Positions 1-48,661 of a DNA stretch of 48,661 bases are shown one piece after another. The notes beneath the pieces were generated by a model, which was not told the origin of the DNA, ran no database searches, and worked only from the letters and a program-made list of their open reading frames with translations. Origin of the DNA: a virus; IMG/VR virus record IMGVR_UViG_3300044800_000258, positions 1 through 48,661 of that record. One strand, 5' to 3'. Every line of letters begins with the position of its first letter. Within the stretch, counting starts at the first letter, position 1. The translations under genes and the position numbers were made by a program.

Positions 1-127
1 GAAGCACCACGCTTGCCACGGCCCTCGGCCCCGCAATCCCGATGCCGCCCGTGGGAATCTGCTGGAACGCCAGCGGCAAGTTTGCCGTGTTGCTGGGCGT
101 TCCCACGAAAAGCGCGTCATCAAGATA
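1..127. repeat. Terminal direct repeat, left copy (circular join)
   Basis: These 127 bases are identical to the last 127 bases of the window. An exact repeat of this length at both contig ends is what a de Bruijn assembler leaves when a circular or circularly permuted molecule closes on itself with k = 127. It is therefore probably not a biological terminal repeat. The coding frame of the tail gene passes through it without a break. Confidence 0.95.
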
Positions 128-1072
128 TGTCAGAAGGTTCGCTCCCATCGGAACAAACCGCCGTATCGCGCCCGCGAAGGCGCTTCCTTGGGAGAGCAGG
201 TTGATGTACGCTGTTGCGTCGCTGAAGTCTTCAAGGTCCGTCGCCTTGCTCCATCTTGCAAATTGCCTCAGCTCCCCATTGCTCCCGTCATTAAGATGCC
301 CCGCCCATACCCTTCCCTGAAAGTAAGCGACAGCCTCAGCCGTGAAGCCTCCCGTTGAAGGCTGCTTGGCTGCCGTTGCGGTCAGGTTGGAAATCGCCCC
401 CGTCGCGGGGTTTATCATAATAAGCTGGTTCTGGAATGTTGCCACCACCAACATCGGCCCAAGGGTCAGGTCCGTCGCCTGGCAGGCATCCACCATGTAG
501 GGACTTCCCGCGTGCATCAGACGTGCAATGCTGTAGGCGACGTTATTCTGGACTCCCGCCGTCGTGGCAAGAGTGATCGAGGAGTCGCTTGTCACCGCCG
601 AGATAACATAGTTGACGCTGGCAATCGTCATGATGTCGCCCGCTTGGATGCCAAGCGTTTTCCAAAGCGGCGTCGAGCCCGCATGGGGGATGACAGCGGT
701 CCCCGATGTATCAATGTTTCCCACAACGTAGGTCCACGACTGTAGCGAGCATGCAGCGGCAATCAGGAATATGTATTTCTCGGTAAACAGGTATGGATAC
801 TGAAACCCGTACTGTCCCCAAGCGCCGACAAGAAGCAGCGGGTTATCCGCTGGCGACCACGCTGCACCACTCATCGCAGAAGCATACGCTGGGAGCCGGT
901 ACAGTCCTCTGGGCCTCACTGTCAGTCCCTGCGCGTCCAAGAGCGACCCAGGCTTCAAGTTCAATGGCGAGTTCATCCAGTCGATGCCAAGCAGCGGCCT
1001 TGTCACCATCGGCTGAGGTGTGGGCAATCCCATCGAGAAGAACGGCGCGGGCGCTCCAGGGCGGGAAGCCAT
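1..1072 (-). CDS. Tail nozzle/tubular-like protein, N-terminal 357 residues (gene crosses the circle join)
   Basis: Start of a 641-residue protein whose remainder is encoded at 47681-48534. The ATG at 1072 has an in-frame TGA two codons upstream and an AAGGGA ribosome site 7 bases away. The reading frame stays open to base 1 and continues in frame at 48534 once the 127-bp repeat is collapsed. The protein is long, beta-rich and without membrane segments. Near the middle and C-terminus it has repeated short strands with aromatic residues, such as YDFDWETKEW, as in beta-propeller tail proteins. Size and place, between the adaptor/receptor-binding genes and the ejection proteins, fit the tail tubular B/P22 gp10-like nozzle of podoviruses. 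That assignment is an inference from order and texture, not from a diagnostic motif. Confidence 0.7.
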   Translation of the reverse strand, partial: MASRPGAPAPFFSMGLPTPQPMVTRPLLGIDWMNSPLNLKPGSLLDAQGLTVRPRGLYRLPAYASAMSGAAWSPADNPLLLVGAWGQYGFQYPYLFTEKYIFLIAAACSLQSWTYVVGNIDTSGTAVIPHAGSTPLWKTLGIQAGDIMTIASVNYVISAVTSDSSITLATTAGVQNNVAYSIARLMHAGSPYMVDACQATDLTLGPMLVVATFQNQLIMINPATGAISNLTATAAKQPSTGGFTAEAVAYFQGRVWAGHLNDGSNGELRQFARWSKATDLEDFSDATAYINLLSQGSAFAGAIRRFVPMGANLLTYLDDALFVGTPSNTANLPLAFQQIPTGGIGIAGPRAVASVVL

Positions 1073-1104
1073 CAGTCAATCCCTTTCAATCTCATCATGC
1101 GCTC

Positions 1105-1788
1105 CTATAGTGAATATTTTCGCATTTCGATGCTGATATTAGTAACGCCTGCATTGCTCACACTCCACTTAAATTGTTTATTGCTGTCGAGGGGCACTTC
1201 AAACCATTGATAATAACTACTTGATCCCACCGCTAATTTTAATACTTGCCAAAGGTTCCCCACCATGTCCTTTATATAACCAATATGACCAGCCGTGCCG
1301 GAGACAATTGTGTAAATACCCGCGATCATCGTCGCCCCCACCGGCGCATTCGTAACTGTTACTATATGATCATTGGTGTCAGGGGGATCGGAGTTCTCTA
1401 TTTCTTCGATATGTACATGCCATGTCCCGAATGAAGGCTCGCCTGAAACAGGTAAACCACGATAAAAATAGGTCAGCGAATTGTACGCCGTGCTTCCATC
1501 GCCAATCTTGAAACTGAGGGTATCCGTCTCGTAGCCGATCTGCCCTTTGAGCAAGACGGGATTGCTTGAGGTGAGGTTCGCCGCAGTATCGGAGATGGCA
1601 TTCGTCAGGGCCGTCCCGACGCCGCTGAATGTCCCCTTGAAAGCCCAGGGGCTTGCAAGCGTCAGGAAAGGATTTGCCGTTACATTCGGGTCATCGGAGG
1701 AGAAGGCGGAAAATGGAAACAATGTTTTTTGATACTGATTCGGTTTGTCTATCTGGACGGACTTGGGAAAATTAGCGGCATCAGACAT
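1105..1788 (-). CDS. Putative tail fibre / receptor-binding protein
   Basis: 227 aa, ATG preceded by AGGGA. Residues about 83-105 read GQIGYETDTLSFKIGDGSTA, which matches the G-x-(I/L)-G-Y-(D/E)-T-D-T...KIGDG-(S/T) repeat of many phage tail fibre and major-tropism-determinant N-terminal regions, normally the part that anchors a fibre to the tail. The rest is beta-rich and of unknown fold. The gene lies between the adaptor and the nozzle-like gene. By eye its DNA is richer in A and T than the flanking structural genes, as expected for a host-range gene exchanged by recombination. It is short for a complete fibre, so it may be an anchor or a compact receptor binder. Confidence 0.65.
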   Translation of the reverse strand: MSDAANFPKSVQIDKPNQYQKTLFPFSAFSSDDPNVTANPFLTLASPWAFKGTFSGVGTALTNAISDTAANLTSSNPVLLKGQIGYETDTLSFKIGDGSTAYNSLTYFYRGLPVSGEPSFGTWHVHIEEIENSDPPDTNDHIVTVTNAPVGATMIAGIYTIVSGTAGHIGYIKDMVGNLWQVLKLAVGSSSYYQWFEVPLDSNKQFKWSVSNAGVTNISIEMRKYSL

Positions 1789-1797
1789 AGCATTTCC

Positions 1798-2796
1798 CTA
1801 ATCACTCTCGACCCAAAGTTGGGGGAAATCATACTCAAATCTTAGAGCCCCGTCCTGGATAGCTGTCTGCATGTCGGCTTCAAACTCCTTGCGAAGAGCG
1901 TATGCCCCATCCCATTCCCGGTCCCTCAGCATTCCGGTCTTTGTGGCCCACTTGATGAGCATTTCCGAAAACTGGTCCGGGATCAATATCATCTGCGCTG
2001 AGGACACCAGCGCCTCGCTCAACCCGTAGTAATGAAGCTCGTAAACCAGCCCGTTCACGGGGGCCACATCAAACTCAATCCCGCCTCCGATTCCCGATAC
2101 GCCCCATCCTCCCGCAGGGCCATTGAGGTCCCAGAACATCGCGGGCCAAAGCTGCGCCAGTATCTGCTTGTACAGCGGCGTCCTCTCGTCGTAGCGCCTG
2201 ATGTCCTTCTGCATTTGTATATCGTAGAGCCACAACGCGCTCCCGAAGTCTTCCTTCGGGTCCACGGGAATAAACTCATTGGCGTGGTAGCTTGCGCCTG
2301 AATTGAGAGAGCAAGCCCACCACTTCTTGTAGACATTCACAAGCGTCCCAGGAGACGGTGTTGCAAACAGGTTGTCTCCAAGCGTCAGGACAGGATTTAC
2401 CGAAGCATCGCTCCCGATCACCACATGCTGTTCGGTTCCTTGAGAGCTTGCATCAGGGGCTCCAATGTCAATGATCCAGTTGGCATACCCATGATTTTGA
2501 ATGAGGCCCGAGAGTATGACCTGGTTGACCGCAGGAGAAGAAACCACGGTCGCCTGTACGACAGTGTTTCGAAAGAACGCCTTCCTCTCCAGCGAGCGAA
2601 ACCTCACAAACGTCCCGTCGGCAAGCTGCGTGTTGCAAACCTTTCTGTATGCCCTATTGAGCCACTTCAAGAGCTTCTGGGCTCCGGTGGTCGAGAGGCT
2701 CACCGTCCCGTAGCTCGCCCCATAAGGGTAGAGATCCGTGCTCTCTCCCAGGTTCTCGTAGACCTCAGTGATCATATCGACAACGCTGTAACTCAC
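1798..2796 (-). CDS. Putative tail adaptor / head-to-tail connector protein
   Basis: 332 aa with a GTG start that overlaps the previous stop (GTGA). The N-terminus, with MITEVYENLGES and later KLLKWLNRAYRKVC, is a helical segment like the first helices of podoviral adaptors (tail tubular A/P22 gp4 type). Those bind under the portal and form the platform for the tail nozzle. A central beta region carries YHANEFIPVDP, and the C-terminus returns to helix. It lies directly before the receptor-binding-like and nozzle-like genes, as adaptors do in T7-like and P22-like genomes. The assignment is from texture and order; the length is somewhat greater than T7 gp11. Confidence 0.6.
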   Translation of the reverse strand: MSYSVVDMITEVYENLGESTDLYPYGASYGTVSLSTTGAQKLLKWLNRAYRKVCNTQLADGTFVRFRSLERKAFFRNTVVQATVVSSPAVNQVILSGLIQNHGYANWIIDIGAPDASSQGTEQHVVIGSDASVNPVLTLGDNLFATPSPGTLVNVYKKWWACSLNSGASYHANEFIPVDPKEDFGSALWLYDIQMQKDIRRYDERTPLYKQILAQLWPAMFWDLNGPAGGWGVSGIGGGIEFDVAPVNGLVYELHYYGLSEALVSSAQMILIPDQFSEMLIKWATKTGMLRDREWDGAYALRKEFEADMQTAIQDGALRFEYDFPQLWVESD

Positions 2797-2981
2797 CGCT
2801 TTGATCTCTTCTTTCGAGAAGTCTTCCTCTTCTTTGTCTTGCGCTTCTTCCTGCCCACATGCTCAGGAAGCTTCTTCTTGTTCGGAGTCTCCTTGGCCCA
2901 TTTCTTCGCGCGCTTCTTCATTTTGGGCCCAAGGTAGCCTCCAAAGGCCGCCTTCATCTGAGCTTTGCTCCTGAACGGCAT
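2793..2981 (-). CDS. Small Lys/Arg-rich phage protein
   Basis: 62 aa. The ATG shares one base with the preceding stop (TGATG), so translation is probably coupled. The N-terminus MPFRSKAQMKAAFGG followed by KETPNKKKLPEHV is a pattern I recognise from many small phage proteins encoded among late genes. Its function is unknown. The C-terminus is almost entirely Lys, Arg, Thr and Ser, suggesting nucleic-acid contact or a packaged basic protein. It is paired with the equally basic gene just upstream. Confidence 0.75.
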   Translation of the reverse strand: MPFRSKAQMKAAFGGYLGPKMKKRAKKWAKETPNKKKLPEHVGRKKRKTKKRKTSRKKRSKR

Positions 2982-3196
2982 CAGCGTTTGCCCCGCTTCT
3001 TCGACTTTCCCTTGCGGCCTTTCCTCTTTCGCTTGGCCGCGATCCGCTTCATGTTCTGAGCGAAGACGGCGCGCTTCTTTTGCAAGCCGCCCTTCTTCTT
3101 GCCCGAAGCAATCTTCTTCGATGTAGCCTTCCCAAATGCTCCGACGGTCCCTTTCTTCTTCATCCTCGCGCGGGCTTTCTGAATCCATCTTGCCAT
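2981..3196 (-). CDS. Small basic phage protein
   Basis: 71 aa, ATG preceded by GGGAGG at a 7-base spacing. It begins MARWIQKARARMKKKGTVG and contains KKRAVFAQNMKRIA, a recurring arrangement in small basic proteins of podovirus and siphovirus late operons. The C-terminus is a Lys/Arg/Gly tail. It is probably a DNA-associated or structural accessory protein, but no biochemical role is known. It is translationally coupled to the next basic gene, so the two are likely to work together. Confidence 0.75.
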   Translation of the reverse strand: MARWIQKARARMKKKGTVGAFGKATSKKIASGKKKGGLQKKRAVFAQNMKRIAAKRKRKGRKGKSKKRGKR

Positions 3197-3208
3197 AGCA
3201 CGCCTCCC

Positions 3209-3505
3209 TTACATGTACAGCCTGATGCTTCCGCCGCCGGTGAGCGTTCCCGCCTTGATGGGAGTCTTCCACGGCCGCATTCCCACAAAGAAATGCGCGT
3301 CAAGCGCCACGCTTGCTGATGCCCCCGCGTAAAGCTCCAACACTGTCACCCCGTCGGCATCCGTCAGGATCAAGTGCCCCGCGGCAGAGGCGTTGAACAA
3401 GGCCGCCTGGGGCTGAAACGTCTGCCCCGATCCCGAGGGCTTTGTGAAAGTGTCGGTCGTGTTGGCGATCGTCAAAACCCCATTCGTTCCTGTCAATGCC
3501 GCCAT
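3209..3505 (-). CDS. Small beta-rich virion-type protein
   Basis: 98 aa, good GGGAG site before the ATG. The sequence alternates short strands and turns and ends TLTGGGSIRLYM. In many small phage proteins this layout (LILTDADG... then a final GG-x-(I/L)-x-(I/L)-Y strand) marks a single beta-sandwich domain encoded near tail genes. There are no catalytic or metal-binding residues. It is likely a minor structural or decoration protein, between the lysis block and the basic proteins. Confidence 0.6.
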   Translation of the reverse strand: MAALTGTNGVLTIANTTDTFTKPSGSGQTFQPQAALFNASAAGHLILTDADGVTVLELYAGASASVALDAHFFVGMRPWKTPIKAGTLTGGGSIRLYM

Positions 3506-3520
3506 ATAAGTAGCTCCCTT

Positions 3521-4057
3521 CTACCACCAGTGTAGCATAATATGCCCGACTGCGTAACCGGCTCCAGCGGCCGCCGCTACCCCCGCCGCCCAGCATCCTA
3601 TCTTCAAAAAAGCCGAACGAAGTTCTAGAGCCTTGGCCTCACCCTGGGCTTTGATGATAGAGGCCGTGGAGTTTTGCAAATCCTTCTGCGATGCTTTGAG
3701 CAAGTCGGCGGAGGTCGCCGCCTGCGCTTGCGATGCTTTGAGCGAGCTGCTCAAGACCGCGTTGCTGGCTTGCAAGGACTGATTGCTGGCCTGTAATTGT
3801 GCGTTGCTGTCCAGCAATGACTTGTTGCTGGCCTGTAGCGATTCTATTTGCGTAGTCAAGTTGTTCAGAAACAAGTCGATTGCTTGCGGCAAGCTGCTGG
3901 TTTTCTCTAACAAGTCCTGCCATAGAGGTTCGGAGGCCTGCGAGGTTGGCGTCGAGCTTTGTCCGTGAGCCACGCAGGGCGATAAAGCCAACACCAGCGC
4001 ACAAAGCAATACCAACCGCGAAGGCAACGAAAAGCCATTTCCACTTGACCATCTCAC
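3521..4057 (-). CDS. Spanin-like protein, outer frame (signal peptide, coiled coil, C-terminal membrane helix)
   Basis: 178 aa from a GTG at 4057 that overlaps the previous stop (GTGA) and sits after a GGAGGGG site. A short Arg-containing N-terminus leads into the hydrophobic stretch LVLLCALVLALSPCVAHG, a signal peptide with a possible AHG cleavage site. A Ser/Gln/Leu-rich coiled coil follows (about residues 50-145), then a C-terminal membrane helix ending in HWW. This topology is that of a one-piece (u-type) spanin, which fuses inner and outer membranes at the end of lysis. The lipobox is imperfect (LSPC, Pro before Cys), so it may not be lipidated. The 137-aa gene at 3639-4052 lies wholly inside it in another frame. 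Confidence 0.6.
   Translation of the reverse strand: MRWSSGNGFSLPSRLVLLCALVLALSPCVAHGQSSTPTSQASEPLWQDLLEKTSSLPQAIDLFLNNLTTQIESLQASNKSLLDSNAQLQASNQSLQASNAVLSSSLKASQAQAATSADLLKASQKDLQNSTASIIKAQGEAKALELRSAFLKIGCWAAGVAAAAGAGYAVGHIMLHWW
3639..4052 (-). CDS. Spanin-like protein, inner frame (N-terminal membrane anchor plus coiled coil)
   Basis: 137 aa starting at an ATG five bases after the GTG of the overlapping gene and sharing its ribosome site. Residues 5-27 form one transmembrane helix. The rest is a Gln/Ala/Leu-rich coiled coil with repeated GQQ and SQQ blocks. This is the architecture of an Rz-type inner-membrane spanin or of small phage anchor proteins. It is entirely embedded in the 178-aa gene in another frame, as Rz and Rz1 genes often overlap. 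Both frames look protein-like over the full length, partly because the DNA itself is repetitive. Either frame alone could be the true product, so this is the less certain of the two. Confidence 0.55.
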   Translation of the reverse strand: MVKWKWLFVAFAVGIALCAGVGFIALRGSRTKLDANLAGLRTSMAGLVRENQQLAASNRLVSEQLDYANRIATGQQQVIAGQQRTITGQQSVLASQQRGLEQLAQSIASAGGDLRRLAQSIAEGFAKLHGLYHQSPG

Positions 4058-4305
4058 TTCCCCCCTCCCTGAGCGCCCCCCGTGATCGCGCTCACAAGCT
4101 CCGTTATGTCGCTCCATGTCGTAAAGAAAAGCAGCAGCAACGTAGCAAGCACGCAGATACCCCCGGGAATAAACGCAATCCATCCCCTCTCGACATGCTT
4201 GAACCCTTCGTCCAGGAGCCAGGCGGCAAGCCCGGCAAATACCGTGGCAAGGCATCGCCTCAGCGACCACGAGCCATCCGACTCCTGGAGAGGGCTGACA
4301 ATCAT
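4054..4305 (-). CDS. Small membrane protein, holin candidate
   Basis: 83 aa, ATGA overlap with the upstream gene. Two hydrophobic helices (about residues 19-32 and 42-63) are separated by a short charged turn, followed by WSDITELVSA and a Gly-rich polar tail. Size, two-helix layout and place between another membrane protein and the spanin-like pair suit a class II holin. Holins have no sequence signature, so this rests on topology and context. The gene at 4302-4661 is an equal candidate. Confidence 0.55.
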   Translation of the reverse strand: MIVSPLQESDGSWSLRRCLATVFAGLAAWLLDEGFKHVERGWIAFIPGGICVLATLLLLFFTTWSDITELVSAITGGAQGGGK

Positions 4306-4661
4306 GCGTCGAACTGCGCTGCGTACCAGAGCAGGAAGGCGCCAATAGCAGCTCCCGCCAACTGCACGACCACTTGATAGAGGTCCTTTCCGACCCCTCC
4401 AATCAGAAGCGTCGGGACCACCACAAGGGCGAGCCCCGCGATGCGGATCGGGCTATACTTATGCTCAATGCCCTTTCCGCTTGCCTCCGAATGCTTGAGG
4501 AGCTTCAGGACCGTCCCAAGCTCCGTGTAGATGAAGCTACATACGTCCTTGAAGACCCCCGCGCACCACATTCCCGCTTTCCCCTTCGGGTCAGCCAGCG
4601 CAAGCACTGCGGCCGCAAGCACTAGGACTGCCAAGACCAAGAGAACGATAAAAATCACCAT
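4302..4661 (-). CDS. Membrane protein of the lysis block
   Basis: 119 aa, ATG after AGGAGG. A very hydrophobic first helix (residues 2-23, nearly all V, I, L, A) is followed by an amphipathic centre. One or two further helices lie at about residues 73-92 and 97-113. It may be a holin, antiholin or inner-membrane anchor for the next proteins. It is coupled by ATGA to the 83-aa membrane protein, so the two may form a holin/antiholin pair. No signature distinguishes their roles. Confidence 0.5.
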   Translation of the reverse strand: MVIFIVLLVLAVLVLAAAVLALADPKGKAGMWCAGVFKDVCSFIYTELGTVLKLLKHSEASGKGIEHKYSPIRIAGLALVVVPTLLIGGVGKDLYQVVVQLAGAAIGAFLLWYAAQFDA

Positions 4662-4670
4662 ACAAGCCTC

Positions 4671-5102
4671 CTATGCAACCGATAATCCAACAGCCTCATT
4701 GGCTGCTTTTGCCTCTACAATTTGCTCCGCGAGCCACCGCGCATCCGCCGCGCTGTACAGATGCAAACATCCCCATGTGCTCTCGTAGAGCGAGTCAAAA
4801 TGTATGCCATACCCGTAATCATCAAAGGTCGATCCATCAATGCACAGCACATTCTGGTGCGCGTTTGTCGGTATGAAATACGGAGCCATCTCCGGGTTGG
4901 TTGTCGATACAGGCATTCCCACTATCCAATCCCCCGTGGGAAACTTGACCGGCTGGTAGGCCACGGACCCCGGGCTTCCGTCCTGATGCTCAGGATAGGC
5001 AGGCGGCATATTGATCCTTGGCAGAATGATACAGGAGCACTTGATGCGCTTGCCAAAAGCCCACATGAAACTTCGGTTGGAATCCACAAGAATCGTTATC
5101 AT
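4671..5102 (-). CDS. L,D-transpeptidase-like (YkuD-type) protein, candidate endolysin
   Basis: 143 aa, ATGA overlap with the upstream coiled-coil gene and a GAGG site. Near the C-terminus the sequence reads GIHFD...STWGCLHL (H101, S108, G111, C112). This resembles the L,D-transpeptidase active site, in which a His precedes a (S/T)-x-G-C motif with Cys as nucleophile on cross-linked peptidoglycan. The spacing between His and Cys is shorter than usual. There is no signal peptide or membrane segment. No other peptidoglycan enzyme is visible in the lysis block, so this protein is the best candidate for cell-wall cleavage or remodelling there. The family match is by motif only. Confidence 0.5.
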   Translation of the reverse strand: MITILVDSNRSFMWAFGKRIKCSCIILPRINMPPAYPEHQDGSPGSVAYQPVKFPTGDWIVGMPVSTTNPEMAPYFIPTNAHQNVLCIDGSTFDDYGYGIHFDSLYESTWGCLHLYSAADARWLAEQIVEAKAANEAVGLSVA

Positions 5103-5674
5103 TTAAATAACCTCAGCGCGACGAACTCCGCGATGACCGCCCCGATGATCCCCGCGATCCACGCCAGCGTCTTTCTCATCGCGCGGCCTTCCTGTTCCTT
5201 CAGAGCCCTCGTCACGGCATCGGAAACGATGGCAGGGAGGTCGGTTACAAGCTTCTCCACCTTCTGATCCAAGGTGCGGTACTTCTCGTGCGCCGCCTTG
5301 ATGTCCTTCTCATGTGCTTCCTGCTTGGCTACCATCGTATACAACTCCTTCAGATCGCGGTCGCGCGTCTCGGCAAACTGATCGAACTGTTTCTCGATCC
5401 TTTGCACGGTGCCCATGAGAGTCGCATCAATCTCAGTCTTTCGCTCAACGGCCCCCTTCACCGAATCGATCATTCGGGTGATTTCCTGCCTGAACTCGTC
5501 CGTCTTTCCAAACTGCGCGTCCGACCACGCCGACCACCGATCCACCTGATTATCAATCTTCTCGCCCAGCTCTCTGATGTCGGCGCAAGCCCGCTCAATC
5601 CCCTCCTTCGCTTCCACGCGAACGGTCTCGATGTCTCTCTGTAGGTTCGGATGGGAATGAGATTCCACAGTCAT
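5099..5674 (-). CDS. Coiled-coil protein with C-terminal membrane anchor
   Basis: 191 aa. The start ATG shares one base with the preceding TAA. Residues about 10-160 are highly charged with heptad-like spacing, predicting a long coiled coil. Residues 168-189 form one membrane helix ending RLFK. Tail-anchored coiled coils of this kind occur in phage lysis cassettes (XhlA-like or spanin-associated proteins). No enzyme motif is visible. Its place before the transpeptidase-like and holin-like genes supports a lysis role. Confidence 0.55.
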   Translation of the reverse strand: MTVESHSHPNLQRDIETVRVEAKEGIERACADIRELGEKIDNQVDRWSAWSDAQFGKTDEFRQEITRMIDSVKGAVERKTEIDATLMGTVQRIEKQFDQFAETRDRDLKELYTMVAKQEAHEKDIKAAHEKYRTLDQKVEKLVTDLPAIVSDAVTRALKEQEGRAMRKTLAWIAGIIGAVIAEFVALRLFK

Positions 5675-6243
5675 TACGGGCTTCTTCCGACAGGGTTGTT
5701 CGCCTGCTTTTCAGCCGCTTTCACCAGCCCAATGTGTTTATCCAAGACTTCCTCCACAAATCCCGAGCAGTCTTTCCCGCTCCCTTCAAGCTCAAGAATA
5801 GCGACAATATCTTCCGCATGAGGAAGGACCACATTCTCTTCCAGCGTCATACTTCTTACCTTTCGCTCAATCACGCACGCGCTGTCATGCGCGCTCTCGT
5901 AGTTCTCACCCTTATACTTCATGAGGAATCTCTCATGCGTCTCATGCACCGCCGTACACACCCGGTCGATGACGTTCATCTCATCCTCAATCCAAACCTG
6001 GTCCTCGGGAATCCACCCATACCGATAGAAATGCCCGCCCTCGCAAAAGTCCACAAACAGGTGGTCCCTCACATACGCCCCGTCGACAAACATGAAGGAG
6101 ATCGTCTCCTCACCCCCCGGTGTCTTGCATTCCACTTCCACCCAGCAGTTGATCCTCGGCTCCTCACCCTCGGGAGCAAACACTATCTCACTCTCATCCC
6201 CCTCATCCCGTCCAAGCTGGTCTCCGAGACAGGGTTTGCTCAA
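5674..6243 (-). CDS. Conserved phage protein with HEtHE motif
   Basis: Up to 189 aa. The first possible start is a TTG at 6243 with no clear ribosome site; a GTG at 6183, after GGATGAGAG, would give 169 aa and is equally credible. The central part, with FVDGAYVRDHLFVDF and GG-x-FYRYGWIP, leads to VHETHERFLMK and, 16 residues on, an AHDSA segment. This pattern recurs in a phage protein family of unknown function, where HE-x-HE and the later His resemble a metal site. It is not the classical HExxH protease motif. It may be an acidic structural or metal-binding accessory protein. Confidence 0.55.
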   Translation of the reverse strand: MSKPCLGDQLGRDEGDESEIVFAPEGEEPRINCWVEVECKTPGGEETISFMFVDGAYVRDHLFVDFCEGGHFYRYGWIPEDQVWIEDEMNVIDRVCTAVHETHERFLMKYKGENYESAHDSACVIERKVRSMTLEENVVLPHAEDIVAILELEGSGKDCSGFVEEVLDKHIGLVKAAEKQANNPVGRSP

Positions 6244-6247
6244 GGGG

Positions 6248-6832
6248 TCAGTCCGTCACACTCACAGTGGCTGTCACCCGCGAGGTGTCGCCAATCTCAA
6301 CCCCCCGAACCCCGGAGGCATACGCGCCCTCGCCGTAGAGGACCCCTTCATCCCCAGTGGGCGCATCGGTGAGGAAGCAGCCGGCGATCGCGCCATTGGC
6401 GGTGATGGTAAACGCGGCTCTCGACAACGTATTGTCCGCCGCCCCGTCGGCGACATCCCCCGGAGCAAACGCCGGCCGGCCCCCGATCATGTACTCCGCG
6501 TAGTCCGTATTCTCCGCCCACCCAGTATGCCCATCAAGAGTGTCAGAGGGATCGAAGGTGGGCGTCGTTGCGCCATCCACAAACCCGATGTACCACGCGG
6601 GTGAGGCGTTGCCGCCCTTGAAGTTCGCGTCAATGAGCTTGTTCAGCCCAGCGATGGTGATCGTGTTGTCAAACTCGTCGATCCCTTTCAGCCTGCCTTC
6701 CTTGTCCCGGTGCTCAACGCGATAGTGCGTGTGCCCTCTTGTCTTGATAACTATTGGAAGATTAAGATCGCCCCCGCCGCCCGCGCCCCCGCCGACAACA
6801 GCAAGTTTATACGAGCCCGCTTTTTCTTCCAT
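6248..6832 (-). CDS. Putative virion/tail-associated protein (WYIGF-type family)
   Basis: 194 aa, ATG after GGGAGG. From residue about 53 on it carries NTITIAGLNKLIDANFKGG, then AWYIGFVDG, then HTGWAE...GRPAF and a FTITANGAIAGCFLT segment. I recognise this order (placement of a copy, WY-I-G-(L/F)-(I/V)-D, H-x-GW, RP, gain of a T or F strand) as a common small phage structural family of unknown role. The first 21 residues are different: EKAGSYKLAVVGGGAGGGG echoes the glycine-rich domain of the adhesin gene at 7416-8444, suggesting recombination at the N-terminus. Confidence 0.65.
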   Translation of the reverse strand: MEEKAGSYKLAVVGGGAGGGGDLNLPIVIKTRGHTHYRVEHRDKEGRLKGIDEFDNTITIAGLNKLIDANFKGGNASPAWYIGFVDGATTPTFDPSDTLDGHTGWAENTDYAEYMIGGRPAFAPGDVADGAADNTLSRAAFTITANGAIAGCFLTDAPTGDEGVLYGEGAYASGVRGVEIGDTSRVTATVSVTD

Positions 6833-6851
6833 GTCTTTGCTCCTCCCAGAG

Positions 6852-7112
6852 CTATTGATGATCAGGGTCTTCGGACCATTTCAGGCGACCCGCCGCATCG
6901 TATATTTCCAACCCAAAACCAACAGAACCCTTCGCCTCAAAATTGCGATACCTGTAGTGGTCCATCGCCATCGAAGAGGCAAAAGCAGCCGCAGCCGGAA
7001 AAGCGGTAATCGTAGACCCGCCCGTTATATTGTCGTCAAAACCAAGGGATGCTTCGGCGGCCAAATCAAGCGAATCCTTGCCGCTCAATATGTCTGAAAA
7101 TCGAATAGGCAT
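6852..7112 (-). CDS. Hypothetical phage protein
   Basis: 86 aa. The ATG at 7112 overlaps the previous stop (TAATG), and an AGGA site lies 8 bases upstream. A longer reading to 7142 is open but has no ribosome site. The sequence has an Ala-rich centre (AFPAAAAFASSMAMDH) and a beta-rich C-terminus with FGLEIYDAAGRLKW, which resembles the tip or decoration segments of tail proteins. No family is recognised. It lies between a membrane protein and a tail-associated protein. Confidence 0.6.
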   Translation of the reverse strand: MPIRFSDILSGKDSLDLAAEASLGFDDNITGGSTITAFPAAAAFASSMAMDHYRYRNFEAKGSVGFGLEIYDAAGRLKWSEDPDHQ

Positions 7113-7405
7113 TATCTTGATCCTATGGACAATAACGCCCAAACAAGAAGACCGGCTCCGGTAGAACTGGCCCCGATGGCCTCATACTTAAGCACCGGGT
7201 TCACTCCTTGTGGACTAATCGAATTGCAGAACAAGGCCCACACGACGGTTGCAACCATCCCAGCAAAAACAGGAATGGGTGAAGCAGACAACCTAGGCCA
7301 GTTCATATCAGCACTTGCTGCAACAGGGGTTACGGACGTTGTTTCTGCTACCACAACCGATCCTACAAGCAACATGAGAGAAATAAAAATTGCTATGACC
7401 TTCAC
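7112..7405 (-). CDS. Small membrane protein, possible holin
   Basis: 97 aa from a GTG at 7405 with a GGAGG site, rather than the upstream TTG. The N-terminus VIAIFISLMLLVGSVVVA is a signal peptide or first membrane helix. Two more hydrophobic helices follow (about residues 44-61 and 77-94), separated by a short polar loop. Three hydrophobic segments in under 100 residues is the layout of class I holins. It directly follows the adhesin gene and is separated from the main lysis block by three genes, so a different membrane role is possible. Confidence 0.5.
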   Translation of the reverse strand: MKVIAIFISLMLLVGSVVVAETTSVTPVAASADMNWPRLSASPIPVFAGMVATVVWALFCNSISPQGVNPVLKYEAIGASSTGAGLLVWALLSIGSR

Positions 7406-7415
7406 ACTTTCCTCC

Positions 7416-8444
7416 TCAGAACTCAATTACTATCACACCTGCGTACCCTGCACCACCGGCTACAGTGTTAGCCTGTGATGCAGCTCCACCACTTCCACCA
7501 GAGCCATACGGTCCACCGTCAACACCTGCCGAGACACCGCTTGCTACTATCATTCTTCCTGGGCCGCCTCCGCCAAGAATCGAGGAACCTCCAGCTCCTG
7601 AGAGATCCCCCGACGCACCAGTAGATAAATTATTACCGGCCCCGCCCCCACCACCTTTTATATTAAGTTGACCGTTTGTGGCCGCCCCTCCTGCTCCTCC
7701 AACCGTATTAGCACTAAGTAAATTACAGGCAACGCCTCCAGCACCCCCATTCCCGGTTGGAGTAGTAGTACCATCGGAAATGGTCGTACTGCCACCAGTG
7801 CCGCCGTCTGTGGGGGTAGCTGCACCTGCTGTACCTGCCGCACCAATAGTATAGGTAAGTGTTACTCCTGCATTCTCAGATAGAGCCAGGATGGCTGCGC
7901 CACCCGCTCCTCCGCCTCCGCCACCACCACATGTAGCATTCGCTGTCTTGCATCCTCCGCCTCCGCCACCACCACCAATGGCAGTGAGCTTATACGAGCC
8001 TGCCCATGGAGTCTTCCATGTCGCACCAGTTCCGGAGGTAAAGACCACGACGAGGGCCATCCCACCGATCTTGTGCCACTGAGTGCCATCCCACTCAAAA
8101 GCGAGTGAGCCAATACCCATCGTTACCGATGCAGCCCCAGTAGTAACAGCCAGCGTGATCCCAGCCGCCACCTTGTTGACGATCTCAACCCGGCAACCTG
8201 TCAGTGTCGCCCCAGCGGTGATGTCCACCGTTCCAGCGGCGCTCTCTATTACACGGGTATCCCGCTGGAAGACTGTATAAGTCTTACTCCCAGAGATAGC
8301 ATCCACAACCGTAAGCCAACCACGAAGGGCTGAAAGGGCGAAGCTTCGGTCCTGCGGACTCGCACCGGGATCGCTGATCCAGAGCAGCCCAGCCGAGCCT
8401 GGCGTTGTGATGCTATTGAGCCCGGGAATTGTCATGTTCGGCAC
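7416..8444 (-). CDS. Glycine-rich tail adhesin
   Basis: 342 aa, GTG start with a GGGG site overlapping the end of the previous gene (an internal ATG lies three codons on). Residues 1-130 are a beta-rich N-terminal part, probably the anchor. From about residue 145 the protein is dominated by poly-Gly runs alternating with short variable loops and strands, ending AGYAGVIVIEF. This resembles the glycine-rich polyproline-II sandwich domain of phage adhesins, in which the loops between Gly tracts contact the receptor. By eye the DNA is less GC-rich than its neighbours in the variable loops, consistent with host-range exchange. It is the strongest receptor-binding candidate in the genome. Confidence 0.75.
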   Translation of the reverse strand: MPNMTIPGLNSITTPGSAGLLWISDPGASPQDRSFALSALRGWLTVVDAISGSKTYTVFQRDTRVIESAAGTVDITAGATLTGCRVEIVNKVAAGITLAVTTGAASVTMGIGSLAFEWDGTQWHKIGGMALVVVFTSGTGATWKTPWAGSYKLTAIGGGGGGGGCKTANATCGGGGGGGAGGAAILALSENAGVTLTYTIGAAGTAGAATPTDGGTGGSTTISDGTTTPTGNGGAGGVACNLLSANTVGGAGGAATNGQLNIKGGGGGAGNNLSTGASGDLSGAGGSSILGGGGPGRMIVASGVSAGVDGGPYGSGGSGGAASQANTVAGGAGYAGVIVIEF

Positions 8445-8447
8445 AGC

Positions 8448-8756
8448 TTATCCCCTTATGATCGGCGGGACGATTTGCTCGGTCCCGAGCTTGTCGGGCT
8501 TGTAGCGTCTTGCTCTCTCCATCTTCAGGATCGAGCCAATGTCCTTGTAGTCCCCATTAGGAATGCAATAGTATTTTCCACGAAACTTTCTGATCTTGCT
8601 GTCAGGAAACGCCTGATTGCAAATCGTGCAGATCCAGGTTCGCTCGCCAAGTTTCGCATCAGGGCTATTGCCTTGATTGGCAAGGAGCCCGTAGCCCCCT
8701 GGGTCGCGGGCGTCATAGTCCTTGGTGAAGAACTGGATCTGCCCCGATTGGCTCAC
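8448..8756 (-). CDS. Small Cys-containing phage protein
   Basis: 102 aa, GTG start after GAGGAG. The centre reads WICTICNQAFPDSKIRKF and then YYC, giving C-x2-C and a third Cys about 19 residues on. A complete four-ligand zinc site is not evident. The N-terminus QIQFFTKDYDARDPGGYG looks structural. It lies between a capsid-proximal gene and the adhesin, so it may be a small virion protein. The function is not recognised. Confidence 0.6.
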   Translation of the reverse strand: MSQSGQIQFFTKDYDARDPGGYGLLANQGNSPDAKLGERTWICTICNQAFPDSKIRKFRGKYYCIPNGDYKDIGSILKMERARRYKPDKLGTEQIVPPIIRG

Positions 8757-8767
8757 TTCGCTCTCCT

Positions 8768-9169
8768 CTAATTCTTCGAGCCCATCTTGTCCTGCTGGTC
8801 GAAGATCACGTACAGGTACGCGTTGGAAGCGTTTGCCGCCGTAACCCCCGTGAGCTTCACCGTGTTGTCACCCGTGATGGTCGCCTTGTCGGTAACATCC
8901 ACAGGAGTCGCCCCTGTGGTCTTCACCAGGAGGGCGCTCTTGATGACATCCGTGTTGGGAAGGGCCGTTCCATACGAGCTTCCCCCCGGCGGTGTTCCTC
9001 CCACCTTCTGGATGTCCCCAACCATGGTGACCGACTGCGAGGTCGCCCCCGCCCCGATCCACCCCACGGCCATCTTTGTTCCTGTTCCCCAGCCTATGGG
9101 AACCCCCGATTTGTCCGGGGGCCCCACAAAGCTCGTCAGGTGCGTCGAAATGGTTTTTCCGTATGCCAT
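8768..9169 (-). CDS. Putative capsid-proximal structural protein
   Basis: 133 aa, ATG after GGGAGG. It is Gly/Thr/Val-rich and beta-predicted, without charge clusters, membrane helices or catalytic motifs. It lies directly after the major capsid gene, where many phages encode a decoration or head-completion protein. The role as a structural protein is inferred from that position and composition. Confidence 0.6.
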   Translation of the reverse strand: MAYGKTISTHLTSFVGPPDKSGVPIGWGTGTKMAVGWIGAGATSQSVTMVGDIQKVGGTPPGGSSYGTALPNTDVIKSALLVKTTGATPVDVTDKATITGDNTVKLTGVTAANASNAYLYVIFDQQDKMGSKN

Positions 9170-9181
9170 GTCCGACCTCCC

Positions 9182-10084
9182 TTAGCCCGTCGAGCCTACA
9201 ACGCCCCTCCAGTGGAAGAACGTCGCCAAGGCCCTCATGTGCGCCTTCCACAGCACGTTTCCCGTGATGAAGTCGATGGCCGGCTCGTACTTGATGTGCC
9301 GCCTCCAGATCCACCGCAGGTCGTGTATCTTCTTGTCCACCACGGCGAATGTCGTCGTTGACGTGAAGAAAGGCACCATGCGGAACGTGAACTTGTCCTT
9401 CACCGGGTTTACGGCATTGAGCGCGCTTGATGGGTCATGCTCGCTTGCCCCGAGAATCTCCGCCATCCACCTGTTGGCCGGATGGATCAAGAGCTCGAAG
9501 GGAGGCATCGCGTACACCGGGATGTTGCGCTCGTTGACAAGCTGCGCGAACTTGTCCATCGCCGCCTGCATGTTGAGCTTGCTCAAACTTCCCGTCAGCA
9601 GGTTTGAGACCACCCCGCCCTGCGGCCCGTACATCGGATGGACCGCGCTGAACAGCGCCAGGCTGTCCAGGCCCACCCTTGCCGTGGTTACGAATCCTGA
9701 GTTGATGAGGTCCCATCCCTGAAGCTCGATCGTATAGGCAAGCGCTTTCGCCTGCTCCTTTGCGACCTTCTTCATGACATCCTGCCGGTCGTCTTCCATC
9801 ATCACCCGTGTCGCCTGCGCGGCGAACCCGTACTCGTTGAAGTAGACGATCTTCTCAGGCCCCTGGTACAAGGCATCGAAGGGAAACGCCTGGCCATCGT
9901 AGACCTGCGGCGCGCTTCCAAAAGATGTCATCAGACCTTCCTTGATGTAGTGGCTCTCCCCGTCGTCGGTGACGTTGAGCACTCCGGTGACGATCGCAGG
10001 CCACCTGTCGTACTCGTCGAAGAACTCCTTGGTAAGGTCCTTCTCCCATAGCTGCGTAAGTCTCGCAGCAGACATTAACGCCAT
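9182..10084 (-). CDS. Major capsid protein
   Basis: 300 aa, ATG after GGAGG. It is encoded after portal, scaffold and two capsid-associated genes, the usual place of the major head protein. The sequence has features common in HK97-fold capsids of this type. The N-terminal helical segment is RLTQLWEKDLTKEF, and the spine-helix-like region is KKVAKEQAKALAYTIELQ. There is a P-domain-like segment with FELLIHPANRW, and a beta-rich C-terminus with FAVVDKKIHDLRW. It resembles Mu gpT-like head proteins in general layout. There is no fused protease or decoration domain. Confidence 0.75.
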   Translation of the reverse strand: MALMSAARLTQLWEKDLTKEFFDEYDRWPAIVTGVLNVTDDGESHYIKEGLMTSFGSAPQVYDGQAFPFDALYQGPEKIVYFNEYGFAAQATRVMMEDDRQDVMKKVAKEQAKALAYTIELQGWDLINSGFVTTARVGLDSLALFSAVHPMYGPQGGVVSNLLTGSLSKLNMQAAMDKFAQLVNERNIPVYAMPPFELLIHPANRWMAEILGASEHDPSSALNAVNPVKDKFTFRMVPFFTSTTTFAVVDKKIHDLRWIWRRHIKYEPAIDFITGNVLWKAHMRALATFFHWRGVVGSTG

Positions 10085-10096
10085 TGCTGTTCCTCC

Positions 10097-10624
10097 TTAC
10101 GCCTGTCCGTAGAACGCGCCTCTGGTGATCATGACTAGCAGCTCCGCGTATGTCCCGGGACCGGACCCGGGCGCGAATGCCAGCACTTCCAGAACGCCTC
10201 CCGTCGTGGCTCCCAGGTTAATCCCGGTGTAGCCCGACGTAGCCCCACCGATCCTGTATTTGTTCGCCGCTACCCCCAGCATGGTCGCCGTGACGTTCAC
10301 TGTCCCGATGCTCTGGACCCTCCAGATCGTCTGGTCATCCGCGGGGATGATCTCAGGGTAGTGCCTCTGCGTCGCCGTCTCGCCATAGCCCGGCACCGGC
10401 GAGTTGCAGATCCCGTAGATCGCGTTGGTCGTGCCCGCCAGCGCCGCGACTCCCGCAACGACCTTCAACGGGTCTCCAACTTTCAACACCGCGGCCGAGA
10501 TCACCGGGATCGGCCCCAGCGCACCCACGGCAGGGTTGATACCTGGAGCGATCGCCACGCTCCCTGTCCCCGGAGTCAGGCGTGTCCACAGCCTGAATCC
10601 ATAGGGCGCATTAACGTTTGCCAT
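10097..10624 (-). CDS. Capsid-associated (decoration-like) protein
   Basis: 175 aa, ATG after AAAGGA. The opening MANVNAPYGFRLWTRL is characteristic of a group of capsid-associated phage proteins that start MAN-x-N-A-P-(F/Y)-G. These are encoded next to the major capsid gene and thought to decorate or stabilise the head. The remainder is Gly/Ala/Val-rich and beta-predicted with no active-site motif. Confidence 0.65.
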   Translation of the reverse strand: MANVNAPYGFRLWTRLTPGTGSVAIAPGINPAVGALGPIPVISAAVLKVGDPLKVVAGVAALAGTTNAIYGICNSPVPGYGETATQRHYPEIIPADDQTIWRVQSIGTVNVTATMLGVAANKYRIGGATSGYTGINLGATTGGVLEVLAFAPGSGPGTYAELLVMITRGAFYGQA

Positions 10625-10668
10625 CCTTCAGCATCCTTTCTGTCGCCTAAGAAGGCGACAATCGATCT

Positions 10669-11487
10669 CTACGAGTCCACATGGACCCGTTTTCCTTCCC
10701 TCACTTCAGTGTGCTCCTCAATGTGCGTTTCGTCAAGATCCTGGACCATTATTTTTTCCTTGGCCCCAAGCATGTCCCGGGAGATGTTTTCCGCCCCCTC
10801 GATGAACTGCCTCTTGTTCTGGCTGTACGCATTGTGGCTCACCATGCTCATCGCCTTCAGGTTGTCGTCCCATATCCGCCTTCTTATGGCCACCATCACA
10901 TTGAAAATCTCCTCCCCGCTCGTAGGATCGGATGTCCCATCGCGTATCTTCCATACCTCTCCGCTCCAGTCAAACGGCCCTTTCGCCTTCTCCTCCTTCG
11001 GGTCCACAGGCCTTCGGATGACCTGAAATCCCGCCTCAAGGGCGCCCGTCAGATCCCCCTCGCCGCCCTGCACGCGCCATGTCACATACCAGTCTTTCCC
11101 CATGATCGCCTGCACATGCTCGCCATCCCTCACCAGCGGGTTATTCCTCCCCCTCGGGCGGTCAAGAATCTTCGAGAGAGGGTCCACCCCGATATCGTGA
11201 AGGGCGACATTGCTCCTCCGATCGCGATCGGAAAACTCGCCATACGCGAGCCAGTACGCCTTCTGGTTGTGGGCCTTGAGGGTTGCCACAAAGTCGTCGC
11301 TGAGCTTCCTGAAGTACACATAATCAAACTCCAGCCTCACTCCCGGCAGCCCGTCGGCCCTTATGATCTGCTCCTCGCTCATCCCCTCGGCCACCTTGAA
11401 AACCTGCTGAAGCGTCGCCATGTCCGCAGGGGTCACCACCGTCGCCACTGTGGGCATCTTCGCCGCCTTTGCCGTTGTCTTTGCCAT
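10669..11487 (-). CDS. Putative head-associated protein of unknown function
   Basis: 272 aa from the ATG at 11487, which lies 9 bases after GGAAGG. An ATG three codons upstream (11496) directly abuts that site and is less likely. The N-terminus is Ala/Lys/Thr-rich, then comes a mixed helical region with DYVYFRKLSDDFVATLK and GEFSDRDRRSN, and the C-terminus is charged. No enzymatic motif is visible. It lies between scaffold and capsid decoration genes, in a region of short overlaps and good ribosome sites, so a role in head assembly or as a minor capsid protein is likely. Confidence 0.6.
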   Translation of the reverse strand: MAKTTAKAAKMPTVATVVTPADMATLQQVFKVAEGMSEEQIIRADGLPGVRLEFDYVYFRKLSDDFVATLKAHNQKAYWLAYGEFSDRDRRSNVALHDIGVDPLSKILDRPRGRNNPLVRDGEHVQAIMGKDWYVTWRVQGGEGDLTGALEAGFQVIRRPVDPKEEKAKGPFDWSGEVWKIRDGTSDPTSGEEIFNVMVAIRRRIWDDNLKAMSMVSHNAYSQNKRQFIEGAENISRDMLGAKEKIMVQDLDETHIEEHTEVREGKRVHVDS

Positions 11488-11502
11488 CTCTGCCATCCTT
11501 CC

Positions 11503-12348
11503 TTATTGCATGTAGCCTTTGACCCTCAAGAGGTCTTCAATATCCATGCCCTTGCGCTTCGCCTCAGCCTCCAACGCCGTCTTGGTAGCGGCATCAGGCA
11601 GCCTCACTCTCTGTCTCGTCGAAGATGAGGAGATTGCTGGAGTGCTGCGCCCCTCGCTATTGACATGCGCCGCAGGACGCCCTTGGGGCTTGCTCGGATC
11701 TATCCCAAGCTCCTTGAGCTTCGCCTCCACGGCCTTATCGACCTGTTCCTTCACGCTTGCCGCCTCGATCTCGGCGGCATGATTCGCCCTTACATTCTGC
11801 CATGCCCTCTCGTAGATGTCAGGCGCGATCCTGACCTCGGGCGGCTGGCTTGCCACCAGCGCCTCCACCTCGGCCTTGTACTTCTTGTAATGCGGGTCCT
11901 TGGCCTCAAGAAGTTCGCGCCGGGTGTTTGAAAGAGATGTGGACATCCCCCGAAGAAGGGGTCCATACTCCCTTTCCGCGATCATCTTGCTGTGCTTCGC
12001 CAGCACCGCAGCACCCTTCTCCTTGTCGAAAATCTCGTCAGAGTGCTCCGCAAAATACTCCTCGGGAGTCTGACTGGGCGTATTTATGGGCATCGGTGCC
12101 GGCTGGGACGCCCCCAGTTTCGCCGACAATCCCTCGATACCTTCCCGCATCGCCCTGGCGGCATCCCCTTGAGCTTTCAAGGCCGCAAACTCCTCGGGGG
12201 TCATCGTCACCACTTCAGTCTTCACTTCAGGCTCCGGACCCACGCCGATCTCAACCCCTTCCTCGGTGACTTCCCCTTCCTCCAATGCGGCTCCAGCGGC
12301 CGCATTCTCGGGGTTCGCGGGGCTGAAATCAATCTGATTCTTTGCCAT
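11503..12348 (-). CDS. Scaffolding protein
   Basis: 281 aa from the ATG at 12348 (GGAGG at 7 bases). It is highly acidic at the N-terminus, has long Glu/Lys/Ala-rich helical stretches (for example EEFAALKAQGDAARAMREG) and a basic C-terminal segment. This composition and position between portal and capsid genes is typical of scaffolds, which line the procapsid interior and leave before DNA packaging. The basic C-terminus would contact the capsid protein. The first 20 bases overlap the end of the 116-aa gene. Confidence 0.8.
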   Translation of the reverse strand: MAKNQIDFSPANPENAAAGAALEEGEVTEEGVEIGVGPEPEVKTEVVTMTPEEFAALKAQGDAARAMREGIEGLSAKLGASQPAPMPINTPSQTPEEYFAEHSDEIFDKEKGAAVLAKHSKMIAEREYGPLLRGMSTSLSNTRRELLEAKDPHYKKYKAEVEALVASQPPEVRIAPDIYERAWQNVRANHAAEIEAASVKEQVDKAVEAKLKELGIDPSKPQGRPAAHVNSEGRSTPAISSSSTRQRVRLPDAATKTALEAEAKRKGMDIEDLLRVKGYMQ

Positions 12349-12679
12349 CAACTTCCTCCACGACATCGGCGGCAAGCTTCAATATGAAGTTGTGAAACGA
12401 GAGAAGCGCTTTCGCCTCCCCCTGCTTCACCCTGAAGTCCTTGTCGCTTATCATCGTATCCTCCAACGCACCTTTCGCCGTCTCAAGGTCGCTCACCAAG
12501 AGCAGCCTCAGCAGCTCCCAGTACTCACTGCCCACCAGGCCCCGGGAGAGCTCCTGCATACGGCGCAGGAACGCCAACTGCTGGCGTTCCTCCTTGGACA
12601 GCTCCTTGCTGTCCCTGGGCCACTCCCGCGACAGGAGGTCCTCCAGCGATGCCCCCCGGTCCGCCACCAACTCCGCCAT
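12329..12679 (-). CDS. Small helical protein overlapping the portal C-terminus
   Basis: 116 aa from the ATG at 12679, which follows a perfect AAGGAGG at 5 bases. The reading upstream of it has no ribosome site. The protein is charged and helical (EERQQLAFLRRMQELSRG; then LLRLLLVSDLETAKG). It resembles the small helical proteins found between portal and scaffold genes of podoviruses, but no family is recognised. Its first 155 bases lie inside the portal gene in another frame, over the region encoding the portal's Gly/Pro-rich tail. Confidence 0.7.
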   Translation of the reverse strand: MAELVADRGASLEDLLSREWPRDSKELSKEERQQLAFLRRMQELSRGLVGSEYWELLRLLLVSDLETAKGALEDTMISDKDFRVKQGEAKALLSFHNFILKLAADVVEEVDGKESD

Positions 12680-14639
12680 TGACTCCTCCTTGCATTCCAC
12701 CCCGCATCCCCTCAATCGCCTGAAGCTGCCCGGCGTTACGGGCGCGGAGCATCTGAACTATCTTTTCCAGCACGCTCGTATCCTGCAAATAATTCTCCGT
12801 GTCGTTGAAATCCGCGAAAGAGTATATCTCCTTCAGCAGATTCACGCTCCCCACATAAATCTCAAGCAATTGATTCCACGCATCCGGGGCTACCTGTCTC
12901 AACTGCATTCCCTGCGGCCCGAGCACCTGCATCGAAAGCTGCACAAGCTGCGGCTGCGCCTCCGAGGTGATCTCAAACAGCTTCACCACGGTATCGCGCC
13001 TTGCCTCGTAGGAATGCTCAATATCGGTCGTATAAATCTCGAACTTCATTCTCCTCGGCACTTCGCTTATCGGTATCGACAATATCCTCTCAAGTCTCGC
13101 AATCTCATCATCCTTCAACCTTCCAAGCTGCCTCTCATTCCAGATCACCCTCTTCACGTTCCTCACCAATTGGAACATCACCAGCATCCCGACCCGCGAC
13201 CAGCTCTCGCTTGTCGATTCGATAATCGTAGACATGATGCCTTGCGACTGCTCCATCCGCATCTCCTGCCCTCGGAAGGTATCTCTCGTTCCAAGAGTCG
13301 GATCGGCAAATCCCCTGTCAGGACTCGATACTCCCACCGCCTGGCTTGTCATGCTCCACGCCATGTTCTCGCTCTGCACGCTTGAGGGCGGCACTTCTCC
13401 CATCGACAGGGCGTTCATGTCTTCCTTCGGGTTGTCCGTGACCCACACCTTTCCCTGGTAAATGGTGTTCTTATTCTCGCGCAGGACCGCCCGCCTTATC
13501 GCAAGCATCTTGATCGTCGCCAGCTTCATCCCGTCGTTTCGCAGGCGATGGGTGCCGCTCACCTCGTCCTGAAGGCCCTCGCAAATCTGCCCTACGCCCC
13601 GGCTCTCAAGCATGAAGCTCCTGGGGATGAACCCGAACGCCTCAAACTCCCTTGCCGCGATCCCGTTATACGTCTTTCTCACAATGGTTCTTGAGTTGAC
13701 ATGAATGGTGAAAATCAGGTCTTCCCACGTTCCGTCATCGTCAATGTCCCAGAAGAAATGGAACTCCATCAAGTCGATGACCTTCGGCCCCATCGGCGTG
13801 AAGCCCCTCATCTTCTCGGAAGCCTGCTCGCTGTCGGTGAAGCTCTCCCGGACCCACCCCTTCACCTCAATGGGGCGTCCGCTCTTATCCATCGGCTCGT
13901 CATAGATGCCCTGCACAACCTTGTTCTCAAACTCATGCAGCGGCAGATGCAGCTCCTGCGCGATCCACGGCATCCGCTGTATCTCGTCCCAGAACGGCGG
14001 ATAGTAGGTGTCTTCCTGCGATATAGGAACGATCGACGGCCCGTCGTGAAAGGTCATCACCTGCGTCTGGAGCGCCCCGCTTTCCGCATCGTCGCTCTTG
14101 AACTTCCACTCCAGCGTGTCCCACACGACTTTCACCATCAAAAGTCCCATGAACGTCGCTTCATCGCTCACAATGCGCTTCACCTTGTCCAGATTGAGGT
14201 CCATTTGCGAATTGGCGAGCAGCCCAAGGTATTTTGTGAGCAATTTCGCGTCCTGATGGTCTTCGGGGTCATCGCTTGAGCTCCTGGCCTGCCAGAACCA
14301 CGGCTTTCCCGTATCGTAATAGCCCTTTACCTTCGCGTAGGCGGTTTGCGCGTGAATTTGGGTCAACGGCGGCTCAATACGCGACGCATTCGAGAGCGAA
14401 TGCTCCGCCGGTATGCTCTCAGGTATTGCCTCTCTCTGCCTCCTCCACTTAATCCACTTCTTCACTCTCTCGCTTCGGGCGCTCTTCGCCTCTTCCAGCT
14501 CCGAGAGAAGGTATGAAAGCACTTCCTCTTCCTTCTCGCCGGTGAGGTCCAGCGCAAAAGGCGGAAGCTTCGGCCTTCCATCCTCGCCCACGTCCTGGGG
14601 CGCTTCCTGCGCCGCTGTCTGTTCATCTATTGAAGACAT
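12525..14639 (-). CDS. Portal protein
   Basis: 704 aa, downstream of the large terminase by 15 bases. Residues about 35-75 are a charged N-terminal helix, followed by a segment (KGYYDTGKPWFWQARS) that matches P22-type portals in position. Acidic and beta-rich wing regions follow. A long helical stem-like segment has RGVGQICEGLQDEVSGTHRL, and the crown/barrel-like region contains MEQSQGIMSTIIESTS. The last about 65 residues are low-complexity Gly/Pro/Ala/Gln. Size (about 700 aa) fits the P22-like portals, which form the DNA channel at one vertex. Its final part is overlapped by the next gene. Confidence 0.85.
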   Translation of the reverse strand: MSSIDEQTAAQEAPQDVGEDGRPKLPPFALDLTGEKEEEVLSYLLSELEEAKSARSERVKKWIKWRRQREAIPESIPAEHSLSNASRIEPPLTQIHAQTAYAKVKGYYDTGKPWFWQARSSSDDPEDHQDAKLLTKYLGLLANSQMDLNLDKVKRIVSDEATFMGLLMVKVVWDTLEWKFKSDDAESGALQTQVMTFHDGPSIVPISQEDTYYPPFWDEIQRMPWIAQELHLPLHEFENKVVQGIYDEPMDKSGRPIEVKGWVRESFTDSEQASEKMRGFTPMGPKVIDLMEFHFFWDIDDDGTWEDLIFTIHVNSRTIVRKTYNGIAAREFEAFGFIPRSFMLESRGVGQICEGLQDEVSGTHRLRNDGMKLATIKMLAIRRAVLRENKNTIYQGKVWVTDNPKEDMNALSMGEVPPSSVQSENMAWSMTSQAVGVSSPDRGFADPTLGTRDTFRGQEMRMEQSQGIMSTIIESTSESWSRVGMLVMFQLVRNVKRVIWNERQLGRLKDDEIARLERILSIPISEVPRRMKFEIYTTDIEHSYEARRDTVVKLFEITSEAQPQLVQLSMQVLGPQGMQLRQVAPDAWNQLLEIYVGSVNLLKEIYSFADFNDTENYLQDTSVLEKIVQMLRARNAGQLQAIEGMRGGMQGGVNGGVGGGPGGIAGGPPVAGVAQGQQGAVQGGTPAVGVPAPYAGALPGPGGQ

Positions 14640-14654
14640 TTATTTCCTCTTTTC

Positions 14655-16448
14655 TCAGTACCCATAGAGATTATCGGTCTCAACGAGCGAGAACTCGTGT
14701 TCAAGGTCCGCCTCCACCGCCATCTCGATCTCCTCGGCATTCGCGGGCCTCCTCATCCACGAAAGGGCCTTCTCCGTCTCATCCAGTACGTCAAGGCGCC
14801 TCGACGGAAAGGCGTCCTTCTCCTGCTGCAACTCCACTACAGCCTCCGGTGTAGCATAAATCAAGCCTTGTGCAAAGTACCAACCCACCACAGCGCGAAT
14901 ACGGGCTACCTTGTCGCCCTTGGCGGGGGCCTCCCTCAAGTTGATCCATACCTTCCGCTTCTCCTGCTCTTTTTCAAGCAACTGGTAGAGCCCCTTCTGC
15001 ATCGCGTTTGTCTCAAACAGCGTCGCCTCGATCAATCCTGGGAACAAGTCCCACGCCTCGAATATCGCATCGAAGGTCTTGTCCATCGACAAATATCCCA
15101 CTTTGTTCCAAACACGGAAGGAACGATTCTCGTCGTCCATGAACCAGATCGCAACGCTCGTTCTCGATGTCAGCGCGCTCACATTTCGGTCCTTGCTCGC
15201 CGCGTCCGTCGAGATGACACCCGTCAGGGAGGCCGCATTGAGCGTCCTTACCTCGTCGGTAAGCTCATCCCGAAACGAAATGAGATAAAGGTTCGTATTG
15301 GCATCGTTGAAGAGCTTGCAGGGCTTCACCACATATTTTGCAAACTCGTTGACGCCGCTTTTGCGAGGCTTGTTCCAGTATTGCAATGCCGCGGTCCACG
15401 CGTCCATCTTTGAAAGCTGTTTTTCATCGATAATGTCAGGCGCTATCATCGCTCCATCTTCCTGCACGAGCCTGTAGTACACATTCCAGGCGCCTCCGGG
15501 CACCGGAATGGCATCCTCGTCCAGAGCGCCCACTATCTCCTTTGCATCGTTGAAGAACGGCTCGTAGCAGTCATCCTGAGCGTATCGGGTCCCCACAACT
15601 CCAATGATGTCTCTCTTTGGGGCGATCAGGAGCGCGTTCAGGTTTGTGTTCATCCACTTCTTTGCGTTCTCCATCATGGTCGTTGCCTGGTACTGCCAGT
15701 CAACCGCGTCCAGCCCTATCGGGTCGTCGATGCAAAGGTCGGTGTGGTGGTCGCCTTCGCCGCTCCCTGTCACCCCCGCGGCTTTTATGGAAGGTTCTGG
15801 CGCGACCCTTAAGCGATTCGGCATCACCATGGTCTCCGCGTTCCATTCCTTAACATTGGGAAGTGGCACACGTGACGCAATAGCAGAGCCATCCAGAAGG
15901 GTCCACCCCTGACCATAAAGCGCGGCATAGAGAGCATTTGAATCGATTGTTTTCTGGCTCAGATATTTGAAACCTTCCGCCCTCGAAATAATCGCATTCA
16001 CAATACGGATTCGCCTCTCGCTGTCTCTCGTCAATAACCATGTGTTTGCTCCATGCGTAAAGATTGTCGATTTAAGAAAGCCTCGCGGCATAAGGGCCAT
16101 AAAGCGCGAGCCCGGGCTCATGCAGGCATCAGATTGTCTCCAATTGCACATATCGAGGTTAAGCTCGTCGTTTAGAAGGTTGTAAGGGCCGTAAGCGCCC
16201 GCGATCACCTTAAGAAAGAACCAAAGGTTCACAAGCCCGGCCTGGCGCATCATGTCAAGAGTCGAGCGCACGTCGGTCGTCGGATGTTTGCTCGTGATAT
16301 CAGCATAGAGATCGATAAGAGCGCGCTGGCCGCGAGTGAAGTCGGGAAACGCGGGCGCTTCACGATGCGGGCGTATGGCAAAGTGAGCGGGGATCTCGAA
16401 TGTCGAGATTGAGCCGTCGTCGTTTGCCACCCGCTTGTATGTCTTCAC
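14655..16448 (-). CDS. terL: Terminase large subunit (ATPase/nuclease)
   Basis: 597 aa with a GTG start overlapping the previous stop (GTGA). It pumps phage DNA into the procapsid and cuts it. The Walker A motif is PRGFLKST at 121-128 and Walker B is DLCIDDP at 237-243. A coupling-motif-like GVVGTRY follows at about 283-289. The RNase-H-like nuclease domain begins at about residue 380, with the acidic GVISTDAASKD at 410-420 as the first metal ligand. The ATPase N-terminal part includes the helical adenine-binding region. It is flanked by a probable small terminase, two codons of overlap away through a 52-aa gene, and by the portal. A 17-base perfect hairpin abuts its start codon. Confidence 0.9.
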   Translation of the reverse strand: MKTYKRVANDDGSISTFEIPAHFAIRPHREAPAFPDFTRGQRALIDLYADITSKHPTTDVRSTLDMMRQAGLVNLWFFLKVIAGAYGPYNLLNDELNLDMCNWRQSDACMSPGSRFMALMPRGFLKSTIFTHGANTWLLTRDSERRIRIVNAIISRAEGFKYLSQKTIDSNALYAALYGQGWTLLDGSAIASRVPLPNVKEWNAETMVMPNRLRVAPEPSIKAAGVTGSGEGDHHTDLCIDDPIGLDAVDWQYQATTMMENAKKWMNTNLNALLIAPKRDIIGVVGTRYAQDDCYEPFFNDAKEIVGALDEDAIPVPGGAWNVYYRLVQEDGAMIAPDIIDEKQLSKMDAWTAALQYWNKPRKSGVNEFAKYVVKPCKLFNDANTNLYLISFRDELTDEVRTLNAASLTGVISTDAASKDRNVSALTSRTSVAIWFMDDENRSFRVWNKVGYLSMDKTFDAIFEAWDLFPGLIEATLFETNAMQKGLYQLLEKEQEKRKVWINLREAPAKGDKVARIRAVVGWYFAQGLIYATPEAVVELQQEKDAFPSRRLDVLDETEKALSWMRRPANAEEIEMAVEADLEHEFSLVETDNLYGY

Positions 16449-16603
16449 GGCGAGCTACGCTCGCCTTTGGGTTTATTGAAGCCTGAAGAGACAAATTGAT
16501 GCCCATCCTTGGGAAGACCCTTGAGAAAGAGAGGCTTGAAGTCCTCGGAGCGCGGGTCGGCGGAGTGTCCGTTATGCTTGGCTTTCTTCTTACTCTTCGA
16601 CAT
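16445..16603 (-). CDS. Small basic protein between the terminase genes
   Basis: 52 aa, ATG with GAGGAG at 7 bases. It overlaps the end of the small-terminase-like gene by 14 bases and the terL GTG by 4 bases. The sequence starts MSKSKKKAKHNGHSAD and has a neutral C-terminus (PKDGHQFVSSGF). No family is recognised. The tight coupling and excellent ribosome site make it real. A role in packaging or in regulating terL translation is possible but not shown. Confidence 0.7.
   Translation of the reverse strand: MSKSKKKAKHNGHSADPRSEDFKPLFLKGLPKDGHQFVSSGFNKPKGERSSP
16449..16465 (-). promoter_or_regulatory. Hairpin abutting the terL start codon
   Basis: Read on the minus strand, GGCGAGC-GTA-GCTCGCC is a perfect 7-bp stem with a 3-base loop that ends at the base before the terL GTG. 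It lies in the C-terminal codons of the 52-aa gene. It would mask the terL initiation region unless ribosomes translating the upstream gene open it, so it may enforce coupled translation. Confidence 0.5.
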
Positions 16604-17033
16604 CAAGATTCTCCTCTATGAGCGGATATTGGCCATCGGCATGTTTTGGCGCGGTGTTAAGCGGCGAGTCGTCGGGAATGAACGGGCGCGGGTCGGCGCG
16701 AGCGGGCGTGACATCGAGGAGGTGCGCGGGAGGGCGAGCGGCTTGGGCGATGGCGGCAAGGGAGCCAAGACCGGCAAGGGCGATGCGAAAGACCTCCTCG
16801 CTGATGCCCGTGGGGAGCGCCTTGAGGTCCTCGGTATCGACCTTGGCGATGTTGAGGACCTTGCCCGCGGCGATGAGGCGCGCCTGGTCGTCGTCGCTTT
16901 CGGCCATCACGTCTTCGATGGTTTCCATGGCCTTAGCGGTGAGAGCGCGGGCGCGCGTCTTGACCTTGGCTTGGAAGTTGACATCGGAGAGCGAGATAAG
17001 CTCGTCAGGATTGAGGCCGTCGAGCGGATTCAT
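16590..17033 (-). CDS. Putative terminase small subunit
   Basis: 147 aa from the ATG at 17033 (ATGA overlap, GGAAG at 8 bases); the ATG at 17048 has no ribosome site. Residues 20-65 read as helices with ARALTAKAMETIEDVMAES and DDQARLIAAGKVLNIAKV. This matches the helix pair of phage small terminases and related DNA-packaging proteins, where a repeated A-x2-T-x3-L/M-x3-M and A-R-x3-A-K pattern precedes an oligomerisation region. It recognises the packaging site and feeds DNA to TerL, which is encoded one gene downstream. The C-terminus is Pro/Asp-rich. Confidence 0.6.
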   Translation of the reverse strand: MNPLDGLNPDELISLSDVNFQAKVKTRARALTAKAMETIEDVMAESDDDQARLIAAGKVLNIAKVDTEDLKALPTGISEEVFRIALAGLGSLAAIAQAARPPAHLLDVTPARADPRPFIPDDSPLNTAPKHADGQYPLIEENLDVEE

Positions 17034-17209
17034 CTCTTTGGCTTCCATCGCTTGTAGTTGGAGCGCCACGCTGTAAGGTAGAGATAGTTGCGGGCGCCTT
17101 TTCTCTCGATGCGGTAGCGGTGAACATGCTTGAGGCCGCAGTCGCAGCAAACCATGTAGACGTAAAGAGGAAGACGAAACTCTACCCCGCTCTGGGCGCA
17201 CTTTTTCAT
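17030..17209 (-). CDS. Small CCDCG zinc-binding phage protein
   Basis: 59 aa from the ATG at 17209, which overlaps the upstream stop (ATGA). The motif CCDCGLKHVHRYRI, with an upstream Cys at residue 4, fits a small zinc-finger-like family seen beside terminase genes of many phages. Two Cys and one or two His form a candidate metal site, and the rest is aromatic and basic (NYLYLTAWRSNYKRW). A DNA-contact role in early packaging or late regulation is possible, but the family has no established function. Confidence 0.65.
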   Translation of the reverse strand: MKKCAQSGVEFRLPLYVYMVCCDCGLKHVHRYRIERKGARNYLYLTAWRSNYKRWKPKR

Positions 17210-17433
17210 GAAGGAGACCTTCGAAAAATATCGTCGATTCTTTTCCAATATGACCTTGGACAGGCTATTTCGTAAAGGATTCCAAGAAATCCCTTCGTTA
17301 CCTTCATGTTGTTTACCCCCGCCCACTTCTCGATAAGACGGCGAGAGGCAGAGCGCCAGCCAATGCGCCTTGCAACCGCAAAACAACTTTCACCGCTGTG
17401 ACTGTAGGGGTCCATAAGAAAGTCGAGTCTCAT
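17206..17433 (-). CDS. Small basic protein, possible helix-turn-helix
   Basis: 75 aa from the ATG at 17433, which follows a perfect AAGGAG at 6 bases; upstream ATGs lack such a site. The segment CFAVARRIGWRSASRRLIEKW could form a helix-turn-helix-like pair, and Arg/Lys content is high throughout. No family is recognised. It is coupled to the CCDCG gene by ATGA. Small basic proteins before the terminase genes often act in late-gene regulation or packaging-site recognition, but this is a guess. Confidence 0.55.
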   Translation of the reverse strand: MRLDFLMDPYSHSGESCFAVARRIGWRSASRRLIEKWAGVNNMKVTKGFLGILYEIACPRSYWKRIDDIFRRSPS

Positions 17434-17444
17434 TGTTTTCTCCT

Positions 17445-17663
17445 TCATGAAATGATGATCTTCTTCGGCGTCTTGAGGGGGGCGAGCAGACCTGCGAAGC
17501 CTTCCCAAGGCTTTTCACAAAAAGCACATGAGAGCTCTATGGTGATGGCGCATTCCGGAGCATTGCTTCTCATGTCGGGGGCCTTGGTGATGTGAAAGGA
17601 AGGCTTTGGCAGGCTTTCCTGGCCAAGACTGCAATCGCACGATTGTCGAAAGAGAAGTTTCAC
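17445..17663 (-). CDS. First late gene, small Cys-rich protein
   Basis: 72 aa from a GTG at 17663 with GAGG about 9 bases upstream. CDC at residues 9-11 and CAFC at 46-49 are two Cys pairs about 35 residues apart, which may bind one zinc ion. It is the first gene of the leftward arm, behind a TTGACA promoter element at 17721-17726. It has no recognisable family. The presence of a metal site and its first position in the late operon suggest a regulator, but this is inference. Confidence 0.55.
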   Translation of the reverse strand: MKLLFRQSCDCSLGQESLPKPSFHITKAPDMRSNAPECAITIELSCAFCEKPWEGFAGLLAPLKTPKKIIIS

Positions 17664-17697
17664 TTAGAGCGCCTCGCAGTGGGTTTCAACACTTTAA

Positions 17698-17726
17698 GAG
17701 ATAATGCAAGAGGCGAAAAATGTCAA
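17698..17726 (-). promoter_or_regulatory. Leftward (late-arm) promoter
   Basis: On the minus strand a perfect TTGACA (17726-17721) is followed after 17 bases by TATCTC (17703-17698), a weak -10. Transcription would start at about 17691, 28 bases before the first late GTG. It could be a late promoter that needs an activator to make up for the poor -10. No other promoter-like pair is visible between here and the first late gene. Confidence 0.5.
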
Positions 17727-17727
17727 G

Positions 17728-17747
17728 ATGCGGCGTCCTCGCCGCAT
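17728..17747. promoter_or_regulatory. Perfect inverted repeat in the divergent control region
   Basis: ATGCGGCG-TCCT-CGCCGCAT, an 8-bp stem with a 4-base loop, lies directly upstream of the leftward -35 box. It could be an operator for a dimeric regulator or, as RNA, a weak terminator for transcription entering from the right. No T-run follows on either strand, so an operator is more likely. The remainder of 17748-17931 between the arms holds no gene that I can support. Confidence 0.45.
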
Positions 17748-17931
17748 GTGTTGCTTTGAGAAACAGGCTCGATTGCGGGAGAATCATACATGTGTGCGCG
17801 CATAGGCGTATCCCAATTGCCTCTCTCGCGCTCATTCGTGCAGACATAGTACATGCCTCCCAGTTCCCGGCCCCCCATGCGCATGCGAGCACGCACGCAG
17901 TTTTCATCCTACCCCCGCACGGTCAATGAGA

Positions 17932-17986
17932 TTTTACAATTCTTTTACAATTGGCACTTGACACATATGTCGATGTGTGCTACCCT
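17932..17986 (+). promoter_or_regulatory. Rightward early promoter with upstream direct repeats and spacer dyad
   Basis: TTGACA at 17958-17963 and TACCCT at 17981-17986 are 17 bases apart; transcription would begin at about 17993. Two copies of TTTTACAATT (17932-17941 and 17943-17952) lie just upstream, 11 bases or one helical turn apart, like an UP element or regulator site. The spacer contains ACACAT-6 bases-ATGTGT, an inverted repeat typical of an operator. It drives the first three small early genes up to the terminator at 18445. Confidence 0.65.
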
Positions 17987-18008
17987 TCTATCATCGGAGG
18001 TAAGAAGC

Positions 18009-18158
18009 ATGACTATAGTATTCAAGGTAATGGCCAACGGGGTCAAGCTGGCGGAGTTCGCCGCCCGCAAGCAAGCAGAACGCTACATCGAAGAGCGCGG
18101 CGGCAATGATCCGGCGAACGTTGAACAGATGTTCATCGTCAAGCAGCAAAGAGGGTAG
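18009..18158 (+). CDS. First early gene, small protein
   Basis: 49 aa, ATG with GGAGG at 8 bases. It is the first gene after the early promoter. The sequence KLAEFAARKQAERYIEERGG is helical and charged; the rest is short and without motif. Small first early products of phages often act on host proteins, but no target can be deduced. It is followed by two even smaller genes and a terminator, so the three form a short early transcript. Confidence 0.65.
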   Translation: MTIVFKVMANGVKLAEFAARKQAERYIEERGGNDPANVEQMFIVKQQRG

Positions 18159-18163
18159 ACAAC

Positions 18164-18289
18164 ATGGAGATTATCACGGTTCGCTATCATTCCCAGCGCT
18201 GGGAAATGCTGGTAGCTTCAGGGTGGGCGACCATGTTCGTCGACCGCAAAGGCCGCGCGCACATGATGCGCCGAGCTGCGCTCGAATAG
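18164..18289 (+). CDS. Very small early protein
   Basis: 41 aa, ATG after GAGGG at 8 bases and 5 bases after the previous stop. It contains RWEMLVASGWATMFVDRKG and a basic C-terminus. No family is recognised. It is supported by the ribosome site and by its place in a compact early operon. Confidence 0.55.
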   Translation: MEIITVRYHSQRWEMLVASGWATMFVDRKGRAHMMRRAALE

Positions 18290-18305
18290 AAAGGAAGGGA
18301 ATGAA

Positions 18306-18413
18306 ATGACAACATATTTTCACATCGGAAAGTTATGGATTTTCAAGTGCAGTCGCGGCGGGCTGCATATTAAATGGAATTATCGTTCCATCTTTTGCAG
18401 TAAAAAGCCATAA
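18306..18413 (+). CDS. Very small early protein before the terminator
   Basis: 35 aa from the ATG at 18306, with AGGAAGGGA 5 bases upstream; an ATG two codons before it is in another frame and stops at once. It is rich in aromatic residues and Lys (GKLWIFKCSRGG). The function is unknown. It ends 31 bases before the intrinsic terminator and is probably the last gene of the first early transcript. Confidence 0.5.
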   Translation: MTTYFHIGKLWIFKCSRGGLHIKWNYRSIFCSKKP

Positions 18414-18444
18414 TGACACACTCGGCTTTATCCTAAAAAAAGAG

Positions 18445-18470
18445 AAAAGCACGTGAAAACGTGCTTTTTT
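18445..18470 (+). terminator. Intrinsic terminator of the first early operon
   Basis: AAAAGCACGT-GAAA-ACGTGC followed by TTTTTT: a 6-bp GC-containing stem extended by A-T pairs, a GNRA-like tetraloop and a six-T run. It is a textbook factor-independent terminator placed 31 bases after the third early gene. Confidence 0.9.
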
Positions 18471-18590
18471 GTTGCGTGCTACTTATGGCGATAGCTACAT
18501 TTTTGTATTGACGACGCTATTGGCTTTATCCTTTGTGTGAGCTGTTATCTCCTGCTTTATTTTGATCAAAAGACCTACAAATCCATACAT

Positions 18591-18628
18591 AGTAAGTAGT
18601 AGTAAGTAGTAGTAGTAGTAGTAGTAGT
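18591..18628. repeat. AGT trinucleotide tract
   Basis: The bases read (AGT)n with two AAG interruptions near the start. It lies within the candidate origin, between two CTTTATCCT motifs. Such a tract is prone to slippage, so its length may vary between isolates. Confidence 0.85.
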
Positions 18629-18669
18629 CCTTTATCCTGGTAGCCGGTAAGGGGGGGGGTATGTGAAAG

Positions 18670-18689
18670 TTATACACAAGTTATGCACA
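18670..18689 (+). promoter_or_regulatory. Two tandem DnaA boxes
   Basis: TTATACACA (18670-18678) and TTATGCACA (18681-18689) both fit the DnaA box consensus TTAT-N-CACA and are spaced 11 bases apart, so they face the same side of the helix. Use of the host initiator DnaA would fit a phage with its own polymerase and a DUF3987-type protein but no recognisable replisome initiator. Confidence 0.7.
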
Positions 18690-18817
18690 ACCGAACACCT
18701 GTTAGGCGGCCATTATAGTTTTCTCTCCCCTTTTTTCCCCTATGTACAGGATAAAAGGATAAAGCATACCCTCTTATCAAGCCTTAATTCCTTCCCCCAC
18801 ATACATTTAAAAAATAC

Positions 18818-18846
18818 TTGACCCAGATAAATTTATCCCCTATCCT
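18818..18846 (+). promoter_or_regulatory. Promoter for the HNH-like gene (predicted leaderless mRNA)
   Basis: TTGACC (18818-18823), 17 bases, TATCCT (18841-18846). The start codon ATG is at 18853, only 6 bases after the -10 box. If this promoter is used, transcription would begin at or next to the A of the start codon, and no ribosome site precedes the gene. Confidence 0.6.
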
Positions 18847-18852
18847 ATAACT

Positions 18853-19272
18853 ATGCCAGGAACCCGCTGTATCGTCTGCCGCAAGCTCTTCTACTCCGAC
18901 AATATCCGCCAAATCACGTGTTCTCCCTCATGCCGCAAAAAGCGCAACACGGCAAAAACCCTCGAATCCTACAACATCAAGAAAAAACACCCCTCCCGTT
19001 TCTGTGAGATATGCGGCTTCTCCCTCACCACTGATATTCACCATGAAAACAAGATCCTTCACATTCTCTGTCCTACTCACCATGCCCTCATAACCCGTCA
19101 TATTCGCTCTTTCTCTCAACTAATAGAAGAGCGCGACAGCATCGCTACCCTTGAGCACAACTACAACCTAACATTCCGCAACAAATCCTACCCCTGGCTG
19201 ACTCGCAAGCCTTCTAAAGCCGAGCGCGAAAACTACGTATGGGACCCCGATTACCCCACACCCGTTAAGTAA
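18853..19272 (+). CDS. HNH-like zinc-finger endonuclease
   Basis: 139 aa with two metal-binding segments. The first is C-x2-C...C-x3-C in CIVCRKLF and ITCSPSCRKK (about residues 6-28). The second is CEICGF followed by DIHHENKILHI and CPTHHALITRH, an HNH-like arrangement with paired Cys around His residues. It probably nicks or cuts DNA; phage HNH enzymes are either homing nucleases or packaging and replication helpers. It stands alone beside the candidate origin, has its own promoter, and lacks a ribosome site, unlike its neighbours. No terminase or intron context is present. Confidence 0.6.
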   Translation: MPGTRCIVCRKLFYSDNIRQITCSPSCRKKRNTAKTLESYNIKKKHPSRFCEICGFSLTTDIHHENKILHILCPTHHALITRHIRSFSQLIEERDSIATLEHNYNLTFRNKSYPWLTRKPSKAERENYVWDPDYPTPVK

Positions 19273-19311
19273 TTTTCTTTCCCTTTTTCTTCTTTTTTTC
19301 CCCTCCACCCC

Positions 19312-19340
19312 TTGACAATCCCCTCCATATGTGTCACACT
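19312..19340 (+). promoter_or_regulatory. Early promoter
   Basis: TTGACA (19312-19317), 17 bases, CACACT (19335-19340), then a CTATCGGAGG ribosome site. It resembles the promoter at 17958 in spacing and in the sequence before the ribosome site. A GTGTCACAC dyad overlaps the -10 box. A long pyrimidine tract (19273-19311) lies upstream and holds nothing else I can identify. Confidence 0.55.
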
Positions 19341-19362
19341 CTCACTATCGGAGGTGCGAGAA

Positions 19363-19749
19363 ATGAAAAGCAAAGTCTACAGAGCCTTAGCCCTCGCAAT
19401 CGGCGCATACATCACGTGCGTCAACAAAGGCAACACGGAATGGGAAGCAAAACATCTCGAATATCTTAACAGCATAGCAAAAAATTTCCTTCCGCATGGT
19501 TCCGGTTTCGACTCTGGTTCTAAGATAGACACCCGCGCAAGCACAGGGGAAAAAATCATCATTACAACCAGCTACCACCACATGGACGACAACGGCGCCT
19601 ACGACGGCTGGACCGATCACACTATAACGGTGCGCCCCTCCCTCATGCTTGATTTTTCCCTTACAATCAGCGGGCGCGACCGGAACGGTTTCAAGGAATA
19701 CGCGTACGAGCTCTTTCAATCCTGTCTTAGTGAAGACATAGACAGCTAA
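19363..19749 (+). CDS. Hypothetical early protein
   Basis: 128 aa from the ATG at 19363 with GGAGG at 8 bases; the upstream reading lies over the promoter and is not used. An N-terminal helical part (VYRALALAIGAYITC) is followed by a polar region with GEKIIITTSYHHMDD and HTITVRPSLMLDFSL. It has no recognised family and no clear catalytic or membrane features. It is the first gene of the second early transcript. Confidence 0.65.
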   Translation: MKSKVYRALALAIGAYITCVNKGNTEWEAKHLEYLNSIAKNFLPHGSGFDSGSKIDTRASTGEKIIITTSYHHMDDNGAYDGWTDHTITVRPSLMLDFSLTISGRDRNGFKEYAYELFQSCLSEDIDS

Positions 19750-19759
19750 GCGGAGTCAA

Positions 19760-19817
19760 GGCAAGGCTCGCCCCTTGCCTGTAATGCTGAATCGCTGGCC
19801 CTTGACAATCCCAGCGA
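19760..19817 (+). promoter_or_regulatory. Two-hairpin leader
   Basis: GGCAAGG-CTCGCC-CCTTGCC (19760-19779) and TCGCTGG-12 bases-CCAGCGA (19792-19817) are two perfect 7-bp stems in the leader of the next gene, just before its GGAGG site. The loop of the second contains TTGACAATC. They would form in the transcript and may control translation or transcript stability. Confidence 0.5.
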
Positions 19818-19837
19818 ACGCATGGAGGCAAAGAGTC

Positions 19838-20374
19838 ATGACATACCGAAAAACCGACATCGAAATCCATAGCGGCCGCTTCCAACACGGCGGCCACCCG
19901 GCGGTAAACGTCAAAGTTCATCGCTTCCCCTCAACCTGCAAAATCGCCGATCATTTCCACTGTGAAGAAACGGAAGCCGAGCGCGCGGGCGAATACGCTT
20001 TCCGCTCTGCATGCGAACGCTTCTGGGAAGAGGTGCCCGACATCGCGCATGATCTTTTCGGTCCCTCTGTCGCAGTCTATTCCGAGGGCCGGTCCGGCGG
20101 CTGGGCATGCATCGACGGTATTGACCCGAGCATCGAAAACTGGACTCTTCTTACGCTCAATAAATGGCGTTCCTTCGAGTCCCGCTGCAAAAAGCTTGTC
20201 TCCTGGCTCGCAAGCGAAGAGCGTGTCTTCGAAGACATCGCGGTCAACGAGTGGACAAAACCCGGCGCCGAAGCCTTCAACTTCACCGAATTACCTAGCG
20301 GCGAATCCAAGTGTATCGCTGACCTGAAAGCCGCCGCAATCGCGGCCGGTTTCGCCCCTATCGTTCGCAAGTAA
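19838..20374 (+). CDS. Hypothetical early protein
   Basis: 178 aa from the ATG at 19838, GGAGG at 9 bases. It is a soluble, acidic protein rich in Trp, Ser and charged residues, with segments HFHCEETEAERAGEYAFR, GGWACIDGIDPS and EDIAVNEWTKPGAEAF. No family, membrane segment or active-site motif is evident. It is preceded by a two-hairpin leader and followed by another. Confidence 0.6.
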   Translation: MTYRKTDIEIHSGRFQHGGHPAVNVKVHRFPSTCKIADHFHCEETEAERAGEYAFRSACERFWEEVPDIAHDLFGPSVAVYSEGRSGGWACIDGIDPSIENWTLLTLNKWRSFESRCKKLVSWLASEERVFEDIAVNEWTKPGAEAFNFTELPSGESKCIADLKAAAIAAGFAPIVRK

Positions 20375-20375
20375 A

Positions 20376-20439
20376 GCCGGTAACAGCCTTTCGCGGGGGT
20401 GCGACTCCCCCGCCCGGCCATTAGCGGTCGTTGACCGCT
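20376..20439 (+). promoter_or_regulatory. Two-hairpin leader with T-arm-like loop
   Basis: GCGGGGG-TGCGACT-CCCCCGC (20393-20413), closed outside by GCCGG/CCGGC (20376-20380/20414-20418), and AGCGGTC-GTT-GACCGCT (20423-20439). The 7-base loop resembles a tRNA T loop, but no complete tRNA is present. The hairpins precede the ATCGGAGG ribosome site of the next gene. Confidence 0.5.
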
Positions 20440-20473
20440 CTCTCTCACCCTCTCTCAATCGGAGGTCATGGTC

Positions 20474-20941
20474 ATGACAAAAACACAACAAACAGAAAGA
20501 GCCGATGCAATCGCGGCCTTGCAAAAGGTCCTCGAACCCGGCGATACCCTCTATACAACGCTTGTGTATGTTTCGCGCTCCGGCATGATGCGCGTGATCG
20601 ATGTTTTCGTCATCCGAGACAACATCCCTCTCCGTCTCTCTTGGAGCGCAGCTCTTGCAAGCGGCCACTCCTACAACCGTAAGCATGAAGGCGTTCAAGC
20701 CGACGGCTGCGGCGTGGACATGGGCTTTGAGATCGTTTGTAGCCTCTCTCGCTCTCTTTTCCCTCGCGGTTTCCCTTGCATCGGCAAAGGCACGGAACGC
20801 GGAAGCTCTTGTCCTTCAAACGATCACTCCAACGGCGACCGCGACTACACTCCTCATAGTGGAGATGCACAACACCTTGACGGTGCTCCCGATCACTGGC
20901 ACTGCGACGGCGGCTACGCTCTGCGCCATCGCTGGATGTAA
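20474..20941 (+). CDS. Conserved phage protein (CGVDMGF / DYTPH family)
   Basis: 155 aa from the ATG at 20474 (GGAGG at 8 bases); an ATG two codons earlier is too near the site. The order SRSGMMRVIDVFVI, ADGCGVDMGFEIV, CPSNDHSNGDRDYTPH, then HCDGGYALRHRW identifies a phage protein family of unknown function that I recognise from many genomes. The closely spaced His, Asp and Cys suggest metal binding or an enzymatic centre, but no activity has been shown. It is encoded in the early region. Confidence 0.75.
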   Translation: MTKTQQTERADAIAALQKVLEPGDTLYTTLVYVSRSGMMRVIDVFVIRDNIPLRLSWSAALASGHSYNRKHEGVQADGCGVDMGFEIVCSLSRSLFPRGFPCIGKGTERGSSCPSNDHSNGDRDYTPHSGDAQHLDGAPDHWHCDGGYALRHRWM

Positions 20942-20947
20942 CTTTAA

Positions 20948-21020
20948 GGCGCCGCCCCGCAGTCCAGGGGCCGTTCAACTCGGCCCCGGTGCCATAGGCG
21001 CGGACAGGGAAAACGCTGTC
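20948..21020 (+). promoter_or_regulatory. Hairpin-rich leader with TTCAACT loop
   Basis: GGGGCCG-TTCAACT-CGGCCCC (20967-20987) is closed outside by GGCGCC/GGTGCC (20948-20953/20988-20993, one G-T pair), and GACAG-8-CTGTC (21003-21020) follows. TTCAACT matches the T-loop consensus of tRNA, but D and anticodon arms are absent. The next gene's ATCGGAGG site lies directly downstream. Confidence 0.5.
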
Positions 21021-21041
21021 GGCCGATCGGAGGCGAAAGAC

Positions 21042-21131
21042 ATGGCAAAAAAAGGCGATCTCTCCTGGTGCGCCGTCCCAGGCTGCAAGCTTTGCGGCGG
21101 GCATCCTCCAAAGAAGCCAAAGCGAAAGTAA
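21042..21131 (+). CDS. Cys-rich miniprotein
   Basis: 29 aa, ATG with ATCGGAGG at 8 bases. The motif WCAVPGCKLCGGHPP puts three Cys and one His within 15 residues, a possible zinc knuckle, flanked by Lys. It is below normal gene-calling length, but the ribosome site and leader are as good as those of its neighbours. Confidence 0.5.
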   Translation: MAKKGDLSWCAVPGCKLCGGHPPKKPKRK

Positions 21132-21134
21132 CCT

Positions 21135-21380
21135 ATGACGGAGCTCTGGTGTTCCTGGCACAAGCCTATCCCCATAATGCTGCGCCACTATGGGGACGGG
21201 CGCCGTAAAGTCACACGCACGCACGGTATCTGCAAAGCTTGCGCCGCTGCCCTGCGTCGCGACATCGACAGCCATGGCTTTGACTGCGCTTGTAACGATT
21301 GCTTGGAAAATCGCCATTGGGGCAAAGCCGATTGCCGCTACGATCGTCTGATCGACGATCACCTCGCAAAGGAGAAATAA
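21135..21380 (+). CDS. Cys/His-rich small protein
   Basis: 81 aa, weak ribosome site, ATG 3 bases after the previous stop, so probably coupled. It has seven Cys and five His, including CKAC and CACNDC, and could hold two zinc ions (treble-clef-like). No family name is certain. It belongs to a run of small zinc-binding candidates in the early region. Confidence 0.6.
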   Translation: MTELWCSWHKPIPIMLRHYGDGRRKVTRTHGICKACAAALRRDIDSHGFDCACNDCLENRHWGKADCRYDRLIDDHLAKEK

Positions 21381-21384
21381 AACT

Positions 21385-21633
21385 ATGGGCACAAACTCAG
21401 TCGGTCTCTATGGTGAGGATTTAAGAAAGTATCTGGAAAATGTAGGCGGCACCCCGGGCCGGGATGGTCCTGGCAATTATGCCCCGAATTGGAGGAACCG
21501 CTTTTATGGCTTGCCCGATCGTTATGATCCAATGACAATAAACAACAAAAAGCCTAGCCAATCGAATCTGAAGATTATCAACAAGATTCTCCATGAGGCA
21601 GCGCGGCGAGCACGAAAGGAAGGGGCCAAATGA
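21385..21633 (+). CDS. Small hypothetical protein
   Basis: 82 aa, ATG after AAAGGAG at 10 bases. A Gly/Asn/Tyr-rich first half, with NWRNRFYGLPDRYDPM, is followed by a basic C-terminal helix (HEAARRARKEG). No family is recognised. It overlaps the next start by ATGA. Confidence 0.55.
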   Translation: MGTNSVGLYGEDLRKYLENVGGTPGRDGPGNYAPNWRNRFYGLPDRYDPMTINNKKPSQSNLKIINKILHEAARRARKEGAK

Positions 21634-21902
21634 CGACCGCAGTCTTCCGCATGGCCCGCGAGGAGCGGCCCTCCCTGGTCTGTCATTTGCGTTCCACCTC
21701 GCCCCAGGAGGCGATCGCCAAGCTTGCTAAAGCCGGAGTCCTTGCGATCGAAGGCGCCGAACCTTCCAGCATCGTCCTTGTTGGCTATCACTTGGAGATC
21801 CGCAACCTGTTGCGGGACTTTCGCATGTTCGACGGCGAGCATTTCACCCGGCATTCTTACTACGTCCTGACAAAACTGCGCCGCCTTGCCCTCACAGGGT
21901 AG
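21630..21902 (+). CDS. Small hypothetical protein
   Basis: 90 aa, coupled to the upstream gene by ATGA. A mixed alpha/beta sequence has EAIAKLAKAGVLAIEG and SSIVLVGYHLEIRNLLRDF. No motif is recognised. Its TAG stop lies inside the inverted repeat of the next promoter. Confidence 0.6.
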   Translation: MTTAVFRMAREERPSLVCHLRSTSPQEAIAKLAKAGVLAIEGAEPSSIVLVGYHLEIRNLLRDFRMFDGEHFTRHSYYVLTKLRRLALTG

Positions 21903-21916
21903 CCCTGTGTTATACT
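21886..21916 (+). promoter_or_regulatory. Promoter with palindromic operator
   Basis: TATACT at 21911-21916 is a good -10. The candidate -35 is TTGCCC (21886-21891) at a long 19-base spacing. Between them CACAGGG-TAG-CCCTGTG (21893-21909) is a perfect 7-bp inverted repeat, placed as an operator would be. In a read-through transcript it would also form a hairpin. Confidence 0.5.
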
Positions 21917-21941
21917 CATAGGAAACTAAACGGAGGTCAAC

Positions 21942-22559
21942 ATGGCAACAAAGAAAACCGCCCTATCACTCGCGCCCGATCCGAGGGTAACGGCCCTCAA
22001 GAGCCGCGCCACAAAGCTCCTGAAAAACTGGCAGGCCGCCGAGGTCGCCGACACGCCCAGTTTCGAGGCCGCGGGCCTTGCCGTCAAGGATGCCGTTCTT
22101 ATCCGCAAGGACCTCAAATCGCTCCTTGATCCCGAGATCCGCGCTGCCAAGGCCGACTACGATGCCAAGCGTAAAGTCTTCAAAGATGTGGATTCGGTCA
22201 TCGAAAGCGCCGAGGACTCGATCCGAGACGCCCTCTCGGCCTACGCCGCTCGACAGCGCGAGGCCCAGGAGAAGCTCGTCACAAAGGCTCTTGAAAGCGG
22301 CAAGGATGAAAAGGCCGCCGCCATCGCGGCCCGTCCCTTCGTGCCCGAAGTCCAAGGGCTCTCTTTCACCGAGCACTGGCACGCCGAAGGAAACGACATC
22401 GCGGCGCTTGCCAAGGCCGTAGCGGAAGGCAAAGTATCATCGGAGGCGCTTTCCTTCAACCTTGTCTGGCTTAACGCCATGGCGCGTTCCCTGAAGGATA
22501 ACATGGCCATTCCCGGTGTCGCGGCTGTCAAAGAGACCTCTTCAAACGTCAGAACATAG
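21942..22559 (+). CDS. Conserved phage coiled-coil protein, recombination-associated type
   Basis: 205 aa, ATG after GGAGG. Residues 1-130 are a long charged coiled coil. The C-terminal part contains GLSFTEHWHAEGNDIAALAKAV and IPGVAAVKETSSNVR, which I recognise from many phage proteins of unknown biochemical role that are encoded beside recombination and nuclease genes. Here the Sak4-like ATPase and Cas4-like nuclease lie further down the same arm. It may be a scaffold for such enzymes. Confidence 0.7.
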   Translation: MATKKTALSLAPDPRVTALKSRATKLLKNWQAAEVADTPSFEAAGLAVKDAVLIRKDLKSLLDPEIRAAKADYDAKRKVFKDVDSVIESAEDSIRDALSAYAARQREAQEKLVTKALESGKDEKAAAIAARPFVPEVQGLSFTEHWHAEGNDIAALAKAVAEGKVSSEALSFNLVWLNAMARSLKDNMAIPGVAAVKETSSNVRT

Positions 22560-22574
22560 AGAGGAGAAAAGGAA

Positions 22575-22748
22575 ATGAAAGAAAGATTCCATGGCTCGTT
22601 TGGTGGCCAGTTCAAAGAAGGAAAGGATTACGGAGACGTTGAATACCATCTCGATCAGGTCAAGAAAATGCTGGTCAACTTCAGCTTTTCTGTAACCATC
22701 GAAACTACTCCAATAGAGACGAAGGGAGGGAAAAAAGACGCTACTTGA
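22575..22748 (+). CDS. Small hypothetical protein
   Basis: 57 aa, ATG after GGAGAAAAGGA. It is polar with HGSFGGQFKEG near the N-terminus and a basic C-terminus. Its TGA overlaps the TTGACA box of the promoter at 22745. The function is unknown. Confidence 0.6.
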   Translation: MKERFHGSFGGQFKEGKDYGDVEYHLDQVKKMLVNFSFSVTIETTPIETKGGKKDAT

Positions 22749-22775
22749 CACCATAAGGCATTAGTGTGCTATACT
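22745..22775 (+). promoter_or_regulatory. Promoter before a structured leader
   Basis: Perfect TTGACA (22745-22750) and TATACT (22770-22775), with a long 19-base spacer. GTGTGC directly precedes the -10 box, as at 17975-17980. Transcription would begin at about 22782, so the 100-base stretch before the next gene would be transcribed. Confidence 0.5.
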
Positions 22776-22797
22776 CTACCTGATTCCAACGGCCACC

Positions 22798-22862
22798 GGG
22801 GCGGATGCGATAGCCAAGAGTCTGACGGCGTTGCCGATTCTCGACGCATCGTGACCCGCCCC
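22798..22862 (+). ncRNA. Structured RNA or leader element
   Basis: The 65 bases fold by eye into one long interrupted hairpin. GGGGCGG pairs with CCGCCCC (ends), ATGCG with CGCAT, and AGAGTC with GATTCT (one G-T). The tip is GGC-GTT-GCC. A 6-base bulge lies on the 3' side. It is between a promoter and a gene whose ribosome site is weak, so it may be a small RNA or a regulatory leader. It matches no riboswitch or ribozyme consensus that I know. Confidence 0.45.
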
Positions 22863-22885
22863 ACTTCTAAAAGGCGGACCATAAC

Positions 22886-23059
22886 ATGAGAGTTATACTT
22901 GCCATTGTGTCCACCATTGCTTTTTCATTCGCCATTGTGTTTGCCGCCAGCGCTGTTGTCCTCGCTGTGCTCGTCATTGTTGGCTTTCTCTGCGAGGCGC
23001 TAAAAAGTGCGCGCACCAAGATCCGCGATATGGCGGGGAAAAGAAAGGCAGGCCTGTAA
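22886..23059 (+). CDS. Small membrane protein
   Basis: 57 aa. Residues 2-36 are hydrophobic (VILAIVSTIAFSFAIVF, then AVVLAVLVIVGFLC), enough for one long or two short membrane helices; the tail is basic. The stop TAA abuts the ATG of the DUF115-like gene, so they are probably co-translated and may act together at the membrane. The ribosome site is weak. Confidence 0.6.
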   Translation: MRVILAIVSTIAFSFAIVFAASAVVLAVLVIVGFLCEALKSARTKIRDMAGKRKAGL

Positions 23060-24217
23060 ATGGAACTCACCGACAAGCAGAAAGCCTCAGTTGCCCAGTG
23101 GAACTCTCTCGGCGCCCAGATTACCGAGAACGCCATGAGGAACTTTCTAGTTTCGTGGTTTTCCAACGTCCGATCTCTCATAAAAGCGGGCTTTGCTATT
23201 CACAGCGTCGAGGAGCTTGCCTCTCGGCTCTCCGTCTACCGCACCTTTACCGTCCTTGGCTCCGGCCCCTCGATCCCCGCCATCGCAAGGCGCTTCCCGA
23301 GGCCCCATGAGGCGATCCTCTGCGGCCCTACTTGCGCGGGCGCCTTGGAACGCGAAGGCATACGCCCGGCGGCGATCATAGTCGCCGACAGCGATCCTCA
23401 GCAATACCAGCACATCTTGGAGTCAAGGCTCTTTTCTCCCGAAACCCTTGACGTGGTGCTGCCTGTGACCGCCGACCCCTTGTGGTACAGCGACGAGAGC
23501 ATCCTTGATCGAGACCACCTGTTTTTTTACCTGCCCTATCTCGACATGATGGGCGACACCGACATTGGCTTCAATCACATCTTTAAGAGCCTTTTCCCCG
23601 AGGTCCATCGCTGGGTAGCACAGGCCGGAAGCGTGGGAAACCTTGCTTTGAACATCGCCGATATGTGCTGCGGAGACTCCCCTGACAAGCGCCTTTACAT
23701 CGGCCTTGACTGCTCCTGGATCAAAGGGGGGCCTTCCCGCGCTCCGCTTCGATTCGATCCATCGAAACATACCAAGATCCTGCAGGACTTCTGGGCCTTC
23801 TATGAGAAGCCCTGCGCCGATCTCGCCGAGCTTCCCTTTCAAGGCGAGACGATCCAGACAGATCTTGTCTCGCTGGGATACGCCATCAATCTCTTCTACA
23901 TTATACACTCTTCGGAGCGCGACATCCCTTTCAAAAAGCGCCGCTTTGCCCTCATCACCGACGCTTCAAAGCTCTACCGCGCGACTTCACCAAACATCAT
24001 GATGCCTTTTGTTCTTCCTGAAGACACAGCCTCTATTGTCTCCCCTGAGCGCGAAGAGGCTTGGGCCTACAAGGTGCTTCTTGGTCTCATTGAGGTCTCG
24101 AACAATCTTCTTGAACGTTTGAAAAAGGAGAAAGCAAATGCCGAAGACAAAACCTCTGTGGAAACCGGATTGGGCGAAGGCCCCGAAGGGGACGGTGGGG
24201 GCAAGCTTCAATCCTGA
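23060..24217 (+). CDS. DUF115 / MptE-like protein
   Basis: 385 aa. Residues 62-71 (TFTVLGSGPS) are the hallmark (V/L)-G-x-GPS nucleotide-binding loop of DUF115. They are followed by PHEAILCGPTCAGAL, EGIRPAAIIVADSDP and AQAGSVGNLALNIADM, which fit the family's usual order. DUF115 includes archaeal 6-hydroxymethyl-dihydropterin pyrophosphokinase (MptE) and glycosyltransferase-like flagellin modification proteins. Which substrate is used here cannot be told. The gene follows a small membrane protein and leads a cluster with a Cas4-like nuclease, a methyltransferase and two radical SAM enzymes. The last about 27 codons overlap the next gene. Confidence 0.7.
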   Translation: MELTDKQKASVAQWNSLGAQITENAMRNFLVSWFSNVRSLIKAGFAIHSVEELASRLSVYRTFTVLGSGPSIPAIARRFPRPHEAILCGPTCAGALEREGIRPAAIIVADSDPQQYQHILESRLFSPETLDVVLPVTADPLWYSDESILDRDHLFFYLPYLDMMGDTDIGFNHIFKSLFPEVHRWVAQAGSVGNLALNIADMCCGDSPDKRLYIGLDCSWIKGGPSRAPLRFDPSKHTKILQDFWAFYEKPCADLAELPFQGETIQTDLVSLGYAINLFYIIHSSERDIPFKKRRFALITDASKLYRATSPNIMMPFVLPEDTASIVSPEREEAWAYKVLLGLIEVSNNLLERLKKEKANAEDKTSVETGLGEGPEGDGGGKLQS

Positions 24218-24401
24218 CGGCAAATACTGGTTTTGGTCCGTTCATCCCGAAGTAAAGGGCTCCGAGGAAAAGCCCTGGCTCCAGCTCTGGAGAGGCCCTG
24301 TAGCCCGTGAAGGCTACACCTTTGGCGGGCTCGTCCCCCCAGGCACCCACAAGGCTTCATGGAAAGACTCTTGGATTTCCAATCCGAAGGCAGGCAAATG
24401 A
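24138..24401 (+). CDS. Small Trp-rich protein overlapping the DUF115 gene
   Basis: 87 aa from an ATG with AAAGGAG at 7 bases, 80 bases before the DUF115 gene ends. It has nine Trp and many Pro and Lys (PLWKPDWAKAPKG; WLQLWRGP). No family is recognised. The N-terminal segment overprints the Glu/Gly-rich tail of DUF115, which is probably the less constrained of the two. Confidence 0.6.
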   Translation: MPKTKPLWKPDWAKAPKGTVGASFNPDGKYWFWSVHPEVKGSEEKPWLQLWRGPVAREGYTFGGLVPPGTHKASWKDSWISNPKAGK

Positions 24402-24670
24402 TGGAATCAAAGGATTATATCGCTCACGAACTTAATGTTGAGGTCATCCGTGAGGATGAGCGACAGAGAATACGACAGTGGATTCTTAGGACGCGCCTTA
24501 TAGACAAAGATACGATACTTAATCATCTTAGCCGTTGTTGTGCGCCAAAGTTGTTGGAGACGATAGAATATCCTCCAACCAATGATACCACTGTGGTTTT
24601 TACTATCAATACCCTCATAACCGCCGTGAACGATTTGATTAGAAAAGTAGAATATTGGGAGATCAAGTGA
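24398..24670 (+). CDS. Small helical protein
   Basis: 90 aa from the ATG at 24398 (ATGA overlap); a second ATG follows immediately. It is helical and charged (VEVIREDERQRIRQWILRTR). By eye its DNA is more AT-rich than the flanking genes. The function is unknown. Its stop overlaps the GTG of the nuclease gene. Confidence 0.55.
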   Translation: MMESKDYIAHELNVEVIREDERQRIRQWILRTRLIDKDTILNHLSRCCAPKLLETIEYPPTNDTTVVFTINTLITAVNDLIRKVEYWEIK

Positions 24671-25599
24671 AGCCTTCCCGAAGCGCATCAAGCGCGGGTT
24701 TTCACTTCCACAACCGCTTTGCCTGCTGCCAGAGGAAAGGCTATATCAGCTTCGGCCCCCCGCGCTTTGAGCCGATGTTCGTCGCCGCGCCTTTGCTGGT
24801 GGGCGGGGCTTTCCATGCAGGCAAGGCCGAGTTCTATCGCACAGGAAAGGAAAAGCAAGCCTTGAGGCTCGTACGCGACGAGCTGATGGAAAGGAAGAAA
24901 GAGTTCTTCGACCGTGACGAGTATCTCTCAGCCCTTGATCGCACACCTGCCATGCTCTCCTCTTGGATAGCGGAGTTCGGAAAGGACGACCTGAAGTATC
25001 TTGACATCATCGACGTGGAGCGTTCGATCAGGGTTCCCTTTCCCGGCAAGCCCAACTGGCACTTCACGATGCGCCTTGATATGATCGCCGAGGACCGCTT
25101 TGGAAATCTCCTGATCTTTGAGACCAAGACTTCAAGCTGGTCGATCACATCGACCCTTATCAACATCCAATATGGGGATCAGGTGACAGGCTACTGGTGG
25201 GGAGCGGAGAAGCATTACAAGCGGAAGATCGCCGCCGTTGTTCCTGACATCACTTTCTTTTCCAAGAATGCCGCCGATGCCAAGGCGATCAAGAATCACA
25301 GGGCCGAGTTTGTCTATCGGGAGCCTGCGGACATCCAATTTTTTGCCCGGAGCACAATGCAGCAAGCTTCAGAGATCACGCAGAAGATGAAGGCAGTCTA
25401 CGCGGGGCGCGATCCCGCGATCTTTTCCCGCAACGGCTACTACTGCAACGCCTACAACCGGCCGTGCGAGTTCGCCGACATCTGCCGCATGGACCTGACC
25501 GCCAAATCGAAAGTTCCCAACGGCTTCCGCCGTAGGGCGGGAAAGTTCAAGATACCAGAGATTTTCGAGCCTCTCGAAGACGCTGTGGCAGGAAGTTAG
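24667..25599 (+). CDS. Cas4-like PD-(D/E)xK exonuclease
   Basis: 310 aa from the GTG at 24667 (GTGA overlap, GGAG at 5 bases). The core is RLDMIAED (about residues 134-141) followed by IFETKTS (about 149-155), the D...ExK catalytic motif of the RecB/Cas4 nuclease family. A QYGDQVTGYWWG helix follows. Cys residues near the N-terminus (FACCQRKG) and the C-terminal C-x5-C-x5-C at about 259-271 match the four-Cys iron-sulphur cluster of Cas4/AddB-type nucleases. It likely resects DNA for recombination with the Sak4-like protein. No CRISPR array is present, so a role in spacer acquisition is not indicated. Confidence 0.75.
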   Translation: MKPSRSASSAGFHFHNRFACCQRKGYISFGPPRFEPMFVAAPLLVGGAFHAGKAEFYRTGKEKQALRLVRDELMERKKEFFDRDEYLSALDRTPAMLSSWIAEFGKDDLKYLDIIDVERSIRVPFPGKPNWHFTMRLDMIAEDRFGNLLIFETKTSSWSITSTLINIQYGDQVTGYWWGAEKHYKRKIAAVVPDITFFSKNAADAKAIKNHRAEFVYREPADIQFFARSTMQQASEITQKMKAVYAGRDPAIFSRNGYYCNAYNRPCEFADICRMDLTAKSKVPNGFRRRAGKFKIPEIFEPLEDAVAGS

Positions 25600-25610
25600 G
25601 AGGGAAAGAG

Positions 25611-25766
25611 ATGATAGTAGCCATACTTATTGCCCTTTGGATTTCTGGAGGAATAATGGGGGCAGCATTGCTTAACAACAATTGGTCGATTCTTATATCT
25701 TTTGCGACACTATTCAGCGCAGCCGCAGCTCTTTGGATTTGGGTAGAGAGATCAGACAAAGGCTGA
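25611..25766 (+). CDS. Two-helix membrane miniprotein
   Basis: 51 aa, ATG after AGGAGGG. Two hydrophobic helices (residues 2-21 and 26-45) are joined by NNNW, ending in ERSDKG. It is probably an inner membrane protein; superinfection exclusion or host-interaction proteins are often of this kind, but nothing is specific here. Confidence 0.55.
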   Translation: MIVAILIALWISGGIMGAALLNNNWSILISFATLFSAAAALWIWVERSDKG

Positions 25767-25770
25767 AGCC

Positions 25771-26043
25771 GTGGAAAGCAATCGCCTGACAGGCTGCGAG
25801 CATCGGGATGAGTTCCTGCAAGAGATGGGATTCTCGGCGCTGGAGATCGCCCGTGTGGCCGCCATGCGAGGCCGCTCCCGCGGGCAGGGAAGCCGAGTGG
25901 ACATCTTTGCGCTTCCGAAGCTTTTCAGCCGCTACAATTCCTTCCACAAAAAGTGCTACGTGGAGGTGTTCGGGGATGCCGCCGCCGAGGCGATCTTTGG
26001 TTTTGGCCCATGGCTTGGGAAAGCGCGCAGAGGGGATAAATGA
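25771..26043 (+). CDS. Small hypothetical protein
   Basis: 90 aa from a GTG 4 bases after the previous stop; the ribosome site is poor and coupling is likely. LTGCEHRDEFLQEMGF and ALEIARVAAMRGR suggest a small helical protein, possibly DNA-binding. No family is recognised. Confidence 0.55.
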   Translation: MESNRLTGCEHRDEFLQEMGFSALEIARVAAMRGRSRGQGSRVDIFALPKLFSRYNSFHKKCYVEVFGDAAAEAIFGFGPWLGKARRGDK

Positions 26044-26044
26044 A

Positions 26045-26269
26045 ATGAGCAAGAACGCCAGGGTACCGGCGTTTCCTTCAGCGAATGAAATCAAATTGGG
26101 GGATTATACAACGACAGGTTATCCCGGCCTCACTAAGCGGGAATGGTTCGCAGGGATGGCGTTGTGTGGAATGAAAGCACACGGAACAGGTGCCCTTTTT
26201 GAATCAGAGGTTGCCGTGATTGCTTACCAATACGCTGACGCCATGATAGAAGAAGGAAGCAAGGAATGA
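26045..26269 (+). CDS. Small hypothetical protein
   Basis: 74 aa from the ATG at 26045, behind AGGGG. Contains TKREWFAGMALCGMKAHG and an acidic helix near the C-terminus. A motif of this kind (TKREWFAGMAL) is common in small phage and prophage proteins of unknown function. It overlaps the next gene by ATGA. Confidence 0.65.
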   Translation: MSKNARVPAFPSANEIKLGDYTTTGYPGLTKREWFAGMALCGMKAHGTGALFESEVAVIAYQYADAMIEEGSKE

Positions 26270-26526
26270 AGGCCATGGTTGACCTCGCCCGCAATGACCC
26301 CGACTTCATTATCGAGTGCGACGGGGCAAGGATTCAGGATCCGCGGTTCGTCCTTTTCAAGAGAGTGAGCCTCTTCCGCTATCTCTGGATCAAGCTTGTT
26401 ATTTGGTGCTACGATGCTTGCAAGGATTGGCTGCGAAAGCAGGAAGACCTTGAGGCGGGGGCGGGTTTTGACTTCCCCCGCAAGGAACGCTTCTGGAAAC
26501 GATATTGGGCGGGGGCAAAGCGATGA
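26266..26526 (+). CDS. Small hypothetical protein
   Basis: 86 aa, ATGA overlaps at both ends. It has an Asp/Arg-rich N-terminus (DLARNDPDFIIECDGARI), an aromatic hydrophobic stretch (YLWIKLVIWCYDACKDWL) that might touch the membrane, and a basic C-terminus. It is not recognised. Confidence 0.55.
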   Translation: MKAMVDLARNDPDFIIECDGARIQDPRFVLFKRVSLFRYLWIKLVIWCYDACKDWLRKQEDLEAGAGFDFPRKERFWKRYWAGAKR

Positions 26527-27110
26527 GAAAGATGCGGGAGGCGAACAAGCTCTACGACATCGGAAGCGAGCAGCGCACAGGCCTTGTTGCCATGTGCGAG
26601 TGGCTGGAGCATCGCTATCCTACCGGCAAATGGACCCTCGTTGAGATTGGAACCTACATTGGAGAGTCGGCGGTGATCTTCTCGCGCTACTTCAAGCGCG
26701 TCATCACCATAGATCCTTGGGAGCCGATCTTCATGAAGTCGGTAGCTTCCGACAAAAATGTGGATGTTTCCGACATAGAGAATGCGCTTCTCGATAACAT
26801 CAGGTGGCTGAGTAGCATCCAGTTCATCAAGGCTCCTTCGATCCTCGCTGCCCAAAGCTTTGAGCCCCGAAGCGTTGATGTAGTCTACATCGACGGCTGG
26901 CATAGGGTTATTCCCGCTGCACTCGACATCGTGACATGGCTTCCGAAAATCAAGTTCGGAGGATTCATTGCGGGCCATGACTACTCCACGATGCACTACA
27001 ACGAGGTGATCCCCGCGGTCCGTTATGTGCTTTCAAGCCCCGACCAGGTGTTTCCTGACTCCAGTTGGTTAAAGCAAGTCGAAAGGTTTCCCAACAGGAG
27101 TTCCCAATGA
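26523..27110 (+). CDS. Class I SAM-dependent methyltransferase (Methyltransf_24-like)
   Basis: 195 aa from the ATG at 26523 (ATGA overlap). The glycine loop EIGTYIGESA (41-50) and the acidic end of strand 2 (ITIDPW, D64) form the SAM site. VDVVYIDGWHRV (about 119-130) and FGGFIAGHDY follow as in Methyltransf_24 enzymes, which methylate O or N of small molecules, sugars or peptides. There is no DPPY-type DNA-methylase motif. It is coupled upstream to small genes and downstream, through a 20-codon micro-ORF, to two radical SAM genes, so it probably acts on the same product. Confidence 0.75.
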   Translation: MRKMREANKLYDIGSEQRTGLVAMCEWLEHRYPTGKWTLVEIGTYIGESAVIFSRYFKRVITIDPWEPIFMKSVASDKNVDVSDIENALLDNIRWLSSIQFIKAPSILAAQSFEPRSVDVVYIDGWHRVIPAALDIVTWLPKIKFGGFIAGHDYSTMHYNEVIPAVRYVLSSPDQVFPDSSWLKQVERFPNRSSQ

Positions 27111-27169
27111 GATTCGCCAAAGGTGTCGCTTTGGACAAGGGCTCTCCGCGCCGCGAGGCATCCCGATGA
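27107..27169 (+). CDS. 20-residue micro-ORF between methyltransferase and radical SAM genes
   Basis: ATG at 27107 overlaps the methyltransferase stop (ATGA) and its own TGA overlaps the radical SAM ATG (ATGA). The peptide is MRFAKGVALDKGSPRREASR, with no Cys, basic. It may simply carry ribosomes between the two genes, or it may be a peptide product. At this length coding status cannot be proved from sequence. Confidence 0.35.
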   Translation: MRFAKGVALDKGSPRREASR

Positions 27170-28149
27170 GATCGCCCTATTTTGTTGTGACTGAATTGAC
27201 TACTCGCTGCCAGCTGAAGTGCAAGGGATGCTTCTCCTCGCCCGAGGACTATCCCAAAGGGGACATGGACTTCGACTTCTACAAGAGCATCATCGATCGC
27301 ATCGATCCAAGGACAATGAGGCTCAACGAGTATGCCAACGGAGAGCCTCTCCTCCATCCGAGAGTAACCGAGATGGTGGAATACGCGACCGCAAAAGGGA
27401 TCGTCAACTATATCACTACCAACGGAATGATATGGAATGAGGACCTTTTCAGGTTCATCTTTACCCATTCCAATCTCTGCTACCAGCTTGTAGTGAGCCT
27501 TGACGGGCTTCCTGGCTTTGAGTCCAGAAGCATCGAGCTTTGCAGGCCAGGAAGCAATCGGGCGAAAATCCTTGATAACATCGCTCGCCTTCGCATGTTG
27601 AAGTGGTCCTTGGGATCAAAGACAGACCTGATTATCAAGGCCTGCGAGCGCGGCCAGGACTACGAGGAGATCGAGAACATCATTTCCTACTGGCTTTCGC
27701 AACCGGGAATTGACGTTGTGACCATAGGAAGGCTTTTCACCAGCTACTACCAAGAGCCCATGCGGATCTATCCCTGCCAGTACAGCGATGACCGTTTCAT
27801 GCTTATCCGCTGGAACGGCGAGATTGCTGTCTGCATGTACCACCCCGATGTGATGAGCAAGGGGGCCATCCCCATTGGCACGCTTGACAAGACCACGCCG
27901 TTGCTTGACTTCTACAACAACGAGGCATATACCTCTTTTCGCAGGCGGCAGGCCATGGGAGATTTCCCAGAGCCCTGCGCCCACTGCGGCATCAGTTACA
28001 CGGGGACAGGATGGAGAGGGGTGATGCGCTTCAGGGACAAGCGCCTTATCCAGAAGGATATCTACGTCCGAGGCGACCATTATAATACGCATCACAGCTT
28101 GGCGAACAAAGGAAAGCCCGACTCGGAGTATGGATACAAACCGTTATGA
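27166..28149 (+). CDS. Radical SAM enzyme with SPASM/twitch-like C-terminus
   Basis: 327 aa. The radical SAM cluster motif is C15-x3-C19-x2-C22 (CQLKCKGC). NEYANGEPLLHP replaces the usual GGEP SAM-binding loop, and YITTNGM and VVSLDG follow as in the TIM-barrel core. Near the C-terminus C-x13-G-x4-C (PCQYSDD...NGEIAVC, about residues 204-223) and C-x2-C (CAHC, about 271-274) match an auxiliary iron-sulphur domain, though the last SPASM Cys pairs are missing, so a twitch-type domain is likelier. Such enzymes modify peptides, sugars or nucleosides by radical chemistry. The substrate is unknown. Confidence 0.8.
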   Translation: MRSPYFVVTELTTRCQLKCKGCFSSPEDYPKGDMDFDFYKSIIDRIDPRTMRLNEYANGEPLLHPRVTEMVEYATAKGIVNYITTNGMIWNEDLFRFIFTHSNLCYQLVVSLDGLPGFESRSIELCRPGSNRAKILDNIARLRMLKWSLGSKTDLIIKACERGQDYEEIENIISYWLSQPGIDVVTIGRLFTSYYQEPMRIYPCQYSDDRFMLIRWNGEIAVCMYHPDVMSKGAIPIGTLDKTTPLLDFYNNEAYTSFRRRQAMGDFPEPCAHCGISYTGTGWRGVMRFRDKRLIQKDIYVRGDHYNTHHSLANKGKPDSEYGYKPL

Positions 28150-29294
28150 CTCTCATACGGCTTCCCGACGCGCCCCTTGACGGCTCAAAGAGAACCTTCA
28201 CGCCGCCAGTCGGCCTTTGGACTATACGCGAGGTGTCCCCGTGCCGAGTGATCGATATGAATGTCGAGGATGCCGATGACGTGCGGGATGACGTGGTGGG
28301 ATACTCGCTGCATTTTCCCTCGCAAGAGCGCTACCTTCGATTCACGCACAGCTTCGTAACAGCAAAGCACGAGATCATCGGCGGCCCGCACGGAGGGCTC
28401 CTGAAGATCGAGGGTATGGAGAGCCATTACGGACCGGGTGAGGCGTACTTTCTCGGGAAGGACATCGGCTTCTCATCCCTGCCCTACCCGCGCTTCAGGA
28501 CGGAAGAGATGATTCCCTACTGGGAAGAATACAGGCCCTTTGGCTTGTCGACAAAGACCGCTCGATGGATGCCTGTGGAGTTCTCGCGCGGATGCCCCAA
28601 TGCGTGCCGCTTCTGCTCCTCGCCGAGCTTCTGGGGCCGCTGGCAGGGAAAGGACTTTCCTCTTGTTGCCGAGTATCTCATGTGGCTTCAAAACCGCCAC
28701 GAGGTAAGCGAGATCATCGTCCTTGACGACAACATCAGTACGGAGCGGGATTACTTCCTTTTGCTGTTGGCCCTTTTTGCGCGGCGGGGGATAACGTGGT
28801 CGGCGCCGAACGGCATTTATGCGCGAATGCTTCTTGATCCCAAGGTTTTCTTCGCCCTTGCCGAGTCGAACTGCCATTCCCTGTCCCTTCCCTTTGAGGC
28901 GGGAAGCAAGGAGAGCGCCCACCTGATGGGGCTTGGAAAAAAGTGGCTTTCCTTTGAAGAGTCGCTTTCCTTGACCGAAAGCCTGAAGGAAGAAGACATA
29001 CGGGTAACAGGGTTCTTCGTCATCGGCTATCCCGGCGAGACCAAGGAGAACGTAAAGGAGACACTTGACTTTGCCAATGCCCTTCCCTTGGATGAGCGTT
29101 ATATCTATTTTGCCACCCCGTATCGAGGCACAAAGCTGTACAATCTCTGCGTCTCGAATAACTACATCGAGGCGCCGCTTGACACAGCGACGTACAAAAC
29201 ACCCGTCATATCAACGCCGTGGCTCTCGCGCGGGAGGCTGCTTGCCCTCTGGCAGGAAGACCGCGATAAGGCTCTTGAAAGGAAGAAAGCATGA
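28146..29294 (+). CDS. Second radical SAM enzyme (B12-domain-like N-terminus)
   Basis: 382 aa, ATGA overlap with the first radical SAM gene. Residues 20-120 resemble a Rossmann cobalamin-binding domain (PPVGLWTIREV, VGYSLHF, IIGGPHGGL), but the Asp-x-His-x2-Gly motif that binds cobalamin is absent. The radical SAM motif is C150-x3-C154-x2-C157 (RGCPNACRFCSS). EIIVLDDNIST, LSLPFEAGSKES and TGFFVIGYPGET are typical of class B/MiaB-like barrels. It is probably a methyl- or carbon-transferring or ring-forming enzyme acting with the upstream partner. The pair with the methyltransferase and DUF115 suggests a multi-step small-molecule or nucleotide modification. Confidence 0.75.
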   Translation: MTLIRLPDAPLDGSKRTFTPPVGLWTIREVSPCRVIDMNVEDADDVRDDVVGYSLHFPSQERYLRFTHSFVTAKHEIIGGPHGGLLKIEGMESHYGPGEAYFLGKDIGFSSLPYPRFRTEEMIPYWEEYRPFGLSTKTARWMPVEFSRGCPNACRFCSSPSFWGRWQGKDFPLVAEYLMWLQNRHEVSEIIVLDDNISTERDYFLLLLALFARRGITWSAPNGIYARMLLDPKVFFALAESNCHSLSLPFEAGSKESAHLMGLGKKWLSFEESLSLTESLKEEDIRVTGFFVIGYPGETKENVKETLDFANALPLDERYIYFATPYRGTKLYNLCVSNNYIEAPLDTATYKTPVISTPWLSRGRLLALWQEDRDKALERKKA

Positions 29295-29533
29295 CACTTG
29301 AGATCATTGAGAGAAGCGGACCTCCTGGACCGGAATTGAGAGACGACTTCTGCGAAGCGGTAAGCGCGCGCCTTTCACAACCGAGGAACTACAACCTTCG
29401 TGAGATCAAGTTCCAGCGCAATCTCTACTACAAGGGCATCAGCACCTATTCCAATAAGAGTTCCGCTCCGGAGACGGACTTAAAGCCCTCCGATTTTATG
29501 GGGGACTACATAGCTTTCATTTTGTGGGAGTAG
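29291..29533 (+). CDS. Small hypothetical protein, end of the radical SAM run
   Basis: 80 aa, ATGA overlap with the second radical SAM gene. A polar sequence with Pro/Arg-rich stretches (SGPPGPELRDDFCEAV) and a hydrophobic C-terminal strand (DYIAFILWE). No motif; it may assist the enzymes. Confidence 0.55.
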   Translation: MTLEIIERSGPPGPELRDDFCEAVSARLSQPRNYNLREIKFQRNLYYKGISTYSNKSSAPETDLKPSDFMGDYIAFILWE

Positions 29534-29535
29534 AC

Positions 29536-29772
29536 ATGGCAAAGGTCCTTGGAAGCTTCCTTGACGAGCTGCGGGTAATGCGAAGCGGGAAGTGGTTGAC
29601 GCACGACCTGCGGAAGAGATGGAAAGCTCTTTGTGTAACCCATCGTGTGTTCACCCTTTCCCGCGCGGTGCAGCGCGGCTTGGCAAAAGACCGCCACATT
29701 GCTGCTTGGCAGCAGGGCATGGGCCGCGACGCCGACCCGAAGCTTTCCGACGGATGGAAGGACTGCACATGA
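29536..29772 (+). CDS. Small basic protein
   Basis: 78 aa from the ATG at 29536, GGGAG at 5 bases. It is rich in Arg, Lys and His with helical segments (FLDELRVMRSGKWL; FTLSRAVQRGLAKD). It could bind DNA; no family is recognised. Confidence 0.55.
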   Translation: MAKVLGSFLDELRVMRSGKWLTHDLRKRWKALCVTHRVFTLSRAVQRGLAKDRHIAAWQQGMGRDADPKLSDGWKDCT

Positions 29773-30020
29773 GTGAAGGAGGGGGCGAATTGAAAACACG
29801 TAAAGACCTACAAGAAGAAATTGACAGGCTGCTCCATGAGCGCGGCCGTTATCGCCAGGCGCTCGGAAGCCTTGAGCTTGAACTAAAGGCAATAGCGCTT
29901 CGCATCCGTGTCATGCTTGATTGCACGCCGCTGCGCCTTGTCCTTGATAGTTATCCCCCTGAAGAGCGCGCTGACAGCGATCCTCCCTTTCGCACATTCT
30001 CGCTCAAGGAGAAGAGATGA
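29769..30020 (+). CDS. Small coiled-coil protein
   Basis: 83 aa from the ATG at 29769 (ATGA overlap, AAGGA site); an internal TTG after GGAGGGGG is an alternative. Residues 10-55 are a charged coiled coil (DLQEEIDRLLHERGRYRQAL). It precedes the Sak4-like ATPase, with ATGA coupling, so it may be its partner. Confidence 0.6.
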   Translation: MSEGGGELKTRKDLQEEIDRLLHERGRYRQALGSLELELKAIALRIRVMLDCTPLRLVLDSYPPEERADSDPPFRTFSLKEKR

Positions 30021-30841
30021 AACCGAAAGAAAAGACACATCCCAAGCACAGGTATAGCCAGACCTTGAGTGAGCAGTCCTCGCCGTTTGTAAGGGTGTTG
30101 AGCGTGGGCTATTCGAAGGTGGGAAAGACCCACTTTGCGCTCACCTTTCCCAATCCCGTGATTGCCAACGCCGACGCTGGGCTTGCTACGAGCATCCCCG
30201 TGAACTGCAAAGTCGATCCTTGCGTGTTCAACTTTGTGCGCTGGAGCGAGGATATTGGGGAAGACGAGCTGTGGAGATGGCAGGACTTGCACCAGCTTGC
30301 CTTGGAGTTGAAGTATCAGAAAGGGCCGCTCTGGAACGAGATCAAGTCCTATGGTTATACTCCTGAGACCCTCATCATCGACAGCGGGACGGCATTCAGC
30401 GACCTGTTTGCCTATCAGATAACGATCGAGGACGACCACAAGGACAAGACTGGAAAGCACATGGAAACCCTCCAGCTTCAGGACTATAATCTCATCATGC
30501 AGCGGTTTTTCAACATCATGGATGTGGTGAAAACCATCCCCATGCACGTTGTCATGACCGCCGAATTGGCGGATAAGCAGGATGACATGCAGCGGCGCTA
30601 CCAGCAGCCCGCGATGACAGGACAGGCGCTTGGCAATCGGCTTCCCCACTTCTTCGATGAGATTTACATCCACTACACCGAGGTAACAAAAGACGGGGGG
30701 ATGCATTTTTACCTGACACCCGTGCCGATGAGAGGCTTCGAGCATATAGGCTCAAGGAAAGGCATCCCGCTTGAGCCCCACGAGAACCCAAGCTTTGCAA
30801 AGCTTGCCAAGTATTATGTCAAGGCGAAGGGAAACAAGTGA
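30017..30841 (+). CDS. Sak4-like RecA-type ATPase (phage recombinase)
   Basis: 274 aa. Walker A is GYSKVGKT at 31-38 and Walker B is TLIIDSG with D122. The remaining layout (N-terminal tail, single ATPase domain, MTAELADKQDDM, EIYIHYTEV) is that of phage AAA_24/Sak4 proteins, which anneal or exchange single strands in phage recombination. A ssDNA-binding protein is encoded a few genes on, as is usual for Sak4 modules, and a Cas4-like nuclease lies upstream. Confidence 0.8.
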   Translation: MKPKEKTHPKHRYSQTLSEQSSPFVRVLSVGYSKVGKTHFALTFPNPVIANADAGLATSIPVNCKVDPCVFNFVRWSEDIGEDELWRWQDLHQLALELKYQKGPLWNEIKSYGYTPETLIIDSGTAFSDLFAYQITIEDDHKDKTGKHMETLQLQDYNLIMQRFFNIMDVVKTIPMHVVMTAELADKQDDMQRRYQQPAMTGQALGNRLPHFFDEIYIHYTEVTKDGGMHFYLTPVPMRGFEHIGSRKGIPLEPHENPSFAKLAKYYVKAKGNK

Positions 30842-31407
30842 TCCGAGCTATTGGAATGCTCACGCTCTGGACTCTCATCGAATTGGTTTTAGGCTCATTC
30901 AGGCCGTGGCCGGTCGAGAACGCGTTTGTCTCGCCTCTGCCGGTGGTAGGAGAGGTGCGGCCGGTTCCTCAGACCTACGGCGTAGACATGCGCTTTGCGG
31001 CGTTCGTGTGGCGGTATTGCGATGAGACAGGCGTTCCGTTCTGGATGGCATGCCGTCTGTTCGGGCAGGAATCGGTAGGCAATCCCTTGGCGGGCGTATG
31101 GAATCCACGGGCGGTTTCATGGATGGGCGCGCAAGGTTTGGCGCAGATCATGCCCGTGAATCTTGGCTTGTTTTCGCTGCTCTACAACGGCGGACGACCA
31201 GTTGATCCGTTCGATCCTGAGACGGCGATCCGTACCGGACTGCATTACCTGGCGGACCTGCACGCGCGGACCGGGAGCTGGAGGATTGCGGTCATGTCCT
31301 TTAATGGTGGTTTGGGACATTGGCTCAATCCAAAAAAATACGGGGACTGGCAGACAGAGAGCATAAACTATGTACAGGTAATTATGGGGAAAGGAAAAAA
31401 TAGATGA
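30838..31407 (+). CDS. Lytic transglycosylase (SLT family) with membrane anchor
   Basis: 189 aa from a GTG that overlaps the Sak4 stop (GTGA), with AAGGG upstream. Residues 5-20 are a hydrophobic N-terminal helix, either signal anchor or signal peptide. The SLT domain follows: catalytic E78 in RLFGQESVG, GAQGLAQIMP at 97-106, and VMSFNGG near the end. It cleaves peptidoglycan glycan strands. It is encoded in the replication block, away from the lysis genes and ejection genes, and its expression would therefore be early. Confidence 0.8.
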   Translation: MIRAIGMLTLWTLIELVLGSFRPWPVENAFVSPLPVVGEVRPVPQTYGVDMRFAAFVWRYCDETGVPFWMACRLFGQESVGNPLAGVWNPRAVSWMGAQGLAQIMPVNLGLFSLLYNGGRPVDPFDPETAIRTGLHYLADLHARTGSWRIAVMSFNGGLGHWLNPKKYGDWQTESINYVQVIMGKGKNR

Positions 31408-32333
31408 CAGCTAACGATGCTGCTCCCGGTCTGGCAGGTTACAGGACTATTGAGTGGCTTGGCGAAGGCTACATCGAGCGCAGGGCATACGGCGAGCTGC
31501 GGGCGAAGTTGACTGCCGTGGAGAAAGAACGGGATGAACATCGCGTCGCAGCGATCGCTTGCGAAGCCCGCGCCGAGCGTGCTGAGTCCACCTTGCAAGC
31601 AGAACGAGAATCACGGCAAGCGTACAACGAATCTGCCATGAACCGTGCGAAAAAAGCCGAAGCCGAACGGGACTTGGCAAACAGCGAGTTCAAGATAGTC
31701 CGCGAACGCATGGAAGCCGCCGAGCGCCAACGAGACAAGTTGGTGAAATTATTGGAATATGCTATGGAAAGTGACTGGACTGGATACGGCATATACCGAT
31801 GGGGACGGAAAGTGAAAACAGCCCTCGCCCTCTTCGCCGAGGCTGGCAAGTTGCGGGAGGCGGCATCGGTGCTTCTTGGAAAGTGCGATGAAGCCGATGC
31901 AACCGGTGATTTGCCGGAGTGCATCGACGGGAGCGTGCTTGACCTGGTGCGAGCCAGCCTAAATAACCAAGCCGAACGCTGGCCTTACAGCGAAAGGAGA
32001 TGTATGAGATTCTATTGCAAGATTCATCCGGAGATTGAAATCTTTATTGAACCTCTTGAGCATGTTTGTCGCTATGATAGCAGACTAAACACATATATTT
32101 ACTATCCCAAACAGGCGGGTGATATGCTTGTTACTCCGTGTCCACAGTGCGTGAAAGGAAAGCCAAGCCATGAGCAAGGAACAGCCGCTATCCCGACGCC
32201 CCCGCCCCGAAGGCCGAGGGGAAGCAGTGGAGGTGTGCCTGCGGACATATATTTACGAAAGAGGCTCATATCCTGGCAGATGGCAGACCATGCGGCCCTG
32301 TCGTCGAGCAAGGAGGGGAGGAGACTTGATTAG
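31404..32333 (+). CDS. Coiled-coil protein with C-terminal Cys motif
   Basis: 309 aa, ATGA overlap. Residues 30-120 are a charged coiled coil (EARAERAESTLQAERES). From residue 201 (ATG at 32004, AAAGGAG just upstream) the sequence changes to MRFYCKIHPE...CPQC, a possible separate zinc-binding protein of 109 aa produced by internal start. The last 55 residues are Pro/Arg/Ser-rich and may be an artefact of frame drift. It is not assigned to a family. Confidence 0.5.
   Translation: MTANDAAPGLAGYRTIEWLGEGYIERRAYGELRAKLTAVEKERDEHRVAAIACEARAERAESTLQAERESRQAYNESAMNRAKKAEAERDLANSEFKIVRERMEAAERQRDKLVKLLEYAMESDWTGYGIYRWGRKVKTALALFAEAGKLREAASVLLGKCDEADATGDLPECIDGSVLDLVRASLNNQAERWPYSERRCMRFYCKIHPEIEIFIEPLEHVCRYDSRLNTYIYYPKQAGDMLVTPCPQCVKGKPSHEQGTAAIPTPPPRRPRGSSGGVPADIYLRKRLISWQMADHAALSSSKEGRRLD
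32170..32329 (+). pseudogene. Frame-disrupted zinc-ribbon-like miniprotein
   Basis: From 32174 a frame is open to TGA at 32329 without a start codon. It encodes PKAEGKQWRCACGHIFTKEA and then GRPCGPVVEQGG, a convincing CxC...C ribbon with a normal codon pattern. An ATG with an AAGGA site at 32170 lies in the -1 frame relative to it; a one-base shift at the C-rich run 32200-32208 would join MSKEQPLSRRPRP to the ribbon. Possibilities are a decayed gene, an assembly indel, or programmed frameshifting. The stop overlaps the next TTG start. Confidence 0.45.
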
Positions 32334-32502
32334 AATCGTCGTAGGCCGGGATGGGAAGATAACTGCGGGCGGAATGGTGCCAGGGCAGGTCGCGATGCTC
32401 ACCCTTCCTAACGGAGAGTGTTACCGAATCACGCGATTTGGGACCAACGCCATTGTGCATGTAGAAAGAGACAAGGGACGAAAGGATGAAAGTGAAAGAT
32501 AA
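32326..32502 (+). CDS. Small hypothetical protein
   Basis: 58 aa from a TTG at 32326 with AGGAGG at 9 bases. The sequence IRIVVGRDGKITAGGMVPGQ and ECYRITRFGTNAIV is a compact beta-rich protein. A 110-aa alternative from 32170 in the same frame would add a Pro/Arg-rich N-terminus that does not look like a protein. The function is unknown. Confidence 0.55.
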   Translation: MIRIVVGRDGKITAGGMVPGQVAMLTLPNGECYRITRFGTNAIVHVERDKGRKDESER

Positions 32503-32701
32503 GCTTTGCATGAAATGCCGCAAGTCAACGCGAGGAAAGGATTGGGTTGAGACCATGGGCATTCGCATGTGCCTCGATTGTCTTAAAAAGTCCAAGGAAG
32601 AACGCCTTGGCGCTTGTCCTCAAAGGCATGACGAAGCGTATAATGGAAGAAGCGCGGCTCTTCCTAACCCCGGCAGGGAAAATCCAGAGCCGCAGATATG
32701 A
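32486..32701 (+). CDS. Zinc-ribbon miniprotein
   Basis: 71 aa, overlaps the previous gene by 17 bases. C8-x2-C11 (LCMKC) and C29-x2-C32 (CLDC) make a four-Cys zinc ribbon, with basic residues between. The C-terminal half is Pro/Asn-rich. It may bind DNA or RNA and is one of several zinc miniproteins in this arm. Confidence 0.6.
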   Translation: MKVKDKLCMKCRKSTRGKDWVETMGIRMCLDCLKKSKEERLGACPQRHDEAYNGRSAALPNPGRENPEPQI

Positions 32702-32796
32702 AACCTCCGATGAGACAGGGAGAGTTCGCCGGGGCTCTCCCGCTTTTCAAATCTAACTGGGAGAATGCCGTTGGGAAGAAGAGGAGTAAGGTATGA
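32698..32796 (+). CDS. Very small protein, ATGA-coupled at both ends
   Basis: 32 aa, MKPPMRQGEFAGALPL then WENAVGKKRSKV. It overlaps its upstream neighbour and the downstream gene by ATGA each. The precise coupling and absence of stop in the frame are the only evidence; the product is unknown. Confidence 0.45.
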   Translation: MKPPMRQGEFAGALPLFKSNWENAVGKKRSKV

Positions 32797-33338
32797 AGGT
32801 AAAGGTTCCAGGGGCCGAGTCCTCCACTGGGGTAAAGGCGGTGGACTTCACTCTCCCAAAGGGAGACTACGTCTTCGAGATGGCGGCAGCCGAGATAAAG
32901 GAGAGCGACAAGTCTCCGTGCGTCATCCACGCCTTCCCGATGGTAGCGATCGACGGGCCCGATGACGAGAAGACGGGGCGCACTACGCAGGGACGGAAGT
33001 TCATCCGCCGTATCATCCAGCTTCTTCCCGAGCACGACAGCTACCGGAAAGAAGACACCCGCGCCGCCGATGAGATCGCGGACCTATGCAGCGCTGCCGA
33101 TGTGGAGTACGGAGCCCAGGGCTACGAGACGGAAGACTTCGCGGGCAAGAAGGTAGGAGCGAGGCTGGGAATCCGCATGGGAAAAGGCGAGGATGGAGAG
33201 CCTCGTCCTGAGAACACCGTTCTCACGCAGAAGACCAAAGACGGGGCGCTGCACATGTGGCTCTCCGATGACGGGACTCCCACAAGCAAGAAGAGCACCA
33301 AGGCGGCCCCGCGCGCTACGGCAGGAAAGCGGCGATAG
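32793..33338 (+). CDS. Putative single-stranded DNA-binding protein (DUF669/SSB-like)
   Basis: 181 aa, GAGG at 8 bases. The N-terminal domain with LPKGDYVFEMAAAEIKES and GRTTQGRKFIRRIIQL has the beta-rich layout of phage ssDNA-binding and DUF669 proteins. An acidic, Glu/Asp-rich middle is followed by a Lys/Ala-rich tail. In Sak4 modules the recombinase is usually accompanied by an SSB, and this is the only candidate. The assignment is by texture and context. Confidence 0.55.
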   Translation: MKVKVPGAESSTGVKAVDFTLPKGDYVFEMAAAEIKESDKSPCVIHAFPMVAIDGPDDEKTGRTTQGRKFIRRIIQLLPEHDSYRKEDTRAADEIADLCSAADVEYGAQGYETEDFAGKKVGARLGIRMGKGEDGEPRPENTVLTQKTKDGALHMWLSDDGTPTSKKSTKAAPRATAGKRR

Positions 33339-33343
33339 CCGCT
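33328..33343 (+). promoter_or_regulatory. Hairpin abutting a start codon
   Basis: AGCGGC-GATA-GCCGCT is a perfect 6-bp stem that ends immediately before the ATG at 33344, much as the hairpin before terL. It contains the stop codon of the SSB-like gene. It may couple or limit translation of the next gene. Confidence 0.4.
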
Positions 33344-33919
33344 ATGAACGTCTCCTCAATCCGCTACCAGCCGGTCGAGGGGGGCGCTCTTGGCGGGCAC
33401 TTTGCCCTCCATGTGACGTTGGGGGCCGACATGGCCCCCAACGGCTTTACTACCGCTGCCTCTCTTGCCACACGCATTCACGACATCTTCGAGAGCCTCG
33501 GCCTCAAGTCCAAGATCAAAGGGGTCCTCATCGACTGCCGTGAGTCGGTGGGCGATCCCGACGAGATGTCATCCCTTCTCCAGACCCTCAAGGACTGGGG
33601 AATAACCATCGTGCTTTGGGTCGGGGACAAGACGCGCTACTCGTGGTTTGACCCAAGCTACTACATCACAGTGTTCGTCAGGACGCAGCATTGGCCCAAC
33701 TTCCGCGTCAACGAGATCCGCTATGTCATGGATTGGAATCAGAATGCATGGATCGAACCTGATGTTTACGATGTGAACGTGGGTGCAGCGAGTTACATAG
33801 TCTGGAATGATAAGATCCCCAGAGGGGCGCTTGTCCAATTTGTTACTGATTGCAAACGGCCTTGGGGCATCATCGGCAGCGCTGCATCGATCGGCTTCAA
33901 AATCAAGGAAAGTGATTGA
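33344..33919 (+). CDS. Hypothetical protein, possibly a radical-SAM-like barrel without cluster
   Basis: 191 aa; only a weak ribosome site. The alternation of strands and helices, IKGVLIDCRESVGDPDEMSS then LLQTLKDWGITIVLWVG, resembles the middle of QueE/NrdG-type radical SAM proteins, but no C-x3-C-x2-C motif is present. It may be a degenerate relative or a different alpha/beta fold. It is TTGA-coupled to the MT-A70 methylase. Confidence 0.4.
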   Translation: MNVSSIRYQPVEGGALGGHFALHVTLGADMAPNGFTTAASLATRIHDIFESLGLKSKIKGVLIDCRESVGDPDEMSSLLQTLKDWGITIVLWVGDKTRYSWFDPSYYITVFVRTQHWPNFRVNEIRYVMDWNQNAWIEPDVYDVNVGAASYIVWNDKIPRGALVQFVTDCKRPWGIIGSAASIGFKIKESD

Positions 33920-34440
33920 AGTTTCCAACAAAGAAGTACAGTATTATCTATGCTGATCCTCCTTGGGAAGTGAAGGCTGGAGCTGGGAATCTTCACATAT
34001 CTCATCAAAAGACAAGAGACCTTTGCTATTCTACGATGTCCTTGGAAGACATAAAGAATCTTCCTGTAGATCGCATAGCAAAGAAGAACTCCGTCCTTTT
34101 CTTGTGGGTCATCAACAAATACGTTGAGCAGGCTTATCAAGTTGCCCGAGCATGGAAGTTCAGACCTTCAACCATGTTGGTGTGGTGCAAAAAACCAAAA
34201 GGAAGAGGTCTTGGAGGAACTTTTGGAATATCAACAGAGTTCCTTCTATTTTGTAGACGTGGAGCAACCCATGCAAAAGAACGCCACTGGTCCACATGGT
34301 TTGAGGCCAAGCGGGGAGCCCACTCTGTTAAGCCTACAATTGCCCGAGAACTGATAGAAAAGTGTTTTGAAGGTAATAAAATAGAATTATTCGCCCGCCA
34401 AAAATCAAAGGGATGGGATGTATGGGGTGATGAGGTATGA
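33916..34440 (+). CDS. MT-A70 family N6-adenine DNA methyltransferase
   Basis: 174 aa from a TTG with AAGGA at 6 bases (overlap with the previous TGA). The catalytic DPPW is at residues 14-17 (IIYADPPWEV), and VLFLWVINKY and MLVWCKKPKGRGLGG follow as in MT-A70 phage methylases. These methylate adenine in DNA, commonly to protect against restriction. There is no partner restriction enzyme, so it is a stand-alone methylase. Its DNA is visibly more AT-rich than its neighbours. Confidence 0.85.
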   Translation: MKFPTKKYSIIYADPPWEVKAGAGNLHISHQKTRDLCYSTMSLEDIKNLPVDRIAKKNSVLFLWVINKYVEQAYQVARAWKFRPSTMLVWCKKPKGRGLGGTFGISTEFLLFCRRGATHAKERHWSTWFEAKRGAHSVKPTIARELIEKCFEGNKIELFARQKSKGWDVWGDEV

Positions 34441-36269
34441 AGCTCTTTCGCATCACACGCACAAAGTCTCTGTGCCATCAATGCCCGCTCGATAGCTACT
34501 GCACAAAGGTAAGAGGGGAAAGCGCCAGTGAAAGACCGAAGATCGCTTTCATCGGAGAAGCGCCGGGCCGGGAGGAGGATGAGAGCGGGCATCCGTTTGT
34601 CGGCTCGGCGGGCAAGGAACTTGACCGTGTGCTTGCGAAAGCAGGGCTGCATCGCCACAACGCTTACCTACTTAACCTCACCGATTGCCGCCCGCCTGAA
34701 AACGACCTTGACTCGCCTGAAGGCCAGGAGGCGCTTGAGGCGTGCCGCCCTGGCTTTGAAGAGGAACTATCATCGCTCCATCGACTGGGAGTTCGCACGC
34801 TGGTTCCGCTTGGGGCTAAACCTACAGGCGCTCTGGGCATTGAAGGAGCGATACATAAAGTCCGTGGCTCGGTCTACGAAGTCGCAATCGCAGGTCTGAA
34901 GTTCTGGACAGTGCCGACCTTTCATCCCGCCTACATCATCCGTGGCCAGTGGAGCGAAGAGCCCACCATGATCGCCGATGTGGAGAAAGCAGTCTACATC
35001 ACCACCAGGGGCTACACGCCGCCGCAGGAAGATTTCCTTCTCTTCCCCACGGTGAAAGACATCGAGGCAAGAACAAGGGATATTCTAAAGAAGAAACCTC
35101 TCCTTGGTGTCGACATCGAGACGACAGGTCTCCGCTATTGGAATAGCGAGATCTTTGTCATGGCTCTGGCTATCAACTCCGAGGAAGCCTTCTCGATTCC
35201 CTTCTATTCTCAAGGGTATGTTCCCTACTGGAAAAACGACGACCTCGCTCGTGTGAAGAACTGTCTTTACGAAATCCTTTTGAAGTGCCCGACCATGTAC
35301 CAGAACGCTCCCTTCGACGTGCCGCACTTGGAATGGCACGCCTACAAGGTCGGAAACATCGCGCACGATGTTCTATTGATTCATCATGCCATTCATCCCG
35401 AGCTGCCGCATAACCTCGGCTACATCGTCTCGATCTATGGGGCCACTCCCTACTGGAAAGACATCAAGCTTCGGTTTCCTGTGGTGCGCCAGATGCCTGA
35501 CACCGACCTTCGCATCTACAACTGCCGCGATGCAGTGGTGCTCCACCAAGTCTTGCCCTCGCTGCTTGCCGATCTCAAGGAGACAGGAACCGAGCATATC
35601 TACTACAACTATTCGATGAAGCTTATACGGCCGACGCTTTCGATCACTACCAACGGAATGCTGCTCGACCGACCAAGGCTTAACAAGTGGAAGAAGGAGC
35701 TTCAAACAGAACTTGGAAGCGCCGAAAAGAAGATCCGCAAGCTGGGGAATCTTCCCGACGAGTTCAATCTGCAAAGCCCGCATCACCTGAGCTATTGGTT
35801 TTATGGCGAGTTGCCGCGCAGCCTGCCTGCATGGAAAGAGGAGATCGCAAGCTATGACGAGAAAGGCTCTCGCAAAAAGAAAACTTCGCAGAAGTACAGC
35901 GGCCTACTACAGCGCGTCGCGTTGTATACTCAAGTCAGACCTTTGGCTCGATCGAAGTCTAAGACAAAACGCACGAATACGGGTTTTGCAAAAGATGAGA
36001 AAGCGCTCCTCCTTTCCAAGCTTGCAGCCACGACGGAGATTACTCTTCTTTCAAGCTTCCGCCGCCCGACACTCGATCACAGATCGAGATTGGAAGAACT
36101 TGCAAAGTTGCGTGAAGCACTAACTCTGTTCCAGAAGCGCCAGAAGACCGCCAAGCTTCTCTCGACTTACACCGACTTCGAGGCAGGGCCTGACATGAGG
36201 GTTCATCCGTCTTTCAAGATACATGGCACCAGTACAGGAAGACTATCTTCAGGTGAGGGTGAAGAATAA
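34437..36269 (+). CDS. Uracil-DNA glycosylase fused to the N-terminal part of a split family A DNA polymerase
   Basis: 610 aa, ATGA overlap. Residues 1-200 are a family 4-like uracil-DNA glycosylase. Four Cys (13, 16, 84, 103) suit the iron-sulphur cluster, GEAPGREEDESG is motif 1, and TFHPAYIIR is motif 2. Residues about 220-400 are a 3'-5' exonuclease with DIETTG, NAPFD and YNCRD (Exo I-III). The thumb and start of the palm follow and end at HGTSTGRLSSGEGEE, the polymerase TGRLSS motif. The protein stops exactly there. The remaining palm and fingers are at 36841-37674, after a methyltransferase gene that starts within the stop (TAATG). Confidence 0.85.
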   Translation: MKLFRITRTKSLCHQCPLDSYCTKVRGESASERPKIAFIGEAPGREEDESGHPFVGSAGKELDRVLAKAGLHRHNAYLLNLTDCRPPENDLDSPEGQEALEACRPGFEEELSSLHRLGVRTLVPLGAKPTGALGIEGAIHKVRGSVYEVAIAGLKFWTVPTFHPAYIIRGQWSEEPTMIADVEKAVYITTRGYTPPQEDFLLFPTVKDIEARTRDILKKKPLLGVDIETTGLRYWNSEIFVMALAINSEEAFSIPFYSQGYVPYWKNDDLARVKNCLYEILLKCPTMYQNAPFDVPHLEWHAYKVGNIAHDVLLIHHAIHPELPHNLGYIVSIYGATPYWKDIKLRFPVVRQMPDTDLRIYNCRDAVVLHQVLPSLLADLKETGTEHIYYNYSMKLIRPTLSITTNGMLLDRPRLNKWKKELQTELGSAEKKIRKLGNLPDEFNLQSPHHLSYWFYGELPRSLPAWKEEIASYDEKGSRKKKTSQKYSGLLQRVALYTQVRPLARSKSKTKRTNTGFAKDEKALLLSKLAATTEITLLSSFRRPTLDHRSRLEELAKLREALTLFQKRQKTAKLLSTYTDFEAGPDMRVHPSFKIHGTSTGRLSSGEGEE

Positions 36270-36844
36270 TGCTCAAGACTGTGTTCGACAACCAAGGACA
36301 GCTCCTTAACGAGATGGTTCATTTCTACTCAGCAGGGCGCATAGGGCTTGACCCTACTTATGGAAATGGATGCTTTTACAAGAAGACCAATCTTGTATTA
36401 GGTCTCTACGGAGATATAAAACTACCTGGTAAACATTTTATGGATGCGAGAAAGCTTCCCTTTCCAAGCGATTCTCAAACCTCGATAATGTTCGACCCGC
36501 CCTTTCTCCCGGGAGCCTCTCCGAAAAAGACAGGCATAATAAACAATCGCTTTGGGTGGTTCAGAACAATCAAGGATGTATGGGATATGTATGAAGGGTC
36601 TCTGCGCGAGTTCTCTCGTGTTGTCAAAAGAAATGGAATCTTGTACTTCAAGTGCCAAGATACTTGCAACTGTAACAAACAATGGTGGTCGCATGTGTGG
36701 ATTATCAACAAAGCTGAAGAGCTGGGGCTACATTTGGAAGACCTTTTTATTCTTGTTGCAAAGAACCGCCTTACTGACAACCGTTGGAAGACACAGCGCC
36801 ACGCGCGGAAGTTTCACAGCTACTTTTTGGTGTTTAGAAAATGA
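36269..36844 (+). CDS. DNA methyltransferase inserted between polymerase halves
   Basis: 191 aa. It begins within the stop codon of the polymerase N-half (TAATG) and ends with an ATGA overlap into the C-half. The catalytic motif IV is DPPF (76-79, IMFDPPFLPG). SAM-side features include GLDPTYGNGCFY; YFKCQDTC, KAEELG and RKFHSYFLVFRK match a family of phage DNA methyltransferases. No specificity is evident. By eye the DNA is more AT-rich than the polymerase N-half. It is not an HNH or LAGLIDADG homing nuclease, and there is no space for intron or intein elements. Confidence 0.8.
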   Translation: MLKTVFDNQGQLLNEMVHFYSAGRIGLDPTYGNGCFYKKTNLVLGLYGDIKLPGKHFMDARKLPFPSDSQTSIMFDPPFLPGASPKKTGIINNRFGWFRTIKDVWDMYEGSLREFSRVVKRNGILYFKCQDTCNCNKQWWSHVWIINKAEELGLHLEDLFILVAKNRLTDNRWKTQRHARKFHSYFLVFRK

Positions 36845-37674
36845 ACGCTCAGAACATACCCGAGGAAGCGCGAAAGGTCTTTGTTCCAGCACCCGGACAT
36901 GTCTTTGTCAGTGGTGACTTCTCAAACCTTGAACTTCGAGTCATGGCTTATGACTTTGACGATGACGTACTTCAAAAACAGTTTACTGAAGGAGTAAACA
37001 TTCATGACGAAAACACGAAAGCGATGTTCGGAATCACCAAAGAGCACAAAGATTGGACTTATATTCGCAAAGCTGCGAAGATCGCTGTCTTTGGAAGATC
37101 GTATGGCGGGGGAGTGCGAGGTATCTTTGAACGTGTCAGTGCGAAAGTACCGGAGGTCAACTTCACAATGGCAATGTTTAGAAGTGCGGATAAAAAATAT
37201 TTCGACACACATCCGAAACTTGCAAAAGGCTTTGAACAAGCATCCCGAGTTGCGCGAGATACTCGTATTTGCACAACTGCGACGGGCCGAAAAAGATTCT
37301 TTCTCGGAATGCCAGCCGAAGTCGAGCGCGAAGGAATTAACACGCGCATCCAAGGACCTGCGGGCGACATCGAGAACGAAAGCCTGATCGATCTCTATGA
37401 AGAGTGCCTGAAGCACGATGACTGGAAGCTTGTAGCAACCGTCCATGACAGCAACGTCATCGAGTGTCCGATCGCGGAAGTAAACGCGTGTGCCAAAGCG
37501 ATGAAGTGTATCATGGAGAAGAGCCGAAAACTTTGGGGAAAGGAGTTGGTCTTTCCTGTTGACATCAGCGTTTCTACAACATCTTGGGGGGAGATGAAAG
37601 ACCTTGAAGAGTGGACCAAAGAGCAAATCAAAGTCAAAAGCAAGAAGCGCAAAGCCACTCGCCCCAAATCTTAA
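36841..37674 (+). CDS. DNA polymerase family A, catalytic C-terminal half
   Basis: 277 aa. It starts MNAQNIPEEARKVF, the NxQNIP motif that normally follows TGRLSS in the same chain. Motif A is GDFSNLELR with D26. Motif B is R76-x3-K80-x3-F84-x3-Y88-G. Motif C is VHDS at 201-204, with Ser where Glu is usual. These are the metal- and nucleotide-binding parts of the palm and fingers. F84 corresponds to Phe762 of E. coli Pol I, a residue type common in virulent phages. It must pair with the N-half (ending at 36269) to make an active polymerase. The end overlaps the DUF3987 gene. Confidence 0.9.
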   Translation: MNAQNIPEEARKVFVPAPGHVFVSGDFSNLELRVMAYDFDDDVLQKQFTEGVNIHDENTKAMFGITKEHKDWTYIRKAAKIAVFGRSYGGGVRGIFERVSAKVPEVNFTMAMFRSADKKYFDTHPKLAKGFEQASRVARDTRICTTATGRKRFFLGMPAEVEREGINTRIQGPAGDIENESLIDLYEECLKHDDWKLVATVHDSNVIECPIAEVNACAKAMKCIMEKSRKLWGKELVFPVDISVSTTSWGEMKDLEEWTKEQIKVKSKKRKATRPKS

Positions 37675-39082
37675 CGGCGCACCCGAGCCTTACGATGAGA
37701 GCAAGGCTAAGGGACGGTTCTGGAAGGACGACCCAGGGGATGAGCTTCTTCCCAAGCGCAAAGGCTTCATCACCGATTGCGTCTCCCGCCATCGAGGAAA
37801 AGAGGTCACAACGCTCTTCACCATCTGGAGCACGCTCTTCGTCTTGTCCTCGGCGGTCAAGCGCGAGGCATGGCTGCGGTTTGGCGAGAAGAAGCTTTAC
37901 ACCAATTTCTACTGCATCCTTGTGGGGCCTGCGGGGATCGCCCACAAGACCGAGGTCATCAACGATGCCATCGTGCTGCTCGAAGGCTTTGGCCAGTTCA
38001 TCGAGAGCCCTCAGTTCAAGTTTATGAAAGAGATGAACATCGTTGCTGATAAGGCATCTCCCGAAGCACTTCTTGAAGCTTTGCGCCCAAGAAATAAAGA
38101 GCCTAAAGGGAAGCCGTACTTTCAATTTCAGGATTCTAAAGGAAATCCAATTATCAATTCAGCGACTGGGAGGCCTCTATGGTATGTGAAAACCTCGGAG
38201 ACTGCGATCGTGGCCCACGAGTTTTCAACCCTTGCGGGCCAGCAGCGATACAACATGGGCCTTACGGACAACTTGCTCGCCCTCTACGAGTGCGACCGCC
38301 CTTTCACGTGGCGCACAGTGAAGCGGGGAAGGCCCGTTGTGTTCAAGAATCTCCATACCACACTCATCGCGGGGACCACCCTTACATCATTCAGGGAAAG
38401 CTTGAGCGAGAATGTGAGAAGCGACGGGTTTCTCTCGCGTTCCGTGATGGTCTACTGCCCCAAGACGGTAGGGAGGCGCTTCTCGCGCCCCCGCATCGTC
38501 CCTGATGCACCCAACGAAGGAGATCTTCAAAAGAGGCTTGCATGGATCTCCGAGCACGCCGTGGGAGAGTTCGACCTGTCAAGCGACGCCGACGCCTATT
38601 ACGACAGGTGGTACATTAGGTGGCGGGATGAGCTTGAGGATGACTCGCAGTTTCAGGGCCTCAAAAGCCGTCTCCACGTCCTTGTGTTGAAGGTAGCGTT
38701 GCTGCTTCGCCTTCAACGATATGAAGTGGCCTCGAAGCTTATTGACAAACAGGACATAAAAGATGCAATCCTCATTATCAGGAAGACTTGGTTTGAAGCA
38801 TTGCCTGTGATGCGGGGATTTGAGAGCGCCTACGCGAAGCCTTTCCTCGGCCGCATGGAGGAGTACATACGCTCGCGCGGAGAGGTGGACCGATTGAAGC
38901 TGCTGCGCCAAGGCAAGTTCAACGCCGCCGAGATAAAGGAAGGGATCACGATGCTAAGCGAGGAAGGAAAGCTTGAGATATGGCAGAACGGAAAGATCGT
39001 AAGCTACCCCACATCCTATGGGAAGGAAACATACAAGTGGTGCGGGGAGCGTTGGTTGGGATCAAAGGGTCTGGAGGAATGA
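37604..39082 (+). CDS. DUF3987-like helicase/primase-associated protein
   Basis: 492 aa. The only usable start is a TTG at 37604 inside the polymerase C-half, overlapping it by 71 bases. The N-terminus is basic and low-complexity (Lys/Ser). The Walker A-like loop is VGPAGIAHKT (about 107-116), with the Lys kept. Regions with EFSTLAGQQRYN, LIAGTTLTSF and DGFLSRSVMVY correspond to DUF3987 proteins, which replace replicative helicases in some phages and mobile elements. It is directly after the polymerase, so it is the likely replicative ATPase. The degenerate loop leaves activity uncertain. Confidence 0.7.
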   Translation: MKSGPKSKSKSKARSAKPLAPNLNGAPEPYDESKAKGRFWKDDPGDELLPKRKGFITDCVSRHRGKEVTTLFTIWSTLFVLSSAVKREAWLRFGEKKLYTNFYCILVGPAGIAHKTEVINDAIVLLEGFGQFIESPQFKFMKEMNIVADKASPEALLEALRPRNKEPKGKPYFQFQDSKGNPIINSATGRPLWYVKTSETAIVAHEFSTLAGQQRYNMGLTDNLLALYECDRPFTWRTVKRGRPVVFKNLHTTLIAGTTLTSFRESLSENVRSDGFLSRSVMVYCPKTVGRRFSRPRIVPDAPNEGDLQKRLAWISEHAVGEFDLSSDADAYYDRWYIRWRDELEDDSQFQGLKSRLHVLVLKVALLLRLQRYEVASKLIDKQDIKDAILIIRKTWFEALPVMRGFESAYAKPFLGRMEEYIRSRGEVDRLKLLRQGKFNAAEIKEGITMLSEEGKLEIWQNGKIVSYPTSYGKETYKWCGERWLGSKGLEE

Positions 39083-39083
39083 T

Positions 39084-39209
39084 ATGAAGCCTGCATTTTA
39101 TAAATGGAGGGTATGCTGGCTCAAGAGGCATAGCTCATGGAGTTGGCATATTCAACGTTACGGAAAATGGATGTACTGGGGTAAGTTTGCGGTAAGGACT
39201 ATGAGATGA
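39084..39209 (+). CDS. Very small basic Trp-rich protein
   Basis: 41 aa from an ATG with GGAGG at 6 bases. It has six Trp and ten Arg/Lys (WRVCWLKRHSSWSWHIQRYG). The function is unknown. It overlaps the next gene by ATGA. Confidence 0.55.
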   Translation: MKPAFYKWRVCWLKRHSSWSWHIQRYGKWMYWGKFAVRTMR

Positions 39210-39808
39210 GTGACTACGATCCACACGAATTGAAGATCATACGGCGCGGCGTGTCGATCGACAAGGTGATCGCGGCATACAGGCACTTTGGAAGCTTGCG
39301 TAAGACCGCTGCGGTCTGCAAGATTTCCAAGGACACGGTGGCCGCCGTAATCCTTCGCTACAAGGTGCCTCATCTTGTTGCCACACTTCCTTCCCAAGCG
39401 TCCTATAACCCGAGGACCCGCTACTCGACGTTTGCCAAGTGGCACAAGGCGCATTCGGGAGATCCCGCTCTGCCCCACAGTCTCGCTGCTCTTGCAAAGC
39501 TCTCCGGGGAGAACACCAACGTCGTGAAGTGCTACTTCTATCGAAGGCGAAAGGAGGCGCGCAAGATACTCTCATCGCTTCCCGACCTTCGGAAGTTGAA
39601 GCTGTCATTGGAAGACATCGAAGGCCATGTATTTCGTTCAAGCGGTCTTGAAAACTACCGCTATGCCATCGACCGCTATTCCGAGCGCGCCGCGCTGCAG
39701 GGAGAGCTTGAGCTTTTCGGCGAGGTGACGGTGCTCATTCCCTCGATCGACCAGTTTGCAAAGCGTGTCAAGTCGCAACTGAAGAAACTTACTGCCTCGG
39801 CGGGTTAA
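39206..39808 (+). CDS. Putative helix-turn-helix DNA-binding protein
   Basis: 200 aa, last gene of the rightward arm. Residues about 19-52, FGSLRKTAAVCKISKDTVAA in the core, fit a helix-turn-helix of the resolvase/homeodomain-like type. The rest is basic and helical (YRRRKEARKILSSL), with a coiled C-terminus. It may be the activator of late transcription, which the late promoter seems to need, or a replication initiator; neither is proved. Its last 20 bases overlap the end of the convergent ejection-protein gene. Confidence 0.55.
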   Translation: MSDYDPHELKIIRRGVSIDKVIAAYRHFGSLRKTAAVCKISKDTVAAVILRYKVPHLVATLPSQASYNPRTRYSTFAKWHKAHSGDPALPHSLAALAKLSGENTNVVKCYFYRRRKEARKILSSLPDLRKLKLSLEDIEGHVFRSSGLENYRYAIDRYSERAALQGELELFGEVTVLIPSIDQFAKRVKSQLKKLTASAG

Positions 39809-42800
39809 GGAATGAGAATGTGTTTCCGAGCGTCCTTGCCCCCTGTTTGATCCACGAGATGGGGGGCACGCTCTCAAGCGCCTTCTGCGACTGCATTCTC
39901 ATGTTGGGAGTCGATGAACCGCTTATCATGGACAGGAAGCCGCCCCAGGGGTTGTCTGACATGAACTGCTTGACAATCGAGATCGCCTGCACGACGAAGG
40001 ACACAGGGGCCATGTTCTCAAGCGCCTTCAGCGCGAAGTCCAGCCTTTTCTTGTCGGGCTGCTGTGTAAGCCCCACGATGTCCTGCCATAAGGGACCGCC
40101 CCTGAGATTGATGACCTTCCAAGGAAGCGCGTTGCTCCCGCTCAGACCTGCAAGACGCGATGCTCCATAGAGGAGAGCCGTGTTCTTACCGTAGGTGACA
40201 AGCGCCTTCGTCCGATCGGCGGCAGTCCCTCTTGAGGCGAGCCTATCGAGGGCCTGCGCGTAGCTTGTAGGCGAGATCATGACCTGTCCCCACATCTTGG
40301 CAACTTGTCCCTTGCTGAGAGCCATGCCTTGGTCCTCGGGCCTCCACTGATAGGTTATCTGGTCGGTCATGTTCATGGCATAGGAGTGGAGAGCGGCAGG
40401 ATAATTTCCCTGCTTCAGAAAACCTTCCATCTGATCCGCTGCCCCCTCGTCAAGTCGAAATCCCTTGATCTTGTTGAAGATGCGCCCGAAATCTCCCACC
40501 TGCCCCCCATCGAACCACGGCTTCACGTGACGGTCAAAAAGCCATGAAGCGGCATTGTATACCGCGCCCTTTCCCATGATGTGGTCGTTTTGAATCCAGA
40601 ATGTTCCCCCTTGGGCGAGTCTCGTTGCCGTGCGGCCCACAAGGCTTGTACCCATCGAGGTATCTCCGAAGCCCTCGAAGATGGGCCTGCGGCCCGAGAA
40701 CACGCCTTTCTCGAACAGCTCTTTTAATCCTGCTTGGCCTCCTTCGTTGAGGATGCGAAAGCCGTTGTTCATGGCCTCGGTCCCGAGAAAGCCGCTTCCA
40801 AGAGCGTAGTTGCCCCCTTGAATGTGAAGGCCAACGCTGCGCTTGAAGCCGTAGACTCCTATTCCTGTGAGGGTCTTCAACAGCGAAGCGGCAGGGCTCT
40901 TTGCCACCTGTCCGCCCACCTTCCCCTCAAGTCTCATCAGGTCGAGCGCGTCGCTATTTCCGCTGTGAAGGGCCTCCTCCATGTAGCGGCTGGCGGTGTT
41001 GACGATCCGAGGGTCTTTGATCTTTAAGACATCATCGGAGTAGACGCGCTTCACAAACGCCTTCATGGGCTCGACCATGTAGGCCCATCGGTTCGCCAGT
41101 TCCGAGTACCTGATGAAAGCGGTTATCGCGTTCTCGTCCTTGGCCGAGCTGTCCACTTCCGCCACGCGCTCATTAAGCGACATGAAGCGCATGTTATCAG
41201 GCACCCGCCCTCCATGCGTCGCCTCGGCGAGCTGATGCATTCCGGCGGGCCCCGCCATCTCCATGTCCTGGTAGCGGACGGGATTCCTATGCTTGAACTC
41301 TACATTCCTGGGAGAAAAGTCTTTCAGCATAATGGCAGGGTCTTGGCCTGTCCTATTATGCACTGTATCATAGAGAGAAGCCATATCATTCGCTGCATCA
41401 AGTATCTGGAATCGCTTGGGAGATTTAATATTGTACCCAAAGTCATTAAGGACATTATTTCTTGCATCAGGATCAACGGCATCCTGCATCTTTTTAACGA
41501 CAACCCAGTCTTCTCCGTTGAGCCTGGGATATTTCTTCATGACCGACTCGGCCATTCGCGCATCGACATAGTGCTGCTGGTTGTATGTTCTCTCGCCAGC
41601 CTGAACATCCGTGAATGTCTTCTGAAGACCTTTCAGTTTATACATCCTATCGAATTGATCGAAGGTGCCTCGGTTCTGCCCGAAGTGCTCGCTCCACCAT
41701 GCGCGGGAGCTTGCTATCCTTTGTCCAAGTCTTGAGCGGTCGAAGAAGTCCTTCCCCGTATTCCTGTAGCTCGGCTCCGTGTCGGCGGGCATCTTGGTAG
41801 CATCGGCGCTTTCCTTGATGGTAAAGCCTGTCTCGTACTTTCCCCCGGGCGCCCATGCGGGATCACTCACTTTGCTCAAGACCTTTCCAACCTCGTCCAT
41901 GGTCTTGCACGAGTAGGTGCCTTCGGTGCCGGTAAGGGTAAAGCCGTGCTGCGCATCATAGCTGAAGGTGAAGCCCCTCTCGTTTGCAAGCCTCTGGACG
42001 TTGCCGTATTCTCTGTACTTGCCCCCAAGGTATTCCTTCGCATCCGCCGCGTTTCCAAACTTCTCCCTGATTCCCCACGCGGGAATTTCCACGCTGTAGG
42101 CCCCGTCATGGCCTTGGGAAAGCTTTCCATCCTTGGTCGCCGAGATGGGCTTCTTCCCTTCCTCCGCGGCCACATCCATGAAGCGGTTTGCAAACTTGTA
42201 GACATCGGCGAGCGAGCCGCTGGCGATCCCCCCCGTGTGCGCGAAAGGAGTGCCATCGGGCATTACCTCAAGCCCTTGGGGACCAAATCGTCCGTCGATC
42301 AGCCTTGGCCGATACCCGGAGGCCCGCATGGCGCTGTAGGGGCTGTCTCCTACACCGATGACATGCCCTGTGTCATCGAATATGCGATAGCTCTTGTTGT
42401 CGTAAGAGAGCCGCATCCCTTCGGCTTCAAGTGAGGCCCGCAGGTGAGAAGGCGTTGTGGTTCGGGCCAGAAACTCATCTGTTACCCTTGCAAGGTCGCC
42501 CTCCACTGGAGGCATCCCTTTCATCTGAAGTGAATAATCCCCGGTGAGGGTCTTCTGAATTATCGATCCACCCTCCTTATACACCGACTCCATGAGCCAG
42601 TCGGCTTTCGCTCGTTCGCTTCCAAGCATGTCAGGCGCCTTGTATGCCGTCGAGTACTCCGTGGTCGAGGGTGCTCCGATCTCCTCTTTGGGGGCCGCAG
42701 GCGGTGCGGCATATTCCCTTGACCGCTTGTTTACCGCATCGCTGACATGCTTGATCTGGTCTCTCGGATAGAGCGAGGTCACGTCTCCGTTGCCATGCTC

Positions 42801-44711
42801 GATTGCATCAAAGCCCTTGTCCCGCAGCTCCCAGTGAGCCAAGTCCTCGATAGGGGCGTTTGCTCCATTCTTGGCGTACTCTCCAGCTTTGAGGAGCGAT
42901 GCCTGATAGACGCTTTCGGGGGAGGGATTGGAATAGATGATCGCAGCGTTGTAGTCGCCCCCCGAGACGGTGGAAAACCGCGTGGGCTTGTCGGTGGGGA
43001 CAAGCGAGCCTCTCTTGGCAATAGCGTTCATCTGCGAAGGGTCAAGCGATGCTTTGAGCTTGGCGCTCTTCATGCCTCCGCTCTCGATCTGGCCCACCTC
43101 TCCGTAGGTAAGCATCGCCCCCTCGCTGGGCACCTTTGCCGCGCCCTCGGGCGCTATGCGGTCCTGTAGGCCGCGAACGATGGCAAGCGAGTCCCGCATA
43201 CTCCTGAAGTGGGGATGAGAGTCATTGAGCGCGTTCATGCGAAGCTCGTATGATTTCACCTGTTCCTTGGCAGCATTGCTTTTGGTCTCCTCCCATATAC
43301 CAGACCATGTATCATGTTTTCCCCGCGCAAAGTCCAGTTCTCTTTCCCATTCGGGATAAAGGACGCTCTCGGTTTCGTTGAGTGAAAGATGCTCTCCGAG
43401 AACCTTGCCGCCCTTCTCAAGTGACTGCCGCACACGGTAGGTTCCGGGGCCGTCCTCGACGGTCGAGATGCCGATAGGCGAGTTCCTGTTGTCGATCATC
43501 AACTGAGCACCGACACGCATGGCAGCTACCGGGTTGTCCTTAATGGCGTTGGGATTGTCAACGGAATACTGGAGCGCCTCCCTGCGCCCGACCTCCCAGT
43601 CTCTCATCACAGGGCCAAGCTGATCCAGCGCGACAGGGGAGCTGACTCCCTGCTTGAACTGCCTCTGGAGTGCTTGGGCACGTGCCGTGTATTCGCCCGT
43701 CGATGTCTTGGCGAATGCCTCCGCTTTCGGCAGCGCCGCGGTCCCTCGACCGAAGGTCGCCTTCAAAAGGCTCACGCCAACCTGCTTCGCGCCTGTAAGG
43801 AAGCTTGCCCCCAGCATATCGAAGGCCATTCCTTGGGCCGCCCACAGCCCCCAAAGCGTCCCTACCGACTTGATCGTCTCAGCGACTCCGTGCGACGTGT
43901 CAGTGGCACCCTCGACAGGAGCTTTGGCGGGATTGGCAATGTTTGTCACCTCCGCAGCAAGTCCACGGCCGAGTCCCTTTGTCCCCGTGAGGGCCGCCTG
44001 AAGGCCCATCTTTACCATGGGCGCAGCAGCTCTCACTCCAGCAGTTGCAGGTGCAATCCCGGCCGTGGCAAGCAGATCTGTCCCATAGCCAAGAGCGCTT
44101 CCAAGCAACTGCGTCGGAGTCTGCCCGCCGATCAGCGGTATGAGGGGACTCAGCGGCTTCTCGTACTTTTGCTGTAGATACTGGGCCAGCTTCACCCCAT
44201 CCTTGTTGCCGCCGATGGCCCTCTGAAGAAGCGCACTCTCGTCTATCTGGTTGTTTCCCTGCGGGGCTGTCGTATAGCCGCCGAAGAACTTATTCACCCG
44301 ATCCGCAGACCCATAAAGGGTATCGCTTATCGCCTTCGATGCGTTGACAATACCGCGAGTCAGCAGCCCTGTCATTCCCATCTGGACGCCAGTCGAGTAG
44401 ATAAAGCGCAATGCAGGTCTTTGGGGGTGTCCCTGTGCAATGTCCGCGGCGGGATCTTCAAGATTCTGTCTCAATATGTCGTACTTCTGATCGGTGAAAG
44501 ACGGAGGATAGGCGTCTCTTATCGCGTTGAAAGCTTGGATCTGTACGCCAGCAGGAGTAGCAGCCCACTTAGGGTCTTTCTGCATCAGGCTGTCATACAG
44601 TTTTGCCCGAGCGTACTTCTGCTCATCCCAAGACATCGCCTGGAACTTGGGGTCCGCCCACTGGGAAAGGAAGGGGGATAGCTGGCCTTTCTGTTGTGAT
44701 TGGTCAGACAT
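39789..44711 (-). CDS. Large ejection (internal virion) protein, 1640 aa
   Basis: The largest gene, last of the leftward arm. It corresponds in position and size to T7 gp16-type internal virion proteins that form the DNA ejection channel across the cell envelope. The N-terminal 130 residues are helical and charged; residues about 150-300 hold hydrophobic segments (TDLLATAGIAPATAGVRAA; TLWGLWAAQGMAFDMLGASF) that may insert in the membrane. Residues about 575-655 read AIIYSNPSPESVYQAS...LRDKGFDAIEHGNGDV...YPRDQIKHV. This resembles ADP-ribosyltransferase-like domains of large polyvalent phage proteins. The C-terminus is helical. No lytic transglycosylase motif is visible. The ends of this gene and the rightward arm overlap by 20 bases. 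Confidence 0.75.
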   Translation of the reverse strand: MSDQSQQKGQLSPFLSQWADPKFQAMSWDEQKYARAKLYDSLMQKDPKWAATPAGVQIQAFNAIRDAYPPSFTDQKYDILRQNLEDPAADIAQGHPQRPALRFIYSTGVQMGMTGLLTRGIVNASKAISDTLYGSADRVNKFFGGYTTAPQGNNQIDESALLQRAIGGNKDGVKLAQYLQQKYEKPLSPLIPLIGGQTPTQLLGSALGYGTDLLATAGIAPATAGVRAAAPMVKMGLQAALTGTKGLGRGLAAEVTNIANPAKAPVEGATDTSHGVAETIKSVGTLWGLWAAQGMAFDMLGASFLTGAKQVGVSLLKATFGRGTAALPKAEAFAKTSTGEYTARAQALQRQFKQGVSSPVALDQLGPVMRDWEVGRREALQYSVDNPNAIKDNPVAAMRVGAQLMIDNRNSPIGISTVEDGPGTYRVRQSLEKGGKVLGEHLSLNETESVLYPEWERELDFARGKHDTWSGIWEETKSNAAKEQVKSYELRMNALNDSHPHFRSMRDSLAIVRGLQDRIAPEGAAKVPSEGAMLTYGEVGQIESGGMKSAKLKASLDPSQMNAIAKRGSLVPTDKPTRFSTVSGGDYNAAIIYSNPSPESVYQASLLKAGEYAKNGANAPIEDLAHWELRDKGFDAIEHGNGDVTSLYPRDQIKHVSDAVNKRSREYAAPPAAPKEEIGAPSTTEYSTAYKAPDMLGSERAKADWLMESVYKEGGSIIQKTLTGDYSLQMKGMPPVEGDLARVTDEFLARTTTPSHLRASLEAEGMRLSYDNKSYRIFDDTGHVIGVGDSPYSAMRASGYRPRLIDGRFGPQGLEVMPDGTPFAHTGGIASGSLADVYKFANRFMDVAAEEGKKPISATKDGKLSQGHDGAYSVEIPAWGIREKFGNAADAKEYLGGKYREYGNVQRLANERGFTFSYDAQHGFTLTGTEGTYSCKTMDEVGKVLSKVSDPAWAPGGKYETGFTIKESADATKMPADTEPSYRNTGKDFFDRSRLGQRIASSRAWWSEHFGQNRGTFDQFDRMYKLKGLQKTFTDVQAGERTYNQQHYVDARMAESVMKKYPRLNGEDWVVVKKMQDAVDPDARNNVLNDFGYNIKSPKRFQILDAANDMASLYDTVHNRTGQDPAIMLKDFSPRNVEFKHRNPVRYQDMEMAGPAGMHQLAEATHGGRVPDNMRFMSLNERVAEVDSSAKDENAITAFIRYSELANRWAYMVEPMKAFVKRVYSDDVLKIKDPRIVNTASRYMEEALHSGNSDALDLMRLEGKVGGQVAKSPAASLLKTLTGIGVYGFKRSVGLHIQGGNYALGSGFLGTEAMNNGFRILNEGGQAGLKELFEKGVFSGRRPIFEGFGDTSMGTSLVGRTATRLAQGGTFWIQNDHIMGKGAVYNAASWLFDRHVKPWFDGGQVGDFGRIFNKIKGFRLDEGAADQMEGFLKQGNYPAALHSYAMNMTDQITYQWRPEDQGMALSKGQVAKMWGQVMISPTSYAQALDRLASRGTAADRTKALVTYGKNTALLYGASRLAGLSGSNALPWKVINLRGGPLWQDIVGLTQQPDKKRLDFALKALENMAPVSFVVQAISIVKQFMSDNPWGGFLSMISGSSTPNMRMQSQKALESVPPISWIKQGARTLGNTFSFLNPPRQ

Positions 44712-44714
44712 GAT

Positions 44715-46517
44715 TTACGGGTTTCCTGGAGCCTGTCCGTTCATGACTCTTTGCTTTTGTGCGGGAGTAAGAGCCCCCGGAGGAGTCGTTGACGGGGGAT
44801 TCCGAGGACTTGATCCCGACGACGGGTTCTTAAGAGTCGGCGCGGCTGACGGATATGTAGTCGTGCTCCCTTCCTGACCCGGAAGGGTAAAGAGACCAAG
44901 AACGGTAGCCGCGCTGATCTTTCCCGTGGCCTCTGCTATGGGGACACCGAAGGCTTCGGAGACATAACGGGCAGCGGCCACGTTCGCCAAGTATAGTTGA
45001 CTGGTATCATCTTTCAAGGTCTCAAGCATGTGCTTCTGGATTTGAGCAACACCTGGAGCTGTTCCCTTGTCCTTCGTATAGGCATTGATGAAATCTGTTC
45101 GATAGTTGCTTGATGCCGTCTCAAGCTGTCCCAAAGCTGCAAGGGCTTGTCCTTTCTTACTGGCATCAAGCCTGGCAGCATCACTATTGGTTCTGGCTGC
45201 CTCAGCCTTGACGCGACTATAGGTTCCCCAGATACTCGCTTGAAGCTTGGCAACACCAAGGGAAATGTCCGCGCTCGCTTTGCTCCATTTTTCGTCCGCA
45301 AGTCGTTTTCGTGTCTCGACGTCCTGAGCTTTGAGATCAGCAGCAGTTGCCGTGCTCCACTTAGTCCAGTCTGCATCTGACATAGAAGTCATGTGATTCA
45401 CACGATCGAGAAAGTCAGGATCACTGGCGGCAATGTCGTTAAGTTGCTTCACTGCCGCATCAAGCGCCTCTCGTGTTCCACCACCCTCCAAGTAGGCTTT
45501 CAGTTGCGCTCTTCCCTCATCGACAGTGATAAAGGATGCAGAACGCTTGACTGCTGCAATGTCCTTTCCTGTCACATCAATAGTAAGATCCCCGTTCATG
45601 GCAGCCTCAATCTTGCTGGTTGCATCACTGAGAGCTTTCTGCACTTCAGGAGGTATTCCTTTGAAGGTTTCCGTTATCGACATCGACTGGCTCTGCTGTG
45701 ATGCTGCTCCCCGCGTTCCAACAAGGCTCCCAATCATGTCAGCATTCATGCTTTTGACGAACTTCAGGAAACTATCTTTGTTCCCCTGAAGGAGCGCAGA
45801 GTTACTATTTATATTTCCCGAAGCAGCTACCCCTTTTATCCCGCTATCGGTAAGGCTCTTCCTAAAGGCATCCATGAGGGCCTTGTTTCCTGCCATCTGT
45901 CCCACAAGGTCGGGGGTCATCTCAGCGGCATTCTCAGGGAGCGGATGCAGCATCTGTGTTGATGCCTGTGGAACTGCCGACGGGACTGCTGCACCCTGCA
46001 CTTGCCCCGAAGGAGCAGCGGGAACAGGAGGAACGGCTGGAACCTGTGTTCCCTGTGGAGCGCCTTGAGAAGCCACTTGGATCAAGTTGCTTCTGAGAGC
46101 ATCCACTCCTGTTATGTGGTTGAGCGCCGAGGCTCCCCCTTCGTAATAGGCTTTCGCTTTGTTCTTGTCACCTCCAGCCTCCCAAGTAAAGTAGTCAAGC
46201 CATTCGGGCTTTCTGGTAACATAGCTCATGGGGCCGCTCTTCTGAAGATCATCGTACAAGTCTTTGGACATGAGCCCATACTTCAGCCGGTCACTCTCGG
46301 TCTGCGCATTCATCCGTCCAGTATTGGCTTCCTGCTGCAAGGTCTTGTTTCTCTCCTGCTCGACCTTGACCTGCTGCTGAGCGGTATAGTTCTTAGCAGC
46401 TTCCTGCACTGCTGTCTGAAACATCTCAGACAGTCTTGTCATGTTTGTGTTCTGCTGTGACTGAACCTCTGCGGGAGATGGCCCCCACAACTGCGGCTGG
46501 GGTATCCGTGTTATCAT
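44715..46517 (-). CDS. Ejection (internal virion) protein, 600 aa
   Basis: 600 aa, ATG after AAAGGAGAG. The N-terminal third is Gln-rich coiled coil (MFQTAVQEAAKNYTAQQQ); a Pro/Ala/Gln linker follows (about 155-190) and then a long helical region, ending in a Pro/Ser/Thr-rich tail. Between a smaller Ala/Gln-rich protein and the 1640-aa protein, it takes the place of T7 gp15. Together they probably form the ejectosome in the periplasm. No enzymatic motif is visible. Confidence 0.7.
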   Translation of the reverse strand: MITRIPQPQLWGPSPAEVQSQQNTNMTRLSEMFQTAVQEAAKNYTAQQQVKVEQERNKTLQQEANTGRMNAQTESDRLKYGLMSKDLYDDLQKSGPMSYVTRKPEWLDYFTWEAGGDKNKAKAYYEGGASALNHITGVDALRSNLIQVASQGAPQGTQVPAVPPVPAAPSGQVQGAAVPSAVPQASTQMLHPLPENAAEMTPDLVGQMAGNKALMDAFRKSLTDSGIKGVAASGNINSNSALLQGNKDSFLKFVKSMNADMIGSLVGTRGAASQQSQSMSITETFKGIPPEVQKALSDATSKIEAAMNGDLTIDVTGKDIAAVKRSASFITVDEGRAQLKAYLEGGGTREALDAAVKQLNDIAASDPDFLDRVNHMTSMSDADWTKWSTATAADLKAQDVETRKRLADEKWSKASADISLGVAKLQASIWGTYSRVKAEAARTNSDAARLDASKKGQALAALGQLETASSNYRTDFINAYTKDKGTAPGVAQIQKHMLETLKDDTSQLYLANVAAARYVSEAFGVPIAEATGKISAATVLGLFTLPGQEGSTTTYPSAAPTLKNPSSGSSPRNPPSTTPPGALTPAQKQRVMNGQAPGNP

Positions 46518-46529
46518 CTTCTCTCTCCT

Positions 46530-47255
46530 TTACAGGGCAATCAGAGGAGCGGCAGCAAGCGCAGATGCAAGTCCTCCGCTGCCCTTTCCCGCCGCGCTTG
46601 CACCCAGAGCGCCCGCCCCTGCGCCTGTCGCGCCTTTGCCAAGGCTGCTTGAGAGACTGCTTCCAAGACTGGAAAGCGTCGGCTGGGCTATCGAGCTAAG
46701 AGCACTCGTTCCAAGCCCTGTCGCGGTCTGCCCCGCTTGCCCCTTACCGCCGCTGGTATAGTAGGTGGGAGCGACCAAGCCTGATGCGTGCTCCATAAGG
46801 TTCGATGCCGTGTTAAGGCCCGTATCGTATGCCTGTCCGCTTATGCCCATGAGAGATTGAAGGGCCGAGCTGGCCGCGCTGAGCTGACCCTGCTGAAGCT
46901 GCGCCTGAGCCTGCGCGAACGGCTGTGCGATCGCCTGCCCGAAAGCTTGAGCGCCGGCGCCGCTCCCCAACGCACCCTGGTTGGCGAAGTTCGACGCGGT
47001 CGCGTTGAGCGCATTGTTTGCCTGGTAGTTTGCGATCCCTGACAGCGTCTGCTGAAGCGGCCCCGAGAGCCCCGCGATCTGGTTCATTATACTATCCGCG
47101 TTCGCGTTATACGTTCCCAACGCTCCGCCTGAAACAGCGCCTCCGGTTCCGTAAAGGGCGTTTTGAAGCTGGGAAGTTACTCCATAGGGATCGGTAAAGC
47201 CATATTTGGAAGCCGACTTTTGTCCGCTGATGCTCGACATTGACGGTGAGGACAT
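46530..47255 (-). CDS. Ejection (internal virion) protein, 241 aa
   Basis: 241 aa, an Ala/Gly/Ser/Gln-rich helical protein (AFGQAIAQPFAQAQAQLQQG) with a very low-charge C-terminus that ends in LASALAAAPLIAL. It resembles T7 gp14-type ejection proteins, which enter the outer membrane. It is the first of three ejection genes in order of increasing size, as in T7-like phages. Confidence 0.7.
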   Translation of the reverse strand: MSSPSMSSISGQKSASKYGFTDPYGVTSQLQNALYGTGGAVSGGALGTYNANADSIMNQIAGLSGPLQQTLSGIANYQANNALNATASNFANQGALGSGAGAQAFGQAIAQPFAQAQAQLQQGQLSAASSALQSLMGISGQAYDTGLNTASNLMEHASGLVAPTYYTSGGKGQAGQTATGLGTSALSSIAQPTLSSLGSSLSSSLGKGATGAGAGALGASAAGKGSGGLASALAAAPLIAL

Positions 47256-47259
47256 CTTG

Positions 47260-47694
47260 CTACCTCCATGTAAAAATCGTGCATGGGATCTCCACGCCTG
47301 ACAGCGAGCGGGAGCATTTTCCCGCCTCAGTCATCCCCGCCGCTACTGCCAGACGCCTTGCCCCATGCATCTCATTAGGAATGATACAACAAATAGGCTT
47401 GTTTGCAAAGTGCTTGTCCCGAAGCTCGACAATATCCTCCAGAGCGCACACCGCATGGCGAAAGACAGATCCCCCGAAAACAATCGGATGAACCTCAAGA
47501 CAATCCTTTTCAGCGACGATTCGTATCGTCAGGCTCGGCGATTGCAGAACAAAGTCGCTCTGGAAGAACATCCGACGAAAAACATCCTTGCTCACCCCGT
47601 CGCCGATCGAGTAGTAGCCGCCAACGGACGATACTTTCTTCCATTCCTCATCCACGAAGGCATCATCGACATCGACGGGCTTAAGGAAGTGCAT
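47260..47694 (-). CDS. GNAT-like acetyltransferase-fold protein near the tail genes
   Basis: 144 aa from the ATG at 47694, which overlaps the end of the tail nozzle gene by 14 bases. The C-terminal half reads CCIIPNEMHGARRLAVAAGM, as in the N-x2-(A/S)-R-x-L-x3-(A/L)-G-(F/M) end of GNAT enzymes. It ends TEAGKCSRSLSG and a strand. Small GNAT-like proteins occur beside ejection genes in T7-like phages (gp13). Whether it acetylates anything is unknown. Confidence 0.65.
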   Translation of the reverse strand: MHFLKPVDVDDAFVDEEWKKVSSVGGYYSIGDGVSKDVFRRMFFQSDFVLQSPSLTIRIVAEKDCLEVHPIVFGGSVFRHAVCALEDIVELRDKHFANKPICCIIPNEMHGARRLAVAAGMTEAGKCSRSLSGVEIPCTIFTWR

Positions 47695-48661
47695 GCTGCT
47701 GCCTGGCGGACACCTGCACACCGCGCAGGCTTACAATACGGGTCAACTCCACCACGTAGTACGGCGTCACGGGGGTCGAGGAGGAAAGAAGAAATCGTAT
47801 GTGCGGCCCCGTGGCCCTGAAATTGATCCACCCTTCAGTCTCTCCCGCGAGCACGGTGAGATTCCCGATACCCCTCCAATTCTGGCCCATGTCAAGCGAG
47901 ATGCTCACCGAAAACACGATGTTGACGCTCGGCGCGGTGTCCCAAGCGATCTTGACCCGGAGCATCCTCCAGAACTTCACCATCCCAGGGGCTTCCTCAT
48001 CGTAGTCCTGCGTCTGTATAGTTATCCCCTGCGCTGAGCCGTCGGGATTGGTGGAAAGCTCCGCCCCTGAGAATGTCCACAACGTCCCGGCGTTCTCCAC
48101 GTAGATCGCCCGCGAGGTCAGGAGTTGACTCGTCCACCCGCTCACCATGTTGGTCACCGCATCGACAAGGCACATGAAAAGACCTGTAACCGTTGTCATG
48201 AGCGCCACCGAAAGAGAGTAGCTCAGGAACGGATCTCCAAGCATCCACGTCGTGCGCGGCTCGCGGCTCCATTCCTTCGTCTCCCAGTCGAAGTCGTAGA
48301 TGTCCTCGATATAGTTGGCCGACTTCGGAAATCCGAACCTTACCCTTCGAGTTGTCCAATCAACCACCGCTTGGATGCGCTGGGGGTTCTGGCATTTCAG
48401 CACCGAGTTCTTCACGATCTTGCTTCCCACAGGCTGGAGAGTGAGGCTTGAGGCCGACAGGAAGTACACATTATCCTGCCCTACGAAGAAGTGCCCCGCG
48501 ATGTTGAGGCCCCACAGGTTTTGCTCATCCCGCTGAAGCACCACGCTTGCCACGGCCCTCGGCCCCGCAATCCCGATGCCGCCCGTGGGAATCTGCTGGA
48601 ACGCCAGCGGCAAGTTTGCCGTGTTGCTGGGCGTTCCCACGAAAAGCGCGTCATCAAGATA
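47681..48661 (-). CDS. Tail nozzle/tubular-like protein, C-terminal part (gene crosses the circle join)
   Basis: Open to the window end on the minus strand; the last 127 bases repeat the window start, so the unique part is 47681-48534. It encodes residues 358-641 and continues the N-terminal part at 1-1072. The sequence has beta-strand repeats with aromatic clusters (DYDEEAPGMVKFW, YDFDWETKEWSRE) and ends at a TAA at 47681. The 319-aa frame that appears to begin at a GTG at 48640 is not a separate gene: its first codon is internal to the 641-aa frame. The role is inferred as for the N-terminal part. Confidence 0.7.
   Translation of the reverse strand, partial: YLDDALFVGTPSNTANLPLAFQQIPTGGIGIAGPRAVASVVLQRDEQNLWGLNIAGHFFVGQDNVYFLSASSLTLQPVGSKIVKNSVLKCQNPQRIQAVVDWTTRRVRFGFPKSANYIEDIYDFDWETKEWSREPRTTWMLGDPFLSYSLSVALMTTVTGLFMCLVDAVTNMVSGWTSQLLTSRAIYVENAGTLWTFSGAELSTNPDGSAQGITIQTQDYDEEAPGMVKFWRMLRVKIAWDTAPSVNIVFSVSISLDMGQNWRGIGNLTVLAGETEGWINFRATGPHIRFLLSSSTPVTPYYVVELTRIVSLRGVQVSARQQHALP
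48535..48661. repeat. Terminal direct repeat, right copy (circular join)
   Basis: The second copy of the 127-base exact repeat. With one copy removed the genome is 48,534 bp and the tail gene is uninterrupted. Confidence 0.95.

What the first reader, a model, noticed from the sequence alone, without database searches (positions are those of the whole stretch)
34437..37674. Family A DNA polymerase split in two, with a DNA methyltransferase gene exactly between TGRLSS and NxQNIP
The N-half ends at TSTGRLSSGEGEE and the C-half begins MNAQNIPEEARKVF. These are parts of one contiguous motif in normal Pol A. The only sequence between them is a 191-aa methyltransferase gene that shares one base with the upstream stop (TAATG) and four with the downstream start (ATGA). 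Removing it restores an in-frame polymerase with Exo I-III and motifs A-C. Known breaks at this point in phage polymerases involve introns, inteins or homing nucleases; a methyltransferase is unexpected. The two halves must assemble as separate chains, or be rejoined in an unknown way.
Basis: partly seen in the sequence, partly recalled or inferred. Interest (0 to 1): 0.85.

Follow-up and report, generated by a model that had tools for sequence, protein, structure and literature searches.

The report
Split phage polymerase holding methyltransferase gene
In this uncultured phage the gene for the DNA-copying enzyme is cut into two separate genes at a spot long known to attract mobile DNA, and a DNA methyltransferase gene now sits in the gap where its nearest relatives carry homing nucleases or another gene, so the enzyme very probably works as two protein chains.

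Summary
A UDG-fused family A DNA polymerase is split into polN (34437-36269) and polC (36841-37674), with a 191-aa methyltransferase gene (36269-36844) filling the whole gap. Three related IMG/VR contigs (73-81% identity in polN) are split at the same point but hold other genes: an HNH endonuclease with an AP2-like domain, a different HNH_3 endonuclease, and a 111-aa orphan. The four split polymerases form one clade (100/100). More distant relatives are unsplit, and two carry HNH-bearing inteins at this site. Published group I introns of phages SPO1, SP82, Bastille and Pf-WMP3 lie at site 674, exactly where polC begins. No intron or intein part was found here, while a positive control was. Catalytic residues are kept in both halves, and dN/dS is about 0.06-0.14. 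The best reading is a 'gene in pieces': a free-standing homing endonuclease broke polA, the two chains stayed functional, and the occupant was later exchanged, here for a methyltransferase. This is a new variant of a known kind. The unusual points are a split family A polymerase fixed in a clade and the exchange of its occupant for a non-nuclease gene. Two-chain assembly is inferred, not shown.

The parts
34437..36269 (+). polN: N-terminal half of a UDG-fused family A DNA polymerase (family 4 UDG with four Cys, 3'-5' exonuclease with Exo I-III, start of the polymerase domain up to TGRLSS), then an acidic tail GEGEE
   Evidence: Pfam UDG 4.7e-24 and DNA_pol_A 7.4e-8; phrog_17 positions 475-978; Exo and Cys residues invariant against relatives
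36252..36269 (+). tail codons GEGEE plus stop: purine-rich stretch that may double as the ribosome-binding region of the inserted gene; counterparts GEGQEESESV (L103, L104) and GD (L135)
   Evidence: sequence; the dual role is inferred
36269..36844 (+). inserted 191-aa DNA methyltransferase (motif I DPTYGNG, motif IV DPPF, KCQD, HARKFHSYF)
   Evidence: phrog_24333 8.7e-49; N6_N4_Mtase 0.0028, below its cut-off; motif residues near-invariant across 35 homologues; AF2 pLDDT 80, fold like TTHA0409 and Trm11
36841..37674 (+). polC: C-terminal half of the polymerase (N675-equivalent onward; motif A GDFSNLELR, motif B RKAAKIAVFGRSYGG, motif C VHDS), with a basic C-terminal tail
   Evidence: Pfam DNA_pol_A 1.6e-36; phrog_17 positions 981-1254; AF2 pLDDT 92, TM 0.77 to Bst/Taq polymerase
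36844..36844 (+). split point: first base of the codon for the N675 equivalent (Taq N580), i.e. group I intron site 674 in E. coli numbering
   Evidence: PDB profile alignment: polC residue 2 = 1taq residue 580; site 674 from PMC3428280
33916..34440 (+). second, unrelated methyltransferase (MT-A70 family) directly upstream of polN, TTG start, ATGA overlap with polN; absent from the three split relatives
   Evidence: Pfam MT-A70 2.4e-20; the gene before polN is adjacent to polN in L103, L104, L135 with no MT-A70 between
37604..39082 (+). DUF3987 / primase-like gene that follows the polymerase in all relatives; its start overlaps the end of polC
   Evidence: Pfam DUF3987 1.2e-13, phrog_14296 6.3e-20; same order in vir526

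Best explanation
This is a 'gene in pieces'. A free-standing HNH homing endonuclease gene inserted into polA at the classic mobile-element site between GRLSS and N-x-Q-N (E. coli site 674) in the ancestor of this clade, without an intron or intein to remove it. polA became two genes translated in series from one message. The inserted gene takes its start from the end of polN, and polC starts at or next to the insert's stop codon by re-initiation or its own weak ribosome-binding site. The two chains fold as exo/thumb/part of palm and palm/fingers, and assemble into a working replicative polymerase. Once the break was tolerated the occupant could be exchanged: relatives hold two different HNH genes and an orphan ORF, and this genome holds a DNA methyltransferase, probably a modification or anti-restriction gene of the phage. 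Shown: the split, the identity of the occupants, the shared site, single-clade ancestry, retained catalytic residues, purifying selection, absence of detectable intron or intein. Inferred: that an HNH came first, that the occupants were exchanged by recombination, two-chain assembly, methyltransferase activity.
For: Same break with four different occupants in four related genomes: window, L103 (HNH + AP2), L104 (orphan), L135 (HNH_3). One clade with 100/100 support; outgroups unsplit or intein-bearing. Shared junction remnants: GGWGA after SS, and NTR-AACGCYCARAAY at the 3' side. dN/dS: polN 0.06-0.08, polC 0.07-0.14; for the closest pair L103/L104 0.079 and 0.075. Catalytic D26, E31, K80, Q171, H202, D203 of polC are invariant against unsplit polymerases; Exo I-III are kept. 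No Rfam intron in the window even at E<=10, while the Pf-WMP3 intron at the same site is found at 1.2e-5; no intein domain. Introns of SPO1, SP82, Bastille and Pf-WMP3 sit at site 674 (PMC3428280). Precedents for function: Aeh1 NrdA, and phage 25 gp43A/B, which co-purify and have polymerase activity (PMC2988022). The cultured OM43 phage MEP401 has a family A polymerase split by a small orphan ORF (PMC10580990). Patchy recombination inside polC between phages with different occupants.
Against: No intermediate with HNH and methyltransferase together was found, so the order HNH first, methyltransferase later is parsimony, not observation. The split is between residues that contact DNA in normal Pol I, so assembly must be precise. 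polC of L103 has no ATG or GTG start before its motif (ATA, or TTG after it), so its expression is unclear. No RNA or protein data exist.
Confidence: 0.8

Rival explanations
1. The insert is (or lies within) a self-splicing intron whose ORF is a methyltransferase; the mature message is one polymerase gene.
For: Group I introns occur at this very site in other phages (PMC3428280).
Against: The insert is coding from end to end and overlaps both neighbours; the four inserts share no core sequence; no Rfam intron family matches even at E<=10, while the Pf-WMP3 intron is recovered with the same tool. Frame offsets differ between genomes.
Confidence: 0.04
2. Protein-level rejoining: a split or fractured-gene intein joins the two chains after translation.
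For: Inteins occupy the same site in distant relatives L111 and L117; a DNA polymerase with a split intein and HNH is reported in phage MIJ3 (PMC6892783).
Against: polN ends 5 residues after SS (2 in L135, 10 in L103 and L104) and polC starts one residue before N675, so there is no room for intein halves.
Confidence: 0.02
3. The polymerase is a decaying remnant; the phage uses another polymerase and the halves are dying.
For: Motif C reads HDS instead of HDE.
Against: HDS or HDQ is common in unsplit relatives too. All other catalytic residues are kept and dN/dS is low in both halves. No other PolA match lies in the record beyond these halves; other polymerase families were not searched for.
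Confidence: 0.06
4. Independent insertions: the methyltransferase itself entered intact polA directly, and the HNH and orphan insertions in relatives are separate events at a fragile or permissive site.
For: The site is a repeated target (introns, inteins, HNH). Occupants are unrelated.
Against: All four split genes form one clade, and the junction bases are shared, including the NTR codon in place of P674 and the GGWGA start of the tail. The methyltransferase family is not a habitual splitter: of 73 loci with both neighbours only the window's gene shows it, within the power of that test.
Confidence: 0.1
5. Assembly chimera.
For: Metagenome contig; a step in GC content (44% in the insert against 52-55% in most neighbours).
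Against: Seamless stop/start overlaps at both ends, and the same architecture at the same point in three other contigs.
Confidence: 0.01

Closest known systems
Aeromonas phage Aeh1 NrdA-a/NrdA-b split by mobE (genes-in-pieces; described in PMC2988022)
   Same: Essential replication enzyme broken into two ORFs at a conserved region by an inserted gene; function kept by two chains
   Different: Different enzyme; the insert there is still a homing endonuclease, here a methyltransferase in the window (HNH only in relatives)
T4-type phage 25 / 44RR gp43A-gp43B split DNA polymerase (PMC2988022)
   Same: Replicative DNA polymerase split, with different inserts in related phages (seg gene or untranslated spacer); halves co-purify and are active
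   Different: Family B polymerase, other site; no methyltransferase
Methylophilales phages MEP401/MEP402 split family A DNAP (PMC10580990)
   Same: Family A polymerase in two ORFs around a small ORF of unknown function, in cultured phages
   Different: Break lies about 20 residues further on, before motif A; no UDG domain reported; occupant unknown; the authors suspected an intron
Group I introns in PolA of SPO1, SP82, Bastille, Pf-WMP3 (site 674) with HNH nicking endonucleases (PMC3428280)
   Same: Same insertion site in the same gene family; HNH as mobile agent
   Different: Those are spliced introns; here there is no intron and two chains
Inteins with HNH at GRLA|C in L111 and L117 (this work)
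   Same: Same site within a few codons, same UDG-polymerase family
   Different: Protein splicing would restore one chain there; nothing of the sort here

Membership tests
Genes-in-pieces by free-standing homing endonuclease | Conserved gene broken into two ORFs relative to intact homologues | tested here: met
   phrog_17 contiguous 475-978 | 981-1254; unsplit vir526 and other relatives
Genes-in-pieces by free-standing homing endonuclease | Homing endonuclease gene between the pieces | tested here: not met
   Window holds a methyltransferase; the feature is met in relatives L103 and L135
Genes-in-pieces by free-standing homing endonuclease | No intron or intein to remove the insert | tested here: met
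   with positive control
Genes-in-pieces by free-standing homing endonuclease | Both pieces still under selection | tested here: met
   dN/dS 0.06-0.14; catalytic residues invariant
Genes-in-pieces by free-standing homing endonuclease | Two chains assemble into an active enzyme | not testable with these tools
   needs co-expression or mass spectrometry; no two-chain prediction available
Group I intron insertion | Ribozyme core in the insert | tested here: not met
   no Rfam match at E<=10; control found
Intein or split intein | Splicing domains flanking the insert | tested here: not met
   polN and polC end within a few residues of the junction; no intein domain; present in L111 and L117
UDG-fused family A DNA polymerase (phrog_17) | UDG family 4 + exonuclease + polymerase motifs A-C | tested here: met
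   motif C is HDS
DNA N4/N6 methyltransferase (phrog_24333) | AdoMet motif I and DPPF/Y motif IV on a methyltransferase fold | tested here: met
   substrate and activity not testable here

The most novel reading that the evidence does not exclude
The split site has become a stable cargo slot, and the occupant is more than a passenger: made between the two polymerase chains by coupled translation, the methyltransferase joins the two-chain polymerase and methylates new DNA as it is copied, giving a three-chain modifying replicase.
Probability: 0.06. Interest if true: 0.85.

Novelty: new variant of a known kind. Interest (0 to 1): 0.57.

Why it matters
It shows that a family A replicative polymerase can be broken at its DNA-contacting GRLSS/NxQNIP region and stay under selection as two chains across a clade, and that the gap opened at a homing-endonuclease site can be refilled by unrelated genes, including a DNA methyltransferase. 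This gives a natural split point for a two-part polymerase, and a clear comparative case of how selfish inserts turn into exchangeable gene slots.

Tried and rejected
Single-sequence scans of viral contigs with polC or the methyltransferase found nothing; alignments worked. A scan of bacterial and archaeal genomes found no relative. Intron: rejected with a positive control. Split intein: rejected for lack of room. Methyltransferase as a habitual gene splitter: not supported (the test only sees genes whose intact form is among the fetched loci). The orphan insert of L104 has no relative in PHROGs, Pfam, phages or viral contigs. A co-conversion tract starting at the insert: recombination is visible, but the clearest patch lies at polC codons 60-135, not at the junction, so it shows mosaicism, not homing. 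Adjacency of this methyltransferase with MT-A70 genes elsewhere: only 3 of 80 loci, weak. Paper searches for a methyltransferase in a split polymerase gave none; the library lacks many subscription papers.
Full report
Observation. The window is a 48,661-base virus record. Pfam and PHROGs identify a family 4 UDG plus the start of DNA_pol_A in polN, and the rest of DNA_pol_A in polC. PHROG 17 is matched contiguously, 475-978 then 981-1254. The nearest annotated relative, vir526 (BK063670, host given as Methanomicrobiales), has one unbroken polymerase followed by the same DUF3987/primase gene.

Where the break is. Profile alignment to solved structures puts polC residue 2 at Taq residue 580, in NLQNIP. 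This is N675 in E. coli numbering (my own knowledge for the conversion). Group I introns of SPO1, SP82, Bastille and Pf-WMP3 are at site 674 and that of phiL7 at 676 (PMC3428280). polC therefore starts exactly at a well-known mobile-element site in phage PolA. polN ends at SS followed by GEGEE; the three residues T-D-P of a normal polymerase are in neither chain.

Relatives. Alignments of the halves recovered three close relatives in IMG/VR: L103 (3300032897_000008), L104 = L088 (3300032893_000070) and L135 (3300035459_000076), 73-81% identical in polN and about 71-78% in polC. All are split at the same point, and each has a different gene in the gap. L103 has a 163-aa HNH endonuclease with an AP2-like domain. 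L135 has a 149-aa HNH_3 endonuclease of another type. L104 has a 111-aa orphan. The two HNH proteins each have relatives in more than a thousand phage records. A tree of 18 polymerases gives the four split genes one branch with 100/100 support, with the window next to L135 (85/73, weak); all others are single-frame or intein-bearing. Two distant relatives, L111 and L117, carry HNH-bearing inteins at GRLA|C, the same place within a few codons.

Junctions. The four 5' junctions begin GGWGA after the SS codons, and the four 3' junctions read ATG, GTG, ATA or ATA directly before AACGCYCARAAY. Shared remnants and a shared clade favour one ancestral break. In the two HNH-bearing genomes the nuclease stop codon TAA overlaps the AAC codon, a GGGGGT lies a few bases before the ATA, and no ATG precedes the motif; in L104 and the window the codon has become GTG and ATG. 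I read this as improvement of the polC start after the break (inference). The acidic tails of polN (GEGEE, GEGQEESESV, GD) coincide with purine-rich sequence that could serve as ribosome-binding region for the inserted gene (inference).

Not spliced. No Rfam family matches the insert at E<=10 (also for the wider region and the relatives), while the spliced Pf-WMP3 intron at the same site is found with the same tool at 1.2e-5. No intein domain is present, and polN and polC leave no room for intein halves.

Still functional. Nei-Gojobori dN/dS is 0.06-0.08 for polN and 0.07-0.14 for polC (several pairs have saturated dS and give upper bounds). For the least saturated pair, L103/L104, the values are 0.079 and 0.075. 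polC residues D26, E31, K80, Q171, H202 and D203 are invariant against unsplit polymerases; Exo I-III and the four UDG cysteines are kept. HDS in motif C is also found in unsplit relatives and is not decay. The polC model (pLDDT 92) matches Bst, Taq and Klenow at TM about 0.77 over about 265 columns. All four polC proteins have extra basic C-terminal tails (8-12 K/R) that unsplit relatives mostly lack, overlapping the next gene's start. Whether basic and acidic tails help assembly is an open question.

The methyltransferase. It belongs to phrog_24333 (8.7e-49). Relatives at up to 49% identity occur in many viral contigs, with motif I, DPPF, KCQD and HARK nearly invariant. The fold model (pLDDT 80) is nearest to DNA N4/N6 methyltransferases such as TTHA0409 and to the tRNA enzyme Trm11, at modest TM scores of 0.4-0.5. 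Its GC is 44% against 52-55% in most neighbouring genes, though polC is also low at 48%. Of 73 loci where both neighbours could be read (including re-fetched copies of the window), only the window's shows a split gene, so this family is not itself a habitual splitter. A second, unrelated MT-A70 methyltransferase lies directly upstream of polN in the window only.

Recombination. polC codons 60-135 of L104 are about 74-89% identical to the window but 64-73% to L103, the reverse of most of the gene. Phages with different occupants thus exchange parts of this gene, which gives a route for exchanging occupants. The patch does not start at the junction, so it does not prove homing.

Precedents. Genes-in-pieces enzymes are known: Aeh1 NrdA, T4 topoisomerase, and phage 25/44RR gp43A/B, whose halves (phage 25) co-purify and are active (PMC2988022). 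MEP401 and MEP402 have a split family A polymerase around an orphan ORF (PMC10580990); I find that break lies about 20 residues downstream of the present one. I found no paper on a methyltransferase in this position. Verdict: a new variant of a known kind, real and informative, with two-chain function inferred.

Noticed in passing
L111:3579-4424 and L117:7786-8634: Inteins in distant UDG-polymerases contain a 179-aa HNH endonuclease ORF in the +1 reading frame relative to the intein; the two HNH ORFs are 56% identical while the intein frame is 36% identical. An overlapping-frame endonuclease nested in an intein.
   Followed up: partly
33916-34440: MT-A70 methyltransferase with TTG start overlapping the upstream stop and ATGA overlap with polN; absent in L103, L104, L135. 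GC 43%, third-position GC 40%, the lowest of the genes measured.
   Followed up: partly
L103:2911-2930 and L135:7248-7280: polC in the two HNH-bearing relatives lacks ATG before its motif; ATA with GGGGGT a few bases upstream, or an upstream GTG in L135, may be the start. Possible non-standard start codon.
   Followed up: partly
37596-37674: Basic C-terminal tail on polC (10 K/R in 26 residues), present in all four split polymerases and absent in most unsplit ones, overprinting the start of the next gene.
   Followed up: partly
L104:7845-8180: 111-aa orphan ORF occupying the split site in a close relative; no homologue found in PHROGs, Pfam, phages or viral contigs.
   Followed up: yes
L105:2600-2660: The unsplit relative L105 has an enlarged loop SSGNKKEGEAGN where others have SSxxPN; possibly a scar of a lost insert.
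   Followed up: no
37420-37470: Motif C reads HDS instead of HDE in the whole split clade and several unsplit relatives.
   Followed up: partly
27166-28149: Radical SAM domain protein (phrog_1802, 5e-9) in the early gene region.
   Followed up: no
33344-33919: 191-aa gene of no known family (Pfam, PHROGs), conserved upstream of the polymerase in all four split-clade genomes.
   Followed up: partly
L029, L058, L065: In three viral contigs a relative of this methyltransferase sits directly beside an MT-A70 methyltransferase gene; in the window the two flank polN.
   Followed up: partly
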